A stretch of DNA of 64,000 nt. Source: Vibrio coralliilyticus. GTDB taxonomy: Bacteria; Pseudomonadota; Gammaproteobacteria; Enterobacterales; Vibrionaceae. The DNA is taken from positions 1,488,001 through 1,552,000 of the forward strand of contig NZ_CP024627.1 in assembly GCF_024449095.1 (NCBI RefSeq). The letters are read 5' to 3'. The notes below the pieces were generated by a model. That model ran no database searches. It had not been told where the DNA came from and worked only from the letters and a program-made list of their open reading frames with translations. Made by a program: the position numbers and the translations under genes. Shown here piece after piece: positions 1 to 64,000 of this stretch (positions within the stretch are counted from its first letter, which is position 1; every line of letters begins with the position of its first letter).

Positions 1-60
1 GATGAAGTATTTCACGCAACGCTTAAAACTTTGGAAGAAAAAGCGATGCGCGAAGCATGA
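1..60 (+). CDS. C-terminal end of an unidentified protein (partial)
   Basis: Frame 1 is open from the left edge to a TGA at 58-60 and encodes 19 residues ending in EEKAMREA. The charged, helix-prone tail is all that is visible, so no function can be given. It converges on the glutaredoxin-like gene, with only four bases between the two stop codons. Confidence 0.5.
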   Translation, partial: DEVFHATLKTLEEKAMREA

Positions 61-64
61 TTGA

Positions 65-295
65 TCACTTTGAGTTGTACATCTTTTCGAAATTTTTCGG
101 GTTCCAGCCAATCATATAGCGATCACCAATTTTGAGTACGGGCAAAGAACGAGCGCCGATCGCATCAAGCTCTTTGCGACCGCGTTGCATTTTGGCGTTA
201 GTTAACCTGTAGGCGTACCCTTTTTCATCTAAGTATCGCTGGGCATCTTTACAGTGCGGGCATTTATCCTTCACATATAGGACAAGTCTTTTCAT
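65..295 (-). CDS. glutaredoxin-family protein
   Basis: This 76-residue protein has the thioredoxin-fold pattern of a small glutaredoxin. A first beta strand (LVLYV) leads into a CPHC redox motif at residues 13-16, and a Ser-Leu-Pro-Val stretch near residue 50 corresponds to the cis-proline loop. Proteins of this size use the two cysteines for thiol-disulfide exchange in the cytoplasm. CPHC differs from the CPYC of classical glutaredoxins, so the partner and reductant are uncertain. An AGGA ribosome site lies just upstream of the ATG. The gene is divergent from the metalloprotease gene, so the roughly 110 bases between them must hold both promoters. Confidence 0.85.
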   Translation of the reverse strand: MKRLVLYVKDKCPHCKDAQRYLDEKGYAYRLTNAKMQRGRKELDAIGARSLPVLKIGDRYMIGWNPKNFEKMYNSK

Positions 296-404
296 CGTAA
301 ATTCCTAATCTTGCTTTGCAGCAGAGTGTAATGAAAAGACAGTGAATGGCAAGTGTGATTCGGGTAGACTGGCACACCTTGTTCTTTGCACTGATATTTA
401 CGCT

Positions 405-914
405 ATGAATCCAGTTCGTCGTTACATCCAAGGTTATCCAGAACATATTATTAATCCAGTGACAGAATTGTTGGAAACAGGACAGTTGCAGAAATGGTTT
501 AAGCGTCGTTATCCGGAAAATCACGAGATTAAAAGCGAGAAAGCGCTGTTTGAGTACACAATGGCGATAAAAAATCGCTATATGAAAAAAACATCGCCCA
601 TCAGTAAGGTGGTATACGACAATAAGATTCACCTTATCAACAATGCGTTAGGGCTACATACTTACGTCGCTAAAGTGCACGGCGGTAAAATTAAATCCAA
701 AAATGAAATCCGCATCGCCAGTGTGTTTAGAAATGCCCCTGAACCTTTGCTGAGAATGCTTGTGGTTCATGAGCTTGCACACCTGAAAGAAAAAGACCAT
801 AACAAAGCGTTTTACCAACTTTGCTGCCATATGGAACCTGACTATCACCAACTTGAGCTCGATGCTCGATTATTTATGATATATACCGAGACGGTAGAGA
901 AAACGAATAAGTAA
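405..914 (+). CDS. YgjP-like M48-type metallopeptidase
   Basis: The protein is about 169 residues from the ATG at 405. An upstream in-frame ATG at 342 would add 21 residues that do not look conserved. The key motif is VVHELAHL, an HExxH zinc site, followed by a conserved HNKAFYQLCCHMEPDY segment. This is the arrangement of the YgjP-like (DUF45) metalloprotease family, in which the two histidines and a downstream residue bind zinc. There is no signal peptide, so it should be cytoplasmic. Substrates of the family are poorly known. The gene is followed after eight bases by rlmF and may be co-transcribed with it. Confidence 0.8.
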   Translation: MNPVRRYIQGYPEHIINPVTELLETGQLQKWFKRRYPENHEIKSEKALFEYTMAIKNRYMKKTSPISKVVYDNKIHLINNALGLHTYVAKVHGGKIKSKNEIRIASVFRNAPEPLLRMLVVHELAHLKEKDHNKAFYQLCCHMEPDYHQLELDARLFMIYTETVEKTNK

Positions 915-922
915 ACTGATTT

Positions 923-1963
923 ATGATTGAGCAGAACAAGCGAACAAGCCCGAAATACACAGGCAAGCCGTCAGGAGAAATGAAAGTCACGGTTTTAAAA
1001 GGAAAAGCGGGATTACACCAGCGTAATCTGCATCGAGGTCGCTACGATTTTTCTCAATTAGTGAAAGTGACCCCAGAGTTGAAAAGGCATGTTGTTAAAA
1101 ATCCGAAAGGTGAGGCGTCCATTAACTTCTCTGATCCTGTTGCCGTCAAATTACTCAACAAAGCCTTACTGGTTCATCATTACGGCATTGTCTTTTGGGA
1201 TATTCCCGAGGGTTATCTGTGTCCGCCAATTCCCGGTCGTGCCGACTATATCCACCGCTTAGCCGAGTTGCTAGTGCAAGATAACAAGCAGATAAACCAC
1301 GAAAAAGTCAGGGCACTGGATGTCGGAGTAGGGGCAAATTGTATTTATCCTATCATCGCAGCAACGCAGTACCGATGGCAGTACGTAGGCTCTGATATTG
1401 ATCCGGTTTCTATTGAGAACGCCAATCAGATTGTTGAAAGTAATGCTGAACTCAAACCACTAATAGAGTGCCGTTTGCAAACACAAAGTCGGTATTTCTT
1501 TAAAGGTATCATTCAAAGCGATGAGTATTTTGAGTTAACAACTTGTAACCCGCCATTTCACAGATCCTTACAGGAAGCGCAACAAGGTACGGAACGTAAA
1601 ATTAACAACCTCAACCGCAGTAAGCAGCAACGTGGCTTATACAGAGAAAAAGAGAAATACAAAGCATCACCTATACTTAACTTTGGTGGCCAAAATGCGG
1701 AACTTTGGTGCCCTGGAGGTGAAGCGGCCTTTATCAAGAACCTTGCGTTTGAAAGCCGTGACTTTGCGAAACAAGTATTGTGGTTTTCTACTTTGATTTC
1801 CAAAAAAGAGAACGTACGTTGGATGCGCAAGAACCTCGCTAAAGTTGGTGCGAAAGAGGTACAAATAGTTGAAATGAGTCAAGGGCACAAAGTGAGCCGG
1901 TTTATGGCATGGACGTTTCAAACGCCAGCTGAAAGACAAGGCTGGTACAACTCAAAACAGTAA
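923..1963 (+). CDS. rlmF: 23S rRNA (adenine(1618)-N6)-methyltransferase RlmF
   Basis: The 346-residue protein has the RlmF/YbiN layout. An N-terminal [16 protein letters not shown] segment precedes a class I SAM-binding fold ([14 protein letters not shown], then VGSDIDPVS). The catalytic NPPFH motif is the NPPF/Y signature of N6-adenine methyltransferases. It is followed by the family-specific GTERKINNL stretch. The enzyme methylates A1618 of 23S rRNA. The ATG at 923 has a weak ribosome site. The ATG at 980 has AGGAG only two bases upstream, too close to be ideal, so the start is unsettled. The protein is slightly longer than E. coli RlmF (308 residues). Confidence 0.93.
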
Positions 1964-1977
1964 CCAAAGGAGGGCAT

Positions 1978-2172
1978 ATGGATGTCGAAATTTATATGCC
2001 TTGTGAGCCTGAATGGTTTTGCGATGGTTTACTTATTCTCTTTGCCTTCCTGTTTATTGTTGGGCTTTTGGTCTTTGTATTTATCGTTTATAGAGAGTAC
2101 CTCAAAATCCAGCGAGCTTCTCGGATAAAACGCCGGCGTAGTACCCCTTTATCACACCGAAAGAAACGCTAA
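1978..2172 (+). CDS. small single-pass membrane protein of unknown function
   Basis: This 64-residue protein follows rlmF by 14 bases and has a strong AAGGAGG ribosome site, which supports it as a real gene. One hydrophobic segment at about residues 17-38 forms a membrane helix. It is followed by a strongly basic tail rich in Arg and Lys, which should sit in the cytoplasm. An acidic, Cys-containing N-terminus precedes the helix. I do not recognise a family. Confidence 0.65.
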   Translation: MDVEIYMPCEPEWFCDGLLILFAFLFIVGLLVFVFIVYREYLKIQRASRIKRRRSTPLSHRKKR

Positions 2173-2185
2173 GTATGCTTCAATA

Positions 2186-2857
2186 CTATGGTCTGGGGTT
2201 GATTGTTTTTTGGCTCTGCTCTAACTTCATGAGCAAGCGGAGCGAAACATCTCGTACGCCAAATTCTTGGTGAAACGAGTTGATTCGCTGTCGGGCAATG
2301 GCCAATTTTCCATGCTCAATTTCAAGCTTTGCCAAGTTTAGTATTGATTGTGCTCGCTTGGGATCGTGTGCTATCGCTCTTTTGAAGTATGTCATTGCCT
2401 GTATGGTTTGTTCAGCCTTAAGCGAACAAAAAGCGGCACTTTCGTAGCTCGCTGCGACATTGAGGTAATCAGGCTGTTGAATGGCCTTGTCAAACATAGT
2501 CTGCGCTGCGTTATAGCGGGATTGTTTGCAAAGAAAACTACCGTAGTCATGCAGTATCTGCCCATTACTAGGTTGGCTACGAATGGCTTTCTGGTACATC
2601 TCATTCGCTCGTTCGTACTCAGACACATAATCCAAATAATGAGCCATAGCCAGTTGCGCGCGGAAATAGTTCGGTGAATGTACAAGAGCCTTATGTAGAT
2701 TCTCTCGTGCTTTGACCCGCTCCCCACGTTGTAAATAACTTATCCCCAATGCGATTCGAGCATCCGCTTGATGGTTTTTCGCTGAGGTCGATAAAGGGTT
2801 TTTGACGGTGACACAAGCTGATAGTAATAGGCTGGCGAAAAGAAATAGAAAGCGCAT
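2186..2857 (-). CDS. TPR-repeat lipoprotein, PilF/PilW-like
   Basis: A signal peptide ends in a lipobox (LLSAC, Cys at about residue 15), so the mature protein should be an outer-membrane lipoprotein. The rest consists of tetratricopeptide repeats (for example ARIALGISYLQRGERVKARENL and later AMTYFKRAIAHDPKRAQSILNLAKL). The arrangement resembles PilF/PilW, pilotins that help type IV pilus secretins assemble. No pilus genes are nearby, and the classical pilW of this group normally lies beside rlmN and ndk, so it may be a paralogue. It converges on the small membrane protein gene. A short palindrome (AGAAGGACCTTCT, 2870-2882) lies just upstream of the start. Confidence 0.7.
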   Translation of the reverse strand: MRFLFLFASLLLSACVTVKNPLSTSAKNHQADARIALGISYLQRGERVKARENLHKALVHSPNYFRAQLAMAHYLDYVSEYERANEMYQKAIRSQPSNGQILHDYGSFLCKQSRYNAAQTMFDKAIQQPDYLNVAASYESAAFCSLKAEQTIQAMTYFKRAIAHDPKRAQSILNLAKLEIEHGKLAIARQRINSFHQEFGVRDVSLRLLMKLEQSQKTINPRP

Positions 2858-2977
2858 AGTATGGCAAAGAGAAGGACCTTCTTTTGAATGTATTACGTTG
2901 TTTGTCCGGTCACATCAAAATAGGCGTAATCATGCGGCCGATTTAGCAACAACGGCTGAAAATAAAGGGAACAGAGT

Positions 2978-3792
2978 GTGAAAAAACAAGTCATCGGTGC
3001 AGCGGCCTTGAGCTTTTTAGTCGGGCTGTCTATTAAATCGTCTATCGCATCTGAGTTAGACATGAACACTCAGTATGTGGACAGTGGTGTGGCGTATGTT
3101 AAGCAGGGTAACCATGCTAGTCACTATAGGCTGATTTTTATTCATGGATCCCCGGGAATAAAGAAGGCTATGAAGCTTACTTGAAAGACACTTGGTTATT
3201 AGCCAATGCTGAATTGGTTTCAATTGATCGTTTGGGGTACGGTCAGTCTCCTAACCAGCTTATTGCCAATTTAGACGGACAATCCCTATCCATTAAACCT
3301 TTTCTTGCTGAAGACAAAGTTAATATTCTGGTTGGTCATTCTCTAGGTGGGCCTATTGCACTAAATCTCGCACTGATGTTTCCGAATTTGGTTCACGGAA
3401 TGGTATTGATTGCGCCAGCATTTGACCCAACACATGAAGCACCTAAGTGGTACAACAAGCTGGCAGATACGTGGCTGGTTAGTCTTTTTCTTACTGACAG
3501 CTGGAGGAAGTCAAATGGAGAAATGTTGCCTCTTGCTGGAGAGCTTGAAAAGCTCAGTGCTAAGGATTGGAGTCCATTGGATTCAGTGCCCGTGACTTTG
3601 ATTCACGGTGATGAAGATAATATCGCAGCGCCTGAGAATTCGACTTTTGCTATTGAGCGCCTATCTGGAAAAGATAAGAGGTTGGTGGAAGTTAAGGGTG
3701 AGGGGCATTTTATCCTTTGGCAAAATGCCCCTAAAGTTATCAACGAAATCAAACAACTAATCCACGCTTTAGGCCTTAATCATCCTTTGTGA
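2978..3792 (+). pseudogene. alpha/beta hydrolase split by a one-base frameshift
   Basis: Two consecutive reading frames together make one hydrolase of about 271 residues. The first (2978-3184) gives a signal peptide and the strand ending LIFIHGSPG. The second (usable from 3181) continues with the nucleophile elbow GHSLGG, the acid loop HGDEDN and the catalytic GEGHF histidine. All triad residues are therefore present, but in different frames from the oxyanion-hole HG. Adding one C or G to the CCCCGGG run at 3151-3157 restores a continuous HGSPG-NKEGYEAYLKD reading. The break is either a true mutation or a homopolymer sequencing error. The 3' end overlaps the convergent metA stop by 17 bases. 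Confidence 0.8.
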
Positions 3793-4717
3793 AATTGGCT
3801 TCACTAAATTGATCTAAGTCGTAAGGAGTTTGTTGGTATACGCAGTAGTTGAGCCAGTTCGAAAATAGCAAATGACCGTGACTGCGCCAGCTTGCGATGG
3901 GTTTGTTATCTGGATTGTTGTTCGGATAGTAGTTCACAGGAATAGCGGGTTCCATTCCTTCGCCGAGATCACGGATATACTCATTGTGAAGCGTAAATGC
4001 ATCATATTCAGGATGACCCGTCACGAAGACATTTCGCTTGTCTTTCGTCGCGGCTAAATACACTCCTGCGATATCAGAAGTCGCCAGCACATCCAAATCG
4101 GTATGCTCAGCGAGATACTCGGGTGAGAAGTCTGCGTATCGTGAGTGGGGAGCTAAGAAAGTATCATCAAAGCCACGCAATACAGGATGGTACGGTTGAT
4201 GTATCTGATGGTGGTAGACACCAGAAAGTTTCTCTTTCCGAGTGCGCTTGGGTAGGTCATAAAGCAGTTTCAAACCTGCTTGAGCAGCCCAACACACGTA
4301 TAATGTCGAGGTTACGTGCTCTTTCGCCCAACTCATGATGGCTTGTAAGTGCTCCCAATAGATTACGTCTTCGAATTGAACCAGTCCTAATGGGGCTCCT
4401 GTAATGATCAGACCATCGAAATTACGCCCTTTGACCATCTCAAACTGACGATAGAAGTTATCCAAGTGCTCCGTGGGTGTGTTCTTGCTTGGTCTATCAT
4501 CGATACGTAGCAGCTCAATGTCTACTTGAAGCGGGCTATTAGAAAGTAAGCGAAGAAACTGAGTCTCAGTTTCTATCTTCTTCGGCATTAGGTTGAGGAT
4601 CAATACTTTTAGGGGACGAATTTCCTGCGTAGACGCTCGAGATTCGGGCATTATGAAGATATTTTCCTGACGTAATACATCACTAGCAGGTAATTGGTCG
4701 GGGATCTTAATCGGCAC
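3776..4717 (-). CDS. metA: homoserine O-succinyltransferase MetA
   Basis: The 313-residue protein carries out the first committed step of methionine synthesis, acylation of homoserine. The catalytic Cys142 lies in VCWAAQAG, and His235 and Glu237 lie in GHPEYD, at the same numbers as in E. coli. Residue 111 is Gly (GAPLGLVQF). In studied MetA enzymes Gly at this site favours succinyl-CoA and Glu favours acetyl-CoA, so succinyl transfer is inferred. A pair of MetJ boxes lies just upstream of the start. The gene is transcribed alone, convergent with the hydrolase pseudogene and divergent from the P-loop gene. Confidence 0.97.
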
Positions 4718-4738
4718 AGCTTTCTCCCTAAGTTTTTT

Positions 4739-4754
4739 GGACGTCTATACATCC
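4739..4754. promoter_or_regulatory. MetJ operator (tandem met boxes) upstream of metA
   Basis: Two adjacent octamers, GGACGTCT and ATACATCC, lie 22 bases upstream of the metA ATG. The MetJ consensus is tandem AGACGTCT. The first box matches 7 of 8 positions and the second about 5 of 8. MetJ binds such pairs with S-adenosylmethionine, so metA should be repressed when methionine is plentiful. Confidence 0.75.
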
Positions 4755-4845
4755 AAACTTAACTCAAACCTAATGAGATGTCGATAGCATTGTTATGCTT
4801 ATTTGCGGTAAAATTTGTGCCTCATTAGTCGAACTATTCATTTCA

Positions 4846-5238
4846 ATGACGCTAAAGCTGACCATTATTCGTGGGTTGCCTGGTTCCGGGAAAAGTACTC
4901 TAGCTCGGACACTGGGTGTGAATCATTATGAAGCGGATATGTACTTCATTGATGCTCAAGGTGATTACATTTTCAGACCAGAAGATATCTCGAAGGCGCA
5001 TGATTGGTGCAAAACAATGACGCGTGAAAGCTTGCTTCAGAAGCAAAGTGTGGTGGTATCTAATACTTTTGTCATGAGATGGGAGATCATACCCTACTAC
5101 AAAATGGCGCAACAGTATGGCGCGGTGTTTGAAATCATCGAATGTAAGCAAGACTATGGCAATATTCACGGTGTTCCTGAAAGCACTATCCTAGAGATGA
5201 AAAAACGGTGGCAAGAATGGCGAAGAGAACCGCTGTAA
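4846..5238 (+). CDS. P-loop ATP-binding protein, kinase-like
   Basis: From the ATG at 4846 the protein is about 130 residues. An N-terminal IIRGLPGSGKST is a clean Walker A motif. It is followed by an EADMYF acidic segment and later VVVSNTF and FEIIEC strands. This fits the small P-loop kinases related to polynucleotide kinase or NEDD4-binding-protein-2 domains, which phosphorylate nucleic acid ends or small molecules. The substrate cannot be told from sequence. The longer frame opening at 4795 adds residues that look like untranslated leader. Its 3' end overlaps the start of the DUF3859 gene, suggesting coupled translation. Confidence 0.75.
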   Translation: MTLKLTIIRGLPGSGKSTLARTLGVNHYEADMYFIDAQGDYIFRPEDISKAHDWCKTMTRESLLQKQSVVVSNTFVMRWEIIPYYKMAQQYGAVFEIIECKQDYGNIHGVPESTILEMKKRWQEWRREPL

Positions 5239-5654
5239 TAGAAATGACCTCTTACGGCGTCTATAGCCAGTGGGATTCAAAATCTAAGCACTTACCTAAA
5301 ATTCAAGACTTCACAACTAACATTCCTGCCGATCAGGATATAGAGTTTGGTTTTATTGTGAATATCAAAAAAGCCAAAGGTCAGGTGATTGAATATTGCA
5401 TTGACCATCCGGGGGTTCTGGGTAAAAAGGGCCAGATATTAGATCCGTTTACTGGGGACATGCATGTCGGGAGTAATGACTGGGATTTTTATCTTGGGGA
5501 TACCATTCAGCTTTTAGACCCTATCAATGGTTATGATTCCAACATTGGTAAATGGCGTATGACCATTGAATTAAATGGCAAAGTGGTTGCGGATAAGACC
5601 TTCGATGTTTACAGCCGAGATGAAGGAGAATTCTGGAAAAGACGAGGGTTTTAG
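5217..5654 (+). CDS. DUF3859-family protein
   Basis: The protein is about 145 residues, starting at the ATG at 5217 inside the last codons of the upstream gene (a GTG at 5208 is an alternative). The start AVIEMTSYGVYSQW and the end TFDVYSRDEGEFWKRRGF look like the DUF3859 family. It appears to be an all-beta protein, with GKWRMTIELNGKVVADKTF as a typical beta hairpin. There is no signal peptide. The function of the family is unknown. Confidence 0.75.
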   Translation: MAKRTAVIEMTSYGVYSQWDSKSKHLPKIQDFTTNIPADQDIEFGFIVNIKKAKGQVIEYCIDHPGVLGKKGQILDPFTGDMHVGSNDWDFYLGDTIQLLDPINGYDSNIGKWRMTIELNGKVVADKTFDVYSRDEGEFWKRRGF

Positions 5655-5667
5655 GCTGTTCCTGTCA

Positions 5668-7164
5668 CTATAGCCAAGATTGTTTAAGTGTCTCTAACTT
5701 CAAGGGTTTGGAAAAGTAGTAACCTTGCAGATAAGATACCTTCATTTCGGCTAAATATTTGACTTGCTCGGGCTCTTCGACGCCTTCTGCAATTATTTTT
5801 ACACCCAGGCGATGGCCAAGTTCAATAATCGTGTTTAGTACAGTGGCATTAACGGTTTCTAAACCAATAGTATCAACAAAGCATTTATCGATTTTCAAAT
5901 AATCAAACTGAGTGCTCTGGATGACTGAGAGAGCTGTGTGACCGGTACCAAAGTCATCAATCGAGATGAGAACGCCGCTCTTTCTCAGCTCGGCAAGCGC
6001 ATCTCGCCCTTTGTCATCAAGTATCTGTCTTTCGGTGACCTCAACTACAAGGCGAATCCCAACCTGTCTAAAGCGGATAGCATAGTGACATAGAGTTGAT
6101 ATATTTTGTGGCTGATGTAGATAGGAGGGAGGAACATTAATACCTAGATGAACATGACGGAATGCAGGTTCTGAACTGAAATCCTCTAATGCCACTTCCA
6201 ATACATAATCAGTAATAGCATCTATGATATTTTCTTGCTCAGCCAGTGGTATAAATAAGTCTGGGCGAACCAAACCTAGTTTAGGGTGTTGCCAGCGAAT
6301 AAGTGCCTCAAAACCACTCAGTTTCTGACTGTCGTCAGCGTCAACAATAGGTTGATAAACGAGGAATAACTCTTTTCTTTTTAAGCCTTTTTTGAGGTCA
6401 TCGACGAGGCTGTCACGGCTTTTTAGACGCGAAAGAACAATATATAAAGCCATTGAAATGAGAAAAGAAATTGGAATGCTGCTTAATGCAGAATAAACAA
6501 CACGTCGATGAATAAATTCGGAGCTCGCTTCAGTCATTAAAGAAAAACCATACTTTGGAGAGGTAGTAATGTAATGAAGAGTATCCGATGTAAAATCTTT
6601 TTCTGCAGGGTAGACTTTTTGACCAAACTTAGCCGTAATAAAACTCAGCTTATCATTTTCAATGTTAGTTAGCCTTGTAAGAAGGTAGTTATTGTCAACG
6701 ATAGCAAAGGCACCACTATTTACGATATTCGGCTCTCTATTCACCACGACCATCGTTCTTTGTTTTGGGTCTTGGTTAATATCGAAAAGAAAGGCGCCAG
6801 ATTTAGCCGTACCATTTTTAAAGGCATAGTTTAAGTCGGTATAAACTTCCCCACGCTTTGAGGAGCAAATAGCGATGCCGTCTTGAATGATGATGAGTTC
6901 TCTTAAGGAACTCTCAAACAGGAGATCTTCACGAATAGCGTCACAACTCTCAGGATGCTTCATTGCTTTAGCATTTTTTTCTTGGAGCTCAGTGATGACA
7001 TCTTCAATTCTATCTTGAAAATTTAAGGCGATGGTTTTCAAGCTATCCGTAATTCCATAATACGCAACGTATTGTGAAACAGGAAAAACAATGCAAAGTG
7101 GAATTAAAATGTAAGCAAGCAGTGATTTAAGTTCTAGTGTTAGAGTTGATACGCTTTGATTCAT
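5668..7164 (-). CDS. CSS-motif EAL-domain cyclic-di-GMP phosphodiesterase
   Basis: The 498-residue protein has a membrane helix at about 12-34, a periplasmic domain with the redox-type CSS motif at residues 100-102 and a partner Cys at 74, and a second helix at about 225-245. The cytoplasmic EAL domain follows from about 260. The EAL motif is at 286-288 (FEALIRW). The metal and catalytic residues are all present in INVPPSYL, VEVTER, DDFGTG, LKIDK, IIAEGVE and LQGYYFSKP. It should therefore be an active phosphodiesterase turning c-di-GMP into pGpG. In known CSS-EAL proteins the periplasmic disulfide state controls activity. It is a single gene. A role in lowering c-di-GMP for the window's LapA-like adhesin is only a guess. 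Confidence 0.92.
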   Translation of the reverse strand: MNQSVSTLTLELKSLLAYILIPLCIVFPVSQYVAYYGITDSLKTIALNFQDRIEDVITELQEKNAKAMKHPESCDAIREDLLFESSLRELIIIQDGIAICSSKRGEVYTDLNYAFKNGTAKSGAFLFDINQDPKQRTMVVVNREPNIVNSGAFAIVDNNYLLTRLTNIENDKLSFITAKFGQKVYPAEKDFTSDTLHYITTSPKYGFSLMTEASSEFIHRRVVYSALSSIPISFLISMALYIVLSRLKSRDSLVDDLKKGLKRKELFLVYQPIVDADDSQKLSGFEALIRWQHPKLGLVRPDLFIPLAEQENIIDAITDYVLEVALEDFSSEPAFRHVHLGINVPPSYLHQPQNISTLCHYAIRFRQVGIRLVVEVTERQILDDKGRDALAELRKSGVLISIDDFGTGHTALSVIQSTQFDYLKIDKCFVDTIGLETVNATVLNTIIELGHRLGVKIIAEGVEEPEQVKYLAEMKVSYLQGYYFSKPLKLETLKQSWL

Positions 7165-7349
7165 TTTAATTATTCTATCCAGTTAACTTATTTGATATTA
7201 ATATATATTGCCGCATAAAAATGTCGAACTGTCCGCAAATTAATCGCAATAACTAAGTTAACTTTTACACCAATTCTGGCTATTCAGCCAATTTTCGCCT
7301 TAGGTGATCTATTTTATTTACCGTTAGATGATAAGTGCTGGTAATCGCT

Positions 7350-8477
7350 TTATTGACAGTATTTTCGATAGCTGTAGAGAGCTAAGCTGATCCATAAGCC
7401 GCTTTGTAACCACAACAGCCCCCATTGAGAAGATATTTGATCCCAACTTGCTCCCATTTGATTTAAGGCAAGAAAGCCCTGAATAGCTGGTGTGCTTGGA
7501 AAAAGTTGTGAGAGCCAGAGGACTGGGGAGGGAATACTGTTTAGTGGCCAGATAAACCCTGCACTGAAGATCAACGGCATTGAGCTGATGAGAACGACTA
7601 GGGTAACAAGTTCTCGTCTTGGCGTTATTGCTCCCAAGCAGATACCGATTGCGCAGGAAGCGAGTAAAAACGGCAATAGCAGGGAGAGGAGTTGAGCACT
7701 AGTTGCAAGTTGACTGATGCCATGCATCGAGAAACTGGCACCAAAATAAAACATGCTCAGAATATAGTAAATGCCTACCAGAACACTAAAGCGGACCAAG
7801 AGTAGTGTGCTCGGCTGGGTGGCACTCCAATAGCCTTTTCCGCTTTTTTGGCTACCAGTCATTAGGCCTGAAGCCATCGCCATCGTCTGCTGTAAAATCA
7901 AAACAAACACAGCTGGAACAACATAGTCAATGTAGCCCATACGTGGGTTGAAGGTCGGCTTAAGGTTCAGTTTGGTTGCGCTATATTGTTCACTGGCTAA
8001 AGCCATTGGAGTCCCATCCAGGAGTAATCGAGTAACTTTTGTTTGGGCGGCTAAGGTTCCCCCAGCTTGTGCAAGGCCTTCAACGACGGTTCCGTAGACA
8101 AGAAAATAGGAGGCATCCCCTGCGAAAGAGAGAGTCGGGCTAGCACCCATTAATAGGTCTTTATAAAAATGCTCAGGAATCACAAGAAAGCCGCTGATTT
8201 TACCATCAATAAAGGCTTGTTGAGCAGACTCGATTGCGTAATCACGTTGTACGACTTTGACCTGTGGCGTTGCATCCACCATTCTCTCAAGCTTGTAACT
8301 AGTCTGGCTACGATCAAGGTTGACAATACTGATGGGTTGTTCCCTTGGCGTTTGGTGGTTGTAGGGAAGAGGGTACAGAAACGAATAGAACAGTACACCA
8401 CCAAACACAGTAAGTGTCACGATAGGGTTACTCAACAAAGCTTTAACTTCGGCAGAAAGTACATCTGTTATTCTCAT
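7350..8477 (-). CDS. ABC-2 type permease (YhhJ-like), export operon
   Basis: About 375 residues from the ATG at 8477, which overlaps the stop of the upstream permease gene (ATGA-type coupling). A longer frame to 8537 is unlikely. The protein has one N-terminal membrane helix (LTVFGGVLFYSFLYPLPY), a large periplasmic domain (about 40-190) with a SIVNLDRSQTSYKLER segment, and five C-terminal helices. This is the ABC-2 (YhhJ/YhiH) permease architecture. It is probably an inner-membrane half of a drug or hydrophobic-molecule exporter with the HlyD and TolC proteins of the same operon. No ATP-binding subunit is encoded nearby. Confidence 0.85.
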   Translation of the reverse strand: MRITDVLSAEVKALLSNPIVTLTVFGGVLFYSFLYPLPYNHQTPREQPISIVNLDRSQTSYKLERMVDATPQVKVVQRDYAIESAQQAFIDGKISGFLVIPEHFYKDLLMGASPTLSFAGDASYFLVYGTVVEGLAQAGGTLAAQTKVTRLLLDGTPMALASEQYSATKLNLKPTFNPRMGYIDYVVPAVFVLILQQTMAMASGLMTGSQKSGKGYWSATQPSTLLLVRFSVLVGIYYILSMFYFGASFSMHGISQLATSAQLLSLLLPFLLASCAIGICLGAITPRRELVTLVVLISSMPLIFSAGFIWPLNSIPSPVLWLSQLFPSTPAIQGFLALNQMGASWDQISSQWGLLWLQSGLWISLALYSYRKYCQ

Positions 8478-9631
8478 TGCGCCTCCACTTGGCTTTGTCT
8501 TGTGTTGAATAAATGTTTTCGAATTAGCAAAGCACACATTAAGGCTGGGAGTAAGTAGCCTAACATGGGTAGCAGGTGAGGTAAGGCATCATAAACACTT
8601 TGACCATAACTGACTTGGCTTACCTGAACCTCGATATAATGACTAATAGGTAACAAGCTGCGCCAAGCTTGTGCGAGGTGGTTCATGTCTGTCACTGGAA
8701 AAGTAATGCCCATGAAGGCGAAGCTGGGGGCAGTGAAAGCGCCAGCAAAACTCATGGCGCGAGCTGGGTCGAGAGTTAAAAAGAAGAAGAAGCTGCCCAT
8801 AACAACACAAGCGAAAACAGTGATGATTTGCGCGAATATCAACACAGCATAACTACCGCTCATTGGCCATTTGAAGCCCATGTAAAACCAGTATAGGAAG
8901 GCCAAGCCTTGTACTATAAATATGGGGAAGTAAGGAAGCAGAGTTTTTAAGCACTCTGTGGTGCTGTTATTTCCCAACCAACGTACTAAGCCTCTATTTC
9001 TATGATTTGCGGCCAGTATTAAAATGGTCGAAACCACAATGATGATTTGCCACAAGGCAGGCACAATTGCAGAGACCAAAAACTGCGCGTAATTGGCGTT
9101 TTTGTTGAATAAAGGTGTAATTTGGGTTTTTACTGGCAGTGCTGCTCCCAGCGCTTGATCTATGGAGTGTCCTCCTTCTAATAACACTTTCTTAGTGTCG
9201 ATTTGGGCATTGAATGTTGACTGTGCTTGCACCAAGGCTGAGCTGATAAGTTTTCCAATCAATATTGTCTGGCTGTTATAAAACGCGCTCACCTGTGGAG
9301 GAATACCCTGATAAATACTCTTATCAAAATCCGTCGGAATAACGACATAGGCGAAAACCTTGCTGGTCACGAGTGCATTTTTGGCCTCGGCAATATCGGT
9401 AAAGTTCCGAGTCACTTTTAAAGTTGATGTCGCATCGTAATAGTGACTCAGTTGGCGGGAAAGTTGACTATGAGATAAGTTAACAATGCCAATAGGTAAG
9501 TCTCGTGCCAGCCCTTGTGAAAAAATCGCCCAAATTGAGATGACGAGAGCAATAGGTATCCATGTAAGACAGGACAACAACCATTTATCGCGCCTGATGA
9601 TGGTCCACTGAGTGGAAAACAGATCGTTCAT
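8474..9631 (-). CDS. ABC-2 type permease, export operon
   Basis: A 385-residue paralogue of the next gene with the same layout: an N-terminal helix (LTWIPIALVISIWAIF), a periplasmic domain starting IGIVNLSHSQLSRQL, and five C-terminal helices. The two permeases probably pair in the membrane. The stop overlaps the downstream permease start by a few bases, and only one base separates this gene from the upstream HlyD gene, so all are in one operon. Like its partner it has no ATP-binding domain. Confidence 0.85.
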   Translation of the reverse strand: MNDLFSTQWTIIRRDKWLLSCLTWIPIALVISIWAIFSQGLARDLPIGIVNLSHSQLSRQLSHYYDATSTLKVTRNFTDIAEAKNALVTSKVFAYVVIPTDFDKSIYQGIPPQVSAFYNSQTILIGKLISSALVQAQSTFNAQIDTKKVLLEGGHSIDQALGAALPVKTQITPLFNKNANYAQFLVSAIVPALWQIIIVVSTILILAANHRNRGLVRWLGNNSTTECLKTLLPYFPIFIVQGLAFLYWFYMGFKWPMSGSYAVLIFAQIITVFACVVMGSFFFFLTLDPARAMSFAGAFTAPSFAFMGITFPVTDMNHLAQAWRSLLPISHYIEVQVSQVSYGQSVYDALPHLLPMLGYLLPALMCALLIRKHLFNTRQSQVEAQ

Positions 9632-9632
9632 G

Positions 9633-10607
9633 TTAAAGCTCGACTGCCAAGCTCATCCCCATTCGAAGGGCGTGATCATGCGTCAAAGGTCTAGCTTCAA
9701 CTTCAAAGGTTCGAAGATCAAAACCCTGTGACGAGTCGGTTGAACGCCAAGTTGCGAAGTCTCCCATTACCGCGATATGAGTGACTTCAAATTCCAATGA
9801 CTTATCAAGCGCGGGCAGGTAAGCATTGAATATCTGGCCCTTAGAAAAATGCTTGAGTTGATCTTCTCTGACATTCAATACAGCCCAAGAATCCGCTGTA
9901 TCAATAACGGTCACTACAGGGAAGCCTTGCGGGGCAAGCTCTCCACTTTGAAGTAAGACTTGTGACACTTCGCCATCAAACCAGCTTTCGATTTGAGTGT
10001 CTTTTGCATAAGCTTCTACTTCAGCCACAGCGCCTGCTGCCATACGGGCTTTTTCTGCAGCGGCGATTTTGGTCTCATCACGCGCCCCTTCACGCGCCAT
10101 TTGGTACATTTGATATGCTGCACTTTCCGTGTATTTCGCAGCATCCCATTGGGTTTTTGCTTCATCCCGCTTTTGCTCAGCAACCACGCCATCTTTATAG
10201 AGGTTGTTGACTCGAAGGTAGGTTTTCTCCATAAGCTGAGACGCTGCTTTGGCTTTTTGCCATTGGTCTTTAGCAGCTTGAATTTGCTGGGTGCGCGCCC
10301 CTTTTTCTGCTTCTTGGGCGATGGCACCAGCTGCCTTTTCTCCTGCTATAGCTTGCTCAAGTTTTGCTTCAATTTCTGGACTATGCAGAGTGAAGATTAA
10401 TTCGCCTTTTTGCACCTTGTCGCCTTTGCGGACCAATACCTGATCAATTCGTCCGGGGACTTTAGAAGAAATACTATACTGCTGTGACTCGATTTGCCCT
10501 TGCAGTCGAACCGGCTTAGGCAAATAAGCCGTATAGAATTGGTATCCAACCCAAGATGATATGGCTAAAGCAGCGGCAGTTAGGATAATCGGTTTGGCTT
10601 TTTTCAT
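9633..10607 (-). CDS. HlyD-family periplasmic adaptor
   Basis: The 324-residue protein has an N-terminal membrane anchor (about 7-27), then RLQGQIESQQYSISSKVPGRI, the first half of a lipoyl/barrel-sandwich domain. A long alpha-helical hairpin rich in Ala, Glu, Lys and Gln covers about residues 85-200. The second lipoyl half and beta barrel follow (WFDGEVSQVLLQSGELAPQGFPVV). Such adaptors bridge an inner-membrane transporter to a TolC-like channel. It lies nine bases downstream of the TolC-family gene and one base upstream of the first permease. Confidence 0.93.
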   Translation of the reverse strand: MKKAKPIILTAAALAISSWVGYQFYTAYLPKPVRLQGQIESQQYSISSKVPGRIDQVLVRKGDKVQKGELIFTLHSPEIEAKLEQAIAGEKAAGAIAQEAEKGARTQQIQAAKDQWQKAKAASQLMEKTYLRVNNLYKDGVVAEQKRDEAKTQWDAAKYTESAAYQMYQMAREGARDETKIAAAEKARMAAGAVAEVEAYAKDTQIESWFDGEVSQVLLQSGELAPQGFPVVTVIDTADSWAVLNVREDQLKHFSKGQIFNAYLPALDKSLEFEVTHIAVMGDFATWRSTDSSQGFDLRTFEVEARPLTHDHALRMGMSLAVEL

Positions 10608-10616
10608 CTTAGTGTC

Positions 10617-12044
10617 CTAGAGAGTTGACGTGTTAATCGAGTCCTGCTGGTATTGTTGAAATGTGGCCATTTCGCTCGATAGTGCTAAAAGTTTTGATAG
10701 TGATAACAGATAGTTAAAGCTTGCAGCAGACTTTTGGGTTTGTACGTTGGCCAGATAAAGTTGAGCATCGACCACATCTGTCGATGTTGAGAGACCCTGA
10801 GAGAACCCTTTCTCTCGCAGTTTTATGTTTTCTTTCGCAAGTTCAATGCTTGAACTCAAGCCCAATACTTCTTCTTGTGCTTGCTGGGCTTCCAAGTAGG
10901 TCTTTTGCACTAACACGGTCAAATCTTGTTTCGCCTGAGCTTTGAGGTACTGGACTTGTGAAACGGCACTGTGTGCGGCTTTGACCTGTTCAGAGCGGCC
11001 GCTTGATTCTATCAGTGGAATGCTCACACCTACACCGACTAGCCAGTCTGGTTTCATCTGACTGGCAAGAGAGTCGTCTTCATGCAAACTGTAGTCACCG
11101 TATAGATACACTTCAGGGTAGTACTTGCCTTGCTCTGCTTTGATAAGACTGCGTGCTTGCTTCTCTTTGGCATCAAGTAAGGAAAGCCCAGGGTAGGTGT
11201 TTAATGTTTGATCAATAAATGCCTCAATCGGAGGAAGTGTTTCATTGATGAATAAGTGATCCCTTGGCTCGACTGTGGCATTTTGGCTCAGTATTTGGGT
11301 TAATGCAGTTTGGGCAATATCGAGGTTTTTCTGCGCTTTCTTTCGCTCTATCCTGGCTTGATCTAAGGCTGATTCAGCTTGGAGGCGCTCAACACGCGCA
11401 ATCTGGCCTTGCTGCTCCAGCTTAAGGGCATTATCCCGGTGCTTTTTAAGTCCACTTTCAACAAGCTGGCGTGTTTGAACCACCTCTTTTGCCAGTAATA
11501 CGCTGAAATAGTATTTACTTAGGTCTTCGTATCGCGCTTGTGTCTCCATTGCCAACTGGCTTTGTGCTTCTTCGGTTTTACCTCGGGCTGCCGATTGTGC
11601 TGCATTAATTCGGCCACCGGTAAAAATAGGCCAAATGGCTCTTATCGAAGAAGTGAAAATATCTCGTTCGCTGATGGTGGATGTAGTATTACCAAGATCG
11701 CTAAAGAGTTGACTCAGGCTTGATAGTAAGGAAGTCGGTAGGGCAAGGCTACCAACGCTGGGAAGCGTTCCATGAGTACTTTCTATCAATTGGTTACCAG
11801 ATAGCGTTACGTCGGTATCTAGCCGGGTATAATTTGCACCGACGGTCACGGAAGGAAGATGAAGGTTGTCGGTTGCGTTTTCGAGATGCTGATATCGGTC
11901 GACATTGGCCCTTTGTGCTGCAAGAGAATTGTTTTCACTCTGTAACAACTGCCAAGCTTCTGAAAAGCTGATAGCAGCCGAATGAGCGGCTATTGGCTGA
12001 CAGCTAAGGCAAGCGATGATCAATGCGATAGGGCGCAGCGACAT
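10617..12044 (-). CDS. TolC-family outer-membrane efflux protein
   Basis: The 475-residue protein has a signal peptide (IALIIACLSCQPIAAHS) and two TolC-type OEP repeats rich in long coiled-coil helices (for example ARVERLQAESALDQARIERKKAQ). It is the first gene of a four-gene export operon reading TolC - HlyD - permease - permease. It would form the outer-membrane channel and periplasmic tunnel of the pump. A compact inverted-repeat operator lies just upstream of its start codon. Confidence 0.92.
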   Translation of the reverse strand: MSLRPIALIIACLSCQPIAAHSAAISFSEAWQLLQSENNSLAAQRANVDRYQHLENATDNLHLPSVTVGANYTRLDTDVTLSGNQLIESTHGTLPSVGSLALPTSLLSSLSQLFSDLGNTTSTISERDIFTSSIRAIWPIFTGGRINAAQSAARGKTEEAQSQLAMETQARYEDLSKYYFSVLLAKEVVQTRQLVESGLKKHRDNALKLEQQGQIARVERLQAESALDQARIERKKAQKNLDIAQTALTQILSQNATVEPRDHLFINETLPPIEAFIDQTLNTYPGLSLLDAKEKQARSLIKAEQGKYYPEVYLYGDYSLHEDDSLASQMKPDWLVGVGVSIPLIESSGRSEQVKAAHSAVSQVQYLKAQAKQDLTVLVQKTYLEAQQAQEEVLGLSSSIELAKENIKLREKGFSQGLSTSTDVVDAQLYLANVQTQKSAASFNYLLSLSKLLALSSEMATFQQYQQDSINTSTL

Positions 12045-12051
12045 AGTATTT

Positions 12052-12085
12052 ACTCTATTCGTTAAAAAATAGAGTTTAAACTCTA
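12052..12085. promoter_or_regulatory. candidate operator with three TAGAGT half-sites upstream of the export operon
   Basis: Three copies of the hexamer TAGAGT occur in alternating orientation at 12052-12057 (as ACTCTA), 12070-12075 and 12080-12085 (as ACTCTA). The last two form the perfect 16-bp palindrome TAGAGTTTAAACTCTA at 12070-12085. The first two form a second inverted repeat, ACTCTATT/AATAGAGT. The cluster lies 8 to 41 bases upstream of the TolC-family start codon, where a repressor or activator of the export operon would bind. No regulator gene is adjacent, so the protein is unknown. Confidence 0.55.
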
Positions 12086-12114
12086 AGCGGTTGGGTTTGC
12101 AAATTGCGCTAATG

Positions 12115-12139
12115 AAAAAGAAGGCACTATTGCCTTCTT
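12115..12139 (-). terminator. Rho-independent terminator of the tct operon
   Basis: A perfect 9-bp stem (AAGAAGGCA / TGCCTTCTT, 12118-12126 and 12131-12139) with a 4-base loop is followed, on the minus strand, by a run of T residues. It lies just downstream of the tctA stop and ends the tctCBA transcript. Confidence 0.85.
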
Positions 12140-12152
12140 AGTCTAGTTATGT

Positions 12153-13679
12153 TTATTGCTCTATTTTGACTGGTTCTGGCTTGAACCTTTTAAATAAACC
12201 AATAAGGATAGGGCTGCTTAAAACCATTATTGCTAGTACTGTAAATGCCATTGTAATTGGCCTTTCCCAAAGGAAGCTAAGCTCTCCATCGCTTATCATT
12301 AATGCTCGGCGAAGGTTTTCCTCCATTAATCCTCCGAGAATGAACCCGAGGAGAAGGGGGGCGAGTGGGAAGTTAGCCAGTCTCAGTGCTATCGCACCTA
12401 TGGCAATCAACAACATGATAAAGACGTCCATAGTGTTGAATGACACTAGGTAAACACCAGTGATAGAGAAGAACAGAATCATCGGTAACAGCACTGTCCT
12501 AGGAACTGCTAACAGCTTGGAAATGTAAGGAATCAGTGGCAAGTTGAGGATAACCAAAACAATGTTGCCGAAATACATGGAGATGATGACTGACCAGAAG
12601 ACGTCAGGATGTTCGACAAACAGACGTGGGCCAGGTTGGATGCCATAAGCAATCAGTGCGCCTAACATGATGGCTGTTGTACCTGAACCCGGAATACCCA
12701 AAGTTAAAAGTGGTACAAAAGAGCCACTTGATGCCGCGTTGTTTGCTGACTCTGGAGCAACTAACCCGCGGATGCTGCCTTTACCAAATTCTTCTTTTTT
12801 ATCTTTAGGTGCTAGGTTACGTTCCATACCATAGCTCAGGAAGGCTGCGATAGTTGCACCAGCGCCTGGCAACACGCCAGTAAAGAAACCCAAAATGGAA
12901 GAACGGATCGAAACAGGCGCGACTTCTTTGACTTCCTCTTTGGTGACTTTCATGCTGCCAATGTCACTCATTTTGCTTTGTTCTTCGTTGCGAGTGTCTT
13001 TTTCTGGCTTAAGGATGCCCATTAAGGTCTCCCCTAATGCAAAAGTCGCCATCGCTAACAGCAGGAAGCTGAATCCATCCATTAAGTCTGTCAGTCCAAA
13101 TGTGAAGCGCTCAACACCCACGCCTTTGTCGATACCTACCGTGGACAGCATCAGGCCTAGAATGGTCATCATCCAAGCTTTGATTACCTGACCTTTACCA
13201 GCGAAGGCAGCAACTGCTGATAGGCCCAATAGCATCAGTGCGAAGTAGTCAGAAGACTGGAAGCTAAGTGACACACTTGCCAGAGCAGGAGCTGCTACGA
13301 GCAGCATAATCGCGGATAGGGTACCACCCGTGAATGACGAGTAGGCAGCTAATGCTAGTGCTTTACCAGCTTGACCTTTCTGCGCCATTGGGTAGCCATC
13401 AAAAGCGGTCACAACGGTAGAAGAACAGCCCGGAGCGTTGATTAGAATTGAGGAGGTTGAGCCACCAAATACCGCACCGTAATACACACCTGCCATTAAG
13501 ATTAGGCCTGATGAAGGATCTAATCCATACGTAATGGGGATCATCAGAGCGATAGCTGAAATGGGGCCAAGGCCTGGAAGCATACCGATGAAGGTACCAA
13601 CGAAACATCCGACGATCACCATCATGATGTTCATCGGCATAACTGCGGTCGAAAGACCTTGTAAGATTCCATCTAACAT
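12153..13679 (-). CDS. tctA: tripartite tricarboxylate transporter large permease TctA
   Basis: The 508-residue protein has about 12 membrane helices and the TctA family signatures: GTFIGMLPGLGPISAIALMI near the N-terminus, then YYGAVFGGSTSSILINAPG, and the second-half repeat GFFTGVLPGAGATIAAFLSY. TctA works with TctB and the periplasmic binder TctC to import citrate or other carboxylates using an ion gradient. The substrate here is not fixed by sequence. The gene is last in the tctC-tctB-tctA operon and is followed by a good terminator. Confidence 0.95.
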   Translation of the reverse strand: MLDGILQGLSTAVMPMNIMMVIVGCFVGTFIGMLPGLGPISAIALMIPITYGLDPSSGLILMAGVYYGAVFGGSTSSILINAPGCSSTVVTAFDGYPMAQKGQAGKALALAAYSSFTGGTLSAIMLLVAAPALASVSLSFQSSDYFALMLLGLSAVAAFAGKGQVIKAWMMTILGLMLSTVGIDKGVGVERFTFGLTDLMDGFSFLLLAMATFALGETLMGILKPEKDTRNEEQSKMSDIGSMKVTKEEVKEVAPVSIRSSILGFFTGVLPGAGATIAAFLSYGMERNLAPKDKKEEFGKGSIRGLVAPESANNAASSGSFVPLLTLGIPGSGTTAIMLGALIAYGIQPGPRLFVEHPDVFWSVIISMYFGNIVLVILNLPLIPYISKLLAVPRTVLLPMILFFSITGVYLVSFNTMDVFIMLLIAIGAIALRLANFPLAPLLLGFILGGLMEENLRRALMISDGELSFLWERPITMAFTVLAIMVLSSPILIGLFKRFKPEPVKIEQ

Positions 13680-13696
13680 TTGTTATTCCTTACTGT

Positions 13697-14215
13697 TTAC
13701 GACCACATAGTGAAGATGACGCCCGGTTCCAGATAAATATCCAGTCCCTGAGTGAGCAGCAGATAAAATGCGATGACAAAAGGGAAGGAGGCTCCGAACA
13801 GGACCTTTTTTCGTCGTTCACCCAGTAGGTAGAAACCTGCGAGCAGGAATAGTCCCGTTGCGAGCACAAATCCAATGTAAGTCAGCCCTAAACCATAAAA
13901 TGCCATTAACGCTAAAAAAGCGATCAGCAGTTTCCAGTTAAAATCCATTACCGCGCCACTTTGCTTATCCGCTTGGCCTGTCACAAGTAACATCAGAGAA
14001 AGACCGATACCGATAAAGGTCAGAAGTGTGGGTAAGGTGCGAGCCGTGAAGGGTTCATATTCGTCACCGGGAAAAAGAGGGATTTGTGATGTTTGATAAC
14101 CATAACAAAGGCATACGATAAGAAAGATCATGGCACCGACGCGATCGCGACAAAGCAAATTCTCTTTTGAGAAAAACTGACCTTTGTTGAAAGAATTCGT
14201 TGGCAAGTCCGACAT
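13697..14215 (-). CDS. tctB: tripartite tricarboxylate transporter small subunit TctB
   Basis: About 172 residues with four hydrophobic helices, matching the size and topology of TctB (MIFLIVCLCYGYQTSQIPLF, then paired helices in the second half). I place the start at the ATG at 14215 (MSDLPTNSF) because GGAG lies six bases upstream. A frame from 14233 would add six residues and has no clear ribosome site. It lies between tctC and tctA, 17 bases from tctA. Confidence 0.88.
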   Translation of the reverse strand: MSDLPTNSFNKGQFFSKENLLCRDRVGAMIFLIVCLCYGYQTSQIPLFPGDEYEPFTARTLPTLLTFIGIGLSLMLLVTGQADKQSGAVMDFNWKLLIAFLALMAFYGLGLTYIGFVLATGLFLLAGFYLLGERRKKVLFGASFPFVIAFYLLLTQGLDIYLEPGVIFTMWS

Positions 14216-14384
14216 ATCCAACTCCATTTGCATTCACATTGAGGGAAGAAAAAAGCCGTACAAGAGGGATTAATGAGCATGTATCACTAACCAATAAGCC
14301 ATTTGCTGCTAGTCAAAGAGGCTTAGCTGTTTATTTCTAAACAGAGGAGATTGTGTCGTTATCTCGGGTACGGCAAAAAGGAAA

Positions 14385-14408
14385 GAGGGCAAGTGCAAGT
14401 TTGCCCTC
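14385..14408 (-). terminator. hairpin between tctC and tctB, likely partial terminator
   Basis: GAGGGCAA (14385-14392) pairs with TTGCCCTC (14401-14408) around an 8-base loop. On the minus strand it is followed by a T-rich stretch. Placed right after tctC within an otherwise continuous operon, it would lower transcription of the membrane subunits relative to the abundant binding protein. Confidence 0.65.
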
Positions 14409-14415
14409 GACAGGA

Positions 14416-15387
14416 TTACTTAAGGAAACCCAGCTCGCGCATCAAGTCGCCCATTTGCTTTTCTTGATCTTCAAGGAAAGCGTAAAAATCTTTATCTGCC
14501 TTATAGTTATCGATCCAGCCATTGCGATCTCGAACGACCTGCCACTCGTCGGTGTTATACATTTTCTGCAGCGCGGTGTTCCATTCATCGAGTTTTTCTT
14601 GGCTGGTGCCAGGGGCAGCGAAGAATCCACGCCAGTTAGCAAAGACAGTTTCGTTTCCGTATTCCGTTAGAGTTGGAATTTCTGGTGCAGCATCTAGGCG
14701 TTTAGGTGCTGTGACCGCTAGGATCTTAACTTGCCCAGATTTCGACATCTCCAGTACTTCACCTAGGCCGGTGGAAAGCAGTTGTGTTTCGCCTGAAAGT
14801 AGCGCAGCCATTGCTTTACCGCCTGCATCGTAAGCGATGTAGCGCACTTTACGTGCATCGAAACCTTCACCCTTGAACGCTGCCGCTACAACTAGATGGT
14901 CCATACTGCCACGAGCTGAGCCGCCGGCAATTTTGACTTTGCGAGGGTTAGATTCAAAGTCTTTAACTACGTCTTCCCAAGTGTTGTACTTGGAATCGAC
15001 AGAAGTCACGATTGCACCATAGTCTGCAATGGTGGCTGCCACCGGTGTCAGGTCACGGAATGACTGAGGGAAAATGCCTGTCAGGGAGCGCACAACGATT
15101 GGAGTAGAGTTCACCATCAAGGTATCTTCTTGGCGCTGAGCGGTTTCGATCAGGTGAGCAATGGCTTTACCGCCACCACCGCCGGATAGGTTTTGGAATG
15201 AGACGTTATCGACGATATCTGACTTAACGAGAACATCACCTGTTCCACGAGCCGTCATATCCCAACCACCGCCAGCACCGCCAGGGATTAAGAAGTGTAT
15301 TTTTTCAAGATCAGCTGCAAAAGTGTTGAAAGAAAAAGACGCAGCGATGATTGAAGCTGCCAGAGTCGGCTTGAGTACCTTAAACAT
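14416..15387 (-). CDS. tctC: tripartite tricarboxylate transporter solute-binding protein TctC
   Basis: The 323-residue protein has a signal peptide ending near FNTFAADLE and a mature start KIHFLIPGGAGGGWDMTARG. This is the typical substrate-binding loop of the Bug/TctC family. A second conserved loop is NLSGGGGGKAIAHL, and YGAIVTSVDSKYNTWEDVV matches the central domain. It captures a carboxylate in the periplasm for TctBA. The two-component genes tctDE that often accompany such operons are not in the window. The 209 bases upstream (15388-15596) hold its promoter. Confidence 0.95.
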   Translation of the reverse strand: MFKVLKPTLAASIIAASFSFNTFAADLEKIHFLIPGGAGGGWDMTARGTGDVLVKSDIVDNVSFQNLSGGGGGKAIAHLIETAQRQEDTLMVNSTPIVVRSLTGIFPQSFRDLTPVAATIADYGAIVTSVDSKYNTWEDVVKDFESNPRKVKIAGGSARGSMDHLVVAAAFKGEGFDARKVRYIAYDAGGKAMAALLSGETQLLSTGLGEVLEMSKSGQVKILAVTAPKRLDAAPEIPTLTEYGNETVFANWRGFFAAPGTSQEKLDEWNTALQKMYNTDEWQVVRDRNGWIDNYKADKDFYAFLEDQEKQMGDLMRELGFLK

Positions 15388-15596
15388 GATTCACGTTCCT
15401 TATGTTTAGGTGCATCTTCATTGAGATAGCACTTATCGTTATCAGTTTTCCATTGGCGAGGAAGAGTTTTCACCAATAGATGCGTTTAAGGTTAATGAGG
15501 TGTTAAATAGTTGTCGCTAATGCGTTGATAAAAACAATACTGTTTATTCTGTCGATTTTGTTCATAAAGTTCACAGCTCTGTTTCCTGAAATGGTA

Positions 15597-16343
15597 TTAC
15601 TCAGCTCCTGAGTGAATCACGTGTTGCTTAGCGCGTTTAAGTTGTTGATCAACCAATATTTGGTAACTGCTAGAGAGGTGGTTTAGTAGTGGACGCTTTT
15701 CTGTTTTAGCGAAATCGAGCAAAGTTAGCTCTGAAAATGGATGCTTTCCCCACATCGTCTGAAGCGTGATAGCGAGTGAAAAGAAGTCATTTTGCGATGA
15801 GATTTCTCCACAGCGAAGGAGAGAATTTAAGGGAGAGAACATAGGTGATAGGGAAGGGTTGGTCTGTATTTCATAGTATGAATTTATGGGGAGAATGCTG
15901 CCAAAATCTACCAAAAGTGTTCGGTAGCATGGAGTGACGAGCAGATTGGATGGCTTTATATCACCATGAACAAAGCCTGTGGCATGAAGTGCTTTAAGTG
16001 CTTGTTCGGCATTGTGCGTAATTTCTTTTTTTAAAGGTAGATCCAATAAAGAAAAGTCTGCCGATAAAGATTCCACAAACTCTAATATAAGCCAGTCACC
16101 CCCTAAGCTTGAGCCGTAATCGAGATACTTAGGCCAGTATGGCGAAGAGTGATGGTGGAGAAACTCGGCCTCGGTCTTGAGTTGTTGCTTCGCATGAAGC
16201 GACCAAGCAAATTTGATAATGGTTGAACCAAAGTGAGGGTGAGTAGCAAGGAAGGCTCCACTGCGAAGCAATGAGTACTGGGTGACACCCAGTACTCTAA
16301 AGCAAGCCGCGATTTTGCTTTCTGCTTCATGGTTCATCGCCAC
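15597..16343 (-). CDS. T6SS-associated Ser/Thr protein kinase-like protein
   Basis: The 248-residue soluble protein is the last gene of the T6SS operon, three bases after tssM. It has the core of a eukaryotic-type kinase: a strand-3 lysine in TIIKFAW (Lys44), the catalytic loop HGDIKPSNLL (residues 126-135, with HGD in place of HRD) and VDFG at 145-148. A clear Gly-rich loop is not visible. Other T6SS loci carry a PpkA kinase that phosphorylates FHA-domain proteins and so switches secretion on. This one is far shorter and lacks the membrane and sensor domains of PpkA. Its likely target is the FHA protein encoded at 22778-23716. No PppA-type phosphatase gene is seen. Confidence 0.8.
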   Translation of the reverse strand: MAMNHEAESKIAACFRVLGVTQYSLLRSGAFLATHPHFGSTIIKFAWSLHAKQQLKTEAEFLHHHSSPYWPKYLDYGSSLGGDWLILEFVESLSADFSLLDLPLKKEITHNAEQALKALHATGFVHGDIKPSNLLVTPCYRTLLVDFGSILPINSYYEIQTNPSLSPMFSPLNSLLRCGEISSQNDFFSLAITLQTMWGKHPFSELTLLDFAKTEKRPLLNHLSSSYQILVDQQLKRAKQHVIHSGAE

Positions 16344-16346
16344 AAT

Positions 16347-19300
16347 TTATATACTCGAAGGTAGCGAAAAAGCCGAGAAGAAGTTTGGTACAAAGGGATT
16401 ATTTTGCCCTTGAGTTTTAATGCTCAGCTGTACTTGGCTGTCACCATATTTAATGGCAACTTCGGTTTGCTGAGATGTCGATGAGGCGACTCTTGGCTCA
16501 ATAAGCTTAAACCAAGCCCAGTTACCTTCAAACTTCTCGTTGGCGATAGAATTAGCCTGAGCCATAATCTGGAAGCCTAACGTATCTTGCTCAATCGCTG
16601 CAGCATTCCAACTCTGCTTACTCCATAGACGTGGCCCATGCTGGTATGTAAACAGAGGCTTTTCTCCACGAATAACGAACTCTGTAACATCGGAGCTCAT
16701 TTCTTTGGCTTTTAGCTGGAACTGCAAAGACATGTTTTGCGGGTCAGCTAAGAACAAAGCATTTCGAATATCACGAGCTTTCTCAATCATTTGCCAAACG
16801 GCAGGGTCTAACGCTAAGCCAGTGTTTGGCAGCAAACCATAAAGATAGGGAGAGCGCTCTTCAGTAGAGAAACTTTTCAGCTTGCTTTGATAAAACTGAT
16901 CTAAGGTCCCGTTTGTTTTAAAGAATGCGGCTACGTCTGCGGTACTCGCATCTAAACTCGCACTTTTGTTAAATGGGTAATAGGCTGCAATGGTTGTTTC
17001 ATAAGGTTGGTAGACTTCTGACGTCCACGTGCCGTTGAGGTAGGCATGCGCCAAGCCCATAACTAAGTCATTGGCTTGTTGCGTCACCTGAGTCAGTATT
17101 TGTTTTGAAATATTGGGTTGTGACGACTCTTGCTGAGCCAGCAAAGTAATTGGGTTACTGGTTTTTATTTTAGCGGTTAGCGCTTGATAGGCCACTTTTT
17201 GTGGTTCTTCTGCCTCGTAGAACTTCCCTAGCCAAGTCTCAGCTTCGGTAAATTGCCCCAGCAAAGAGTCAATAGGTTTGTTGCCCTGTTCATCTGCCGT
17301 TACCTGCTTGTGGTATTGGGAAAAGGCAATAAAGATCTGTCGTGCTGATTCTTTCTTATCGACATCTTGTTCGGGTGGCTGCTCTCCTTCACTGGTAGTT
17401 TCAGGTTGAACGAGCTCCACAGAAGTGTACTTACTTACCGTGTTATATAACTGCGCCAAAGGGTTGTTCGAGGCTGTGGTCAGGACAGATAAGGTTTGTT
17501 TAAGTTGATCTGCATTTGCTAGGCTCTTGACTTGAATATGTGAGGAAAAATCACGCCAGTAATTAATGTAGTCGTTCTGGTACATTTGTTTAAGGTCACG
17601 ACTGATGCGATACATTTCTAGTGCACTTGGAGACGTACCTGCAACGCCTTCATAAGCTTTGAGTGCTTCTTTCAATACTGGCGAGTCAACAGACAAATCT
17701 AGATCGTTAAAACCAGAAGGTGTAAATAAATAGGGGACTAAATAGCCGACATAGTTTGGTGAAAAAGATAGCAATTGATCAAAGTTGCTACCCAGTTCTT
17801 GTCGTACATCGATACGCTTCGAATAAGTTGGAGAGTTTAGGATATGCTCATAAAGTAATGTCTCAATACCGGTTTGATTGATCACTTTCTTAGCTAAGCT
17901 TTCTAAATCAAAGTTTGGCTTGAGTGGGACTAAGTCCTGAGCGAAGACATCATCAAGTAAGACTCTCAGTTGAGCTAAATTAACGCTATCAGCCTCGCCT
18001 TGTTCTTCCAATGTGTTGATGAAATAGTTTTTAAGCTCCGCAATATTTGTTCGCTCTGCGTTAAATAACAGTCGGTAGTTATTTAGTAAGGACAAAGTTT
18101 TCGCTTGATCTTCAAGATTCACGTAGACAAAAAGGTCTTTTTCTAGGGTATTCTCCATTGAAGGAATTAACACACGTTGTAGCTCACTAAAGTAAGCTTT
18201 CTGCACGTCATTCATTATGCTAGAGCTTGGCATGAACGGCAGGCTGTACCAAGGCTTGGGCTCTAAATAGAGAGAGTAAATTCTATTCAGCGAATACAGA
18301 TTCGGGATGTTATCCGACATGTTTTCGATGTCATAAGGTTGAGCGGCAATGGCTTCTTTATAGCGCTCAAGCATATTATCAGCTCTTGCTTCCCTCTGGT
18401 TTTGATAGTCAAAATCCAGCTTAATGATCAAGAGAACGCTTGCAAACAAACCAAGCCAAAACAAGGTGTAGGCGGTTTGCATAGTAAGAAGCATATTCTC
18501 TTTGCGGCGGTTTACTCCCACCAGCTCATGCTCATTAATGATGGTATGAGTCATCAAATGCTGCGCAAACAAAGTCTGTTGTACAGGTATCTGTTGGTGT
18601 TGTTGGAACTGCTCGTTACCTAAAGACTGGTTGACAACATTGGCCAAGACATCGTGCTGACTTTGAACGGTGCCACTATGCGTAAAGTAGAACCCGCGAA
18701 AGTTTAAACCATCTTGGAGCTGATCACCGCGATACAGGCGATGTAGGAACTGCCATAAGCTTTGCTTGAGTAACCCAAATTGATAAGGGGCGGCGCAAAT
18801 AGCATTACGATAGTCTTGGTTAAGCTGCGAAGCCAGAGCCGTGCTCATATTGGCGATCAATTGACTAATTAGACTGTCATATTCTTTATTAAACCAGTCT
18901 CCATCAATGCCACCATGTTTTTGAATTGGGGAGGTGGCGCCAAAGACTTCATTGCGCTTTGTTTCATCAAAGGCAGAGAAAAACTGACAGAAATCGTTGA
19001 TCTGGCCCATTTGAGTGACAATGTTATATATGGGAAGGTTTAAGCCAAAAGCGCGGTTAAAACCTTTGATTTCAGACTTGATCTGATCCGCTTTTTGAGT
19101 CAATGCTTCCGTTGTGCTTAGTAGCTGTTTGACATCTGTAGTCAGAATGAGTCCATTCAGGGCCTGACGAGGGCGCCACTTATTCAAGCTTTGACATAAT
19201 GTTTTGATATAGGCTGGGTTTTGGTCTTCCCCTAAACTCACTGAAATTAGAATGGAATGTTCACTTAACCAAAATAGAATTGGGAATTCTATATCGTTCC

Positions 19301-19730
19301 CGAAATCGTCCACTTTATAAGCTTCATAGCCCATCTGAGTGATGATGCTCTTATCTTTACGTGGGTCCTCACTGAGGAATAAGTATGTCGGTTGATCATA
19401 GCGACTAGTGAGTCTCTTTTTACGCTTTTGAACATTGAGCATTAACTTAAAGTTTTGTGCTAAAAGCTTACAGCGCTTGTTGATGAGCGCTTTTTCTTGA
19501 TCTGAGGTTTGTGGTTTGTTCTTTCTTCTGGAGAGCAGCCAGTAACAAATATAGCCTAGAACAATGGCCACCAATATTGTCGATAAAACGCCGACCGACG
19601 TATGATCGGGATAGGCGAGCTGCCATGTCAGAACGCCACCGACCACAACAATAACGAATACTAAGAGCAGGGTCCAAAGTATGGTACTTCGTTTGTTGCT
19701 TACAGGTTTAGATGAAGTTGATTCTGCCAT
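16347..19730 (-). CDS. tssM: T6SS membrane complex protein TssM (IcmF/VasK)
   Basis: The 1127-residue protein has two N-terminal membrane helices (about 14-36 and 45-66), a cytoplasmic domain, a third helix near 420-440 (TLFWLGLFASVLLII) and a long periplasmic part ending in a beta-rich C-terminus that would contact TssJ. This is the IcmF layout. It spans the inner membrane and, with TssL and TssJ, forms the channel complex that anchors the T6SS. The place where many TssM proteins carry a Walker A motif (after QPTYLFL, residues 114-130) reads SEDPRKDKS, so nucleotide binding is probably absent. It lies two bases downstream of tssL. Confidence 0.93.
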   Translation of the reverse strand: MAESTSSKPVSNKRSTILWTLLLVFVIVVVGGVLTWQLAYPDHTSVGVLSTILVAIVLGYICYWLLSRRKNKPQTSDQEKALINKRCKLLAQNFKLMLNVQKRKKRLTSRYDQPTYLFLSEDPRKDKSIITQMGYEAYKVDDFGNDIEFPILFWLSEHSILISVSLGEDQNPAYIKTLCQSLNKWRPRQALNGLILTTDVKQLLSTTEALTQKADQIKSEIKGFNRAFGLNLPIYNIVTQMGQINDFCQFFSAFDETKRNEVFGATSPIQKHGGIDGDWFNKEYDSLISQLIANMSTALASQLNQDYRNAICAAPYQFGLLKQSLWQFLHRLYRGDQLQDGLNFRGFYFTHSGTVQSQHDVLANVVNQSLGNEQFQQHQQIPVQQTLFAQHLMTHTIINEHELVGVNRRKENMLLTMQTAYTLFWLGLFASVLLIIKLDFDYQNQREARADNMLERYKEAIAAQPYDIENMSDNIPNLYSLNRIYSLYLEPKPWYSLPFMPSSSIMNDVQKAYFSELQRVLIPSMENTLEKDLFVYVNLEDQAKTLSLLNNYRLLFNAERTNIAELKNYFINTLEEQGEADSVNLAQLRVLLDDVFAQDLVPLKPNFDLESLAKKVINQTGIETLLYEHILNSPTYSKRIDVRQELGSNFDQLLSFSPNYVGYLVPYLFTPSGFNDLDLSVDSPVLKEALKAYEGVAGTSPSALEMYRISRDLKQMYQNDYINYWRDFSSHIQVKSLANADQLKQTLSVLTTASNNPLAQLYNTVSKYTSVELVQPETTSEGEQPPEQDVDKKESARQIFIAFSQYHKQVTADEQGNKPIDSLLGQFTEAETWLGKFYEAEEPQKVAYQALTAKIKTSNPITLLAQQESSQPNISKQILTQVTQQANDLVMGLAHAYLNGTWTSEVYQPYETTIAAYYPFNKSASLDASTADVAAFFKTNGTLDQFYQSKLKSFSTEERSPYLYGLLPNTGLALDPAVWQMIEKARDIRNALFLADPQNMSLQFQLKAKEMSSDVTEFVIRGEKPLFTYQHGPRLWSKQSWNAAAIEQDTLGFQIMAQANSIANEKFEGNWAWFKLIEPRVASSTSQQTEVAIKYGDSQVQLSIKTQGQNNPFVPNFFSAFSLPSSI

Positions 19731-19732
19731 TC

Positions 19733-20944
19733 CTAAGGAGCCTCTGAAGTTTTCTTTGTGTCTTTTGTCGTTTTTCTGTTTTGCACAATGATGGCTTTAA
19801 TTGCGTCTTTCTCTAGGTACCAAGCTTTGATTTCACGTGCTTGTTGAGAAGAGTCGCTACGTACAATAACGCGGAAGTAAGAGTGGAATGGTTCCACTAA
19901 AGGTGTATATGCAGAAGGCGATAGTGTGTTAATAAACGCATTGGCATTTTTTTGTGATGAGAAAGTCGCCAATTGCACCAGCCAATCTGATTTACTTGTG
20001 AGCATGGAAGGCGGAGGTGTTGCATCTACCATTTCGACCTTGCTGGCTCTTTGGGGGGGATTAACTAAATCATCGTCGTTACTAATGAAAACGATGTCGT
20101 TGACCTCTCCCGATAAGATGTAGCGTTCACTAAAGTCAGGCAGCAAGCTAAAATCTCGCGCTCGTTGAGACATGGTCTTCTCATACCAGAAGTGTGTTAA
20201 CCCAATGCTTAGCGCCACTAACGTACTAAAAAACAACGTGGTAAGTAGGTAACGTTTTCTGCGAGTTGGTTTACGCGCTTTGGGCAGTTTTACTCTTGTA
20301 CGACAATGGATACTGTTACTTTGCCGGTATTGACTAATGACTTGCTCTAATTGGTGAATAAAGCTTTTTAACTGTTCGCTACCTGTTTCGCGATATTGGC
20401 CTTTGAAGCCAATGTTGAGAAAAATGTAGATGATTTCAAGTAAATCGATAAGTTTATGAGGCTGGCGTATTGCCTTTTCCGCAACAGTGAAAAATAACTC
20501 TCCGCCGTTACGCATCCCAAATAACTCGCTGAGTAGCGTTTTATTTTCCCAACCCCGTTTCTCACCCCATTCGCTGTAGATAATAAGCTCATCCAGCACG
20601 ACAGCATACAGAAAGCAGAGCTTATCGATGACAGCGACAGGGTAAGTTAACTCTGCCCCTTTAGACTTGATTTCATTGATATTGCTGACAAGCTGGTGGC
20701 GTAGTGTAGTGACATCTTCAGGTTCAGGCAGAGTCGAAACTTTGAGCGTTGTCGCCAATAATTCACTACTGATATTAATCAGCTGATTTTCAGCTTTATC
20801 GAAAAAATTCAGAAAGTCATGATGGCTTTTGCTCGCGTGAACAGGAGCCCAATGGGTTGTTGTATCGTCACTGTTTTTGTCTGTAAAGTCTGATTTGTTG
20901 GTATCCCAAACCAGTGTTTCTTCGTCTAAGTAGTCCATAGGCAT
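19733..20944 (-). CDS. tssL: T6SS TssL (DotU) with C-terminal SPOR domain
   Basis: The 403-residue protein starts with a DotU/TssL cytoplasmic domain (about 40-210, with LCFLYAVVLDELIIYSEWGE as the family core). A single membrane helix lies at about 232-254. The periplasmic C-terminus (320-391) begins WLVQLATFSSQKNANAFI and ends YFRVIVRSD, the pattern of a SPOR domain that binds denuded peptidoglycan glycan strands. Plain TssL ends soon after the helix, so this is an evolved form that can anchor the complex to the cell wall. The start overlaps the tssK stop. A second ATG two codons in is also possible. Confidence 0.92.
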   Translation of the reverse strand: MPMDYLDEETLVWDTNKSDFTDKNSDDTTTHWAPVHASKSHHDFLNFFDKAENQLINISSELLATTLKVSTLPEPEDVTTLRHQLVSNINEIKSKGAELTYPVAVIDKLCFLYAVVLDELIIYSEWGEKRGWENKTLLSELFGMRNGGELFFTVAEKAIRQPHKLIDLLEIIYIFLNIGFKGQYRETGSEQLKSFIHQLEQVISQYRQSNSIHCRTRVKLPKARKPTRRKRYLLTTLFFSTLVALSIGLTHFWYEKTMSQRARDFSLLPDFSERYILSGEVNDIVFISNDDDLVNPPQRASKVEMVDATPPPSMLTSKSDWLVQLATFSSQKNANAFINTLSPSAYTPLVEPFHSYFRVIVRSDSSQQAREIKAWYLEKDAIKAIIVQNRKTTKDTKKTSEAP

Positions 20945-22275
20945 TATCTCAACGCGTACAACATGACTTCTAATTCACCAATGCGAGTATCGACGTGAAG
21001 CGCTATCGCATCACGGTTTTCAAGCATCTCTAGCCACATTCTGTCTGAGGTGTCGACTTCAAAATAGGAAACACCTTGCATTGGTTTAAGCTCGCTTGGA
21101 GCAACGGGTAGTGGTGACAACGCGATTCCGGACAAGCTGTTTCTAACCAGCTCAACGATACGAGCATTGTTACCGAGCTTGGCTGCGACTGGGAAAAGCT
21201 CATTCAATTCGGCGCTACTGATATTGGATTTGACGGCCAATACGAAACGACGATTAGAGACACTTGCCGTATCTTTTATCAAGGTTCTTAGAAGTCGACG
21301 GCGTTCGAATAGGGATGAATCCCAGTTAAATTCAATCACAGAATCCTGCTGAACCAGAGTCAGCATATTGCGTAGGCTAGAAAACAGCGGATTAAAGCTG
21401 TCATAAAGCCTGTGATATTGCAGGTTACTGCATGGCTCCGGTATTGCCGGCGTTAATGCCATGATTTGAGCTTCAAACTTGCGTAGTTCGAGATACAGAT
21501 CATGAGTTTGGAATTTGGGGTTGTTAATTGTGAGATCGAACCAAGGAAGCCAAGTATTCAATGTCTGTAGCCAGAGGTAGTCTTGCATCATTGACTGAGG
21601 GCTTTTTTGCCCTTGACCTGCTTGAATACGTTTGAGTAGGTTGGTGGCTCGATTAGAAGATAGGGCGTGTATCTCTTTCATACGTTCCACTAATAGTGTT
21701 GAAGCCCCATAGTGGAGGCAAGCTGGAATAAATGCTCGGTCAAGCACCACATCCCCAGATTCACTACTTTCCAGAATTTTGGAAATAGGGATCAGTGTAA
21801 AACCAGAGGTGTCTTCGCCTTCTAATTTGATGGAAATGTTGAGCTGTGCAACATCAATCTCTACGCTGGCATTTTCTGATGTTGAAGTATCGAAGACACT
21901 GATCGATTGGGTTATATAGCGACTTTGCTCTGCTTCGTCACTACCGTAGTCATTATTACCTTGTAACGAAATTGGCAAAGCGAGATAAGCGATAGTCTCA
22001 ATAGTGCCTTGTGGGATATCTCGGGCGACTTCTTCTCTTAACTCAAAATGGGTTCCATCGGGGAATACGCCAGCCGAAGACGCGACAGAGAGCTTGCCGA
22101 TTTTAAGCAAATCGTGATTGATGGTTAATTCAGTCACACCATAAAAGGGAGCAAATCCAGCTAATGTCTCGATATTTTGGCGAACATAGTTTTGAACATA
22201 TCGATCCTGCTGTTGAAAATGCTGTGGGGCAATGAACATACCTTCTTGCCATACTACTTTTTTGAATGCGTCCAC
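20944..22275 (-). CDS. tssK: T6SS baseplate protein TssK
   Basis: The 443-residue protein opens with KVVWQEGMFIAPQHFQQQDRY, the hallmark of TssK (VasE/ImpJ). TssK trimers link the cytoplasmic TssEFG wedge complex to TssL/TssM in the membrane. Length matches the family. It sits between tssJ and tssL, with a one-base overlap into tssL. Confidence 0.96.
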   Translation of the reverse strand: MDAFKKVVWQEGMFIAPQHFQQQDRYVQNYVRQNIETLAGFAPFYGVTELTINHDLLKIGKLSVASSAGVFPDGTHFELREEVARDIPQGTIETIAYLALPISLQGNNDYGSDEAEQSRYITQSISVFDTSTSENASVEIDVAQLNISIKLEGEDTSGFTLIPISKILESSESGDVVLDRAFIPACLHYGASTLLVERMKEIHALSSNRATNLLKRIQAGQGQKSPQSMMQDYLWLQTLNTWLPWFDLTINNPKFQTHDLYLELRKFEAQIMALTPAIPEPCSNLQYHRLYDSFNPLFSSLRNMLTLVQQDSVIEFNWDSSLFERRRLLRTLIKDTASVSNRRFVLAVKSNISSAELNELFPVAAKLGNNARIVELVRNSLSGIALSPLPVAPSELKPMQGVSYFEVDTSDRMWLEMLENRDAIALHVDTRIGELEVMLYALR

Positions 22276-22295
22276 GTACTTTCCCTACTTTATGA

Positions 22296-22778
22296 TTAAA
22301 ATAACTTCCACCAGGGAGAATCTGGCGTAATAACTTCTAGCTTGGCCTTGTCACCTGAAATACTGAGCTGCAAATACTCGTCCGAGGTTTTTGGCAACAT
22401 AGATACTGACTTAGGCTCACTTTGCTGGTAATCGATAAATTCGACCAACACTGCAACGTATTGTGTTTGATTATTAATATCTAACGTTATCTTTTGTTCA
22501 CTACCGGGAATAACAATCGGTAGTATTTGTTTCGAGACTAAATTGGCGCTGAGCAGTTGCACATCATTACTGTATAGGTCAATAAAAGGCTGCTGCTTAA
22601 ACATCTGTGCATCAGTCAATTGATATAATCTAACCACAACGGGGTTCGACTCATTGGAATCCGACGGGTTGGCCGATTTATCTGACTTAATTGCTAAAGA
22701 GTATTGAGTTACAACAGGCGCAGGATCTGACGAACAACCGATCAGAAACAGGGCCAAAACAACACACCACTTGGCCAT
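22296..22778 (-). CDS. tssJ: T6SS outer-membrane lipoprotein TssJ
   Basis: The 160-residue protein has a lipoprotein signal with lipobox LIGC (Cys15). The mature part is a small beta sandwich with VVVRLYQLTDAQMFKQQPF, the conserved TssJ (VasD/Lip) segment, and ends PWWKLF. It ties TssM to the outer membrane. Its start codon overlaps the stop of the FHA gene, so translation is coupled. Confidence 0.93.
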   Translation of the reverse strand: MAKWCVVLALFLIGCSSDPAPVVTQYSLAIKSDKSANPSDSNESNPVVVRLYQLTDAQMFKQQPFIDLYSNDVQLLSANLVSKQILPIVIPGSEQKITLDINNQTQYVAVLVEFIDYQQSEPKSVSMLPKTSDEYLQLSISGDKAKLEVITPDSPWWKLF

Positions 22779-23716
22779 TAACTTTCCTCTCTTTGTTTCT
22801 GCATGTTCTCCATAAAAAGAGCTTTGAATTGGCGTCTGAAATCTCCATTCTCTTGTCTGTGCTGGAAGTGTTTGCGATAAATTTTCCAGTATTTCTTCTC
22901 TTTATTGGTAAACATTCCGCCAGAGATATAATCGCTAAACTGTCTCTCAAGCTGAGTCGGTGCGAATTCGTTCAAGAACTGATCAACCGTTTTTTCGAGG
23001 GCATCAAACAGCGCTTCATGATGCAAGGTCGGGTTTCTCAGGTATTTATTGTTCTTCTCTGTCATAGAAAGAAGTTTTTCTAGCGATGCTTCTATGGGTA
23101 CACCTGCTTTCGAATGTACAGGTAAAAACTCAGGTTCTTCTGGGTTTTGGGCCACTTTCGAGTTGATATCATCAACTTCGACGTGTTGAGCAATCAGATC
23201 TTCATCTAAGTCTTCAAAAGGGTCCGCAGCAAATGGATCATCACTTAAGATGTTATCTTCAGAAAAATGGTTGTTCTTTTTACTTTCCACGGGAGAGGGT
23301 TCTTCCTCTAAAAAGTCAATGTCATCATTATCTAGTTGAAGCGAAAAAGGTTCAGAAAACAGCTCGTCATCTTTCTTCTCATCTTGAGGTTGCTCGGAGG
23401 TGATGAGAGTGGAGACCAGCATGGTATAATTCTCGACCTTAAGAATATCGCCATCGCTGAGCGGGTATTCTTTTCCTTTCGCCATTGATTTATCGTTCAG
23501 TACGGCACTGTTTTGGCCTGTACTTTTTACACTGTACCCATTATCGGTAAGGCGAATGCTGCCATGTACTCTTGAAATGCGTTTGCTTTGGTCGGGTAAA
23601 GAGATATCACAAGAAGTCGCCCGTCCAAATTCACCACCTGTTCTTGGTAAGTACACGACACGAGAAGTGACTACCTCATCAGAGGGTACTGAAATCAAAT
23701 GAATGCTAATTGTCAC
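22778..23716 (-). CDS. T6SS-associated FHA-domain protein
   Basis: The 312-residue protein has an N-terminal FHA domain (about 20-100) with the phosphothreonine-binding residues in place: GR at 31-32, SRVH at 48-51 and QNSA near 68-71. A long acidic linker follows. The C-terminal 100 residues (from ASLEKLLSM to the end) form a helical domain like that of TagH/Fha proteins from T6SS loci. Such proteins recognise phosphorylated partners made by a T6SS kinase. That fits the kinase gene at the end of this operon. The gene begins four bases after the small solute-binding protein gene. Confidence 0.88.
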   Translation of the reverse strand: MTISIHLISVPSDEVVTSRVVYLPRTGGEFGRATSCDISLPDQSKRISRVHGSIRLTDNGYSVKSTGQNSAVLNDKSMAKGKEYPLSDGDILKVENYTMLVSTLITSEQPQDEKKDDELFSEPFSLQLDNDDIDFLEEEPSPVESKKNNHFSEDNILSDDPFAADPFEDLDEDLIAQHVEVDDINSKVAQNPEEPEFLPVHSKAGVPIEASLEKLLSMTEKNNKYLRNPTLHHEALFDALEKTVDQFLNEFAPTQLERQFSDYISGGMFTNKEKKYWKIYRKHFQHRQENGDFRRQFKALFMENMQKQREES

Positions 23717-23719
23717 TTG

Positions 23720-24442
23720 TTACCCCTCACACTTTAAAATCGCTGCATTAAATGCAGATAGGAAGCCTGAGTACTTGTTAAGGAATCGATTTGAAAAGTA
23801 GACGCCCATTGGTTTGGTGTCCATCAATTGTGACTGAAAGAAATCCTCAGGTAGAGAAGCTTCCTTTAGTTCACCCCGAAAGACTTTTTCATCCTCCAAT
23901 GCAACATCAATTTCCCTTTGTTTTAAAAGCTTTAGTAATACTTTAGCATCTCGGGGCTGTTTGACTACGTTGAATCCGTTGCGCTTTAGCCAAAACCACT
24001 TGTTGGACCCAAATTTAGCAGAAAACTTAAGGTTTACTTTGGTAAGTTCATCCATTTTGGGCTCTACACCGGGCCCAAAGTACCAGCGTAACTCTTGTTG
24101 AGCGATCGGTGCTGATAGTGTTGCGTATTCATCCCGTTCAGCCGTTTGAGTTGCAACAAAAAAGCCATGCTGTGTACCGCTTTGAACTCGCAACTGTGCA
24201 TCAGACCAAATCGTCATTGTGATCTGGTAAGGCTGACCCATATGGCTTAGGGCGCACTTTACTTTATCCAGAGCGATTCCCTGCATCTGGCCATGTTTAT
24301 AGTCTTGATAGGGCGGCCAATCCTGAGTGGTTAAATGCAGCCGCGCAGGGCCAAATGTTGTTTGTGCGGATGCATTGGCTACAGTGATAAGGCCAAGTAG
24401 AATCGCTAGGCAGAAAGTAAAATACGGCATCATTCTGACCAT
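23720..24442 (-). CDS. periplasmic solute-binding protein (SBP_bac_3-like) in the T6SS operon
   Basis: The 240-residue protein has a signal peptide (FCLAILLGLITVANASA) and a type II periplasmic-binding fold of the amino-acid-binding class. LHLTTQDWPPYQ is the usual first strand and loop, followed by MQGIALDKVKCAL and later WFWLKRNGFNVVKQPRDAKVLLKLL and DVALEDEKVF. It is shorter than transporter-linked versions and has no ABC permease or ATPase beside it. Its 5' end overlaps the stop of the TrpX-like gene by 13 bases, so the two are coupled. A ligand-sensing rather than uptake role is inferred. Confidence 0.8.
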   Translation of the reverse strand: MVRMMPYFTFCLAILLGLITVANASAQTTFGPARLHLTTQDWPPYQDYKHGQMQGIALDKVKCALSHMGQPYQITMTIWSDAQLRVQSGTQHGFFVATQTAERDEYATLSAPIAQQELRWYFGPGVEPKMDELTKVNLKFSAKFGSNKWFWLKRNGFNVVKQPRDAKVLLKLLKQREIDVALEDEKVFRGELKEASLPEDFFQSQLMDTKPMGVYFSNRFLNKYSGFLSAFNAAILKCEG

Positions 24443-25431
24443 TCATTTCCTCCAATAAGCTCGGAAATCTTTAATATTGAAACTGGTGGATAATAATCGA
24501 GGGCACGAGCTGCGCCGACATTGACTATGTATGAGTACTGAGTCAGAGGCTCAATAGGTACATCACTAGGTTCGTATCTTCCACTCAGTATTTGCTCTGC
24601 TTTGTGGCCAGCAAACTGGCCGACATTGTAATAACGGCTCACAATGCCAAAAAGAGCGTCATGTTTTCTTATTGGTGATTCGGTTGCGGAAAACGTCGCA
24701 ATACCTTGTCGATGTAAGCTGTCTACAATATCTTTGCCCTGACTGATAATGTATGAATCTGGTGGAAGGTAGGCGAGTTGAACACCATCTTCCAACATAA
24801 GGTCAACGACCTTTCCAACTGAGCTGGAATCAGGTTTGTCGTTTATTGTTCTGAGAGGATACAAATACACATCCTTTTTGAATTTTGCTGAAAGTGTTTG
24901 TATGCTGCGCGCTGTTACTACGGCATTGTTTTCTAAAGGGTTGAAAATAATGCCGATAGTTTCGATACCGTTTAGCTGACTGATGGCGTTGAACTGTACA
25001 TTATGTGGAACAATATGACTGACACCAGTAAAATTTCGTCCATTTTTTTCTAAAGAGTTCACTATCTTTGAACCCACGGGATCAGTGACGATACTGAACA
25101 CAACGGGGGTATCACTTTCTTCTCGGAAAAGGCTTGGGTTGTGTTCTGTGCCTAAAAGGTTAAGAGTGATTGTGGTGCCAAATGTATAGATTAAATCTGG
25201 GTTTAAATTATCTATGCTTTCTAAGTGCTGCCTTAAGGTTGCTTTGTCACGTTTTGCATCTAGCACTGTATAGCGTATGTTCATTTTTTCGGATAAGTAA
25301 TCCATAAACCCACGCTCAGCATCGGTGATGCCGCGCCATAACACCATTACGACATGTTTTTCGTTTCCTGAATCTGCCGCTGGCACAGCAAACGGCAGAA
25401 GAATTAGCAAACACAAAAGCAAAGCCTTCAT
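24430..25431 (-). CDS. TrpX-like (ABC_sub_bind) periplasmic solute-binding protein in the T6SS operon
   Basis: The 333-residue protein has a signal peptide ending in AVPAADS and a two-lobe type I binding fold of the TrpX/ABC_sub_bind family: HVVMVLWRGITDAERGF, PDLIYTFGTTITLNLLG, VFSIVTDPVGSKIV and TGVSHIVPHNVQFNAI. Family members bind aromatic amino acids or related small molecules for ABC importers. Here there is no importer next door. The start overlaps the stop of the sensor-MFS gene by four bases, and the 3' end overlaps the next binding-protein gene. Confidence 0.85.
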   Translation of the reverse strand: MKALLLCLLILLPFAVPAADSGNEKHVVMVLWRGITDAERGFMDYLSEKMNIRYTVLDAKRDKATLRQHLESIDNLNPDLIYTFGTTITLNLLGTEHNPSLFREESDTPVVFSIVTDPVGSKIVNSLEKNGRNFTGVSHIVPHNVQFNAISQLNGIETIGIIFNPLENNAVVTARSIQTLSAKFKKDVYLYPLRTINDKPDSSSVGKVVDLMLEDGVQLAYLPPDSYIISQGKDIVDSLHRQGIATFSATESPIRKHDALFGIVSRYYNVGQFAGHKAEQILSGRYEPSDVPIEPLTQYSYIVNVGAARALDYYPPVSILKISELIGGNEWSE

Positions 25432-27977
25432 TTTACCACCTCCACTTGGTTTCTGTCTCTGCGGACAAACAAGCTATAGAAGCTCAGCAGAACAATAGAA
25501 CTGATTAGTAATGCAACACCAAACATCATAATGGTGCTTTGGAAACCTAAAACACTTAAAGCAAGCCCTGCGACTAATGGGCCAGCGATATTGCCAATTC
25601 GTTCGGTCAGTCGGAATATACCAATCGTCTTGCCTTTATCCAGCCCAGAACCTGACAATAGCTCTATTATGAGTGGAACTTGCGGAGAAACACATAGGCC
25701 GTGTGCGATACCCACGAGTATAACTATCATGAGTAAGCCAAATGTCCCCGGGAGCATCATAATATTGATCAATGCGGCGGCAGACAAGATACCACCGGCA
25801 AAGATAAAGGCAATTTTGTTATTCCACTTGTCAACTAGCGACGCAGCGAGAGGTGAGATGATGATAATTGCAAGACCATATGTCATCATTACACGACCCG
25901 AAACAGCGCTACTTTCTCCTAGCGACTGCAAATAAACCGGGCAGATGTAATATAAGAAGCCAGTTAAAACCACTTTTGCAGGAATGGCACTAAAGAAGGT
26001 AATGAGTGCAAAATACTTATTACTCAACAGTATTTTAAAGTCAGTTAACTGTACAGGCTTGCTTTCACTATTGGTTTCTCCACGCTCAAAGAAGATGATG
26101 ACTAGCATTACCCCAACGATCGCTAAAGCGGCGGCAAGCATAAATGTCATCGAGTAGCCAAGTTTGTCCGCTAGAACGCCACCAATTGCGGCCCCACAAA
26201 GTGAACCAGAGAAAAAGGCGGATAAGAAGGTCGACATACCTTTAGTTCTGTTTTGCGTATTTGTTGTATCAGTGACATAGCCTTGAGCCGAAATGAATAC
26301 GATACCGTAACCAACAGCGGTTACTGCTCTAGCAACAAGCAGCAACTCAAGGTTGGGACTTAGGGCGGTTGCTACTAGCCCCACAGCAGTTAGAAGACCA
26401 CCACCGATGAGAGACTTTCTTCGGCCGACTTTGTCAGACCAGTAGCCAGCAAAGGGAAGAGATAGGGCCCAACACAACATAAAGAGTGAAATAGGTAAAC
26501 TGGTGACTAAGTCTGTTGGGATCCAATTCTGCGTGCTTGGCAAGCTGGCTACAAAGTTAGGGAAAAAGGCTAGGGAGGCGGCCTCTGAGAATATTAAAAT
26601 AAATAGAGGAAGTCTAACAAAACGGTAGTCCTGAATGTTTTTCTCAGGGAGCGCTTTGCTGTCAAAAGTACTCTTTATGAGGGTATTTAGCTTACCGATA
26701 AGAGAGCCAAGCTCGTCATTGGATTGAACCTTAACAAGATATGGGACTTGTTTATGTTCGCCCATCGCAATCAACTGTTTAATCTGCCTCCATGGTTTGA
26801 TGATCATGAAGTGACAGATAAATAAAATGATTTCAATAACGAACAATCCAGAGGCAACAAGGACTGTGATCATATCCATAATACTATCTTTGATCATCTG
26901 TGGGATGATATTAGTATCAGCCATCATTTGAAGCTTAATCATTCCAGTAGTATCTATCGGAATAGATAACTCGCTTGCTTCGACATAATCTGGGAAAAAG
27001 TCGGGATGTTGATAGAGAGCCGTTTCGTTACGTTCCAAACGAATAGAAAGCAATTCAGGGTGATGTTCAATATAAGATGAAAATTCTTCTTCTAGACCCA
27101 TTAATCGTTCGAGAGGTACTCCTTCATTAATGATGCGTCCAATCATATGGGAGAGTGTATCGCCGATAAGGTTAGACTTTTGTTCTAGCTGATTTTCATA
27201 AACAACGGAGAACTTATTCAATGATTGATAGGAACTTCCTAAGTTTGAAGCTACTGTTAAAACAATCGCGAGAAGAATGATAAGAAGTGGAAAATACTTT
27301 GCACGGACTTTGTTCCACTTAGAACTAGTTCGGTCAGCGATAATATGGCTTTTAACTGAGGTTAGCAGTTGTTTTTCGGTCATCCCTTCAGTATTTATTG
27401 CACTGGTCGCTGATTTGACTTTTTTCAGCAGAAAATCAAGCAAAGAGTTTAGTGCCAAATATCCAATGACCGCAGCGACTAAAACCCATAAAAGGGTGTC
27501 CATGACTTGTTGAGAAAGCAAAGTTTGTTTGATTTGCTCAAGATAAAGTGGCGAGTAGTAAAGTCGCAGCTCCCCTTCTTTTACATTGAATGTATTTACA
27601 ATATCGGTAGTCAGCAGCCTGTCAGTGTCGAATTTAGCTACTCCTGTAGTAAACAGGACGTCGTCAGAACTGTTTACGACTTGAATTTTACTGATACCAT
27701 CAACAAGCTCTAGGCGTCTTTCGATGAGAGATTGGATATTCGAGATAGAAGAAAGGGGGAGCCCCAAACTCATTGCCTGTCGAATGTCATTATCTGTCTC
27801 GTCCAGTACCACCTGATAAGTTGAGTCACTTGTCTGGGTTAGACGTTTATCGAAGTTGAGGTAGTTTAATGTTGTATTTAACCCGTTAGAAAACAGCAAG
27901 ACAGCGACAATGGCCAAAATAAGCTTGGCTCGCAGTGAGATAAATCGTTGAGCTTTAACCATGTATCCAGTATCCAT
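25428..27977 (-). CDS. dual periplasmic-sensor / HAMP / MFS transporter fusion
   Basis: The 849-residue protein lies between clpV and the two solute-binding genes. Helix 1 (18-37) and helix 2 (159-184) bracket a first periplasmic domain. Helix 3 (229-246) and helix 4 (367-391) bracket a second one. A HAMP-like stretch follows at about 392-438 (KPWRQIKQLIAMG, then NDELGSLIGKLNTLI). From about 453 a complete 12-helix MFS transporter begins, with motif A GYWSDKVGRRKS at 511-522. Sensor and HAMP parts normally control kinases, cyclases or chemoreceptors, so joining them to a transporter suggests ligand-gated transport or a transporter-derived signalling output. An alternative start lies at 27962. 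No family name is known to me for the whole protein. Confidence 0.85.
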   Translation of the reverse strand: MDTGYMVKAQRFISLRAKLILAIVAVLLFSNGLNTTLNYLNFDKRLTQTSDSTYQVVLDETDNDIRQAMSLGLPLSSISNIQSLIERRLELVDGISKIQVVNSSDDVLFTTGVAKFDTDRLLTTDIVNTFNVKEGELRLYYSPLYLEQIKQTLLSQQVMDTLLWVLVAAVIGYLALNSLLDFLLKKVKSATSAINTEGMTEKQLLTSVKSHIIADRTSSKWNKVRAKYFPLLIILLAIVLTVASNLGSSYQSLNKFSVVYENQLEQKSNLIGDTLSHMIGRIINEGVPLERLMGLEEEFSSYIEHHPELLSIRLERNETALYQHPDFFPDYVEASELSIPIDTTGMIKLQMMADTNIIPQMIKDSIMDMITVLVASGLFVIEIILFICHFMIIKPWRQIKQLIAMGEHKQVPYLVKVQSNDELGSLIGKLNTLIKSTFDSKALPEKNIQDYRFVRLPLFILIFSEAASLAFFPNFVASLPSTQNWIPTDLVTSLPISLFMLCWALSLPFAGYWSDKVGRRKSLIGGGLLTAVGLVATALSPNLELLLVARAVTAVGYGIVFISAQGYVTDTTNTQNRTKGMSTFLSAFFSGSLCGAAIGGVLADKLGYSMTFMLAAALAIVGVMLVIIFFERGETNSESKPVQLTDFKILLSNKYFALITFFSAIPAKVVLTGFLYYICPVYLQSLGESSAVSGRVMMTYGLAIIIISPLAASLVDKWNNKIAFIFAGGILSAAALINIMMLPGTFGLLMIVILVGIAHGLCVSPQVPLIIELLSGSGLDKGKTIGIFRLTERIGNIAGPLVAGLALSVLGFQSTIMMFGVALLISSIVLLSFYSLFVRRDRNQVEVVK

Positions 27978-27998
27978 CTTGCTGTTAATATACCGAAC

Positions 27999-30611
27999 TT
28001 ACTGAATAGTAAGTTCGAATCCTTCCTCATTGTTAGCTGCAGTAACAGACACTTGTGTGATTGGCTGTTGTTGGCTTAACCTGCTAATACACTCTTCAGC
28101 TAGCTTAGGCATCAAAGAACGGTTAATGATTTGCTCAACAGCTCGACCACCAGTGGTTGGATCTGTATTTTTACCAACAACGTATTCAACGAAGCCTTCA
28201 TCCCAAGTGAACGATGCTTGATACTGTTCGGCAAGCTTCTTCTTGATCCTATTTAGAGATATCTCAGTGATTTTAGCTAACTCTTCGTCGTTTAGTGGGT
28301 AGTAAGGAACAATCGTTGTACGGCCCAAAAACGCTGGCTTAAAATAGTGCTGAAGATCTGGGCGTATCGCTTCAAGGAGTTTTTCATTACTTAGGCGTTC
28401 ACTATTATCTGCACAAGCATCACAAATAGCCTGATCCGCTGCGTTTGACGTCATAATAATGATAGTGTTTTTAAAATCGACAGTTCGACCTTCGCTATCT
28501 TTGATATGCCCTTTATCAAAAATCTGATAGAAGAGATCATGCACGCCAGGGTGAGCTTTCTCCATTTCATCTAACAGTAAGACCGAGTAGGGGTTACGGC
28601 GAATGGCTTCTGTTAATACTCCACCTTCACCAAAGCCTACATAGCCGGCGGGAGAACCAAGTAACATAGAAATTTTATGCTCTTCCTTAAACTCGGTCAT
28701 ATTGATGATAGTAAGGTCGTTGCTACCACCATATAGCTGCTCTGCAAGTGCCATAGCGGTTTCTGTTTTACCTACACCACTAGGACCGCACATTAGAAAT
28801 ACCCCAATTGGTTTTCGGCTATCGGTGAGGCCAGCACGAGAAATGCGGATCGCTTTGGCAAGTTCCTGTTTTGCTACATCTTGGCCGATGACTCGATTGT
28901 CTAGCTCTTCTTCTAAGGATAAAAGACGGGCGATTTCATCACTCATCATGTTCCCCACAGGAATTCCTGTCCAGTTAGCAATGACCTGAGCAATGGTGTT
29001 GTCATCAACCATTGCGTTGACCAAAGGCTCTTCACCTTGTAATTCACTAAGCTGATCAATGAGTGCGTTGAGTTTGTCTTGTTTTGCTTTATCGACGGAT
29101 TCCCCGGTTTGCTCATCGCCGATTTCTTGCTGAAGCTCTTTGATTTGCTCAACCAAGTCGATTTCTTGCTTCCAGCGGGTTTGATAATCTTCCAGCTTTT
29201 TCTCGTTATCCGCAATTTCGGTAGCAAGTTCGGCAATTTCATCTTCCGCAATACCAAATAGCGCATTTTCTTTTTCTAATGCGGTTTTTTCATTTTTTTG
29301 GTAACGAATAGTTTGTTCAAGTGCTTCAATAACTTCGGGTTTTGCTCCTTGAGTCAGAGCGATACGAGCACTTGCTGTATCGAGTAAGCTAATGGCCTTG
29401 TCAGGAAGTTGGCGACTTGGTAGATAGCGAATGGATAAGTGAACGGCTGCATCTATGGCTGATTCTGCAATAAAGGCACCGTGGTGTTTTTGCAGCGAAG
29501 CCGCTATTCCACGAAGCATCTGCTTGGCATCTTCAGCGTTAGGCTCTTCGATCGATACAACTTGGAAGCGTCGAGTTAACGCAGGGTCTTTTTCAAAATA
29601 CTTCTTATATTCTGCCCAAGTCGTTGCTGCAATGGTCTTGAATTCGCCACGCGCTAGAGCTGGTTTCAATAAGTTTGCAGCATCATTTTGACCAGCAGCG
29701 CCGCCAGCCCCAATTAAGGTGTGAGCTTCATCAATGAAAACAATAATAGGTTTTTCACTATTTTTGACTTCATTGATGACGTCCTTGAGTCTGTTTTCGA
29801 ATTCGCCTTTTACACTAGCCCCAGCCTGAAGTAGACCAAGATCCAAAGAGTGGATTTGTACACCTTGCAGTGCCCCTGGAACTTCATTCTCTGCAATACG
29901 TAGTGCTAAACCTTCGACAACAGCGGTCTTACCAACCCCAGGCTCACCTACCATAATTGGGTTGTTCTGACGCTTTCTGCACAGTATGTCTATCGCTTTA
30001 CGTACTTCGGAGTTGCGACCAGAAATTGGGTCAATATTACCATCTAAGGCTTGCTGAGTTAGGTTTGTGGTGTACTTACTTAACGCATCGTTACCGACAG
30101 GTGCACCACTAGTACCATCGGTAGCTGCAGCACTGGTTTTAGAACGTGCTACCGCTGTTTTATTGATTAAGCCTTGCAAGGATTCCAGTGATACATTTTG
30201 CAAGCTTTCTAGCTGCAATGTATTCATTCCAAGCACGTTTTGTTGCAACATGGCCTGAATCAAATGAAGGCTGATCACTTCGCCATGACCATAGTTTACA
30301 GAGGCAATCATCCAGGCATCTTTTACGATTTCGGTAAGAGCTTGACTGAGAGTCGGTTGGCCTTCATTTCCTTTAGGAAAACGTGCAATTCTTGAGGACA
30401 ACTCATTCACTAAATTGTCCTGCGAGAGGTTCTGGGACTGAATGAGACTATTCAAATGTTTATCTTGCTGTGAGAGTAGCTGTAATAGCCAGTGCTCAGT
30501 CTCAATAGAAGGCACATTTTGGTTCATCGCAGCCCCAGCTGAAACTTCAAGTGCTTGTTTCAGCTCTGGTGACAACTTAGCGACTAGATTTGTTAGCGTA
30601 ACTTGCGTCAT
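27999..30611 (-). CDS. tssH: T6SS sheath-recycling ATPase TssH (ClpV)
   Basis: About 870 residues from the ATG at 30611, which has GGA seven bases upstream (a frame to 30632 adds seven residues). The N-domain carries two Clp_N repeats. AAA1 has Walker A GEPGVGKTAVVEG and Walker B VFIDEAH. A coiled-coil middle domain rich in Glu and Lys follows. AAA2 has GPSGVGKTETAM and LLLDEMEKAHP. ClpV disassembles the contracted TssBC sheath so subunits can be reused. The T6SS setting and family length separate it from ClpB. It lies 21 bases upstream of the sensor-MFS gene. Confidence 0.96.
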   Translation of the reverse strand: MTQVTLTNLVAKLSPELKQALEVSAGAAMNQNVPSIETEHWLLQLLSQQDKHLNSLIQSQNLSQDNLVNELSSRIARFPKGNEGQPTLSQALTEIVKDAWMIASVNYGHGEVISLHLIQAMLQQNVLGMNTLQLESLQNVSLESLQGLINKTAVARSKTSAAATDGTSGAPVGNDALSKYTTNLTQQALDGNIDPISGRNSEVRKAIDILCRKRQNNPIMVGEPGVGKTAVVEGLALRIAENEVPGALQGVQIHSLDLGLLQAGASVKGEFENRLKDVINEVKNSEKPIIVFIDEAHTLIGAGGAAGQNDAANLLKPALARGEFKTIAATTWAEYKKYFEKDPALTRRFQVVSIEEPNAEDAKQMLRGIAASLQKHHGAFIAESAIDAAVHLSIRYLPSRQLPDKAISLLDTASARIALTQGAKPEVIEALEQTIRYQKNEKTALEKENALFGIAEDEIAELATEIADNEKKLEDYQTRWKQEIDLVEQIKELQQEIGDEQTGESVDKAKQDKLNALIDQLSELQGEEPLVNAMVDDNTIAQVIANWTGIPVGNMMSDEIARLLSLEEELDNRVIGQDVAKQELAKAIRISRAGLTDSRKPIGVFLMCGPSGVGKTETAMALAEQLYGGSNDLTIINMTEFKEEHKISMLLGSPAGYVGFGEGGVLTEAIRRNPYSVLLLDEMEKAHPGVHDLFYQIFDKGHIKDSEGRTVDFKNTIIIMTSNAADQAICDACADNSERLSNEKLLEAIRPDLQHYFKPAFLGRTTIVPYYPLNDEELAKITEISLNRIKKKLAEQYQASFTWDEGFVEYVVGKNTDPTTGGRAVEQIINRSLMPKLAEECISRLSQQQPITQVSVTAANNEEGFELTIQ

Positions 30612-30684
30612 ACCGTTTTCCTTGTATCTCAAGAGGCATCAATACGTCTTTAATACCTAGCTCTTATTTGATTCTGAAGTCTCA

Positions 30685-31614
30685 TCACTTCAGAAGAATA
30701 CTTACTATTTGTTGAGGTTTCCTTTCCGGCGCTAGGCAATCAACTTCGCCCAGTTTAGCCGCGTTATACTTGTTACTGGACAGACGAGGTCTATTCAGAT
30801 ACTCCCGTTTGACGTTGAGATAAACGGAAGTTGAGGTGTTATCTTTTAAATAATGCTGAATCAATTCTTTCATGTGGCTAGCGAGCAAGGGATCAGATTG
30901 AATAGCAATCAGCTCACTCTCGGTTTTTGGCGTGATGTAAACCATCAAGTGGCTAAAGTGCGTCAAGCAAGTTTTTCCGATCAAAAAGCCTTGTCCAATA
31001 CGACTGTTAAAATGTTCTTTTTGACCTAAGCGAGTCAATGAGTCAGACGGAAGTTGTCTTCTTTCATGAGTCTTGGTTGACACTTTAACGTCGAATGGGA
31101 AGTAGTCATTGAGCATTTGGCTCAATGTGCTGAGATTCCTCTGGCCTTGGCTCAACAGCATCGAATACTGAAAATACTTACCATGGTTATTTTTGAGAGT
31201 GGCAATGTGATTCAGCAAGGCAGTTTTCTCGGGCTGAAGTTCATTCTGGACCACAAGCCAAGAGCCCGTTTCAAGCTGACCTACAATTTCGAAATAGCGC
31301 TGATTGAACACATCAAGGAAGTCTTTGAGCGCATGATCGTCATTGTGAAGTGCCGCAAGAAGTTCTTCATAGATATAGTTGGGTATAACGCCTTTCACAC
31401 CAGATAAAGCTTGCTTTGCTAGTCTTAGCTTTAATCGATTATTTTTTAGTGAAAAATACTGTATCTCACTGGCATCACCTGTTGGCATTGCCTCAGCTTT
31501 GAGTTCGAGTTTTACCCGATTCGGGTTTTGATTAACCCAGTGGGTTAATAACCTCATCGCTTGAGCGAAATCGTAGTGTTGTGGGTGTTGGGTTAAATCG
31601 TTAATCAATGACAT
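30685..31614 (-). CDS. tssG: T6SS baseplate protein TssG
   Basis: The 309-residue protein has the TssG (VasB/ImpH) start, HYDFAQAMRLLTHW, and the central VKGVIPNYIYEEL, then DFLDVFNQRYFE. TssG joins TssF and TssE in the baseplate wedge around the VgrG hub. It follows tssF by 20 bases and is upstream of clpV. Confidence 0.95.
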   Translation of the reverse strand: MSLINDLTQHPQHYDFAQAMRLLTHWVNQNPNRVKLELKAEAMPTGDASEIQYFSLKNNRLKLRLAKQALSGVKGVIPNYIYEELLAALHNDDHALKDFLDVFNQRYFEIVGQLETGSWLVVQNELQPEKTALLNHIATLKNNHGKYFQYSMLLSQGQRNLSTLSQMLNDYFPFDVKVSTKTHERRQLPSDSLTRLGQKEHFNSRIGQGFLIGKTCLTHFSHLMVYITPKTESELIAIQSDPLLASHMKELIQHYLKDNTSTSVYLNVKREYLNRPRLSSNKYNAAKLGEVDCLAPERKPQQIVSILLK

Positions 31615-31634
31615 ACATATTCCTCAACTAGCGA

Positions 31635-33386
31635 TTACATAGCTAGTTGGCTCCCATGGATTTTAGGGTAGCGTTTTGCAATGCCATCTCTACCGTAAAT
31701 TCGAATGGATAATTGAATATACCGGTCAAAGCTACAAAACTGTTGGAAAAAACGGTTAAGGACATCGCTAAATACGAGGAATCCGCTTTGTGTATCGAGT
31801 GTTAACTCAATTTCAGTGCCAGGGGAGAAGACGTTTTTACCCATAATTCGTATCGCAGAAACCTGAGACCGAATAGAAACGCTGTGAATGGTTTGAATCT
31901 CCTCCGCTGAGATTTGCTCTCTGCTGCAAAGCTGCAGCATCTGCTTTAGCTTTTCTGTTGGGTTATCAGAGTGCAGCAAGGAAGAAAAGTTACCATTCAG
32001 CAAGCCAACAAATTGCCAGTGCAAGTTGAGGTTTTGTTCTCGTTCAATGGGAGCTGTTGGTGGATAAATCGCTTTAAAAGAACCGGGCAAATCTATGCTT
32101 TCCAAGCACTCCATATCACCATTAATACCGCACGCTTGTTTTCCATTGGTACACAGTAGGTGGGTACCATAGAGTTTGTTGAACTCTAAGTCATGGTTAG
32201 GTTTTAGGCTGATCGCAAGCTTAAACTGACCGTTGATATCCCGGGAGCTCTGCCAGTAATCGGCATTTGGGTTTGATTTGTAGCTGTCCCTAAATAGAGG
32301 GATCAATTGTTTCTCACCTTGAGGCGTGATCTCGAACACTTCTTTTACTTCAACGACCTCAATGTCACTTTCACTGTGTGCGTCTGCATTGACAGGTATG
32401 CTGAGGGAGCGTTGATCATAATGGGTCGGCTCACCAGTTTGCTCAAATAGATTAACAGCAGGGACAATATCGAGCTTAAATACTTGATTATCAAATAGAC
32501 GCATGAATTCAGTTGGTATCGAATTCATAAATAGATTTAATTTGATTTCCGCGCATTCAAATTGCTTAATCGCTTGCCCAAAGTCTTTTAATCGGAAAAA
32601 CTGACGCTTCTCTTTGAAAAAGAAAAATTCACTGATGAGCTGGAAGCCAGAGAACTGATTGCCTTTTTGAGGAAGAAATAAAAAATTGAGATCACTGATT
32701 CGGCTTTTCAGTTTTTCTGCCAATAAAACAACATGCTTTTCGCAGTCGCTATCAGAGATAGAAATGGCTTTAGTCTGACCCAAGAGCAGCTCGACAAGTG
32801 AGTCCGCATTATTTTCAAAACCTTGTACGAAAAGATCTAAATCTTGGTGATCCAGTTGAGAAAAATATTTATCTGGATCGCCCGTAGCGAGTGAAAGTTG
32901 GATAACCGCTGTTGATTGCTCGGTGCCAGAAGGACGATTAAACCTAAATGGTGCGCTGGATGCTGTTGTATCGGTTAAGGTGAATGGCGCTGTCTTGAGG
33001 TCATCTACCGTTGTAAACTGACAAAGTTTTCCTTTTGCTTCCGAAGTAAAATGCGCTCCTTTAGGAAGCAGTACTGACTCTGGAACATCCTCTTCTTGGG
33101 ATAATTGCAAATAAGCAACGCTTGGGATGGTTTGAGTATAACTAGGGTAGAGTACGCCAAGTAAACCTTCTACAACTTCAGGTAGCTGTTCGGAAAGCTG
33201 CTTTTCTACAGTAGCATTTAGTAGAGCAACACCATCTAGCAACCGAGCAAGGCTGGGGTCTTCGATTTGGCCTTGATGGATATTAAGGCGCTCGGCATGT
33301 TCTGAATGCTGTTGACCAAATTGACCTAAAGCCCGTCTTACAAAAGTCAGTTCTTGCTCAAAGTAACGCATTAAAGGATCAGTCAT
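31635..33386 (-). CDS. tssF: T6SS baseplate protein TssF
   Basis: The 583-residue protein begins with MRYFEQELTFVRRALGQFGQQ and continues PSLARLLDGVALLNATVEKQL, both typical of TssF (VasA/ImpG). It ends with a C-terminal part that ends in RYPKIHGSQLAM. Two TssF and one TssG form the wedge core of the baseplate. Its start overlaps the tssE stop by eight bases, so translation is coupled. Confidence 0.95.
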   Translation of the reverse strand: MTDPLMRYFEQELTFVRRALGQFGQQHSEHAERLNIHQGQIEDPSLARLLDGVALLNATVEKQLSEQLPEVVEGLLGVLYPSYTQTIPSVAYLQLSQEEDVPESVLLPKGAHFTSEAKGKLCQFTTVDDLKTAPFTLTDTTASSAPFRFNRPSGTEQSTAVIQLSLATGDPDKYFSQLDHQDLDLFVQGFENNADSLVELLLGQTKAISISDSDCEKHVVLLAEKLKSRISDLNFLFLPQKGNQFSGFQLISEFFFFKEKRQFFRLKDFGQAIKQFECAEIKLNLFMNSIPTEFMRLFDNQVFKLDIVPAVNLFEQTGEPTHYDQRSLSIPVNADAHSESDIEVVEVKEVFEITPQGEKQLIPLFRDSYKSNPNADYWQSSRDINGQFKLAISLKPNHDLEFNKLYGTHLLCTNGKQACGINGDMECLESIDLPGSFKAIYPPTAPIEREQNLNLHWQFVGLLNGNFSSLLHSDNPTEKLKQMLQLCSREQISAEEIQTIHSVSIRSQVSAIRIMGKNVFSPGTEIELTLDTQSGFLVFSDVLNRFFQQFCSFDRYIQLSIRIYGRDGIAKRYPKIHGSQLAM

Positions 33387-33804
33387 AGCTATCCTCCGTC
33401 ATTACAGTTGTCAGATCATTGAGTGAAATCTTAGAATCGAATACCAGATCTTGTTCCCCTTTAGACGTTTTAGCCTTGGCTATAATATTGAAAACTAATG
33501 CGTTTTCATTTTCTTTGCGTTCAAGTAACTCAACCATAATCTGAGTAAGTCGAGGCTCGAAATGTCGAATATAGCTTTCTAACCGTAATGCGAGTTGAGT
33601 TTGGTCCAAGCTGGCACTTAGAAGTTGTACATCTTCGATTCCAAAACGCAAATTAGAGCGTTGAAGCTCTGTGAATCGGTCATCAATATCGATTAGAGAG
33701 GACTCAGACTCCAGAAGCTTAGTTAGGTGGTACTTGATATCATCAATCTCTTCGCTTTGGCTTGAGCTCTTAGGGTCAATAAATGTTTTCCAAAAGCCCA
33801 TCAC
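33379..33804 (-). CDS. tssE: T6SS baseplate protein TssE (gp25-like)
   Basis: The 141-residue protein matches phage T4 gp25-like TssE: an IDDIKYHLTKLLES opening, YGIEDV-type FGIEDVQLLSASLD in the middle, and YIRHFEPRLTQIMVELL near the end. It helps nucleate the contractile sheath on the baseplate. Its start overlaps the stop of the second TssC-like gene. A second Met one codon in may be the true start. Confidence 0.9.
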   Translation of the reverse strand: MMGFWKTFIDPKSSSQSEEIDDIKYHLTKLLESESSLIDIDDRFTELQRSNLRFGIEDVQLLSASLDQTQLALRLESYIRHFEPRLTQIMVELLERKENENALVFNIIAKAKTSKGEQDLVFDSKISLNDLTTVMTEDSYD

Positions 33805-35195
33805 GCAGCCTCATCCAGCTCAGTGGTTAAAACAACTTCGCCTGTAAAGTGATCATATTGATACTGAGGGACAATTCTCAGTGTACAGACAAAACTGCCG
33901 GGTTGATTATCCGATTCTGAAACACTTATTTTGGCAAAACTGAGTGGGTATTTAGCCAGCGTCTCTTCGTTTGCGTAGGTGACATTACTGGCAAACTTTT
34001 CAACCCACTGGGTTAAAAATAACTCACATTCCGCAGCAGTATTAAAGCTACCAAGCATTTCGCGAACTTGAACTTTTAAATAGTGGGCTACGCGGCAAGA
34101 CATTAGGCAGGTTTGAATCTGAGTTAATATCTTTTCGTTGTCTGAAGTACCACTTTGCCAAATGGAGTTATTTCCATTGAAAAAGAATTTGTTGCTAAGT
34201 GGACTCTTAGTGAGAGGGATAAACCCATGTTGTGCATAAAAGGTAGATATTTGGCCAAAGAGCACAACACTTGTTTGAGGCTCTCGTAGAAACAGACTGT
34301 TCTGCTGTTCAATGTTTACAACGGCACCCTGAGATTTATCGTTCCAGCGTGACTTGAGAAAGCCAAACCAGTTTACGCGATGGTACTCTCGCATTATGGT
34401 TGCTGCAAACGCAAAGTTCGCTCTACCCCACAGACCAGTTCCTACCTCGTTGTAGATAAAACCTGCCTTAGCGTTGCGATAGCAATGTCGCATACGTATC
34501 GAAGGCATCACAAAGCCAACAAAACGTGAGCTTTGCTTACTACGGAGTGATTGCCAAGCTTGGTAGTCTGGTCCTGTGAGAATTTTATCTATTCGATTGA
34601 TGTCTGAAAGCCAATCGGCACCGGAATCGACAAAAAATTGCTCATCGGGTGAAAAGATCATTGGGCAAAGTGTTGACTCCCCAAGTTTACTGAGAAGCTC
34701 TACAGTGAAAAGATCATCATAGTCGGCATCAAAATCCATATCGATTGCAATTGGGTGTGTGTAAACAATGCAACCAAATGGATGACCGCCTAGAGTATTT
34801 AATTCTTGATTACCGATTTTGTTGAACAGATTGGAAGCCTTGATATTGTAGGCTTGGTTAACGTCCGCAGACACTTCACTCCAGTCCATATCAAGGAGTT
34901 TTAGTTTAGTGCGTTGTTTGTTTACAGGTAATGTGGCGAGGCCTTGTAAACCGAGCCAACTGCTATGAAGGTGCTCAAAGTCTCCATCATGAAGGATTTC
35001 ATCGAGCTGTTTTGACAGCGCATCATCTAAAAAAGCGACAAGTCGAGAAATGAAATTAACTAGTGACGGTTTATTTTCTAAGGCGGCTGGATTAACTTCA
35101 GACAGCAAAAAGAGCGCGTCTCTTAGAAAGTCGCTTTTTTTGCTGTCTAAGGTGGTAAACCTTTGTTGCCAACCCGCATCAAAATTCAGTTTCAT
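33801..35195 (-). CDS. second TssC-like (sheath large-subunit family) protein
   Basis: The 464-residue protein is clearly related to the TssC next to it. Its LSKQLDEILHDGDFEHLHSSWLGLQGL lines up with the TssC segment LSKQLSEVMQQKELQKLEGSWRGLQKL, and GRANFAFAATIMREYHRVNWFG and SCRVAHYLKVQVREMLGSF match later blocks. It lacks about 50 residues at the N-terminus where TssC holds TssB. Its C-terminus also differs. It is not a pseudogene. It lies between tssC and tssE, so it may act at the sheath-baseplate junction or form an alternative sheath part. This is inference. Confidence 0.85.
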   Translation of the reverse strand: MKLNFDAGWQQRFTTLDSKKSDFLRDALFLLSEVNPAALENKPSLVNFISRLVAFLDDALSKQLDEILHDGDFEHLHSSWLGLQGLATLPVNKQRTKLKLLDMDWSEVSADVNQAYNIKASNLFNKIGNQELNTLGGHPFGCIVYTHPIAIDMDFDADYDDLFTVELLSKLGESTLCPMIFSPDEQFFVDSGADWLSDINRIDKILTGPDYQAWQSLRSKQSSRFVGFVMPSIRMRHCYRNAKAGFIYNEVGTGLWGRANFAFAATIMREYHRVNWFGFLKSRWNDKSQGAVVNIEQQNSLFLREPQTSVVLFGQISTFYAQHGFIPLTKSPLSNKFFFNGNNSIWQSGTSDNEKILTQIQTCLMSCRVAHYLKVQVREMLGSFNTAAECELFLTQWVEKFASNVTYANEETLAKYPLSFAKISVSESDNQPGSFVCTLRIVPQYQYDHFTGEVVLTTELDEAA

Positions 35196-35225
35196 ATTTT
35201 CCTTAGGTGGTAAGTAACAGAAAGG

Positions 35226-35247
35226 AAGGCCGGATGGTTCCGGCCTT
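35226..35247 (-). terminator. GC-rich hairpin between tssC and the second tssC-like gene
   Basis: AAGGCCGGA (35226-35234) pairs perfectly with TCCGGCCTT (35239-35247) around a 4-base loop. On the minus strand the stem is followed by a pyrimidine-rich but not all-T stretch. It probably lets part of the transcription stop after Hcp-TssB-TssC, lowering the later structural genes, or it protects the upstream mRNA 3' end. Confidence 0.6.
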
Positions 35248-35255
35248 AGTTTTGG

Positions 35256-36734
35256 TTAACCTGGAATTTTAGCAACCATGCGTACTGAGGTTGTGAGCTC
35301 TTCCAGTTGTAGCCATGGGCGTAGGTGAGCGACAGCGGAATATGAACCAGGACGACCTGGTTGCTCAACCACTTCGATTCTAGATTCACAAAGCGGAGTT
35401 TTCGCACGTTGCTCGTTACCAATCGCACCAGCATTGGTGTATTGATCGATCCAAAGTTGAAGCTCACGTTGAATGTCTGGCGCTTCTAAATTTGAACCTA
35501 GCTTGTCACGTCCCATTACTTTCAAGTAGTGCGCGATGCGGCTACTTGCCATGATGTATGGAAGACGTGCAGAAATAGCAGCGTTAGCTGTTGCATCTGG
35601 ATCAGTGTAAGTTTTTGGCTTCTGAGTTGTTTGGCCACCAATAAATACACCGTAGTTCGAATTCTTATAATGAACGAGAGGCAGGAAGCCTAGATCGCTG
35701 AGTTCTTTTTCACGCTCATCAGTAAGGTTCACTTCTGTTGGACACTGTTGAACTAAGTCACCAGCTTCTGTTTTGTAAGTTAGGTTTGGTAGGTTTTCTA
35801 CTTTACCACCGTTATCAAGACCACGGATAGAAGTACACCAGCCAGAAGCAGTGTATGCTTGAGTCATTTTCAAACCAAGGTCATAAGCTGCGTTAGACCA
35901 TACTAGCTGATCATTACTTGATGGGTTTGGATTACCATCCATGTCTGTATCAAGCTCTTCGTAGTCAAATAGCTCTGTACCAAGACCTTTAGCACCATAA
36001 GGCAAACGGGCTAGGGTTCTTGGCAGAGTCAGCGTTACGTATCGAGCGTCGTCACTTTCACGGAATGCATTCCAAGCGGCATAAGCAGGTGAGTCAAAAC
36101 CAGCTGCAACAGGTTTACCTTCGTCAAAAGTAGTGAAGTCATTAAACTCAAACATTTGAGCGTTTGCTGCGGCTACAAATGGTGCATGACACGCAGCGGC
36201 AACTTCACCCATATAGCGAAGTAGAGCAACATCTTCGTCTTTAGCACTGAATTCGTAGTCACCGATGAATGTACCGTAAGGCTCACCGCCTGCTGTACCA
36301 AATTCACCCTGATAAACAGCATTAAATAGAGGGCTACGGTCGATAGCTGGTGCATCCTCAAATTGGTCTAGCAGCTCCTCTTGTGAAAAGTCGACCATCT
36401 TGATTTTCAGATCGCGTCCAAGTTCGCTTTCCTTAACCAGTTTTTGTAATCCTCGCCATGAACCTTCGAGTTTTTGAAGCTCTTTCTGCTGCATAACTTC
36501 TGAAAGCTGCTTAGAAAGCTTCTTATCGATTTCAGAAATGGCATTCTCGATAGTTTTAGTAACGTTTTTATCCCACGTTACAGTACCTGAAAGCGCTTGT
36601 TCTGTAAGGACTGAAAACAGTTCTTTCGTTGTATCAGCTGGTGTCTGAGTGGTTGCCTCAATGGCTCGGTCAAGAAAACTTAACGAACCTTCTGCTGCTT
36701 CGGTTTGCGTTTGATTTTCAGCTTCTGTACTCAT
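35256..36734 (-). CDS. tssC: T6SS contractile sheath large subunit TssC (VipB)
   Basis: The 492-residue protein has the TssC hallmarks: SLSFLDRAIEATTQTPADTT at the start, LEGSWRGLQKLVKESELG, then GGEPYGTFIGDYEF and the C-terminal RPWLQLEELTTSVRMVAKIPG. With TssB it polymerises into the contractile sheath. Its start overlaps the tssB stop by one base. The second TssC-like gene follows after a hairpin. Confidence 0.97.
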   Translation of the reverse strand: MSTEAENQTQTEAAEGSLSFLDRAIEATTQTPADTTKELFSVLTEQALSGTVTWDKNVTKTIENAISEIDKKLSKQLSEVMQQKELQKLEGSWRGLQKLVKESELGRDLKIKMVDFSQEELLDQFEDAPAIDRSPLFNAVYQGEFGTAGGEPYGTFIGDYEFSAKDEDVALLRYMGEVAAACHAPFVAAANAQMFEFNDFTTFDEGKPVAAGFDSPAYAAWNAFRESDDARYVTLTLPRTLARLPYGAKGLGTELFDYEELDTDMDGNPNPSSNDQLVWSNAAYDLGLKMTQAYTASGWCTSIRGLDNGGKVENLPNLTYKTEAGDLVQQCPTEVNLTDEREKELSDLGFLPLVHYKNSNYGVFIGGQTTQKPKTYTDPDATANAAISARLPYIMASSRIAHYLKVMGRDKLGSNLEAPDIQRELQLWIDQYTNAGAIGNEQRAKTPLCESRIEVVEQPGRPGSYSAVAHLRPWLQLEELTTSVRMVAKIPG

Positions 36735-37237
36735 TATTCGCCTCCTTCCTTATTGACACCAAGCTCTTCCGACAGTGCATTGATTGTATCGGCACTTTGC
36801 AGAACTTCTTTCAGTAGCTTCTCTAGATCACGAGAGCGGTCTGCTTTTGAAAGTAGAACCTTAAGCTGATTGCGTGTTTCAACAAGTTTCTTTAGAGGTT
36901 CTACTTGCTCGACGATGGCTTCCGGTTCAAAGTCTTTCATCGAATTGAACTTCAAGTTTGCTTCAAACTGACTGTCATCGTCTGCAAGTACGTTATCGAC
37001 TTTCAAAGACAACTCTGGACCCACGCGCTTCATCACAGTGTCAAAGTTGTCTTTGTCAACGTTGTAGAAAGTACGATCTTCAACGTCTTCCTTGTCTTGT
37101 TTATGGCCAGAGTAGTCACCAATTACCCCAACCACAAATGGGAGTTCTTTGGTTTCTACAGCGCCATTAGTTTCCACATCGTAAGTAATACTTACGCGGT
37201 TTTTACTTACACGTTTGTGTTGGGAATTTAGTGCCAC
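36734..37237 (-). CDS. tssB: T6SS contractile sheath small subunit TssB (VipA)
   Basis: The 167-residue protein starts with SQHKRVSKNRVSITYDVET, then VVGVIGDYSG, and has the typical TssB FNSMKDFEPEAIVEQV segment and a helical end. It pairs with TssC to build the sheath, and its C-terminal helix is contacted by ClpV in studied systems. It is 19 bases after hcp. Confidence 0.97.
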   Translation of the reverse strand: MALNSQHKRVSKNRVSITYDVETNGAVETKELPFVVGVIGDYSGHKQDKEDVEDRTFYNVDKDNFDTVMKRVGPELSLKVDNVLADDDSQFEANLKFNSMKDFEPEAIVEQVEPLKKLVETRNQLKVLLSKADRSRDLEKLLKEVLQSADTINALSEELGVNKEGGE

Positions 37238-37256
37238 AATGGTTCTCCTTAACTAA

Positions 37257-37778
37257 TTAAGCAGCAGTCGAAGTAACTTTTGCAGTGGTTGCATCAAAGC
37301 CTACTTCTGGACCTTTCTCGATCTTACCGCCTTCACCTTCGATGTAGTAAGCTTTCGAGATTTCAGTGTAAGTTAGAGAGAAAGATTCGTTTGGTAGAGT
37401 GCCGTCAGAACCAGCCATGTTGTAGCTAGACATACGAGCAGCTTTCAACGTTAGGATTAGATATGGATCTGCACCAGAACCTTCACGGTTAGGTTTAGTC
37501 ATCACGATCTCAACTGTTTTACCTTCACCGCCAGGAGCGTAAAGGAAAGTCGTTAGGTGAGGTGTTGCGCCATCACAGCCACGAGTAATGTTGACTTCGC
37601 CTAGTGCCACCATACCTTGGTCTGCGTTGTTTGCATTACCTACATCGATACCTACACCACGTACTGCGTTCCAAGTAACGGTATCAATAGCAAAGAAGCC
37701 ATCTTTACCACCGATCTTTTCTACTGTTGCCGCACCTTTAGGTGTAGTGCCATCAATTCTCATGAAAATAGAAGCCAT
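37257..37778 (-). CDS. hcp: T6SS inner tube protein Hcp (TssD)
   Basis: The 173-residue protein has the Hcp1 beta-barrel pattern, starting ASIFMRIDGTTPKG with FLYAPGGEGKTVEIVMTKPN in the middle and FSLTYTEISKAYYIEG near the end. Hexamers stack into the secreted tube. It has a good AAGGAG ribosome site. It lies between tssA and tssB, so expression is expected to be high. Confidence 0.96.
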   Translation of the reverse strand: MASIFMRIDGTTPKGAATVEKIGGKDGFFAIDTVTWNAVRGVGIDVGNANNADQGMVALGEVNITRGCDGATPHLTTFLYAPGGEGKTVEIVMTKPNREGSGADPYLILTLKAARMSSYNMAGSDGTLPNESFSLTYTEISKAYYIEGEGGKIEKGPEVGFDATTAKVTSTAA

Positions 37779-37813
37779 GTTGATCTCCTTCGCTAATTAA
37801 GCATGTAGTGTAT

Positions 37814-39220
37814 TTACCACTCGAAGTTACTAATACCGCTTTCAGGCTGAGTAGTGTTCGCTTCAGGTTGAGTATTTTGTTCGCTCGTTGTGACTGGCTC
37901 CGAAGGAGCGGAAGTCTGCGGAGACGGAACATGAGCACCTGCCTGTGCTAGCACAGATGCAGAGGATAAAGTTTGTGTTGAAGTCATTGGTCTATTGCTT
38001 AGATCTGTTTGAGCTAAGTTGTCCATACCTGATATTTGGTTGATATGGGCAATAACGCCGGAGTTGCCCCCCGTCATTTCATTCAACAGTTCTGGCAAGC
38101 TCATATAACCCCATCGAATCGCTCTTTCAAGTAGAAATGGAATAGGGCTATGAGGCTCTGTTTGTTGGAAAAACTCAGAAATCTTACGTAGCTCGTGAAA
38201 AGCTTGATCCCGATTCGTTATTACGCCCGGCGCTACGTTGACTGGTTGTTCATCGGTAGCTTGAATTGCTTGCTGTACTTGGCTTTGTGCTGACGCTTGC
38301 TCAATAACTGTGTCTGAGGTTATTGACTCTGATTGAGGAGCTTCAATGCTATTGCTTGGCTGAGACATAGCATTAGTTTCAGAAGCTGGTTCATCGGCAG
38401 CTTGCTTGTATTCACTATCTAGTGGCCAACGTGTGAATTTATCCCCAACTAAATACTGGATAGCATTGATTAAGTCCGCAATGTTGGCTTTGACAAACTT
38501 AAAGCTAACCGGAGTGACACCAGCAGATTGGCATTCTTTTGCAATTCGCTTCTCTGCCTCATCAAAATTTTGATAGCTTTCAGAAAGAGCATTGAGCGTG
38601 TCTTCTACTTCTTTAGAAAATAGAGATTGAGCTCGGCCTTTTAGATCGGCGATGGTTCCCGCTCGTTCTGCACGTAAAAAATCACCAAAAGATAGCTCAT
38701 CGATGAGGCCAATCATTTGCAGAGGCATGTACAGTGCTGTCGAATCCTGGCTTTCCCCAACTAACTGTAATAAAGGTTTGGTCCTAAATTCAATCAGCTC
38801 TTTAGTTTGACCTGCCTCCTCGCTGCTCTTTAGCTTTTCAATTGGAGGGTGAGGATTAAGAGTTGTCCAGAAAGATTCAACAAAGCCCACCAAAACCTTA
38901 GTGGAGCTGGCGAGATTTTCATAAGGTGCGGAAGTAAAGAGTTGGCTTGCAATGTACCAACCTAAGAATTCTGTATCTTTTGTTTGAGAAACGAGGGCAT
39001 CAAATGTTGAAGTGCGCAACAAGTCCCAGTTGTTTTGATTGGCGTCGATTAAAGCTTCATCACTCGAGGCATCGGGCGTTTCAATCAGTTGACGGAATGA
39101 TGATTGAGCCGTGTTGTAGTGATTTCTTAATGTACGGTAGGCACTACGATCTAACTTCAGGTAAGTTCCTGATGGTTGCTCTTCTGATATAGGTTTCAAT
39201 AATGCTTCAATATCAACCAT
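37814..39220 (-). CDS. tssA: T6SS TssA (ImpA-type)
   Basis: The 468-residue protein opens with an ImpA_N domain: ALLKPISEEQPSGTYLKLD, followed by ESFWTTLNPHPP, typical of TssA. The C-terminal domain has HSPIPFLLERAIRWGYMSLPELL, seen in TssA proteins that cap and guide tube/sheath growth. Gln/Ser/Thr-rich segments lie in the middle (about 280-325) and at the end, giving a low-complexity tail of about 60 residues past the conserved domain. It is the first gene of the long structural run from 39220 down. A 403-base gap upstream may hold its promoter. Confidence 0.92.
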   Translation of the reverse strand: MVDIEALLKPISEEQPSGTYLKLDRSAYRTLRNHYNTAQSSFRQLIETPDASSDEALIDANQNNWDLLRTSTFDALVSQTKDTEFLGWYIASQLFTSAPYENLASSTKVLVGFVESFWTTLNPHPPIEKLKSSEEAGQTKELIEFRTKPLLQLVGESQDSTALYMPLQMIGLIDELSFGDFLRAERAGTIADLKGRAQSLFSKEVEDTLNALSESYQNFDEAEKRIAKECQSAGVTPVSFKFVKANIADLINAIQYLVGDKFTRWPLDSEYKQAADEPASETNAMSQPSNSIEAPQSESITSDTVIEQASAQSQVQQAIQATDEQPVNVAPGVITNRDQAFHELRKISEFFQQTEPHSPIPFLLERAIRWGYMSLPELLNEMTGGNSGVIAHINQISGMDNLAQTDLSNRPMTSTQTLSSASVLAQAGAHVPSPQTSAPSEPVTTSEQNTQPEANTTQPESGISNFEW

Positions 39221-39623
39221 ACATTGCCCGTTGCTAGTTGTTCACAAAAAAGTTTATAAAAAGTGTTCTTGCTTATTATTAGTAAATAAAACTGCACCTT
39301 TCATAGTCTAGGCTTATTTTTTGAAAAGGCTCGTTCAAATTCATTATTTACCTTGAAAGGTGATCCGCTTCTAGAAAATTGGCCGGATGACGTATATTTT
39401 TTATCAATGTCTTGTTTTCTATGTGGTTTACAGGAAATAAAAGTGGTGTTTTTTTTGTTCTTTTGGTGGCGTTTTTTTGAACCGTTTGGCATTTGCATTT
39501 CATCGCCCTGTAAGTCGAATGTTCTATTTGCGTGACGAAATGAAATGCTTCAGGAGATGTTTTCTAGTCAGAAGGGCATATTGAGCTGTCGTTTCGCAAC
39601 AACAGCTCAAATTTAGCAGTTAG
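39221..39623. other. intergenic region between PAAR and tssA
   Basis: There is no convincing coding frame. The region is AT-rich with long T runs on the plus strand near 39448-39478. It most likely carries the promoter for the minus-strand tssA-hcp-tssBC run. An inverted repeat, TTGAGCTGT (39581-39589) with ACAGCTCAA (39602-39610), lies just past the PAAR stop and may act as a weak terminator, though no T run follows it on the minus strand. I could not find a clear sigma-54 promoter. Confidence 0.5.
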
Positions 39624-39926
39624 CTATCCGCCTATCAAAACGGTGGGCATACCTAATACGATACTGCCGCCGTGAGAGGTTGTATCTCCCATTCTGGCTG
39701 CTGGTTTACTCGTTAGCATAACAGTGGCACTTCCTTTGACTATTGAATCTGGTGTACCTACACAGACACATACATCACCAACTGTGGCTGCCGGCATACC
39801 ACCAATCAAGACGGTTGGTGCTCCTGGGCCAGTTATGGGGCCGCCAACATGAGGGATTGGCGGAACAGCTGGGGTTTGCATTGGGCAAACGTGCATATCG
39901 GTTAGCCTTGCAGCTGGTAGCGTCAT
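39624..39926 (-). CDS. PAAR-domain T6SS spike tip protein
   Basis: The 100-residue protein is a single PAAR domain: PAARLTDMHVCPMQTP at the start, then repeated Gly/Pro/Val turns such as GPGAPTVLIGGMPAATVGDVCVC and SKPAARMGDTTSHGG. PAAR proteins sharpen the VgrG spike by binding zinc through His and Cys residues. No toxin domain is fused to it. Its start overlaps the stop of the upstream gene by four bases. Confidence 0.95.
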   Translation of the reverse strand: MTLPAARLTDMHVCPMQTPAVPPIPHVGGPITGPGAPTVLIGGMPAATVGDVCVCVGTPDSIVKGSATVMLTSKPAARMGDTTSHGGSIVLGMPTVLIGG

Positions 39927-40492
39927 TTGAGACCTCCGTTTCCTCCAGAAGCAATATCAAGCGCAACTTCAATTGCACTTTTATAATATTGCTCAGATTT
40001 ATCCCACTCAGGTAGTGAAGCCGCATGATTGATAGCACCGCTGACCGCTTTTGCATAAAGAAATGGGTCAGGTAGCACTGCCGGTAGATCTGGAGCGACG
40101 ATGCTGCCAGAACCATTCCAAAACACGGCTTGGTTTAGCCATGATGGGCCGCAATTGAGATCTAAACGGTTTGCCAACAATTCTGCTCGTCTGCGCAGTT
40201 CTTCTGATGGGGAGAGAGCCCATTGCTTGACGGTATCAAGAGCCATTTTTTGAGCGTCGCTCCAGACATCATTTCTTGTAGATACGCAGCATAAGGCCCA
40301 CCAGATGCTTTCTCGAACAGGAAGTGCATGCGCGAGGAACTGTACTAAATCATTGTATAAGCGAGCCTGTTGAAGTTTGCTTATCACTTGGTCTATCGGT
40401 AACTCTTCTCCAATGATTTCTTTTGCTTCATCAGAGGCTTGAAACCTTGGCAATATTTGAGTGCTGCTTTGGTAAGGGATTTTTTTATACAT
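39923..40492 (-). CDS. VgrG/PAAR-linked small protein of unknown function
   Basis: The 189-residue protein lies between vgrG (four bases away) and PAAR (four-base overlap), so it is made together with the spike. It appears mostly alpha-helical, with ARLYNDLVQFLAHALPVRESIWWALCCVS and an ALDTVKQWALSPSEELRRRAELLA segment, and ends in a short Gly-rich tail. It tentatively resembles the DUF6931-type proteins found at this position in other T6SS loci. It has no signal peptide or visible toxin motif, so an adaptor or chaperone role in spike loading is inferred from position only. Confidence 0.65.
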   Translation of the reverse strand: MYKKIPYQSSTQILPRFQASDEAKEIIGEELPIDQVISKLQQARLYNDLVQFLAHALPVRESIWWALCCVSTRNDVWSDAQKMALDTVKQWALSPSEELRRRAELLANRLDLNCGPSWLNQAVFWNGSGSIVAPDLPAVLPDPFLYAKAVSGAINHAASLPEWDKSEQYYKSAIEVALDIASGGNGGLK

Positions 40493-40496
40493 AGAT

Positions 40497-42479
40497 TTAG
40501 TTCACTTTCACAATGGCGCCTTTCAACTCGCCTAATACGCCACCATCGAATGTACCTTTGAGACCCGACTTAAATTCAGCGCTGAGCGAGCCTTCAGCAC
40601 TTAGTGTTGTACTGGCTTTCATAGCGATGCTAAGCCCTTTAATACTGTTTGAACTTGTCGCTTCAAGTGCTGTAGTCGTACCAGATATTTTATTCGCAGA
40701 GGTTGCCTTGCTGGTGACATTCGTCCCTTCCAGATTTAGAGCACTACTTGCTTTGATATCAATGTTGGTCGCCTCAATGGAAATTGAGGATGAGGAGATT
40801 GAAATTTTACTAGAACCCACCTTGAGATCGATAGAGTCATCTGCTTCAAGTGTGATTGATTTCGCTGAACCACTCATCGCTTTAGTGACATTGAGCGTGT
40901 AGTTGTCTTCAGTGGCTATTGTCATAGCTTTGGTTACAGACTGACTAAGTTCACCTTTCACTGTTTCGGTATGATTATTTTCGACTTCTTGTGTAATGTC
41001 TTTGGCAGCATGAATATATACCAGCTCGTTGTCTTTCTTATCGTCGAAGTAGAGCTCGTTGGTTTGGCCAGTTAGTTTAGTTTTAATCCCCGTCTTGGTC
41101 GTATTCGCTTCTTTGTAAGGAGGGGCATTTTTGCTGTTATAGACGCTTCCTGTGATAATCGGCTGATCTGGATCGCCATCAATGAAGGAAACCAAAACTT
41201 CTTGCCCAACTCGTGGGATAAACTGTGTTCCATAACCGCTTCCAGCCATCATTTGTGCGACACGTACATAGCAACTAGTTTTGTCACCACTAGCCTCGGT
41301 GTCCCAATGGAACTGAATACGTACTCGGCCTTGTTCATCTTGATTTATCTCGCCAGCGGTTGAGCCCGCTACTGTCGCACTTTGCAAGCCATTGATGACT
41401 TGTTTAGATCTAGGTTTCGGATAGGTTGGCGTTGCTTTCGGTATAAGTTTAACTTCCGTTGCACAACGGACATCATCAGAATAATGTGTGGATGTACTAA
41501 CGACGGAAAAATCACCGAGCTGAGACTTGTCTAGGTGACTGGATAGAGAAAACCAAGTCGCGATTTCGAACATATCGTGTTCTGCGTGAGCAATGATGGA
41601 TTGGTAGTCTTGCTCAATTTGTTCAATACGGCGCTTTGCTAAATTACTAGAAAGATCCGTCATATCTCCACTAATACCTAGCTCAGGGTAGTGAACAGAA
41701 GCAAGTTTAGTATTGTTCGCGATAGTGTTACTGCTGGTTTTCGCTTTACTTGTGACCAACTTAGATTGCGAATAGTCGTAGGCTGTGAGTTCGACACTTG
41801 CGCCGTGGAAGGACATCACAGGAGACCACGACTTAATTAGAGGTAAGCTGCCAGAAGGGGTCTCCTGCATATCGAATTTGGCGACGTCGGCTTTGTCGAA
41901 AGGAGACTGAGCATCTTGAATGACCATTGTATGGTCGCCGGACTCATGCTCGAAATAGTAGTGCAGCCCTTCTTCGGCAAGTAATCGTGTAACAAAGTCA
42001 AAATCAGATTCGTTATATTGCAAGCAGTATTCTCGTTTGGTCGACGGTAAGCTTGATAGCTTATATTTGCCTTTAAATCCTGCGTTATCAAAGATGTCAC
42101 TAATGATGTCTTTTGTTGACTGAGTTTGATAAACACGAAAAGAGTGCGTGTGTGTGAGTAGCCAAAACCATGGTCGAAGAGTGATTCGATACTGCATGAA
42201 TTGCAGGTTGGCATCCAATCCCATTTGCTCGATACGAGCGACAATACCGTTAAAAGAGCGCTGCAGTGTATTACTGCCAGATTCATTGGAATATCGGTTA
42301 ATCGTCAACAGCTGGCCTAGTTGATCTTTAACGCTGAAATTAGAAGAGACAAGAGTCGCGGTAATCTCAAAAGGAGTAGACAAAGATTGAGTTACAGTAA
42401 ACTCGCTTACCGTATGCTCTTGATTCTTATAGTCCTTTGCTGAAATTAAGCTAGCCGACGCTGAATACTTATCAGCCAT
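40497..42479 (-). CDS. vgrG: T6SS spike protein VgrG (TssI)
   Basis: The 660-residue protein has an N-terminal gp27-like part (FEITATLVSSNFSVKDQLGQ, then REYCLQYNESDFDFVTRLLAEEG), a gp5-like OB domain (GRVRIQFHWD, then VRVAQMMAGSGYGTQFIPRVGQEVLVSF) and a C-terminal beta-helix of short Ile/Thr/Ser repeats ending at GGVLGELKGAIVKVN. No effector domain is fused to the end. Its partners are the small protein and PAAR directly downstream. Confidence 0.96.
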   Translation of the reverse strand: MADKYSASASLISAKDYKNQEHTVSEFTVTQSLSTPFEITATLVSSNFSVKDQLGQLLTINRYSNESGSNTLQRSFNGIVARIEQMGLDANLQFMQYRITLRPWFWLLTHTHSFRVYQTQSTKDIISDIFDNAGFKGKYKLSSLPSTKREYCLQYNESDFDFVTRLLAEEGLHYYFEHESGDHTMVIQDAQSPFDKADVAKFDMQETPSGSLPLIKSWSPVMSFHGASVELTAYDYSQSKLVTSKAKTSSNTIANNTKLASVHYPELGISGDMTDLSSNLAKRRIEQIEQDYQSIIAHAEHDMFEIATWFSLSSHLDKSQLGDFSVVSTSTHYSDDVRCATEVKLIPKATPTYPKPRSKQVINGLQSATVAGSTAGEINQDEQGRVRIQFHWDTEASGDKTSCYVRVAQMMAGSGYGTQFIPRVGQEVLVSFIDGDPDQPIITGSVYNSKNAPPYKEANTTKTGIKTKLTGQTNELYFDDKKDNELVYIHAAKDITQEVENNHTETVKGELSQSVTKAMTIATEDNYTLNVTKAMSGSAKSITLEADDSIDLKVGSSKISISSSSISIEATNIDIKASSALNLEGTNVTSKATSANKISGTTTALEATSSNSIKGLSIAMKASTTLSAEGSLSAEFKSGLKGTFDGGVLGELKGAIVKVN

Positions 42480-42670
42480 ATATTATCCTTGAAATGATGA
42501 GTCTGTATGAAAAAAGACCTTAAAAATTATACTGATACATAAGGTATAATTTGTTGGATTTATAAAAAGTAGCAGTAAACTAAGCGTAAATAAATCCTAC
42601 CACTGCTTATATAAGATGGTTTGCGACTAAAATGGCTGAATGTGTGAGCCGCTTTCTGAATTCCCAAGTT

Positions 42671-43477
42671 TTATCGACTGTCCACAACGAGTAGTTTTGC
42701 ATTTTGATAGGAGAAGTGCATACCTTCCAACTCATTAGGGTGAGCTAGAATTGAGTCAACCGAGGGGAGTACTACAAAGAAGATGAGTGGATCTGGGTGA
42801 AGGTGCACCCAGCGCAAGCTTGACTCTGACTTTTTGTAGACCTTCATATTTACAGTGAGTACAAGGTTGTCTTCTGCAAGCTGGCTATACTTAAATCGAC
42901 CTAATTCGTGAACCGCCCCCCATAGAGAGGTTAGGGGGCGTTCATATGTGCTCTTCAGGAACAACTCTAACTGTAAGGTATCCTCGTTGTCATGCAATGT
43001 GGTGCTCAACCTTTGAGTCAGCCTCAAGCCATCTTCAAATGGGAGATAATGAAGATTATTGTCGACAATTTGAGAGGAAAACGGACAAAGCTGAACAGAA
43101 TCTGAAGGCTGCTGGCTTGCATACAGCTCACAGGTGAACTGCTTAATGATGAATTCCAGTCCGTCATGGAAACGTGAGTTCTGAATATCGCTAAGGAGAA
43201 TAGTGGAACTATTAAGTATTTCGGCGAAGATTTTGTGCGCATTATTGTTGACGGCAGCGCGGTCAGCGACCTGAACATAATGGTTGGATTTAATTGCGGT
43301 TTTAAGGATGTTGTTTGATTCTATTACCCTAATGTCTTCATCGGAATAGACTGCATCTCTTAGAGTTGGATAGTAAGGCTCTCTTTCTGGTGCCGAAAAG
43401 AATGAGCAGGCCGTCAATCCAAGGCCTAGCACTATACCTATAGATATCTTCGTGAGTGAATTCAGCATCCTTGCCAT
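42671..43477 (-). CDS. lipoprotein of unknown function at the head of the T6SS locus
   Basis: The 268-residue protein has a lipoprotein signal with lipobox GLTAC (Cys24). The mature part has SFFSAPEREPYYPTLRDAVYSDEDIR and later VHELGRFKYSQLAEDNLVLTVNMKVYKK and WVHLHPDPLIFFVVLP. I recognise no domain. It is not TssJ, which is encoded at 22296. It is in the same direction as vgrG, 191 bases upstream, and could be an accessory envelope protein or an immunity-like protein. Both are guesses. A start three codons in is also possible. Confidence 0.65.
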   Translation of the reverse strand: MARMLNSLTKISIGIVLGLGLTACSFFSAPEREPYYPTLRDAVYSDEDIRVIESNNILKTAIKSNHYVQVADRAAVNNNAHKIFAEILNSSTILLSDIQNSRFHDGLEFIIKQFTCELYASQQPSDSVQLCPFSSQIVDNNLHYLPFEDGLRLTQRLSTTLHDNEDTLQLELFLKSTYERPLTSLWGAVHELGRFKYSQLAEDNLVLTVNMKVYKKSESSLRWVHLHPDPLIFFVVLPSVDSILAHPNELEGMHFSYQNAKLLVVDSR

Positions 43478-43639
43478 TGATTCCCATGGTTTCTTCTACA
43501 TAAAAGATACTAATGCTGCGAGTGAGCTAAGTCATTGTTCTCATTTTATTCTTGCTAATAGACTTCACAAACTATGATGAGAACCCTTCTGTTTATTGTT
43601 TCAAATTCAGATGTGATTACCCGTAATACCTTAGTCTAA

Positions 43640-43715
43640 ATTGTCGACAATAATCTTGATTGTCGACAGTTTGTTCGGCTATTTTATAATCATTGCACAG
43701 AGATTGTTGACAGAT
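43640..43715 (+). promoter_or_regulatory. prp promoter with GntR-type operators
   Basis: Three similar sites lie upstream of the GntR regulator gene: ATTGTCGACAAT (43640-43651, a perfect 12-bp palindrome), ATTGTCGACAGT (43659-43670) and ATTGTTGACAG (43703-43713). Between the last two is a TATAAT -10 box at 43685-43690. A usable -35 overlaps the second site, so a bound repressor would block the promoter. The TTGTCGACAA pattern fits a GntR-family dimer and suggests the regulator controls its own operon. Confidence 0.75.
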
Positions 43716-43744
43716 TTAAGTCGAAAAACACGAGTGGACGACAT

Positions 43745-44449
43745 ATGAATGATGAATTAATGACTCGTATGAAAAGTATAACGGCTGAAAAAGAGCACAC
43801 TAAGTCCGAAAACCTGACTTCGATACTGATTGAGGCGATTGTTGAGGGGCAATTAGCTCCCGGAAGTAAGATATCCGAGCCTGAGCTGGCGAAACGATTT
43901 GAGGTAAGCCGAGGTCCACTGCGAGAAGCCATCATGCGACTTGAGGGACTGGGGTTGATTGAGCGCATTCCTCATGTGGGGGCACGAGTGATTGCCTTCT
44001 CGCCTGAAAAACTGGTTGAAATCTACGCGGTTAGAGAGGCTTTAGAGGGTATGGCTGCGCGCTTGGCGGCACGTTATATCTCGCAGGAAGAGCTGCTGAG
44101 TTTGGAGCTATTGCTTGCTAAACACTCAAAGCACATTGATGAAGTTGCAGGTGCTTCTTACTTTCATCAGGAAGGCGACTTTGATTTTCACTATCGCATT
44201 ATTCAGGCGAGCCGCAATAGTAAGTTGATCGCGCTCTTATGTGATGAGCTGTATCACTTGCTGCGTATGTATCGATACCAATCGCCGCGTGCTCAATCCA
44301 GACCAAAAGAAGCGCTAAACGAACACAAATTTATCCTTCAGGCGATTCGTAATCGCGATGAAGAGTTGGCCGAAATGTTGATGAGAAGACATATCTCAGG
44401 CAGCAGACGGTTAATAGAGCAACAAATTTTACTTGCTGAAAATGACTAG
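43745..44449 (+). CDS. GntR/FCD-family regulator of the propionate operon
   Basis: The 234-residue protein has a winged-helix GntR domain at about 25-90 (GSKISEPELAKRFEVSRGPLREAIMRLEGLGLIERIPHVGARV) and a C-terminal FCD ligand-binding domain, with metal-type His residues in FHYRIIQASRNSKLI and MRRHISGS. In Vibrio and Shewanella the prp genes are typically headed by such a GntR regulator instead of the sigma-54 PrpR of E. coli. It is the first gene of the operon and only 12 bases from prpB. The ligand is probably a 2-methylcitrate-cycle intermediate. The start at 43745 has no strong ribosome site. Confidence 0.88.
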   Translation: MNDELMTRMKSITAEKEHTKSENLTSILIEAIVEGQLAPGSKISEPELAKRFEVSRGPLREAIMRLEGLGLIERIPHVGARVIAFSPEKLVEIYAVREALEGMAARLAARYISQEELLSLELLLAKHSKHIDEVAGASYFHQEGDFDFHYRIIQASRNSKLIALLCDELYHLLRMYRYQSPRAQSRPKEALNEHKFILQAIRNRDEELAEMLMRRHISGSRRLIEQQILLAEND

Positions 44450-44461
44450 AAGGAAACTGTC

Positions 44462-45358
44462 ATGAGTTTATCTCCAGGGGCGAAATTCAGAGACGCCGTA
44501 GAGCAAAATGATCCTTTGCAGATTGTCGGTACGATTAACCCATACTGCGCCATGATGGCGAAAAACATAGGTCACCAAGCGATCTATTTGTCAGGCGGCG
44601 GTATTGCCAATGCATCTTACGGTCTCCCTGATTTAGGAATCACGACCCTCAATGACGTCTTGGTCGATGTTGACCGCATTACTAACGCGTGTGATCTGCC
44701 TTTATTGGTGGATATCGACACTGGGTTTGGTGGCGCATTCAATATTGGGCGCACGATCAAAGCGATGGAAAAGGCCGGTGCTGCCGCTGTTCATATGGAA
44801 GATCAGGTGGCCCAAAAGCGTTGTGGTCACAGACCAAACAAAGCCATTGTCAGTCAACAGGAAATGGTTGATCGCGTTAAAGCAGCGGTAGATGCGCGCA
44901 ATGACGAGAGTTTCGTCATCATGGCTCGCACCGATGCGCTTGCAGTTGAAGGAATGGATAGCGCCATTGAACGAGCGATTGCCTGTGTTGAAGCTGGCGC
45001 GGACATGATCTTCCCAGAGGCGATGAACAAATTAGAGCAGTATTCACAGTTCTCTGAAGCGCTAAAGCAAGCGACCGGAAAACACGTGCCTATATTGGCG
45101 AACATTACCGAATTTGGCCAAACGCCATTGTACGGTAGTGAAGAGTTAGCCAAATCAAATGTTGATATGGTGCTGTATCCACTAAGTGCTTTCAGAGCAA
45201 TGAATAAAGCCGCAGAAATGGTTTATGCCCACCTGCTGAAAGAGGGAAATCAAGAAGCACTGCTTGACTCGATGCAAACGCGTAAAGAGCTCTATGCGCA
45301 CCTTAAGTACCATGATTACGAAGACAAATTAGATCAGCTGTTTTCAGAAGGAAAATAG
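44462..45358 (+). CDS. prpB: 2-methylisocitrate lyase PrpB
   Basis: The 298-residue protein has the isocitrate-lyase-superfamily barrel. [22 protein letters not shown] is the PrpB N-terminal block, VDIDTGFGG binds magnesium, and KRCGH carries the catalytic Cys. It splits 2-methylisocitrate into pyruvate and succinate, the last step of the methylcitrate cycle for propionyl-CoA use. It follows the regulator by 12 bases with a GGAA ribosome site. Confidence 0.97.
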
Positions 45359-45480
45359 CCAACGGAAACAAACGGAAGCCCAAGAAAAGTATCGGAAAAC
45401 TTTTAATTCAATAACGTGAAACTTGTCCGAACAGAAAATGCTCCATTCAGAGGGCAGAGCGGACAGAAAAGGAGTTCAAC

Positions 45481-46623
45481 ATGCCTCTATCATCGAAAAA
45501 GAATGAAGAGTTAGGTGGCGCAGGCCTACGAGGTCAAAGCGCCGGAAGCACTGCATTATGTACCGTCGGTAAAACAGGTACAGGTCTGACGTATCGTGGC
45601 TACGATATCACTGACTTGGCCAATAACGCACAGTTTGAAGAAGTAGCCCATCTACTGTTACGCGGTCACTTGCCAACACAGCAGGAGTTGGATGCATACA
45701 AAACACGTCTGATTGGTTTACGTGGCTTACCTGCTGAGCTAAAACAAGCTTTGGAACTGATTCCAGCAAGCGCTCACCCAATGGATGTGATGCGAACAGG
45801 TTGTTCTGTTCTTGGCAATCTTGAACAGGAAATGGATTTTTCTGAGCAACAAGATGCGACGGAACGAATGCTGGCGCTATTCCCAGCAATCATTTGTTAC
45901 TGGTACCGCTTCAGTCATGATGGCGTTCGAATTGATACCGAAGATCAGTCTCAAGATTGTATTGGTGGTTATTTTCTTAAAATGCTTACGGACAAAGAGC
46001 CGAGTGAATTGCATAAACAGGTTATGCATTGCTCGCTGATTCTCTATGCGGAGCACGAGTTTAACGCTTCAACGTTTGCGGCTCGTGTGTGTGCCTCGAC
46101 GTTGTCGGATATCCATTCTTGTATTACGGCTGCAATTGGTACTTTGCGTGGTCCACTCCATGGTGGAGCAAACGAAGCTGCGATGGAAATGATCGAAAAC
46201 TGGCAGACGCCTGATGAGGCAGAAACCAACATCATGCAGATGCTAGCCAATAAAGACAAGATTATGGGCTTTGGCCATGCTATCTATCGTGAAAGTGACC
46301 CTCGAAATGCATTAATCAAACGTTGGTCGAAAGAGCTCTCAGATAAAGTGGGCGATACACACCTCTATGCGGTCTCTGAGCGAGTCGAATCGGTGATGAA
46401 GCGCGAAAAGGGCTTGTTCTGTAACGCAGATTTCTTCCACGCTTCGGCGTACCACTTCATGGACATTCCAACCAAGCTGTTTACACCTATCTTCGTCATG
46501 AGCCGTCTGACTGGCTGGGCTGCGCACGTTTATGAGCAGCGTGCTAACAACCGCATTATTCGCCCAAGTGCGGATTACACGGGTCCTGAGCATCAGGATT
46601 GGGTTCCTATCGAAAAGAGGTAA
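45481..46623 (+). CDS. prpC: 2-methylcitrate synthase PrpC
   Basis: The 380-residue citrate-synthase-family protein has GLRGQSAGSTALCTVGKTGTGLTYRGYDI at the start, GPLHGGANEAAMEMIE with the catalytic His, and MGFGHAIYRESDPRN with the second His. The catalytic Asp lies in the C-terminal part. It condenses propionyl-CoA and oxaloacetate. The strong AAGGAG site lies seven bases upstream of the ATG. A 122-base spacer separates it from prpB. Confidence 0.96.
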   Translation: MPLSSKKNEELGGAGLRGQSAGSTALCTVGKTGTGLTYRGYDITDLANNAQFEEVAHLLLRGHLPTQQELDAYKTRLIGLRGLPAELKQALELIPASAHPMDVMRTGCSVLGNLEQEMDFSEQQDATERMLALFPAIICYWYRFSHDGVRIDTEDQSQDCIGGYFLKMLTDKEPSELHKQVMHCSLILYAEHEFNASTFAARVCASTLSDIHSCITAAIGTLRGPLHGGANEAAMEMIENWQTPDEAETNIMQMLANKDKIMGFGHAIYRESDPRNALIKRWSKELSDKVGDTHLYAVSERVESVMKREKGLFCNADFFHASAYHFMDIPTKLFTPIFVMSRLTGWAAHVYEQRANNRIIRPSADYTGPEHQDWVPIEKR

Positions 46624-46638
46624 CACCCAGTTACCCAA

Positions 46639-46668
46639 GAGCCTCCTTGCCAGCTTGTAGGGAGGCTC
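46639..46668 (+). other. hairpin between prpC and acnD
   Basis: GAGCCTCC (46639-46646) pairs perfectly with GGAGGCTC (46661-46668) around a 14-base loop. No T run follows, so it is not a standard terminator. It may shield the prpC mRNA end or be an RNA processing site. Confidence 0.5.
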
Positions 46669-46703
46669 GGATACCCGAATATTATCTGAATGGAAGCAAT
46701 GAT

Positions 46704-49295
46704 ATGAGTAGTACAGTGAATTCAAAATATCGTAAGCCGCTTCCGGGATCTGATCTTGATTTTTTCGATGCCCGAGAAGCAGTCAATGATATTACGCCAG
46801 GAGCTTATGAGACGCTCCCTTACACGTCGAGAGTTCTTGCCGAACAATTAGTGCGACGATGTGATCCTGAGTCGCTCACGGCCTCTCTTAAACAACTGAT
46901 TGATCGCAAACGCGATTTAGATTTTCCTTGGTACCCAGCACGCGTGGTTTGTCACGATATTTTGGGACAAACCGCTTTGGTTGATTTAGCCGGTTTACGT
47001 GATGCAATTGCAGACCAAGGAGGTGACCCTGCCAAAGTGAACCCTGTAGTGGAAACCCAACTGATCGTCGACCACTCTCTAGCGGTGGAGCATGCAGGTT
47101 TTGAACCCGATGCGTTCGAGAAAAACCGCGCGATTGAAGAGCGTCGCAACGAAGACCGTTTTCATTTTATCGAGTGGTGTAAAACGGCATTCGAAAACGT
47201 CAGTGTTATTCCTGCAGGGAACGGCATTATGCATCAGATTAATCTGGAAAAAATGTCGCCTGTAGTGCAAGCCAAGCAAGGTATTGCTTACCCAGATACC
47301 TGTATCGGGACTGACAGTCATACCCCGCATGTAGACGCGTTAGGTGTTATTGCCATTGGTGTTGGCGGGCTTGAAGCTGAAACGGTAATGTTAGGCCGAC
47401 CATCAATGATGCGCCTACCGGATATTGTGGGTGTTAAGCTCACCGGTAAACGCCAGCCCGGTATTACGGCAACGGATATCGTTCTAGCTATCACTGAGTT
47501 TCTACGAAATGAGCGTGTTGTCTCATCGTACCTTGAGTTCTTCGGTGAAGGTGCCAGTGACCTAACGATTGGTGATCGTGCAACCATTTCCAATATGACG
47601 CCTGAATACGGTGCGACAGCAGGCATGTTCTACATTGATGAACAAACGCTTACCTACCTAAAATTGACGGGGCGAGATGAAAAGCAAGTTGAACTGGTTG
47701 AGAACTATGCCAAGCAAACAGGCCTTTGGGCTGATGATTTAGATACGGCGCAATACGAACGAGTGCTTGAGTTTGATTTGTCTGCAGTGACACGCAATAT
47801 GGCCGGCCCTTCGAATCCACATCGCCGCTTGCCAACGTCAGAGCTAGCTTCACAAGGTATTGCAGGCCAGTGGCAAGAGAGTGAAGGTCAATTGCCCGAT
47901 GGTGCGGTAATTATTGCAGCGATCACCTCCTGTACTAACACCAGTAACCCAAGAAACGTTGTCGCTGCTGGTTTGGTCGCTAAGAAAGCCAACCAATTGG
48001 GCCTTGTACGCAAGCCATGGGTGAAGTCGTCTTTCGCTCCGGGTTCAAAAGTTGCGAAGTTGTATCTTGAAGAAGCCGGTTTGCTTGAAGAGATGGAAAA
48101 ACTTGGCTTTGGCATCGTCGCGTATGCGTGTACGACATGTAACGGGATGAGTGGGGCGTTAGACCCTGAGATTCAGCAAGAAATCATTGACCGAGATTTA
48201 TATTCGACGGCTGTACTTTCTGGTAACCGCAACTTCGACGGGCGTATCCATCCTTACGCGAAACAAGCATTTTTGGCGTCACCGCCTTTGGTCGTTGCTT
48301 ATGCGTTGGCAGGGACGATTCGCTTCGATATCGAGCGAGATCCTCTGGGTACAGACTCTGAGGGCAAGCCTATCTACCTCAATGACCTCTGGCCAACTGA
48401 CGAAGAAATTGACGCGGTAGTGGGTAAGTACGTTAGACCTGAGCAGTTTAATCAAGTTTATATTCAAATGTTTAAGCTTGATGATGAACAAAGCAACAGC
48501 AATCCTTTGTATGACTGGCGGCCTCAAAGTACATACATTCGCAGACCTCCTTATTGGGAAGGCGCATTGGCGGGTGAAAGAACACTGTCCGCAATGAGGC
48601 CTCTAGCAATACTTGGTGACAACATTACAACCGACCATTTGTCTCCCTCTAACGCTATTCTTGCATCCAGCGCTGCAGGTGAGTACCTAGCGAAAATGGG
48701 AGTTCCTGAAGAAGACTTCAACTCCTACGCGACTCACCGAGGAGATCACCTTACCGCGCAGCGTGCGACCTTTGCGAATCCTAAGTTATTTAACGAAATG
48801 GTGAGAGACAAAGGCGAAGTTGTTCAGGGGTCTCTGGCTCGTATTGAGCCTGAAGGAAAGGTCATGCGTATGTGGGAAGCTATCGAAACCTACATGAACC
48901 GAAAACAACCCCTTATTGTTGTTGCAGGAGCCGATTATGGTCAGGGCTCATCTCGTGACTGGGCGGCAAAAGGTGTTCGCTTGGCAGGCGTCGAAGCTAT
49001 TGTTGCCGAAGGTTTTGAGCGTATCCACAGGACCAATCTCGTTGGAATGGGCGTGCTACCTTTGCAGTTTAAAGAGGGAGTCAACCGTAAATCATTAATG
49101 CTTGATGGCACAGAACTTTATGATGTCGTCGGAGATATTAAACCGGGTACGGATCTCGCCTTGGTGATTACTCGTAAAAATGGCGAAAAACTCGACGTTT
49201 CGGTTACTTGCCGCCTTGATACCGCCGACGAAGTCTCTGTTTACAACGCGGGTGGTGTATTGCAACGCTTCGCTCAAGACTTTCTGGCTCAATAA
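46704..49295 (+). CDS. acnD: Fe/S-dependent 2-methylcitrate dehydratase AcnD
   Basis: About 863 residues of aconitase-family enzyme starting MSSTVNSKYRKPLPGSDLD. I chose the ATG at 46704, which has GGAAG upstream. The longer frame from 46599 would overlap prpC. The iron-sulfur cluster cysteines sit in SCTNTSNP and ACTTCNGMSG, and the active-site swivel domain has DYGQGSSRDWAAKG. With PrpF it replaces PrpD in the methylcitrate cycle. In this route AcnD dehydrates 2-methylcitrate and PrpF supports isomerisation. Confidence 0.95.
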   Translation: MSSTVNSKYRKPLPGSDLDFFDAREAVNDITPGAYETLPYTSRVLAEQLVRRCDPESLTASLKQLIDRKRDLDFPWYPARVVCHDILGQTALVDLAGLRDAIADQGGDPAKVNPVVETQLIVDHSLAVEHAGFEPDAFEKNRAIEERRNEDRFHFIEWCKTAFENVSVIPAGNGIMHQINLEKMSPVVQAKQGIAYPDTCIGTDSHTPHVDALGVIAIGVGGLEAETVMLGRPSMMRLPDIVGVKLTGKRQPGITATDIVLAITEFLRNERVVSSYLEFFGEGASDLTIGDRATISNMTPEYGATAGMFYIDEQTLTYLKLTGRDEKQVELVENYAKQTGLWADDLDTAQYERVLEFDLSAVTRNMAGPSNPHRRLPTSELASQGIAGQWQESEGQLPDGAVIIAAITSCTNTSNPRNVVAAGLVAKKANQLGLVRKPWVKSSFAPGSKVAKLYLEEAGLLEEMEKLGFGIVAYACTTCNGMSGALDPEIQQEIIDRDLYSTAVLSGNRNFDGRIHPYAKQAFLASPPLVVAYALAGTIRFDIERDPLGTDSEGKPIYLNDLWPTDEEIDAVVGKYVRPEQFNQVYIQMFKLDDEQSNSNPLYDWRPQSTYIRRPPYWEGALAGERTLSAMRPLAILGDNITTDHLSPSNAILASSAAGEYLAKMGVPEEDFNSYATHRGDHLTAQRATFANPKLFNEMVRDKGEVVQGSLARIEPEGKVMRMWEAIETYMNRKQPLIVVAGADYGQGSSRDWAAKGVRLAGVEAIVAEGFERIHRTNLVGMGVLPLQFKEGVNRKSLMLDGTELYDVVGDIKPGTDLALVITRKNGEKLDVSVTCRLDTADEVSVYNAGGVLQRFAQDFLAQ

Positions 49296-49304
49296 GGAGT
49301 GATT

Positions 49305-50495
49305 ATGAGTAACATTAGACCGAGCCAGATAAAAATTGCCGCGACCTATATGCGAGGTGGTACGAGTAAAGGTGTGTTCTTTAATCTTTCTGATTTACCC
49401 GAGGTGGCGCAAAAACCGGGAAAGGTCCGCGATGCGTTGCTGCTAAGAGTCATTGGTAGCCCAGATCCCTATGCCAAACAAATCGACGGTATGGGAGGGG
49501 CAACTTCGAGTACAAGCAAAACCGTTATTGTTTCTCCGAGCAGTCAGCCAGAGCACGATGTAGATTACCTATTTGGGCAAGTTTCCATTGATAAGCCTTT
49601 TGTTGATTGGAGCGGAAATTGCGGAAACCTATCGGCAGCGGTTGGCCCATTCGCGATTCATGCTGGGCTAATCCCTGCAGAGCGTATCCCGGAAAATGGT
49701 GTGGTTGCTGTGAGAGTTTGGCAGGCCAATATCGGAAAAACGATTGTCATTCACGTACCTATCCGCAATGGACTTGTTCAAGAAACTGGAGACTTTGAGC
49801 TAGACGGGGTGACTTTTCCTGCTGCTGAAATTCAAGTGGATTTCATGCACCCTGCAGCGGGCGATGGAAGCATGTTTCCAACGGGAAATTTAGTCGATGA
49901 TCTTGAAGTACCTGAGGTTGGTACATTTAACGCTACTTTGATTAATGCTGGCATCCCAACGATTTTTATTGATGCCGATGCCCTTGGTTACTCCGGCACT
50001 GAGCTTCAACAAGATATCAATAGTGACGAGTTAGCATTAGCACGATTTGAAAAAATCCGAGCTTATGGCGCACTCAAAATGGGGCTTATCGATAAGGTCG
50101 AAGAAGCGGAATCTCGCCAACATACCCCTAAGGTGGCTTTTGTCAGCAAAGCGAAGAGTTATCAAGCCTCAAGCGGAAAACAGGTTGATGAAAATGACGT
50201 AGATCTGCTGGTGAGAGCTTTATCTATGGGCCAGTTACATCACGCAATGATGGGAACAGCCGCAGTTGCCATTGCTTCAGCTTCTTGTGTGCCGGGGACA
50301 TTAGTCAATTTGGCCGCTGGAGGCGGTGAGAAGCATTCAGTGACTTTTGGGCATCCGTCCGGAACGCTAAAAGTAGGCGCTAGGGCCACTCATTCAAACC
50401 AAGGCTGGGTAGTAGAAAAAGCCGCAATGAGCCGAAGCGCTCGTATTTTGATGGAGGGGTTTGTGCGTGTTCCCTCCAATGTCTTTGAAGAATAA
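49305..50495 (+). CDS. prpF: AcnD-accessory protein PrpF
   Basis: About 396 residues. The ATG at 49305 has AAGGAG at 49294-49299, better than the in-frame GTG at 49299. The protein has the PrpF/diaminopimelate-epimerase-like fold, with TYMRGGTSKGVFFN at the start, DWSGNCGNLSAAVGPFAI in the middle and VNLAAGGGEKHSVTFGHPSG near the end. It isomerises the AcnD product so aconitase-type rehydration can follow. It is nine bases from acnD. Confidence 0.95.
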   Translation: MSNIRPSQIKIAATYMRGGTSKGVFFNLSDLPEVAQKPGKVRDALLLRVIGSPDPYAKQIDGMGGATSSTSKTVIVSPSSQPEHDVDYLFGQVSIDKPFVDWSGNCGNLSAAVGPFAIHAGLIPAERIPENGVVAVRVWQANIGKTIVIHVPIRNGLVQETGDFELDGVTFPAAEIQVDFMHPAAGDGSMFPTGNLVDDLEVPEVGTFNATLINAGIPTIFIDADALGYSGTELQQDINSDELALARFEKIRAYGALKMGLIDKVEEAESRQHTPKVAFVSKAKSYQASSGKQVDENDVDLLVRALSMGQLHHAMMGTAAVAIASASCVPGTLVNLAAGGGEKHSVTFGHPSGTLKVGARATHSNQGWVVEKAAMSRSARILMEGFVRVPSNVFEE

Positions 50496-50552
50496 ATCTC
50501 GTCGGTAACAAACCCGATGTAAGTAATGTCAGGACATACTGGAGGAAGCATT

Positions 50553-52430
50553 ATGTCTGCATATCAGAAAGAATACCTTTGGGCACAGGAAAACCCACAG
50601 CAATTTTGGAAAGCGCAAGCCGAGCAATTGGACTGGTTTGAGCAACCAAAGACCATTTTGCAAAAGGATGAGAACGGTATTGAACGTTGGTTCCCTGATG
50701 GTGTGCTTAACACTTGTTGGCTGGCACTCGATTACCACTGTGAACAAGGAAGAGGGGAGACAACAGCACTGATCTATGACTCTCCTGTCACTGGTAACAA
50801 GCAAAAGTACACATATAAAGCACTTAGGGATAAGGTCGCTAAGATCGCTGGGATGCTAGCAGAGCAAGGGGTGGAGAAAGGCGATCGGGTTGTTATCTAC
50901 ATGCCAATGATTCCAGAAGCCGCAATGGCGATGTTGGCATGTGCACGATTAGGGGCCATTCACTCGGTGGTATTTGGCGGCTTTGCACCCAATGAGCTTG
51001 CGGTACGGATAGAAGACGCAGAGCCAAAAGTTATCATGACAGCGTCTTGTGGTATCGAGATCAATAAAGTCATCCCTTATAAACCTATGGTTGATAAAGC
51101 AGTGATGGATAGCCGTTGGAAACCAGAAAAGGTTTTGGTATTACAACGCCCACAGTGTGAGGCTGAATTAAGTCAGGCGAGAGACGTGGATTGGATGCAG
51201 GCGTATAACAACGCTTTACCTCACGCGTGTGTACCGGTTCTGGCCACTGATCCGCTCTATATTCTTTATACGTCGGGTACAACCGGAAAACCAAAAGGAG
51301 TCGTGCGTGACAATGGAGGCCACGCTGTCGCGATGAAGTACTCAATGAGTGCCATTTACAACGTTCCTCAGGATGGTGTTTACTGGGCTGCTTCTGATGT
51401 GGGCTGGGTAGTCGGGCATTCTTATATCGTCTATGCGCCGCTCATTCATGGCTGCACAACGATTTTGTTTGAAGGCAAGCCTGTTAGAACGCCAAACCCT
51501 GGCGCCTTTTGGCGCGTGTGTGAAGAGTACAAGGTCGATGTATTGTTCTCTGCGCCAACTGCTTTCCGTGCCATCAAGAAAGAAGATCCAGAGGGTAATC
51601 ACCTTAAGCAATATGACCTGTCGAATCTGAAAACCATCTTTATGGCGGGGGAACGTTTAGACCCTCCAACCTTGGAGTGGGTAGAAAGTAAAACCGACAA
51701 ACCGGTTGTAGACCATTGGTGGCAAACGGAGACAGGTTGGGCAATTGCGGGTAACCCAACGGGGATTGAGTTGATGTCTGTTAAAGCAGGTTCAGCGACT
51801 AAACCCATCCCCGGTTATCAGGTTAAAATATTGGATGAGCTAGGTGAGCCTGTCGCGCCGAATAAACAAGGTTTTGTTGCGTTGAAACGCCCATTACCAC
51901 CCAGCTGTTTACCTACCGTGTGGCGCAACCACGACCGATTCGAATCGGGATATCTGAGCCAGTTCCCAGGCTACTATGTGTCAGGTGATGGTGGTTACCT
52001 AGACGAAGACGGCTACCTGTTTATTATGGGCCGTATCGATGATGTGATTAATGTCGCCGGACATCGATTGTCGACCGGCGAAATGGAAGAAATTGTTGGT
52101 GGCCATCCGGCTATCGCGGAATGTGCGGTTGTTGGTGTGCATGATGACTTAAAAGGTCAGCTACCATTAGGGTTTGTGGTACTAAAAGACGGCGTCAAAG
52201 TCGATGACATGCAACTTGAAGGTGAGCTCGTGGGTAAGGTACGCGATGAAATAGGCGCAGTTGCTTGCTTTAAGCACGCGCTGGTCGTTGAGCGTTTACC
52301 AAAAACTCGCTCGGGAAAAATCCTTCGTAAGACGATTCGACAAATAGCCGATGGGGAGAAATACACAGTTCCTTCAACCATTGACGATCCAACAAGTTTG
52401 GAAGAAATCCAAAAAGTGCTCGAATCATAG
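50553..52430 (+). CDS. prpE: propionyl-CoA synthetase PrpE
   Basis: About 625 residues from the ATG at 50553 with a GGAGGA ribosome site. It is an acyl-adenylate ligase with YTSGTTGKPKG as the AMP-binding loop, GWVVGHSYIVYAPL and WWQTETGWAI as central blocks and KTRSGKILRKTIRQI with the catalytic Lys. It activates propionate to propionyl-CoA. It is the last gene of the operon and is followed by a strong terminator. Confidence 0.95.
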   Translation: MSAYQKEYLWAQENPQQFWKAQAEQLDWFEQPKTILQKDENGIERWFPDGVLNTCWLALDYHCEQGRGETTALIYDSPVTGNKQKYTYKALRDKVAKIAGMLAEQGVEKGDRVVIYMPMIPEAAMAMLACARLGAIHSVVFGGFAPNELAVRIEDAEPKVIMTASCGIEINKVIPYKPMVDKAVMDSRWKPEKVLVLQRPQCEAELSQARDVDWMQAYNNALPHACVPVLATDPLYILYTSGTTGKPKGVVRDNGGHAVAMKYSMSAIYNVPQDGVYWAASDVGWVVGHSYIVYAPLIHGCTTILFEGKPVRTPNPGAFWRVCEEYKVDVLFSAPTAFRAIKKEDPEGNHLKQYDLSNLKTIFMAGERLDPPTLEWVESKTDKPVVDHWWQTETGWAIAGNPTGIELMSVKAGSATKPIPGYQVKILDELGEPVAPNKQGFVALKRPLPPSCLPTVWRNHDRFESGYLSQFPGYYVSGDGGYLDEDGYLFIMGRIDDVINVAGHRLSTGEMEEIVGGHPAIAECAVVGVHDDLKGQLPLGFVVLKDGVKVDDMQLEGELVGKVRDEIGAVACFKHALVVERLPKTRSGKILRKTIRQIADGEKYTVPSTIDDPTSLEEIQKVLES

Positions 52431-52459
52431 TTGAGACGGCGTCCCATAATCACGAATTA

Positions 52460-52483
52460 GCTCCTTTTTAAAGGGGCTTTTTT
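52460..52483 (+). terminator. terminator of the prp operon
   Basis: An 8-bp stem (GCTCCTTT / AAAGGGGC, with one G-T pair; 52460-52467 and 52470-52477) is followed at once by a run of T residues. It lies 30 bases past the prpE stop. Confidence 0.85.
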
Positions 52484-52542
52484 GTTGATAATTTTTCACA
52501 TTCGACTCACACTGTGCCTTTATTTGTGACGCGAAAATAATT

Positions 52543-53019
52543 ATGCACAAAGTAGAAATCAGGGTGGCTCAAGCGCGGGATTTAGAGCGGCTTAATGATC
52601 TGATGTTCAGATTGCATGATGAGCACCATAACCAATGCTCGGAGCATTTCAAGGCGGCTGAAGAAATTGAGCAGGAAAAAAGCATCGCTCGATACCTAGA
52701 TGATCCAGAATGCATTGTGCTTGTTGCGTCTAGTCAGCAACAGGTAGTGGGATTTGTATCTGGTCACTTTTGTGAATTGATTTCTAGTGTCAGTAAACCC
52801 GTGCAAATGGGCAGTGTTGATGAACTTTATGTATTGCCTGAATGTCGTAAGTTGGGCATTGCCAAACAGCTTTGTGAGTCGATAGAACAACGTTTTGACG
52901 ACTACGGAGTGAAACAGATATTTGTTGAAGTATGGAACTTCAATCGCGTGGCATTGAATTTTTATAAAGAAGTCGGATTCGAACATCATATCCATTGGCT
53001 GCGTAAACCAGTGGGTTAA
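52543..53019 (+). CDS. GNAT-family N-acetyltransferase
   Basis: The 158-residue protein has the GNAT fold: an N-terminal VEIRVAQARDLERLNDLMFRL, the core strand IVLVASSQQQVVGFVSG, then the acetyl-CoA loop VLPECRKLGIAKQLCES and the FYKEVGFEH C-terminal motif. The substrate is not evident. It stands alone 112 bases past prpE and 15 bases before the NUDIX/PAP2 gene. Confidence 0.85.
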   Translation: MHKVEIRVAQARDLERLNDLMFRLHDEHHNQCSEHFKAAEEIEQEKSIARYLDDPECIVLVASSQQQVVGFVSGHFCELISSVSKPVQMGSVDELYVLPECRKLGIAKQLCESIEQRFDDYGVKQIFVEVWNFNRVALNFYKEVGFEHHIHWLRKPVG

Positions 53020-53034
53020 ATCAAGAAGTAGTCA

Positions 53035-54462
53035 ATGATCATTTTTAAGCAATTGGAACGAGTGTTCCTATTCTTTGCTCTCGCTTTTTTTTCATCATTA
53101 GTGTTGGCTGAGCAAAAGCAGCCTGAAATTGAAGGCGCAGCTTGCGTCATTAGGGCTGACAATAAGTTGGTTCTAGTCAACGAAATTTTGACGGGCAAAT
53201 CCTGGTTACCCGCGGGTAATGTCAAACATGGTGAAAAGCCTGAATTGGCAGCACAAAGGGAAACTTGGGAAGAAACAGGGCTTGTTGTTTCTATCAACAA
53301 AGTGCTGGGGCAGAGAAACAATACCATTTATTATGATTGTATTTCGGACTCCGAAATTGTCGCTTTCCATATCGATAATTCATTGGATGCTCACCAACTC
53401 CCAATTTGGTTTGCACCACATTACGGCGTTGAAATAGCCTCTGCGATGCTCATATCGCCAGAAATGATCAATGCGCAAGAGTATCGTTTTCCTGAACAGC
53501 TTAAACGTATTGCAGGCTACTTTGAACAGGCCACACCGCAAACGGTTCGGTATGTTGATAATTTAGTCGAAGCTGCGCCGATAATAAATCAAATTGAGCT
53601 TGGATGGCTGAACGAGTTTCACTTGCTGCTGGACATGTTGCCAACGCAGGCTGAAGAGATAATCGAAGAGTTGTTTAAGTTGAGCCTTCAGCTTAATCAC
53701 CCCATTATCCTATTGATACTCTTTCCATACTTGTACTGGCGATTTGGAAAAGAGTTTAGTTATAAGGTGTTCTTCGCTATAACGAGTACATCTTTGATCG
53801 TGTTACTTGCTAAGCAAGGTTTCCAGCTCCCGCCGCCGCAAGTATATTTGGCAAGTCGTGCGTTACCCCAGTTTGCTGGCTATAGCTTACCGAGTCTGCC
53901 TTTTGCTGTTTGGATGTGCGTTGTAACCTTATTACTGAATAAAATGAGAGAAAACAGGCCTGATCATCTTGCTGTTACAAGCATCGCTCTTATTTTGTGG
54001 CTTGCTGTGGCGAGTTTTTACACAGGCACGCATTTCATTGTTGATATGTTTGGCGGTTTACTCATTGGCGGGTTGTGCGCATGGCACCTAATTCGTCTAG
54101 ATAACAAACCCGATGTCGATTTGATGGCATTGATACAATCTAAGGCGCTTTGGGCTGTATTGATTGCAGCGGGAGTGGTGATGGTCTCTGTATGGCCAAT
54201 CCCTGTGTTCAGTATCTGGCTTGGCATTATGGTTACGACGCTAGGTATTATCTATACATCGGATGCGAGTGATAAAATGATCACGTCTGAATTTATTATC
54301 CCGCTCACCATTTTAATGGTCGCAATCTATTGGTTGTTTGAGTTCAGTGAAGTGTTTGTTGCGAGAAGTAGTGTCTTGTCGTTTGGGTTAGATGCGATTC
54401 GTTACCCAGTGCTCATGATTCTGTTTGTGGTCAGTGTTAGGAAATTTGCAAAAGCTGCCTAA
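53035..54462 (+). CDS. secreted/membrane NUDIX domain fused to a degenerate PAP2-like membrane domain
   Basis: The 475-residue protein has an N-terminal signal or anchor (about 9-25, FLFFALAFFSSLVLAEQ). A NUDIX domain follows, with a complete Nudix box at about 62-84 (G-x5-E-x7-RE-x2-EE-x-GL, seen as GNVKHGEKPELAAQRETWEE). From about 215 a PAP2-type membrane domain with several helices follows. Its motifs are worn: the KxxxxxxRP site reads KQGFQLPPP, PSGH reads PSLP, and the third motif keeps only the His and Asp in YTGTHFIVD. The NUDIX part is probably active on a nucleotide-type pyrophosphate. The PAP2 part may be structural. Placing the NUDIX domain in the periplasm is inferred from the signal. 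It ends in a bidirectional terminator. Confidence 0.82.
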   Translation: MIIFKQLERVFLFFALAFFSSLVLAEQKQPEIEGAACVIRADNKLVLVNEILTGKSWLPAGNVKHGEKPELAAQRETWEETGLVVSINKVLGQRNNTIYYDCISDSEIVAFHIDNSLDAHQLPIWFAPHYGVEIASAMLISPEMINAQEYRFPEQLKRIAGYFEQATPQTVRYVDNLVEAAPIINQIELGWLNEFHLLLDMLPTQAEEIIEELFKLSLQLNHPIILLILFPYLYWRFGKEFSYKVFFAITSTSLIVLLAKQGFQLPPPQVYLASRALPQFAGYSLPSLPFAVWMCVVTLLLNKMRENRPDHLAVTSIALILWLAVASFYTGTHFIVDMFGGLLIGGLCAWHLIRLDNKPDVDLMALIQSKALWAVLIAAGVVMVSVWPIPVFSIWLGIMVTTLGIIYTSDASDKMITSEFIIPLTILMVAIYWLFEFSEVFVARSSVLSFGLDAIRYPVLMILFVVSVRKFAKAA

Positions 54463-54473
54463 TGGCAGCTTTT
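54450..54473. terminator. bidirectional terminator between the NUDIX/PAP2 gene and yidA
   Basis: AAAAGCTGCC (54450-54459) pairs perfectly with GGCAGCTTTT (54464-54473) around TAAT, which includes the stop codon of the plus-strand gene. The A and T flanks let it end transcripts in both directions, as needed between convergent genes. Confidence 0.85.
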
Positions 54474-54482
54474 ATTAACGCA

Positions 54483-55292
54483 TTACGAATTCAATACATA
54501 TTGTTCGATCACTAAAGCCACACCATCGTTATCATTACTTGCGGTAATATGGTCGGCAATAGCTTTGGTTTGATCCATTGCATTTTCCATAGCGACTCCA
54601 AGTCCCGCATAGCGAATCATATGGTGATCGTTTTCCGCGTCTCCCATACAAATAACTTCGTCAGCGTGGATACCAAGGTAGTCCGCAATCGCTTTAATAC
54701 CCACGCCCTTATTACTCTCAAGGTTGAGAAACTCTAGAAAGAACGGGGCGCTTTGCACTATCGTGAATTCCTGATGGAGTATATCTGGAATGGCTTTCGC
54801 CGCTTGTGTTAGTTTTGATGGTTCACCGACGATCATGGCTTTGATGATAGGGTGGTCGTCCTCCAATGAATCGAACGCCATTTCCGTAATCGGCACTTGG
54901 TTAATATCGGACTCCAAGGTAGTAAATTCGTTATTTTCAGGCGTAATTAAGCCGAGTTCAGTACTGAATGCATGGCAGTACAATCCTAACTCTTTAGCGA
55001 GCTTCGCCACTTGTTTCGCACGTATACCATCAATGTAGGCTTGATGAATTACTTTTCCAGTGCCAATTTCTTTCACAGTACTTCCGTTGTAAAAAACAAC
55101 AAATTCATTGTGTCCGTCTATGCCAAGTTCTGTCAGTTTCTCTTGCATACCTGCAAGAGGGCGGCCTGAAGCAAGAACGATTTTGACTCCCTGAGCTCGC
55201 GCTTTTTCTATAGCGGTTTTTGTTCTTTCTGAAATGGACTTGTCGCTGGTTAGCAAAGTGCCATCCATATCCAGTGCAATCAATTTATACAT
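54483..55292 (-). CDS. yidA: Cof-type HAD phosphatase YidA
   Basis: About 269 residues from the ATG at 55292 (MYKLIALDMDGTLL). A frame up to 55364 adds a hydrophobic stretch that is not part of the family. HAD motifs are present: the DMDGTL nucleophile, VLASGRP, a Lys in ESNKGVGIKAI and GDAENDHHMI. The length and sequence agree with YidA, a sugar-phosphate phosphatase. It is convergent with the NUDIX/PAP2 gene. Confidence 0.9.
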   Translation of the reverse strand: MYKLIALDMDGTLLTSDKSISERTKTAIEKARAQGVKIVLASGRPLAGMQEKLTELGIDGHNEFVVFYNGSTVKEIGTGKVIHQAYIDGIRAKQVAKLAKELGLYCHAFSTELGLITPENNEFTTLESDINQVPITEMAFDSLEDDHPIIKAMIVGEPSKLTQAAKAIPDILHQEFTIVQSAPFFLEFLNLESNKGVGIKAIADYLGIHADEVICMGDAENDHHMIRYAGLGVAMENAMDQTKAIADHITASNDNDGVALVIEQYVLNS

Positions 55293-55449
55293 AGACTTAC
55301 CTAATAGTTTTAAAGTTATCACTAGCAAAAGAAGCAGATTAAATGAGTCAAATAGAATGATCAATTTCTGATTTAGTTGACCTACGCATTGCAGTCATTT
55401 ATGGTCTCGTTCCTGCTAAATATTGATGATGAGTTAGGCTGAGACAAAG

Positions 55450-56118
55450 TTGTACAAATTAAACGAAATGTTCGAAACCATTCAGGGTGAAGGCGTATTT
55501 ACCGGCGTTCCTTCAGTGTTTGTTCGCCTACAGATATGTCCGGTAGGATGTGCTTGGTGTGATACTAAACAAACCTGGGATGCGACGCCTCAAGACGAAC
55601 GCCCGTTAGTGGAAGTACTCGCGAAAACGGAAGACTCGCCAACATGGTGTAGTGTCTCTGGAGGTGACATTATTGAGCAGTATCGTCAACAAGGTTATCA
55701 GGCTAAGCATATTGTTATTACTGGCGGCGAGCCATGCATTTACGATTTGCGTCCGCTGACAGAAGCATTCGAAGCGATTGGATGTCGTTGCCAAATTGAA
55801 ACCAGTGGTACATCACCAGTTTTAGCAAGTGAAAATACTTGGGTGACAGTGTCACCAAAAGTGGCAATGAAAGGTAAACTGCCAGTGTTGGACAGTGCTT
55901 TACTCCGAGCAAATGAGATTAAGCATCCAGTGGCAACTGATAAAGACATTGAGCAACTTGATGCTTTGATTGAGCGCGCAGGCGTGCCTGAAAGCACGAC
56001 TATTGCCCTACAGCCTATCAGCCAGAAACCACGCGCCACTCAGCTATGTATTGATACTTGTATTGCGCGTAACTGGAGACTCTCTATCCAGACTCATAAG
56101 TATCTAAGTATTGCGTAA
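55450..56118 (+). CDS. queE: 7-carboxy-7-deazaguanine synthase QueE
   Basis: The 222-residue radical-SAM enzyme starts [18 protein letters not shown]. The [4Fe-4S] cysteines lie in [17 protein letters not shown] (CxxxCxxC), and a Gly-rich SAM site follows in [12 protein letters not shown]. It makes 7-carboxy-7-deazaguanine, on the way to queuosine. The only sensible start is a TTG at 55450. An in-frame stop lies five codons upstream, so initiation may be weak. The gene is followed directly by queC. Confidence 0.94.
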
Positions 56119-56128
56119 GGGAAACGAA

Positions 56129-56824
56129 ATGAAAAAAGCGGTAGTAGTATTTAGTGGTGGTCAAGATTCCACTACATGTCTCGTGCAGGCACTTAAGGAT
56201 TTTGATGAAGTGCATGCGATCACTTTCGATTACGGTCAGCGACATAAACTCGAAATCGAAGTGGCTCAAGACCTTGCAAAAGAGCTAGGCGTTAAAGCGC
56301 ATAAAGTGATGGATGTGGGCTTGCTGAACGAACTTGCCATTAGCTCATTGACTCGTGATGACATTCCGGTTTCACATGAGTTGCAGGAAAATGGGCTCCC
56401 TAACTCTTTCGTCCCTGGCCGTAACATTCTTTTTCTGACCCTAGCGGGCATTTACGCGTATCAAATTGGTGCTCAGGCTGTGATTACTGGCGTATGTGAG
56501 ACGGACTTCTCTGGCTACCCTGATTGTCGCAATGACTTCGTTAAAGCGATGAACAGTGCCTTAGTGCAAGGTATGGATCGGAATCTAGACATTGTTACGC
56601 CGCTGATGTGGTTAAACAAGGCGGAGACTTGGGCCCTAGCTGACCAATACGATGCACTGCAGTTGGTGAGAGAGAAAACACTGACCTGTTACAACGGCAT
56701 TATTGGTGATGGCTGCGGTGATTGCCCAGCCTGTGATTTAAGAAAAGCGGGCTTGAATGATTACATCGACAATCGAGAAGCCGTTATGGCCTCATTAGTC
56801 AGTAAGCAAATCAGTGAAGCGTAG
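56129..56824 (+). CDS. queC: 7-cyano-7-deazaguanine synthase QueC
   Basis: About 231 residues from the ATG at 56129, which has GGGAAACG upstream. [14 protein letters not shown] is the ATP pyrophosphatase loop. The C-terminal zinc cysteines lie in [20 protein letters not shown]. It converts the QueE product to preQ0. It lies 10 bases from queE. Its natural terminator has been split by an insertion sequence. Confidence 0.95.
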
Positions 56825-56845
56825 CGTTTCTCTAAGATAGCCAAA

Positions 56846-56867
56846 ACAAAAACGCCCTCAAATGAGG
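56846..56867. terminator. left half of the queC terminator, interrupted by an IS
   Basis: CAAAAACGCCCTCAAATGAGG here would continue, without the IS, into GCGTTTTT at 58299-58306. The joined sequence is a 13-bp stem (AAAAACGCCCTCA / TGAGGGCGTTTTT) that could end transcripts from both sides. Only a 5-bp stem without a T run is left at this side. Confidence 0.75.
56856..56867. repeat. IS target-site duplication, left copy
   Basis: CCTCAAATGAGG, 12 bp, is identical to 58287-58298 on the other side of the IS. It is a near-perfect palindrome and formed the top of the queC terminator stem. Confidence 0.9.
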
Positions 56868-56876
56868 CAACGTAGT

Positions 56877-58203
56877 TCACTTAAGCGGTGCTGCGTTGCG
56901 ATTAACCGGATAGCGGGTCTTTGATATTTTTACCGCCCTAGGCCGATTTGGCTTAGGGCGTTTGTCTATAAAGAGGATAGATAAATCGCCTCGAAGGCTC
57001 TTTAAGCGTTTCGGCGTGTTACCTAAAGACACCGCTTTACTCATCATTTTGAGCTGGCTGGCTATAAATTGGCAAGCGTACTTAAAGCTGATTTCATTAG
57101 GTAAGCGTCCATGTTCAACGGCAGCTTGACTAGCCTCTCGTCTCACCAAGTAATAACCCCCACAGCTCTTGATAGACGAGTTCGACTGTTTTGCTTCTCA
57201 ACACTAAAGCGTTGTGTTGCATTGAGCTCTTGATGTCACGATAACCTAATTCGATTTCCCATCTTTCATGATAAAGCTCTGCCACAGATTGAGCGTCATA
57301 CTGCTCTCTAGGAAGCGAGGTAAACACCGTTTTGGATTTACCTTGAACCTCATAACTAACGGCTCTGACTGTCCATTTTTCTGGAAGACGAGGATTCTTT
57401 TTACGAGCTTGCGGTGAGACCTTCATCTCCACAAGCATGTCACTGCTTTCTTTATCATCCAGTAGAGTATATTTGACTCCTTTCCTTGCAGGGAGAAGCC
57501 AGTGTCTATTTATTCCACTGTTTTGCAGAGAAAGGAGCAAATCTGCGCCATAAAAACCTTTATCCAGCAACGTCACTGAGTTGTCTGGTAGAGCGTTGAT
57601 GAAAGGCATCGCTAGAGGAATTTCACCTCGGCGATACGGGCTTATCGCCGCATCAACGATGACATGAGAGCGAACATTCATCATAGTCACAACTCTCAAT
57701 ACTGGATGAGGTGTTTGTCTGTTGCTAGACGTATTTCCAGAGCCAAAATGTTCCCTCAATTCTGGTGTGTCAGCCGTTCTAAAAAGAGCGCCATCGACAG
57801 CAAAAACTTGTAAGCCTTGCCATGTATCATCAGGGTATCGCTCAAGTCCCCACGTTTTCCCACATTGCTTAAACAGCCATTCGGGTGCTGCTTTGCCTAA
57901 GCGTTGTCTTGCTTGGGTTAAGGCGCTCTTTGCCAATAGCTCTTCATCAGCCAAACCGTCATCACAGACGTTCATTCTTCGAGCGACTTCGGCAATGGGT
58001 TCATTGCGGAAAAAAGCCATACCCACAATCAGCCACAACATCATATCGCTCGGTAATCGGCGTCGACGGATAGTCGCTTTATCGGACAGTGAGGCTGCTT
58101 TAGCTACCCACGCATCGGGAATGTGTTCAGAAAAGGTGGTGAGTTGGGCAACATCAACAGGGTTTTCTTCAAGGAAGTCGGCAAAGAAGTGTTGAATAGA
58201 CAT
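56877..58203 (-). pseudogene. IS4-family transposase, frameshifted
   Basis: The first frame (57130-58203, 357 residues) has the DDE core: AVDGALFRT and LLDKGFYG carry the two Asp residues, and YHERWEIELGYRDIK is a perfect Y-x2-R-x3-E-x6-K signature of the IS4 family. It ends early at ELWGLLLGETRG. The natural C-terminus (LVRREASQAAVEHGRLP to the RNAAPLK end, about 90 residues) is in another frame at 56877-57149. The join is near 57136-57165. Loss of one copy of an 11-bp repeat (AAGTAATAACC) would explain the shift and restore WGLLLGYYLVRRE. Confidence 0.88.
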
Positions 58204-58207
58204 AAAA

Positions 58208-58272
58208 AATCGGAAACCTATAAACAGATTTCCGATTGTCTCTCATCATAAGGATCGGTCAACCGATCCTTA
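58208..58272. other. paired hairpins upstream of the transposase start within the IS
   Basis: Two perfect inverted repeats lie between the right end of the IS and the transposase start: AATCGGAAA (58208-58216) with TTTCCGATT (58229-58237), and TAAGGATCGG (58249-58258) with CCGATCCTTA (58263-58272). Similar structures in other IS elements hide the transposase ribosome site from read-through transcripts. Confidence 0.6.
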
Positions 58273-58286
58273 TCTGATCTACATTG

Positions 58287-58298
58287 CCTCAAATGAGG
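58287..58298. repeat. IS target-site duplication, right copy
   Basis: CCTCAAATGAGG, identical to 56856-56867. It is followed by GCGTTTTT, the outer right arm of the split queC/DUF2750 terminator. Confidence 0.9.
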
Positions 58299-58320
58299 GC
58301 GTTTTTCTAATCAGGAATGA

Positions 58321-58674
58321 TTAATCTAGATACATTTTCGCAAGATCAGAAGGTTCGATTTCTTTCCCTTCAAGCTGTGCATTCCAGTTTGTACCCACAA
58401 GAACACCATCTTCCGCAAGTGTTAGCAGCCAGTCTTCAACAAAAATGTCTAGCGGGATTTCCAATACTTCAAAGTCTGCCCATTCTTCAATATTGTGTGC
58501 TTGCGCATCTTCTTTAGAAGACCAAAAGGGCATGACTTCGCTGTTTTCAAATTCAGTTGAGTCACAAGACAGCCAGCCTTCTTCATTGCGTAAGCCCCAA
58601 ACCAAGCTATTTGTTTTGGTTTCAGCTACAAAAAGTTCAAGGTTAGCCTGGATATCAGCAGTTAATTTGCTCAT
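58321..58674 (-). CDS. DUF2750-family protein
   Basis: The 117-residue cytoplasmic protein has the DUF2750 pattern: FVAETKTNSLVWGLRNEEGWLSCDS, then VMPFWSSKEDAQAHNIEEWADFEV, and ends near SDLAKMYLD. The aromatic, acidic composition fits the family, whose function is unknown. It is convergent with queC. The IS now lies 23 bases from its stop codon. Confidence 0.85.
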   Translation of the reverse strand: MSKLTADIQANLELFVAETKTNSLVWGLRNEEGWLSCDSTEFENSEVMPFWSSKEDAQAHNIEEWADFEVLEIPLDIFVEDWLLTLAEDGVLVGTNWNAQLEGKEIEPSDLAKMYLD

Positions 58675-58732
58675 AGGTTTTATCTCATAAGTAGAATCGC
58701 GGATAGGGTACCACTGTTGCTATGAAAGCTAA

Positions 58733-58760
58733 ATAAAAATGGGCACATTGAGTGCCCATT
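58733..58760 (-). terminator. terminator downstream of the OmpA-like gene
   Basis: AATGGGCAC (58738-58746) pairs with GTGCCCATT (58752-58760) around a 5-base loop. On the minus strand it runs into TTTTTATTT. It ends the lapE-ompA transcript. Confidence 0.85.
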
Positions 58761-58780
58761 CGATGTAAATGAAAAATTAA

Positions 58781-59392
58781 CTAGCGAGATTTCTTAGTGA
58801 AAATCGTCCATTCTTTTTTGAAGTTACCTTTGTGCCCAATCACAGTCGCGACCACCTTCCGGTTTTTAGCGTGAGTAATTTCATCATTACCGCTGTCGTC
58901 TAGGTTGGTGTCTCCAAAACCGACGATCTTAATTCTTTGATGGCTCACGCCATTATTAATCAGAGCGGACTCCACTTCCTGAGCGCGCTCTTTGGAAAGC
59001 TCCATATTGTGGTTATGGTTACCAACTTTGCTGGCATACCCTTGTAATTCAATAGACGTTGAAGGGTACACTTTCAAAAAATCTGCCATTTCACGAATTT
59101 GAGTTAAGAACACTGGCTGAATATCGCTTGAGTCATTGGCAAATAAAATGTGAAGGTTTAACTCCTCTTCAGACTTTACGTATGTACCGCAGCCTTCATT
59201 GTCGATATCTGCACCCAGAGGCGTTTCTGGGCAGAGATCTCGTGCATTAATAACTCCATCCTTGTCATCATCATAGAGATCCGATACTTGGTTCGCTATT
59301 GGCGTCTCGCGGTAACTGTAAACATCTTCAGCGTAAGTAGTGGCAGAAAATGTCAGAGCGATGATAGCTGTAGAAATAATCGACTTTTTCAT
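58781..59392 (-). CDS. OmpA-family outer-membrane protein
   Basis: About 203 residues from the ATG at 59392, one base past the upstream stop. There is a signal peptide (SIISTAIIALTFSATTYAED), a short calcium-type segment (DLYDDDKDGVINARDLCPETP) and a C-terminal OmpA peptidoglycan-binding domain (HILFANDSSDIQP, then LQGYASKVGNHNHNMELSKERA and IKIVGFGDTN). It anchors to the cell wall. It shares an operon with the TolC/LapE-like channel. Such pairs occur in loci that export giant adhesins. Confidence 0.9.
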   Translation of the reverse strand: MKKSIISTAIIALTFSATTYAEDVYSYRETPIANQVSDLYDDDKDGVINARDLCPETPLGADIDNEGCGTYVKSEEELNLHILFANDSSDIQPVFLTQIREMADFLKVYPSTSIELQGYASKVGNHNHNMELSKERAQEVESALINNGVSHQRIKIVGFGDTNLDDSGNDEITHAKNRKVVATVIGHKGNFKKEWTIFTKKSR

Positions 59393-59393
59393 A

Positions 59394-60698
59394 TTAGTAC
59401 TCAACCACTTTGTTCCAATCTTCAGGCGTGTCAACACGAAGTGCTGTTAGCAATCCACCCGTAGCATTCATAACCCGGTACTTGGCATACTGCTCATCGT
59501 ATTTGGCGTCTAGGTAATCTTTACGTGCTTCGAACAGCTCGTTTTCAGTGTTGAGGAGGTCGAGAAGAGTGCGCTTGCCAAGCTTGTATTGTTTTTCGTA
59601 AGCAATAACAGTATCGGATGCCGAGTCTACGTGGTCAGCAAGAAATTCTTTTTGCTGCAGAGTTAGGTCAAGAGCACTCCAAGACAAACGCAGGCCTTCT
59701 TCAAGGCTACGGAATGTACGGTCACGAAAATCTTTCGCTTTATTCAACTGATACGCTGCACTCTCGGTACGATCAGAGTCAGAGCCTCCATTGTACAAGT
59801 TATAGCGCATACGCAGCATGGCAGAAGATTCGTTGCTACTGCCTCGTATACCTCCAGCATCATCACGCCATATTTGGTTTGCCTCAACAGAGAGAGTTGG
59901 GTAGTTGACACCTTTTGACTGTTGATATTGAAAACGAGCTGAATCTACGTCCGCTTGTGCAATCTTAACTACTGGGTGATTCTTAACTGCAATATCAAGG
60001 GCTTCATCGATAGAGAATGGAATGGCATTTTCGTCTGCTCTTGGGAAAATAAGTCCTTGTGGTGCCTGGCCGACAATTCTTTTGAACTGAGTGTGGACGT
60101 CATAAAGGTTATTTTGCGCAGCCAGTAGATTACCATGAGCTTTCGCTAAGCGGGCCTCCACTTGTGATAGGTCTGCGGTTGAACCTATTCCTGATTCGAC
60201 CCGTTTCTTGATATCACTGTAAATCTCTTTATGAACCGCTAAATTGCTTTCTGAAAGCGCTAGCACTTCGTGAGCTTTGGTCGCATCGAGGTAAATCTTT
60301 GTTACTTCGAGAGCGATGTCTTGAGAATCGGCGAGTAGTTGGAATCGAACGGATTCTGCGTCAGCTGCGGTTCTATCCATGTCGTTCAACGTGGCAGAGC
60401 CATCCCATATAAGCTGTGTCAGACTTAATGTTGCTTCTTTACGAGTCAGTTCATCTTCTGTTCCCGATGCTAAGTCGACTTGTTCATAGCCAATGCCTGC
60501 ATCGAGATCGATCGATGGTAAATAAGCACCTGATGATGCTTCGGCATCGTAAAGTTTGCTCATGTACTCATTATAAGAGGCTTTAACGTTTGGGTTATTA
60601 GCAATTGTAAGGGCGACAGCTTGTTCTAAGGTTTGGCTTTGTACTGGGAAAGCGAACGCGGTAGCGATGCTCAACAGTTTAATCCGGTTCCATTTCAC
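59394..60698 (-). CDS. TolC-family type I secretion channel, LapE/AggA-like
   Basis: About 434 residues. I choose a GTG start at 60698 because GAGGAG lies eight bases upstream. The longer frame to 60743 adds a basic leader with no ribosome site. The signal peptide is LLSIATAFAFPVQS. Two outer-membrane-efflux repeats follow (TLEQAVALTIANNPNVKASY, then PFSIDEALDIAVKNHPVVKIA), and LYNGGSDSDRTESAAYQLNKA is typical of type I secretion TolC proteins. It would be the outer-membrane exit for the adhesin encoded divergently at 61113. Matching ABC (LapB) and adaptor (LapC) genes are not in the window. Confidence 0.92.
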   Translation of the reverse strand: MKWNRIKLLSIATAFAFPVQSQTLEQAVALTIANNPNVKASYNEYMSKLYDAEASSGAYLPSIDLDAGIGYEQVDLASGTEDELTRKEATLSLTQLIWDGSATLNDMDRTAADAESVRFQLLADSQDIALEVTKIYLDATKAHEVLALSESNLAVHKEIYSDIKKRVESGIGSTADLSQVEARLAKAHGNLLAAQNNLYDVHTQFKRIVGQAPQGLIFPRADENAIPFSIDEALDIAVKNHPVVKIAQADVDSARFQYQQSKGVNYPTLSVEANQIWRDDAGGIRGSSNESSAMLRMRYNLYNGGSDSDRTESAAYQLNKAKDFRDRTFRSLEEGLRLSWSALDLTLQQKEFLADHVDSASDTVIAYEKQYKLGKRTLLDLLNTENELFEARKDYLDAKYDEQYAKYRVMNATGGLLTALRVDTPEDWNKVVEY

Positions 60699-61112
60699 TA
60701 TGGGGGCTCCTCGGGTACATCTTGTTCGAGGGATATTACTCAATTGTTCGGTCTCATTTTTGAGAATTATCCATCTGTGACATCAATAAAGTAACACTAT
60801 CCAACTATGAAGACTAACATCATTATAAGAAACTGAGATGGTAATTCGTTAATAAAATGCTGCTTGGTTAGTGTACATACTCAAACTCAACACAAAGATA
60901 AAATTGCCGGTGAAGACCAAAAAATAGTGATATTAGTTCAAATAACGACCATATTGATATGTATTAAATTTCATATTTGGTGTCCGTATTATAAACAAAA
61001 ATGGTTTTGTTTCGAAAGTCGCCAATGTTAGCTTAGGTAAAATAGAAATATGTAAGGTTGCTTTACTTACACGGTGCTGACAGGAAAAGCTCTGTAAGAG
61101 ATAGGGGGGATT
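60699..61112. other. divergent intergenic region between the LapE-like gene and the giant adhesin
   Basis: This 414-base AT-rich region must hold both promoters. TAAAAT near 61038-61043 is a possible -10 for the adhesin. A short inverted repeat, TGTAAG (61051-61056) with CTTACA (61066-61071), lies in the untranslated leader of about 40 bases. The adhesin ribosome site is AGGGGGGA just before the ATG. I see no match to either known c-di-GMP riboswitch core. Sites for c-di-GMP-responsive regulators could be present but cannot be named. Confidence 0.5.
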
Positions 61113-64000
61113 ATGGGTTTTGGTAGATTCACAGCAATGGGTAATCTAACTGCTGGTCAGACAATTGCAATCGATGAAAATGGCAACATTCGACTCCTCA
61201 ATGAGAATGAAATTGCTAAACCCGGTGAAGTTGTCATGTCTATGGAAGAGCTTAATCCGGATTTAGCTGATGTGAATATTAGTATTGTTGACGGAAGTGC
61301 TGAACTTCAAGACATAACAAGCGAAATAGATGACATTATTGCAGCACTGGAAGAAGGCCAAGATCCAACTCAACTAGGTGATGAATTTTCGACTGCTGCT
61401 GGTGGTCAAATAAGCTCTAGTCTGACCACAATTGGTTCCATCGTCAGGACAGGTGATGAGACCATTGCTAATACTGAATTTAATACTCAAGGTTTTGAAA
61501 ATTTGGGTATTTCTCGAACTCAGAGCCTAACGCTTTTAGACCAATATCAAGCCATTCAACAAGCCCCAGCCTTTACTACTTCAAATAATAGCCCTCTTGC
61601 CGATGATGTATCTGTAACAACGAATGAAGATACGTCGATTAGCGGACAGGTTAGTGCTACTGATCCAAACCCCGATGACTCCCTTACTTTTTCTATCTCC
61701 TCATCCCCGGAAAACGGGGTAGTCACGATCAATCCTGTTACTGGGCTGTGGGAGTACACGCCTAATGAAAATTATGATGGCTCTGATTCGTTTGAAGTAA
61801 CGGTCGATGATGGGAATGGAGGAACGGATACTGTAGTCGTTAATGTAGATGTGACCCCGATTCCGGCTATATCTGTTTCAGGAGATGCTCAGGTAGATGA
61901 AGGTAGTAATGCGAGCTACACCATCAACTTTGACAAAGCGTCAAACCAAACCACTAATTTAAAACTGACTTTGTCTTTGAGCTCTGCTGAAGGAGAAGAT
62001 TTGTCGGGGATGAGTGTAGAAGCATTAAGTTCTTCTGGTGATTCTGATTCATCGCAACGCGTCATTCTTGTTGTGGGAAATGATGGAACGGTTGAGGTGC
62101 CAGCAGGTGTTACATCACTCCGTGTGACCGTCAACACTGCTCAGGACACAACATTTGAAGGCTCAGAAGAATACCAGCTCAACGTCGAGCCTGTATTCGG
62201 TCTAGTGGGAGATGGTGCTGGCAGCAACAGTGCAAGCACGGCAATTTTGGACAACACTGGCAACGAGTCCGATCTTCCGCAACTCACTGTCAGTAATGAA
62301 TCCGTGTTTGAAGACAACACCGCCGTCTTCGATATTGCTTTGTCAAACAATGTAGATGGTGATGTTACCTATAATTTTTCAATAAATCTTGATGGTGAAA
62401 CAGCTGAGGTTGCTGACTTTGCCGAAAACCCTATCAGTGTCACTTATCAGATAACGGGTGTTACTCAAACTGCCACTGCAAACCAAGATGGCAGTTATAC
62501 GATTCCTGGCAACGCGACCAACATCCAAGTCTCGGTTGAAACCACAAATGATGAGATCTTCGAAGGAAGTGAAAGCTTCACTTTGGATGCTAATGCGAGT
62601 GCCACAGTGGGTGGTGAAAGCTTTAACCTGAGTGAGTCCGGGTCAGGCACGATCAGTGATGAACAACCGGGAGGAGGCAACGCGGACACTCCATCCTTGT
62701 CAGTGAGCTCTGAAGCTGTCGTTGAAGGCAGCACCGCTGTGTTTAATGTTGCGCTGTCGAATGTTGTCGATGGTGATGTGACTTATAACTTTGCACTTAG
62801 TATAGAAGGACAATCTGCGGAGTTAGCAGACTTTACAACGAATCCGAACAGTGTCAGCTACCAACTGAATGGTGTTACTCAGCCAGCTGAAGCCAATCAG
62901 GATGGTACATACACCATCCCTGGTAATGCAACCAATATTCAAGTCTCAGTTGAAACATTAGATGACGATATTTTTGAAGGCAGAGAAAACTTCAAACTGG
63001 ATGTTAGCGCGAACGCTACCGTTGGTGATGATAGTTTTAACTTGAATGAATCAGGAATAGGCACAATTACCGACGAACAAGTAGGTGGTAGTAATGCTGA
63101 TACACCAACTCTTTCGGTTAGTTCAGAATCTGTTGTAGAAGGCAATACAGCAGTATTTGACGTTGCGTTGTCGAATGATGTTGATGGCAATGTTACCTAT
63201 AACTTCTCGTTAAACTTCAATGAGCAAACTGCGACTCTTGATGATTTTGCCGTAAATCCCATCGATGTTAGTTATCAAGTGAATGGGCAGACGAAGACAG
63301 CTGCAGCGAATCAAGATGGCAGCTACACCATTCCCGGTAACGCAACTAACATTCAAGTCTCTGTTGAAACTACGGATGATAGTATTTTTGAGGGCAACGA
63401 AAGCTTTACGTTGGATGTAAGTGCAAACGCTACAATAGGCGATGAGAGTTTTAATCTCAATGAGTCTGGGACAGGTACAATCAGCGATGAATCCGATCGC
63501 CCTGACTTAACCGTGACAGGCGCAGGTACCGTCTCCGAGGGTGACGTGGCAACGTTTAGCATCAATCTTTCTAACCCTGTTGACCATGCGGTTACCCTTG
63601 ACCTGCGTGCCAAAACCAACGGCAATGCCAATACCGCGGAAGCGGACGATATTGGTGAGATGCGCGCGTACTATCTCGATGGCGACGCCAAAGTCTATCT
63701 GGACTTTGATGGTCGTGAGATTTCTGTGCCAGCGGGTGTGCAGGACATCTTTGTTGAAGTTGATACCGTGGATGACAACGCTTCACCAGTGCATGAAGGC
63801 AGTGAACGCTTCCAGCTTGTGGTACGCGATGTCGATGGCGTGACCACCGACAGCAATGGCAAAGCCAAAGCGGCGGCGTTTATTGATGACAGTGGCAATG
63901 GTGCGGGGGATAACCCAGACGACGATCGCCCAGACATTACCAGCATCTCCAGTCCAACCGTCGATGAAGGCGGTACGGCTGTCTTTGATGTGACGCTGAG
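61113..64000 (+). CDS. giant repeat adhesin with LapA-type N-terminal retention module (partial)
   Basis: The frame is open for 962 codons from the ATG at 61113 to the right edge. Residues 1-130 look like a LapA retention module, ending in TAAGGQISSSL with the TAAGG cleavage motif at 94-98. In LapA-type adhesins the LapG protease cuts in this motif and LapD, reading c-di-GMP, prevents cutting. Residues 159-248 form a cadherin-like/VCBS domain (NEDTSISGQVSATDPNPDDSL). A Calx-beta-like unit follows, then three repeats of about 135 residues and a different module. Such proteins pass through a type I system and hold cells in biofilms. The gene continues past the window. No LapG/LapD gene is visible. 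Confidence 0.92.
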   Translation, partial: MGFGRFTAMGNLTAGQTIAIDENGNIRLLNENEIAKPGEVVMSMEELNPDLADVNISIVDGSAELQDITSEIDDIIAALEEGQDPTQLGDEFSTAAGGQISSSLTTIGSIVRTGDETIANTEFNTQGFENLGISRTQSLTLLDQYQAIQQAPAFTTSNNSPLADDVSVTTNEDTSISGQVSATDPNPDDSLTFSISSSPENGVVTINPVTGLWEYTPNENYDGSDSFEVTVDDGNGGTDTVVVNVDVTPIPAISVSGDAQVDEGSNASYTINFDKASNQTTNLKLTLSLSSAEGEDLSGMSVEALSSSGDSDSSQRVILVVGNDGTVEVPAGVTSLRVTVNTAQDTTFEGSEEYQLNVEPVFGLVGDGAGSNSASTAILDNTGNESDLPQLTVSNESVFEDNTAVFDIALSNNVDGDVTYNFSINLDGETAEVADFAENPISVTYQITGVTQTATANQDGSYTIPGNATNIQVSVETTNDEIFEGSESFTLDANASATVGGESFNLSESGSGTISDEQPGGGNADTPSLSVSSEAVVEGSTAVFNVALSNVVDGDVTYNFALSIEGQSAELADFTTNPNSVSYQLNGVTQPAEANQDGTYTIPGNATNIQVSVETLDDDIFEGRENFKLDVSANATVGDDSFNLNESGIGTITDEQVGGSNADTPTLSVSSESVVEGNTAVFDVALSNDVDGNVTYNFSLNFNEQTATLDDFAVNPIDVSYQVNGQTKTAAANQDGSYTIPGNATNIQVSVETTDDSIFEGNESFTLDVSANATIGDESFNLNESGTGTISDESDRPDLTVTGAGTVSEGDVATFSINLSNPVDHAVTLDLRAKTNGNANTAEADDIGEMRAYYLDGDAKVYLDFDGREISVPAGVQDIFVEVDTVDDNASPVHEGSERFQLVVRDVDGVTTDSNGKAKAAAFIDDSGNGAGDNPDDDRPDITSISSPTVDEGGTAVFDVTL
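62271..63494 (+). repeat. three tandem Calx-beta-like repeats in the adhesin
   Basis: Units start at 62271, 62685 and 63099, giving spacings of 414 and 414 bases, and the third ends at 63494 (396 bases, lacking the short GGGNAD linker). Each unit contains SVSSE-type start, VDGDVTYNF, GSYTIPGNATNIQVSVET and FEGSESF blocks. Protein identity is high but synonymous positions differ often, so the copies are old and selected, not freshly duplicated. Confidence 0.9.

What the first reader, a model, noticed from the sequence alone, without database searches (positions are those of the whole stretch)
23720..27977. A three-gene sensory/transport module buried inside a T6SS operon
Between clpV and the FHA gene lie an 849-residue sensor-MFS fusion, a TrpX-like binding protein and an SBP_bac_3-like binding protein, with overlaps of 4 and 13 bases and a 3-base gap to fha. 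None is a known T6SS core part. The two binding proteins have no ABC importer. The tight coupling to fha and the shared operon with a kinase suggest a ligand-sensing input for T6SS. This is inference: the sequence shows the genes and their coupling, not the signal. I do not know a described system of this form.
Basis: partly seen in the sequence, partly recalled or inferred. Interest (0 to 1): 0.8.

Follow-up and report, generated by a model that had tools for sequence, protein, structure and literature searches.

The report
Receptor-transporter genes inside T6SS operon
Between two core genes of a Vibrio protein-injection machine lie three genes for small-molecule binding and transport that many marine bacteria keep in or next to the same machine, so they probably tie it to a nutrient-like chemical signal; relatives of the genes have been noted before, but their signal is unknown.

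Summary
Three minus-strand genes lie between clpV and fha of a T6SS operon: an 849-aa sensor-MFS (sMFS), a TrpX-like ABC_sub_bind protein (TrpXl) and a family-3 binding protein (SBP3). They are not one fixed trio.

SBP3 is tied to fha: it directly precedes fha in 80 of 80 named relatives kept (of 102 found; the query was built from T6SS copies).

sMFS+TrpXl is a movable pair: between clpV and SBP3 in 50 of those 80, 22 of these with a Ddl-like ATP-grasp gene; elsewhere mostly beside vgrG; six genomes with SBP3 have no sMFS at E 1e-40. Of 12 non-T6SS sMFS loci viewed, 9 show a TrpX-like neighbour and 5 a ligase or epimerase gene. Trees reject one clade of the T6SS copies, so at least two recruitments are likely.

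Best reading: a periplasmic amino-acid or dipeptide receptor and transporter input to this T6SS. Ligand and output are inferred. It is partly known: V. anguillarum VtsA-D, reported to act on hcp expression, is very probably the same kind, and a Vibrio sp. J383 table prints this gene order. New here are anatomy, distribution and origin.

The parts
25428..27977 (-). sMFS: 849-aa inner-membrane protein with two periplasmic sensor domains, a HAMP-like linker and a C-terminal MFS transporter domain
   Evidence: Pfam MFS_1; AlphaFold model of mean pLDDT 83.2, pTM 0.77; HAMP-like match
27396..27935 (-). sensor domain 1 of sMFS (residues 15-194): long helix, short helix, four strands, long exit helix (Cache-like layout, by eye)
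   Evidence: model secondary structure; hydropathy peaks near 12-37 and 153-180
26763..27320 (-). sensor domain 2 of sMFS (residues 220-405), same layout
   Evidence: model secondary structure; hydropathy peaks near 229-247 and 370-388
26667..26804 (-). HAMP-like linker of sMFS (residues 392-437)
   Evidence: hhalign to residues 277-322 of L298:3955-5754, E 0.0017, probability 15%; HAMP there is a Pfam hit at 273-322
25434..26627 (-). MFS transporter domain of sMFS (residues 451-848); E465, R550, H759, R789, E792 and R793 invariant in 46 sequences
24430..25431 (-). TrpXl: TrpX-like (ABC_sub_bind) binding protein with an N-terminal hydrophobic, signal-like segment
23720..24442 (-). SBP3: family-3 (amino-acid type) binding protein with an N-terminal hydrophobic, signal-like segment; constant neighbour of fha
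22778..23716 (-). fha/tagH: T6SS FHA-domain protein, gene next to SBP3
27999..30632 (-). clpV/tssH, upstream neighbour
   Evidence: TIGR03345, 1152.9 bits
15597..16343 (-). protein kinase-like gene at the end of the T6SS operon, candidate partner of FHA
   Evidence: Pfam Pkinase E 1.7e-13

Best explanation
This is a periplasmic receptor and transport input of a marine-type, FHA-containing T6SS. SBP3 is the dedicated receptor, probably for an amino acid or a small amino-acid-like molecule. TrpXl and sMFS are a movable receptor-transporter pair: ligand-loaded TrpXl would dock on the tandem periplasmic sensor domains of sMFS, the HAMP-like linker would pass the change to the MFS domain and gate it, and the outcome would reach T6SS through the FHA protein and the operon's kinase or through the transported metabolite. 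The pair is akin to stand-alone modules of a carboxylate-amine ligase or epimerase, sMFS and TrpXl, which points to D-amino acids, D-Ala-D-Ala-type dipeptides or other amides as ligand class. Shown here: gene anatomy, co-occurrence, positions, conservation, kinship to stand-alone modules. Inferred: ligand class, docking, HAMP gating and the route to T6SS.
For: SBP3 directly before fha in 80 of 80 named loci (79 separate genes, median gap 3 bp, and 1 fused ORF; the tool kept 80 of 102) and in 50 of 56 SBP3 places (E 1e-40 or better) among 148 genus genomes; 50 of 51 distinct FHA genes listed there have it. Median identity to the window over 28 clusters: SBP3 75.4%, FHA 59.7%, TssL 68.5%, TssM 68.0%, TssK 80.9%, ClpV 83.5%. 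sMFS in 43 and SBP3 in 48 of 148 genus genomes, both in 42 (not corrected for phylogeny). The pair or sMFS beside vgrG or the kinase gene in clusters that lack it at fha. Non-T6SS copies beside ligase or epimerase genes in 5 of 12 loci and beside TrpX-like genes in 9 of 12. Trees and AU test. SBP3 profile matches Gln/Arg-binding family-3 SBPs (6h30 E 1.2e-7, 3tql E 1.2e-5). sMFS architecture. VtsA-D reported to act on hcp expression.
Against: No ligand or interaction was tested. The SBP3 query alignment A2 was built from T6SS loci only, so the 80 of 80 describes that subfamily. Lower-scoring SBP3 relatives lie away from fha, two of them in this genome (G000 C2:815539 and C2:396524). The acidic residue that pairs with the amino group in this family (recalled) differs between SBP3 types, and R103 is H in L116. 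The HAMP match is weak and Pfam did not call it. The sensor fold could not be compared with solved folds. Six genomes with SBP3-fha have no sMFS at E 1e-40, so the pair is dispensable. The window cluster lacks the ligase gene; 7 of 12 non-T6SS loci show none either. The partner of SBP3 is unknown. TssK and ClpV are better conserved than SBP3.
Confidence: 0.5

Rival explanations
1. SBP3 is a structural or assembly accessory of the membrane complex that has lost ligand binding, and sMFS-TrpXl is a separate metabolic transporter kept in the island.
For: SBP3 is as tied to fha as a core gene and is kept without sMFS in six genomes. Its Pfam score lies just under the family cut-off. Many invariant aromatic residues.
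Against: The profile still matches amino-acid SBPs over about 155 positions; R103 is nearly invariant. The pair's repeated T6SS linkage is not explained.
Confidence: 0.25
2. The genes export or import a metabolite made in the cell (for example a D-amino-acid dipeptide or other amide) that protects the cell or remodels its wall during T6SS action; sensing is only feedback control of the MFS.
For: Ligase-sMFS-TrpXl modules exist without T6SS. K193, E237, R310, D312, E324 and N326 (numbering of L298; ATP-grasp roles recalled) are invariant in the 10 Ddl and Ddl-like proteins aligned. Charged MFS residues are invariant.
Against: The window has no ligase gene in the cluster. Two periplasmic receptors suggest capture of external ligands. 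Position beside fha and an operon with a kinase suggest control.
Confidence: 0.2
3. Passenger insertion: transporter genes that landed in the operon by chance.
For: No sMFS in some genomes with SBP3-fha, and sMFS without T6SS.
Against: 29 of 34 orthologous clusters have the genes at this place; the pair recurs at other places in T6SS clusters; a T6SS-free sister module and the AU test speak for repeated recruitment.
Confidence: 0.05

Closest known systems
VtsA-D of Vibrio anguillarum (Weber et al. 2009, not held; described in PMC8861277, passages seen)
   Same: Accessory genes in a T6SS operon called transporter proteins and said to act in stress response, transport function and hcp expression, with no role in virulence. 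In V. anguillarum L207 the eight genes between clpV and tssM are Ddl-like, sMFS, TrpXl, SBP3, FHA, TssJ, TssK, TssL, which fits vtsA-H; the mapping is my inference.
   Different: The window lacks the Ddl-like gene; its sMFS is about 20% identical to that type and has 849 against 731 residues. A 2025 paper (PMC11790442, passages) uses vtsA1-vtsN1 for core genes of V. anguillarum T6SS, so the names are not used alike.
Vibrio sp. J383 chromosome 1 T6SS (PMC10385127, Table 5, passages seen)
   Same: Same gene order tssH, MFS transporter, ABC transporter protein, Transporter protein, FHA.
   Different: Listed with putative functions only; the passages I saw give no analysis of these genes.
V. fluvialis/V. 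furnissii VflT6SS1 flank (PMC5371669, passages seen)
   Same: An ABC-type periplasmic component and an MFS transporter at the left junction.
   Different: Described by the authors as flanking genes.
TagQRST-PpkA-Fha1 pathway of Pseudomonas aeruginosa H1-T6SS (recalled)
   Same: Envelope proteins encoded with T6SS feed a kinase and FHA protein.
   Different: No ABC transporter or phosphatase family was found in the 21 operon ORFs scanned; the parts are other families.
LuxP-LuxQ and TorT-TorS type periplasmic-protein sensors (recalled)
   Same: Periplasmic binding protein next to a membrane sensor with HAMP-like linker.
   Different: Output domain is a transporter, not a kinase; docking untested.
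Stand-alone ligase-sMFS-TrpXl modules (L289, L297, L298, L300)
   Same: Same sMFS and a TrpX-like neighbour.
   Different: Carry a Ddl, Ddl-like or GCS2 ligase; no SBP3 or T6SS gene labelled in the regions read.

Membership tests
VtsA-D type T6SS accessory module | Homologous MFS, ABC_sub_bind and family-3 SBP genes directly before fha | tested here: met
   Same order in window and L207; homology by alignments. That these are the Vts proteins is inferred.
VtsA-D type T6SS accessory module | VtsA (taken here as the ATP-grasp, Ddl-like gene) | tested here: not met
   No ORF fits between clpV and sMFS (21-base gap)
VtsA-D type T6SS accessory module | Effect on hcp expression or secretion | not testable with these tools
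   Stated for V. anguillarum in PMC8861277; not for these genes
MFS transporters | MFS domain above curated cut-off | tested here: met
   PF07690 181.7 bits vs 33.4; helices in 451-848 in model
TrpX tryptophan ABC transporter SBP (NF041285) | Score over the equivalog cut-off | tested here: not met
   101.4 bits vs 390
ABC_sub_bind family (PF04392) | Score over gathering cut-off | tested here: met
   94.6 vs 25.9 bits
ABC importer | Permease and ATPase encoded with the SBPs | tested here: not met
   None in the 21 of 22 operon ORFs scanned; rest of the genome not searched for a partner
SBP_bac_3 (PF00497) | Score over gathering cut-off | tested here: inconclusive
   24.2 vs 26.4 bits; profile A6 matches amino-acid SBPs in the PDB, E 1.2e-7
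HAMP-linked sensor proteins | HAMP domain between sensor and output | tested here: inconclusive
   hhalign E 0.0017, probability 15%; no Pfam HAMP hit at 0.01
TagQRST threonine phosphorylation pathway | TagQ, TagR, TagS, TagT and PppA genes in the T6SS cluster | tested here: not met
   No ABC transporter or phosphatase family in the 21 operon ORFs scanned; no dedicated Tag search, whole genome not searched

The most novel reading that the evidence does not exclude
A class of marine T6SSs carries its own chemical antenna. SBP3 and TrpXl read amino acids or cell-wall dipeptides set free by damaged neighbours or met in a host, and a sensor-gated MFS passes the reading to the FHA-kinase switch. 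It would stand in for the TagQRST damage sensor and would have been recruited at least twice from D-amino-acid or dipeptide ligase-transporter modules.
Probability: 0.2. Interest if true: 0.8.

Novelty: new variant of a known kind. Interest (0 to 1): 0.56.

Why it matters
What switches many T6SSs on is unknown; in their reply to reviewers, authors working on V. proteolyticus T6SS3 say that its external cues are still to be revealed (PMC9545535, passage). A receptor gene that travels with fha makes that question testable: purify it, find its ligand, remove it and read Hcp. The link to ligase-transporter modules names a ligand class to try first. The V. coralliilyticus copy (L141) may be its anti-eukaryotic T6SS2, since T6SS1 there resembles V. 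parahaemolyticus T6SS1 and no V. parahaemolyticus was among the 80 loci kept; this is a guess, not checked by locus tags.

Tried and rejected
Rejected: the trio as one unit (SBP3 is alone between clpV and fha in 27 of 80 loci; the pair also sits elsewhere). Rejected: passenger insertion (distribution). Rejected: TrpX as tryptophan importer by name (far under the equivalog cut-off, no ABC partners in the operon). Not used: plain counts of MFS hits (55 of 61 genomes match at E 0.001, most by ordinary MFS proteins; 1e-40 and 1e-60 were used later).

Led nowhere: PDB search by sequence for SBP3 and for the sensor region (best E 0.29); hhalign of the sensor region to a dCache kinase; Pfam for the 480-520-aa neighbours in L124, L293, L295, L296 and NCBIfam for L293, L295; paper searches for SBP_bac_3 with T6SS and HAMP with MFS. 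PMC8714846, PMC6986712, PMC9765294 and PMC4431377 gave nothing on these genes in the passages found; PMC3352281, PMC7825059, PMC6611333 and PMC10441901 cite Weber 2009 for V. anguillarum T6SS, stress and quorum sensing without naming vts genes. Ten paper searches were made.

Limits: my ORF filter hid TrpXl in L098, L099, L151 and L153 (one search shows it at 77-78% identity in the same genomes G112 and G091) and SBP3 in L212 and L217 (their distance to fha used an assumed end). In one search I merged two SBP3 pieces of G083 into one place. Fisher p 3e-29 ignores relatedness. Alignments A1 and A2 were built from loci found through the window genes. FHA next to the order-level SBP3 hits (36 of 295 genomes at 1e-20) and class-level hits (5 of 369 at 1e-10) was not checked. 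Trees have long branches; the AU test used 24 of the 42 rows, chosen by me (L124 and L135 among those left out), and one gain with losses is not excluded. Of the 27 SBP3-alone loci I offered 23 to (not L177, L178, L179, L184); L186 was not held.
Full report
What is there. The window lies in G000, contig 1. The named relatives nearest by SBP3 are V. neptunius, Vibrio sp. RE88 and V. coralliilyticus at 95% identity (records very near the window may be left out there). A T6SS operon runs on the minus strand from about 43.5 to 15.6 kb. I call them sMFS, TrpXl and SBP3. Family scans give MFS_1, ABC_sub_bind and a sub-threshold SBP_bac_3. TrpXl and SBP3 each have one N-terminal hydrophobic segment and no other, as expected for exported proteins.

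Anatomy of sMFS. The AlphaFold model (46 sequences, mean pLDDT 83.2, pTM 0.77) has two like units, each a long helix, a short helix, four strands and a long exit helix (residues 15-194 and 220-405), then a linker, then the MFS helices (451-848). The layout resembles single-Cache sensors; this is by eye, since the fold search did not run. The linker 392-437 aligns to a Pfam-called HAMP segment of a SpoIIE-type protein with E 0.0017 but probability 15%. E465, R550, H759, R789, E792 and R793 of the MFS part are invariant in 46 sequences, as expected of a working transporter.

Distribution in the genus. Among 148 genus genomes, 34 (window included) have an orthologous fha at E 2.8e-87 or better. 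Of these, 29 have sMFS, TrpXl and SBP3 between clpV and fha (sMFS broken in G011) and 5 (G030, G124, G134, G003, G080) have SBP3 alone there. SBP3 is found at E 1e-40 or better in 48 of 148 genomes, sMFS at 1e-60 or better in 43 of 148, both in 42. sMFS alone: G131, where no T6SS gene was labelled around it. SBP3 alone: G030, G080, G109, G124, G134, G155. Of 56 SBP3 places, 50 directly precede an FHA gene; the six others score lower (E 2.8e-59 or weaker). Of 51 distinct FHA genes listed down to E 1.5e-14, 50 have SBP3 before them; the exception is G028:C45.

Named relatives. A scan of one-per-species genomes, with patterns from the T6SS-linked alignment A2, gave 102 relatives of SBP3, of which the tool kept 80. 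In all 80, fha follows directly: 79 as a separate gene with median gap 3 bp (range -89 to 134; fha is split in L156; for L212 and L217 an SBP3 end was assumed), one (L204) as a fused ORF in a draft with other split genes. Between clpV and fha there are 28 sMFS-TrpXl-SBP3 (26 as labelled plus L151 and L153, whose TrpXl my filter hid but one search shows), 27 SBP3 alone, 22 Ddl-like-sMFS-TrpXl-SBP3 (six of them with one or two further genes before the Ddl-like one), 1 Ddl-like-SBP3 (L210) and 2 without clpV on the stretch (L156, L218). The hosts include Vibrio, Photobacterium, Grimontia, Enterovibrio, Moritella, Psychromonas, Marinomonas, Oceanospirillum, Marinobacterium and Pseudoalteromonas.

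Where the pair goes when it is not beside fha. Of the 27 SBP3-alone loci, 22 genomes were searched for sMFS (23 offered, one not held), with L210 and L218 besides: 24 searched, 18 with a match at E 1e-40. One search shows the regions: in 12 the sMFS genes (with a separate sensor gene of 260-290 residues, and TrpXl except in L330) lie beside vgrG (in L325 with one 81-codon ORF between), in some on the opposite strand; in L326 they lie near vgrG, in L323 next to the kinase gene. The V. furnissii copy and five other genus genomes show the same place before vgrG. So SBP3 is the constant part and the pair is movable.

Outside T6SS. Twelve sMFS loci without labelled T6SS genes were viewed (L124, L135, L289, L292-L300). 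Nine show a TrpX-like gene nearby (not L124, L293, L296). Five show a ligase or epimerase: L297 Ddl-like ATP-grasp, sMFS, TrpXl; L298 and L300 sMFS with a D-Ala-D-Ala ligase (L298: TIGR01205, 302.7 bits, cut-off 245.65; L300 88% identical) and TrpXl; L289 (Aureimonas plasmid) sMFS, GCS2 ligase, ABC substrate-binding protein and SpoIIE phosphatase; L299 a DapF-like protein (TIGR00652, 119.5 bits, cut-off 114.65), sMFS, two TrpX-like genes and a hybrid histidine kinase. Six (L124, L292-L296) carry a 476-519-residue gene without family hit where scanned, and L135 shows no ligase. Two annotated Azospirillum matches are shorter MFS proteins of about 500 residues with neither neighbour; the longer Azospirillum matches were not read.

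Origin. In trees of sMFS, L297 is the sister of the T6SS copies that have a Ddl-like gene (100/100; starred), while the window type and the vgrG type group together (93/89) away from them. The AU test rejects one clade of all T6SS copies (p 2e-91, 24 rows; long branches are present). The plainest reading is two recruitments; one gain with losses is not excluded. Ten Ddl and Ddl-like proteins keep the ATP-grasp residues (roles recalled).

Selection. Median identity of the window proteins to 28 orthologous clusters: SBP3 75.4%, FHA 59.7%, TssJ 62.7% (26 clusters), TssL 68.5%, TssM 68.0%, TssK 80.9%, ClpV 83.5%, sMFS 59.7%, TrpXl 62.2% (26). SBP3 is kept better than FHA, TssJ, TssL and TssM, less well than TssK and ClpV.

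Ligands. The SBP3 profile matches glutamine- and arginine-binding family-3 proteins (6h30 E 1.2e-7, 3tql E 1.2e-5, 2pvu ArtJ E 5.1e-4). R103, in the place of the arginine that holds the carboxylate in this family (recalled), is nearly invariant, while the acidic partner differs between types. TrpXl matches 6hni, 3lkv and 3lft. With the ligase and epimerase neighbours of some relatives, amino acids, D-amino acids or dipeptides are the first class to test. This is inference.

What was known. PMC8861277 (passages) says that A. [quoted passage not shown] anguillarum but not in virulence, citing Weber et al. 2009, which is not held. In V. anguillarum L207 exactly eight genes lie between clpV and tssM: Ddl-like, sMFS, TrpXl, SBP3, FHA, TssJ, TssK, TssL; I infer that these are vtsA-H. 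From memory, that paper calls VtsE-H T6SS signature proteins and VtsA-D not. Against an easy reading of the names, PMC11790442 (passages) uses vtsA1-vtsN1 for core genes. PMC10385127 Table 5 (passage) prints the window's order for Vibrio sp. J383. PMC5371669 (passage) notes an ABC periplasmic component and an MFS transporter at the edge of VflT6SS1. I saw no paper that treats the sensor-MFS architecture, the SBP3-fha linkage or the ligase modules in the listings and passages of ten full-text searches of an open-access library.

Verdict. Real, common in related clusters of its genus, partly described, with an unexplained and testable function. The strongest new facts are the fixed SBP3-fha linkage and the repeated tie between T6SS clusters and a sensor-transporter pair that elsewhere goes with ligases.

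Noticed in passing
window 33801-35195: A second sheath-large-subunit (VipB) gene follows tssC here and in related clusters read far enough; a tssC duplication is remarked on in PMC10385127.
   Followed up: partly
window 12153-15387: A tripartite tricarboxylate transporter set (only TctA confirmed by Pfam; TctB and TctC by position) lies downstream of the kinase gene; TctC relatives follow the kinase gene in other clusters such as L142, L146, L147, L157, L158 and L159.
   Followed up: no
L204:9974-11722: SBP3 and FHA form one open frame of 582 aa in an Enterovibrio coralii draft that also has split tssK and tssM; sequencing error or a real lost stop.
   Followed up: partly
L299:1290-11093: sMFS between a DapF-like gene, an unknown 530-aa gene, two TrpX-like genes and a dCache hybrid histidine kinase, no T6SS gene labelled nearby.
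   Followed up: partly
L292-L296 and L124: A conserved 476-519-aa family next to sMFS or its TrpX-like neighbour, without Pfam hit in the four members scanned; alignment A4 of six has 30 invariant columns.
   Followed up: partly
L203, L208, L214, L216: One or two unknown genes (about 320 and 385 aa) between clpV and the Ddl-like gene; no Pfam hit for L123:13838-14815 and L208:4093-5244.
   Followed up: partly
L210:8826-10684: V. proteolyticus cluster with the Ddl-like gene directly before SBP3 and no sMFS or TrpXl there; the only sMFS of that genome at E 1e-40 lies on another contig. Probably its T6SS3 by contig and locus numbering (inference).
   Followed up: partly
window 42671-43477: 268-aa ORF at the start of the T6SS operon without Pfam hit.
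   Followed up: no
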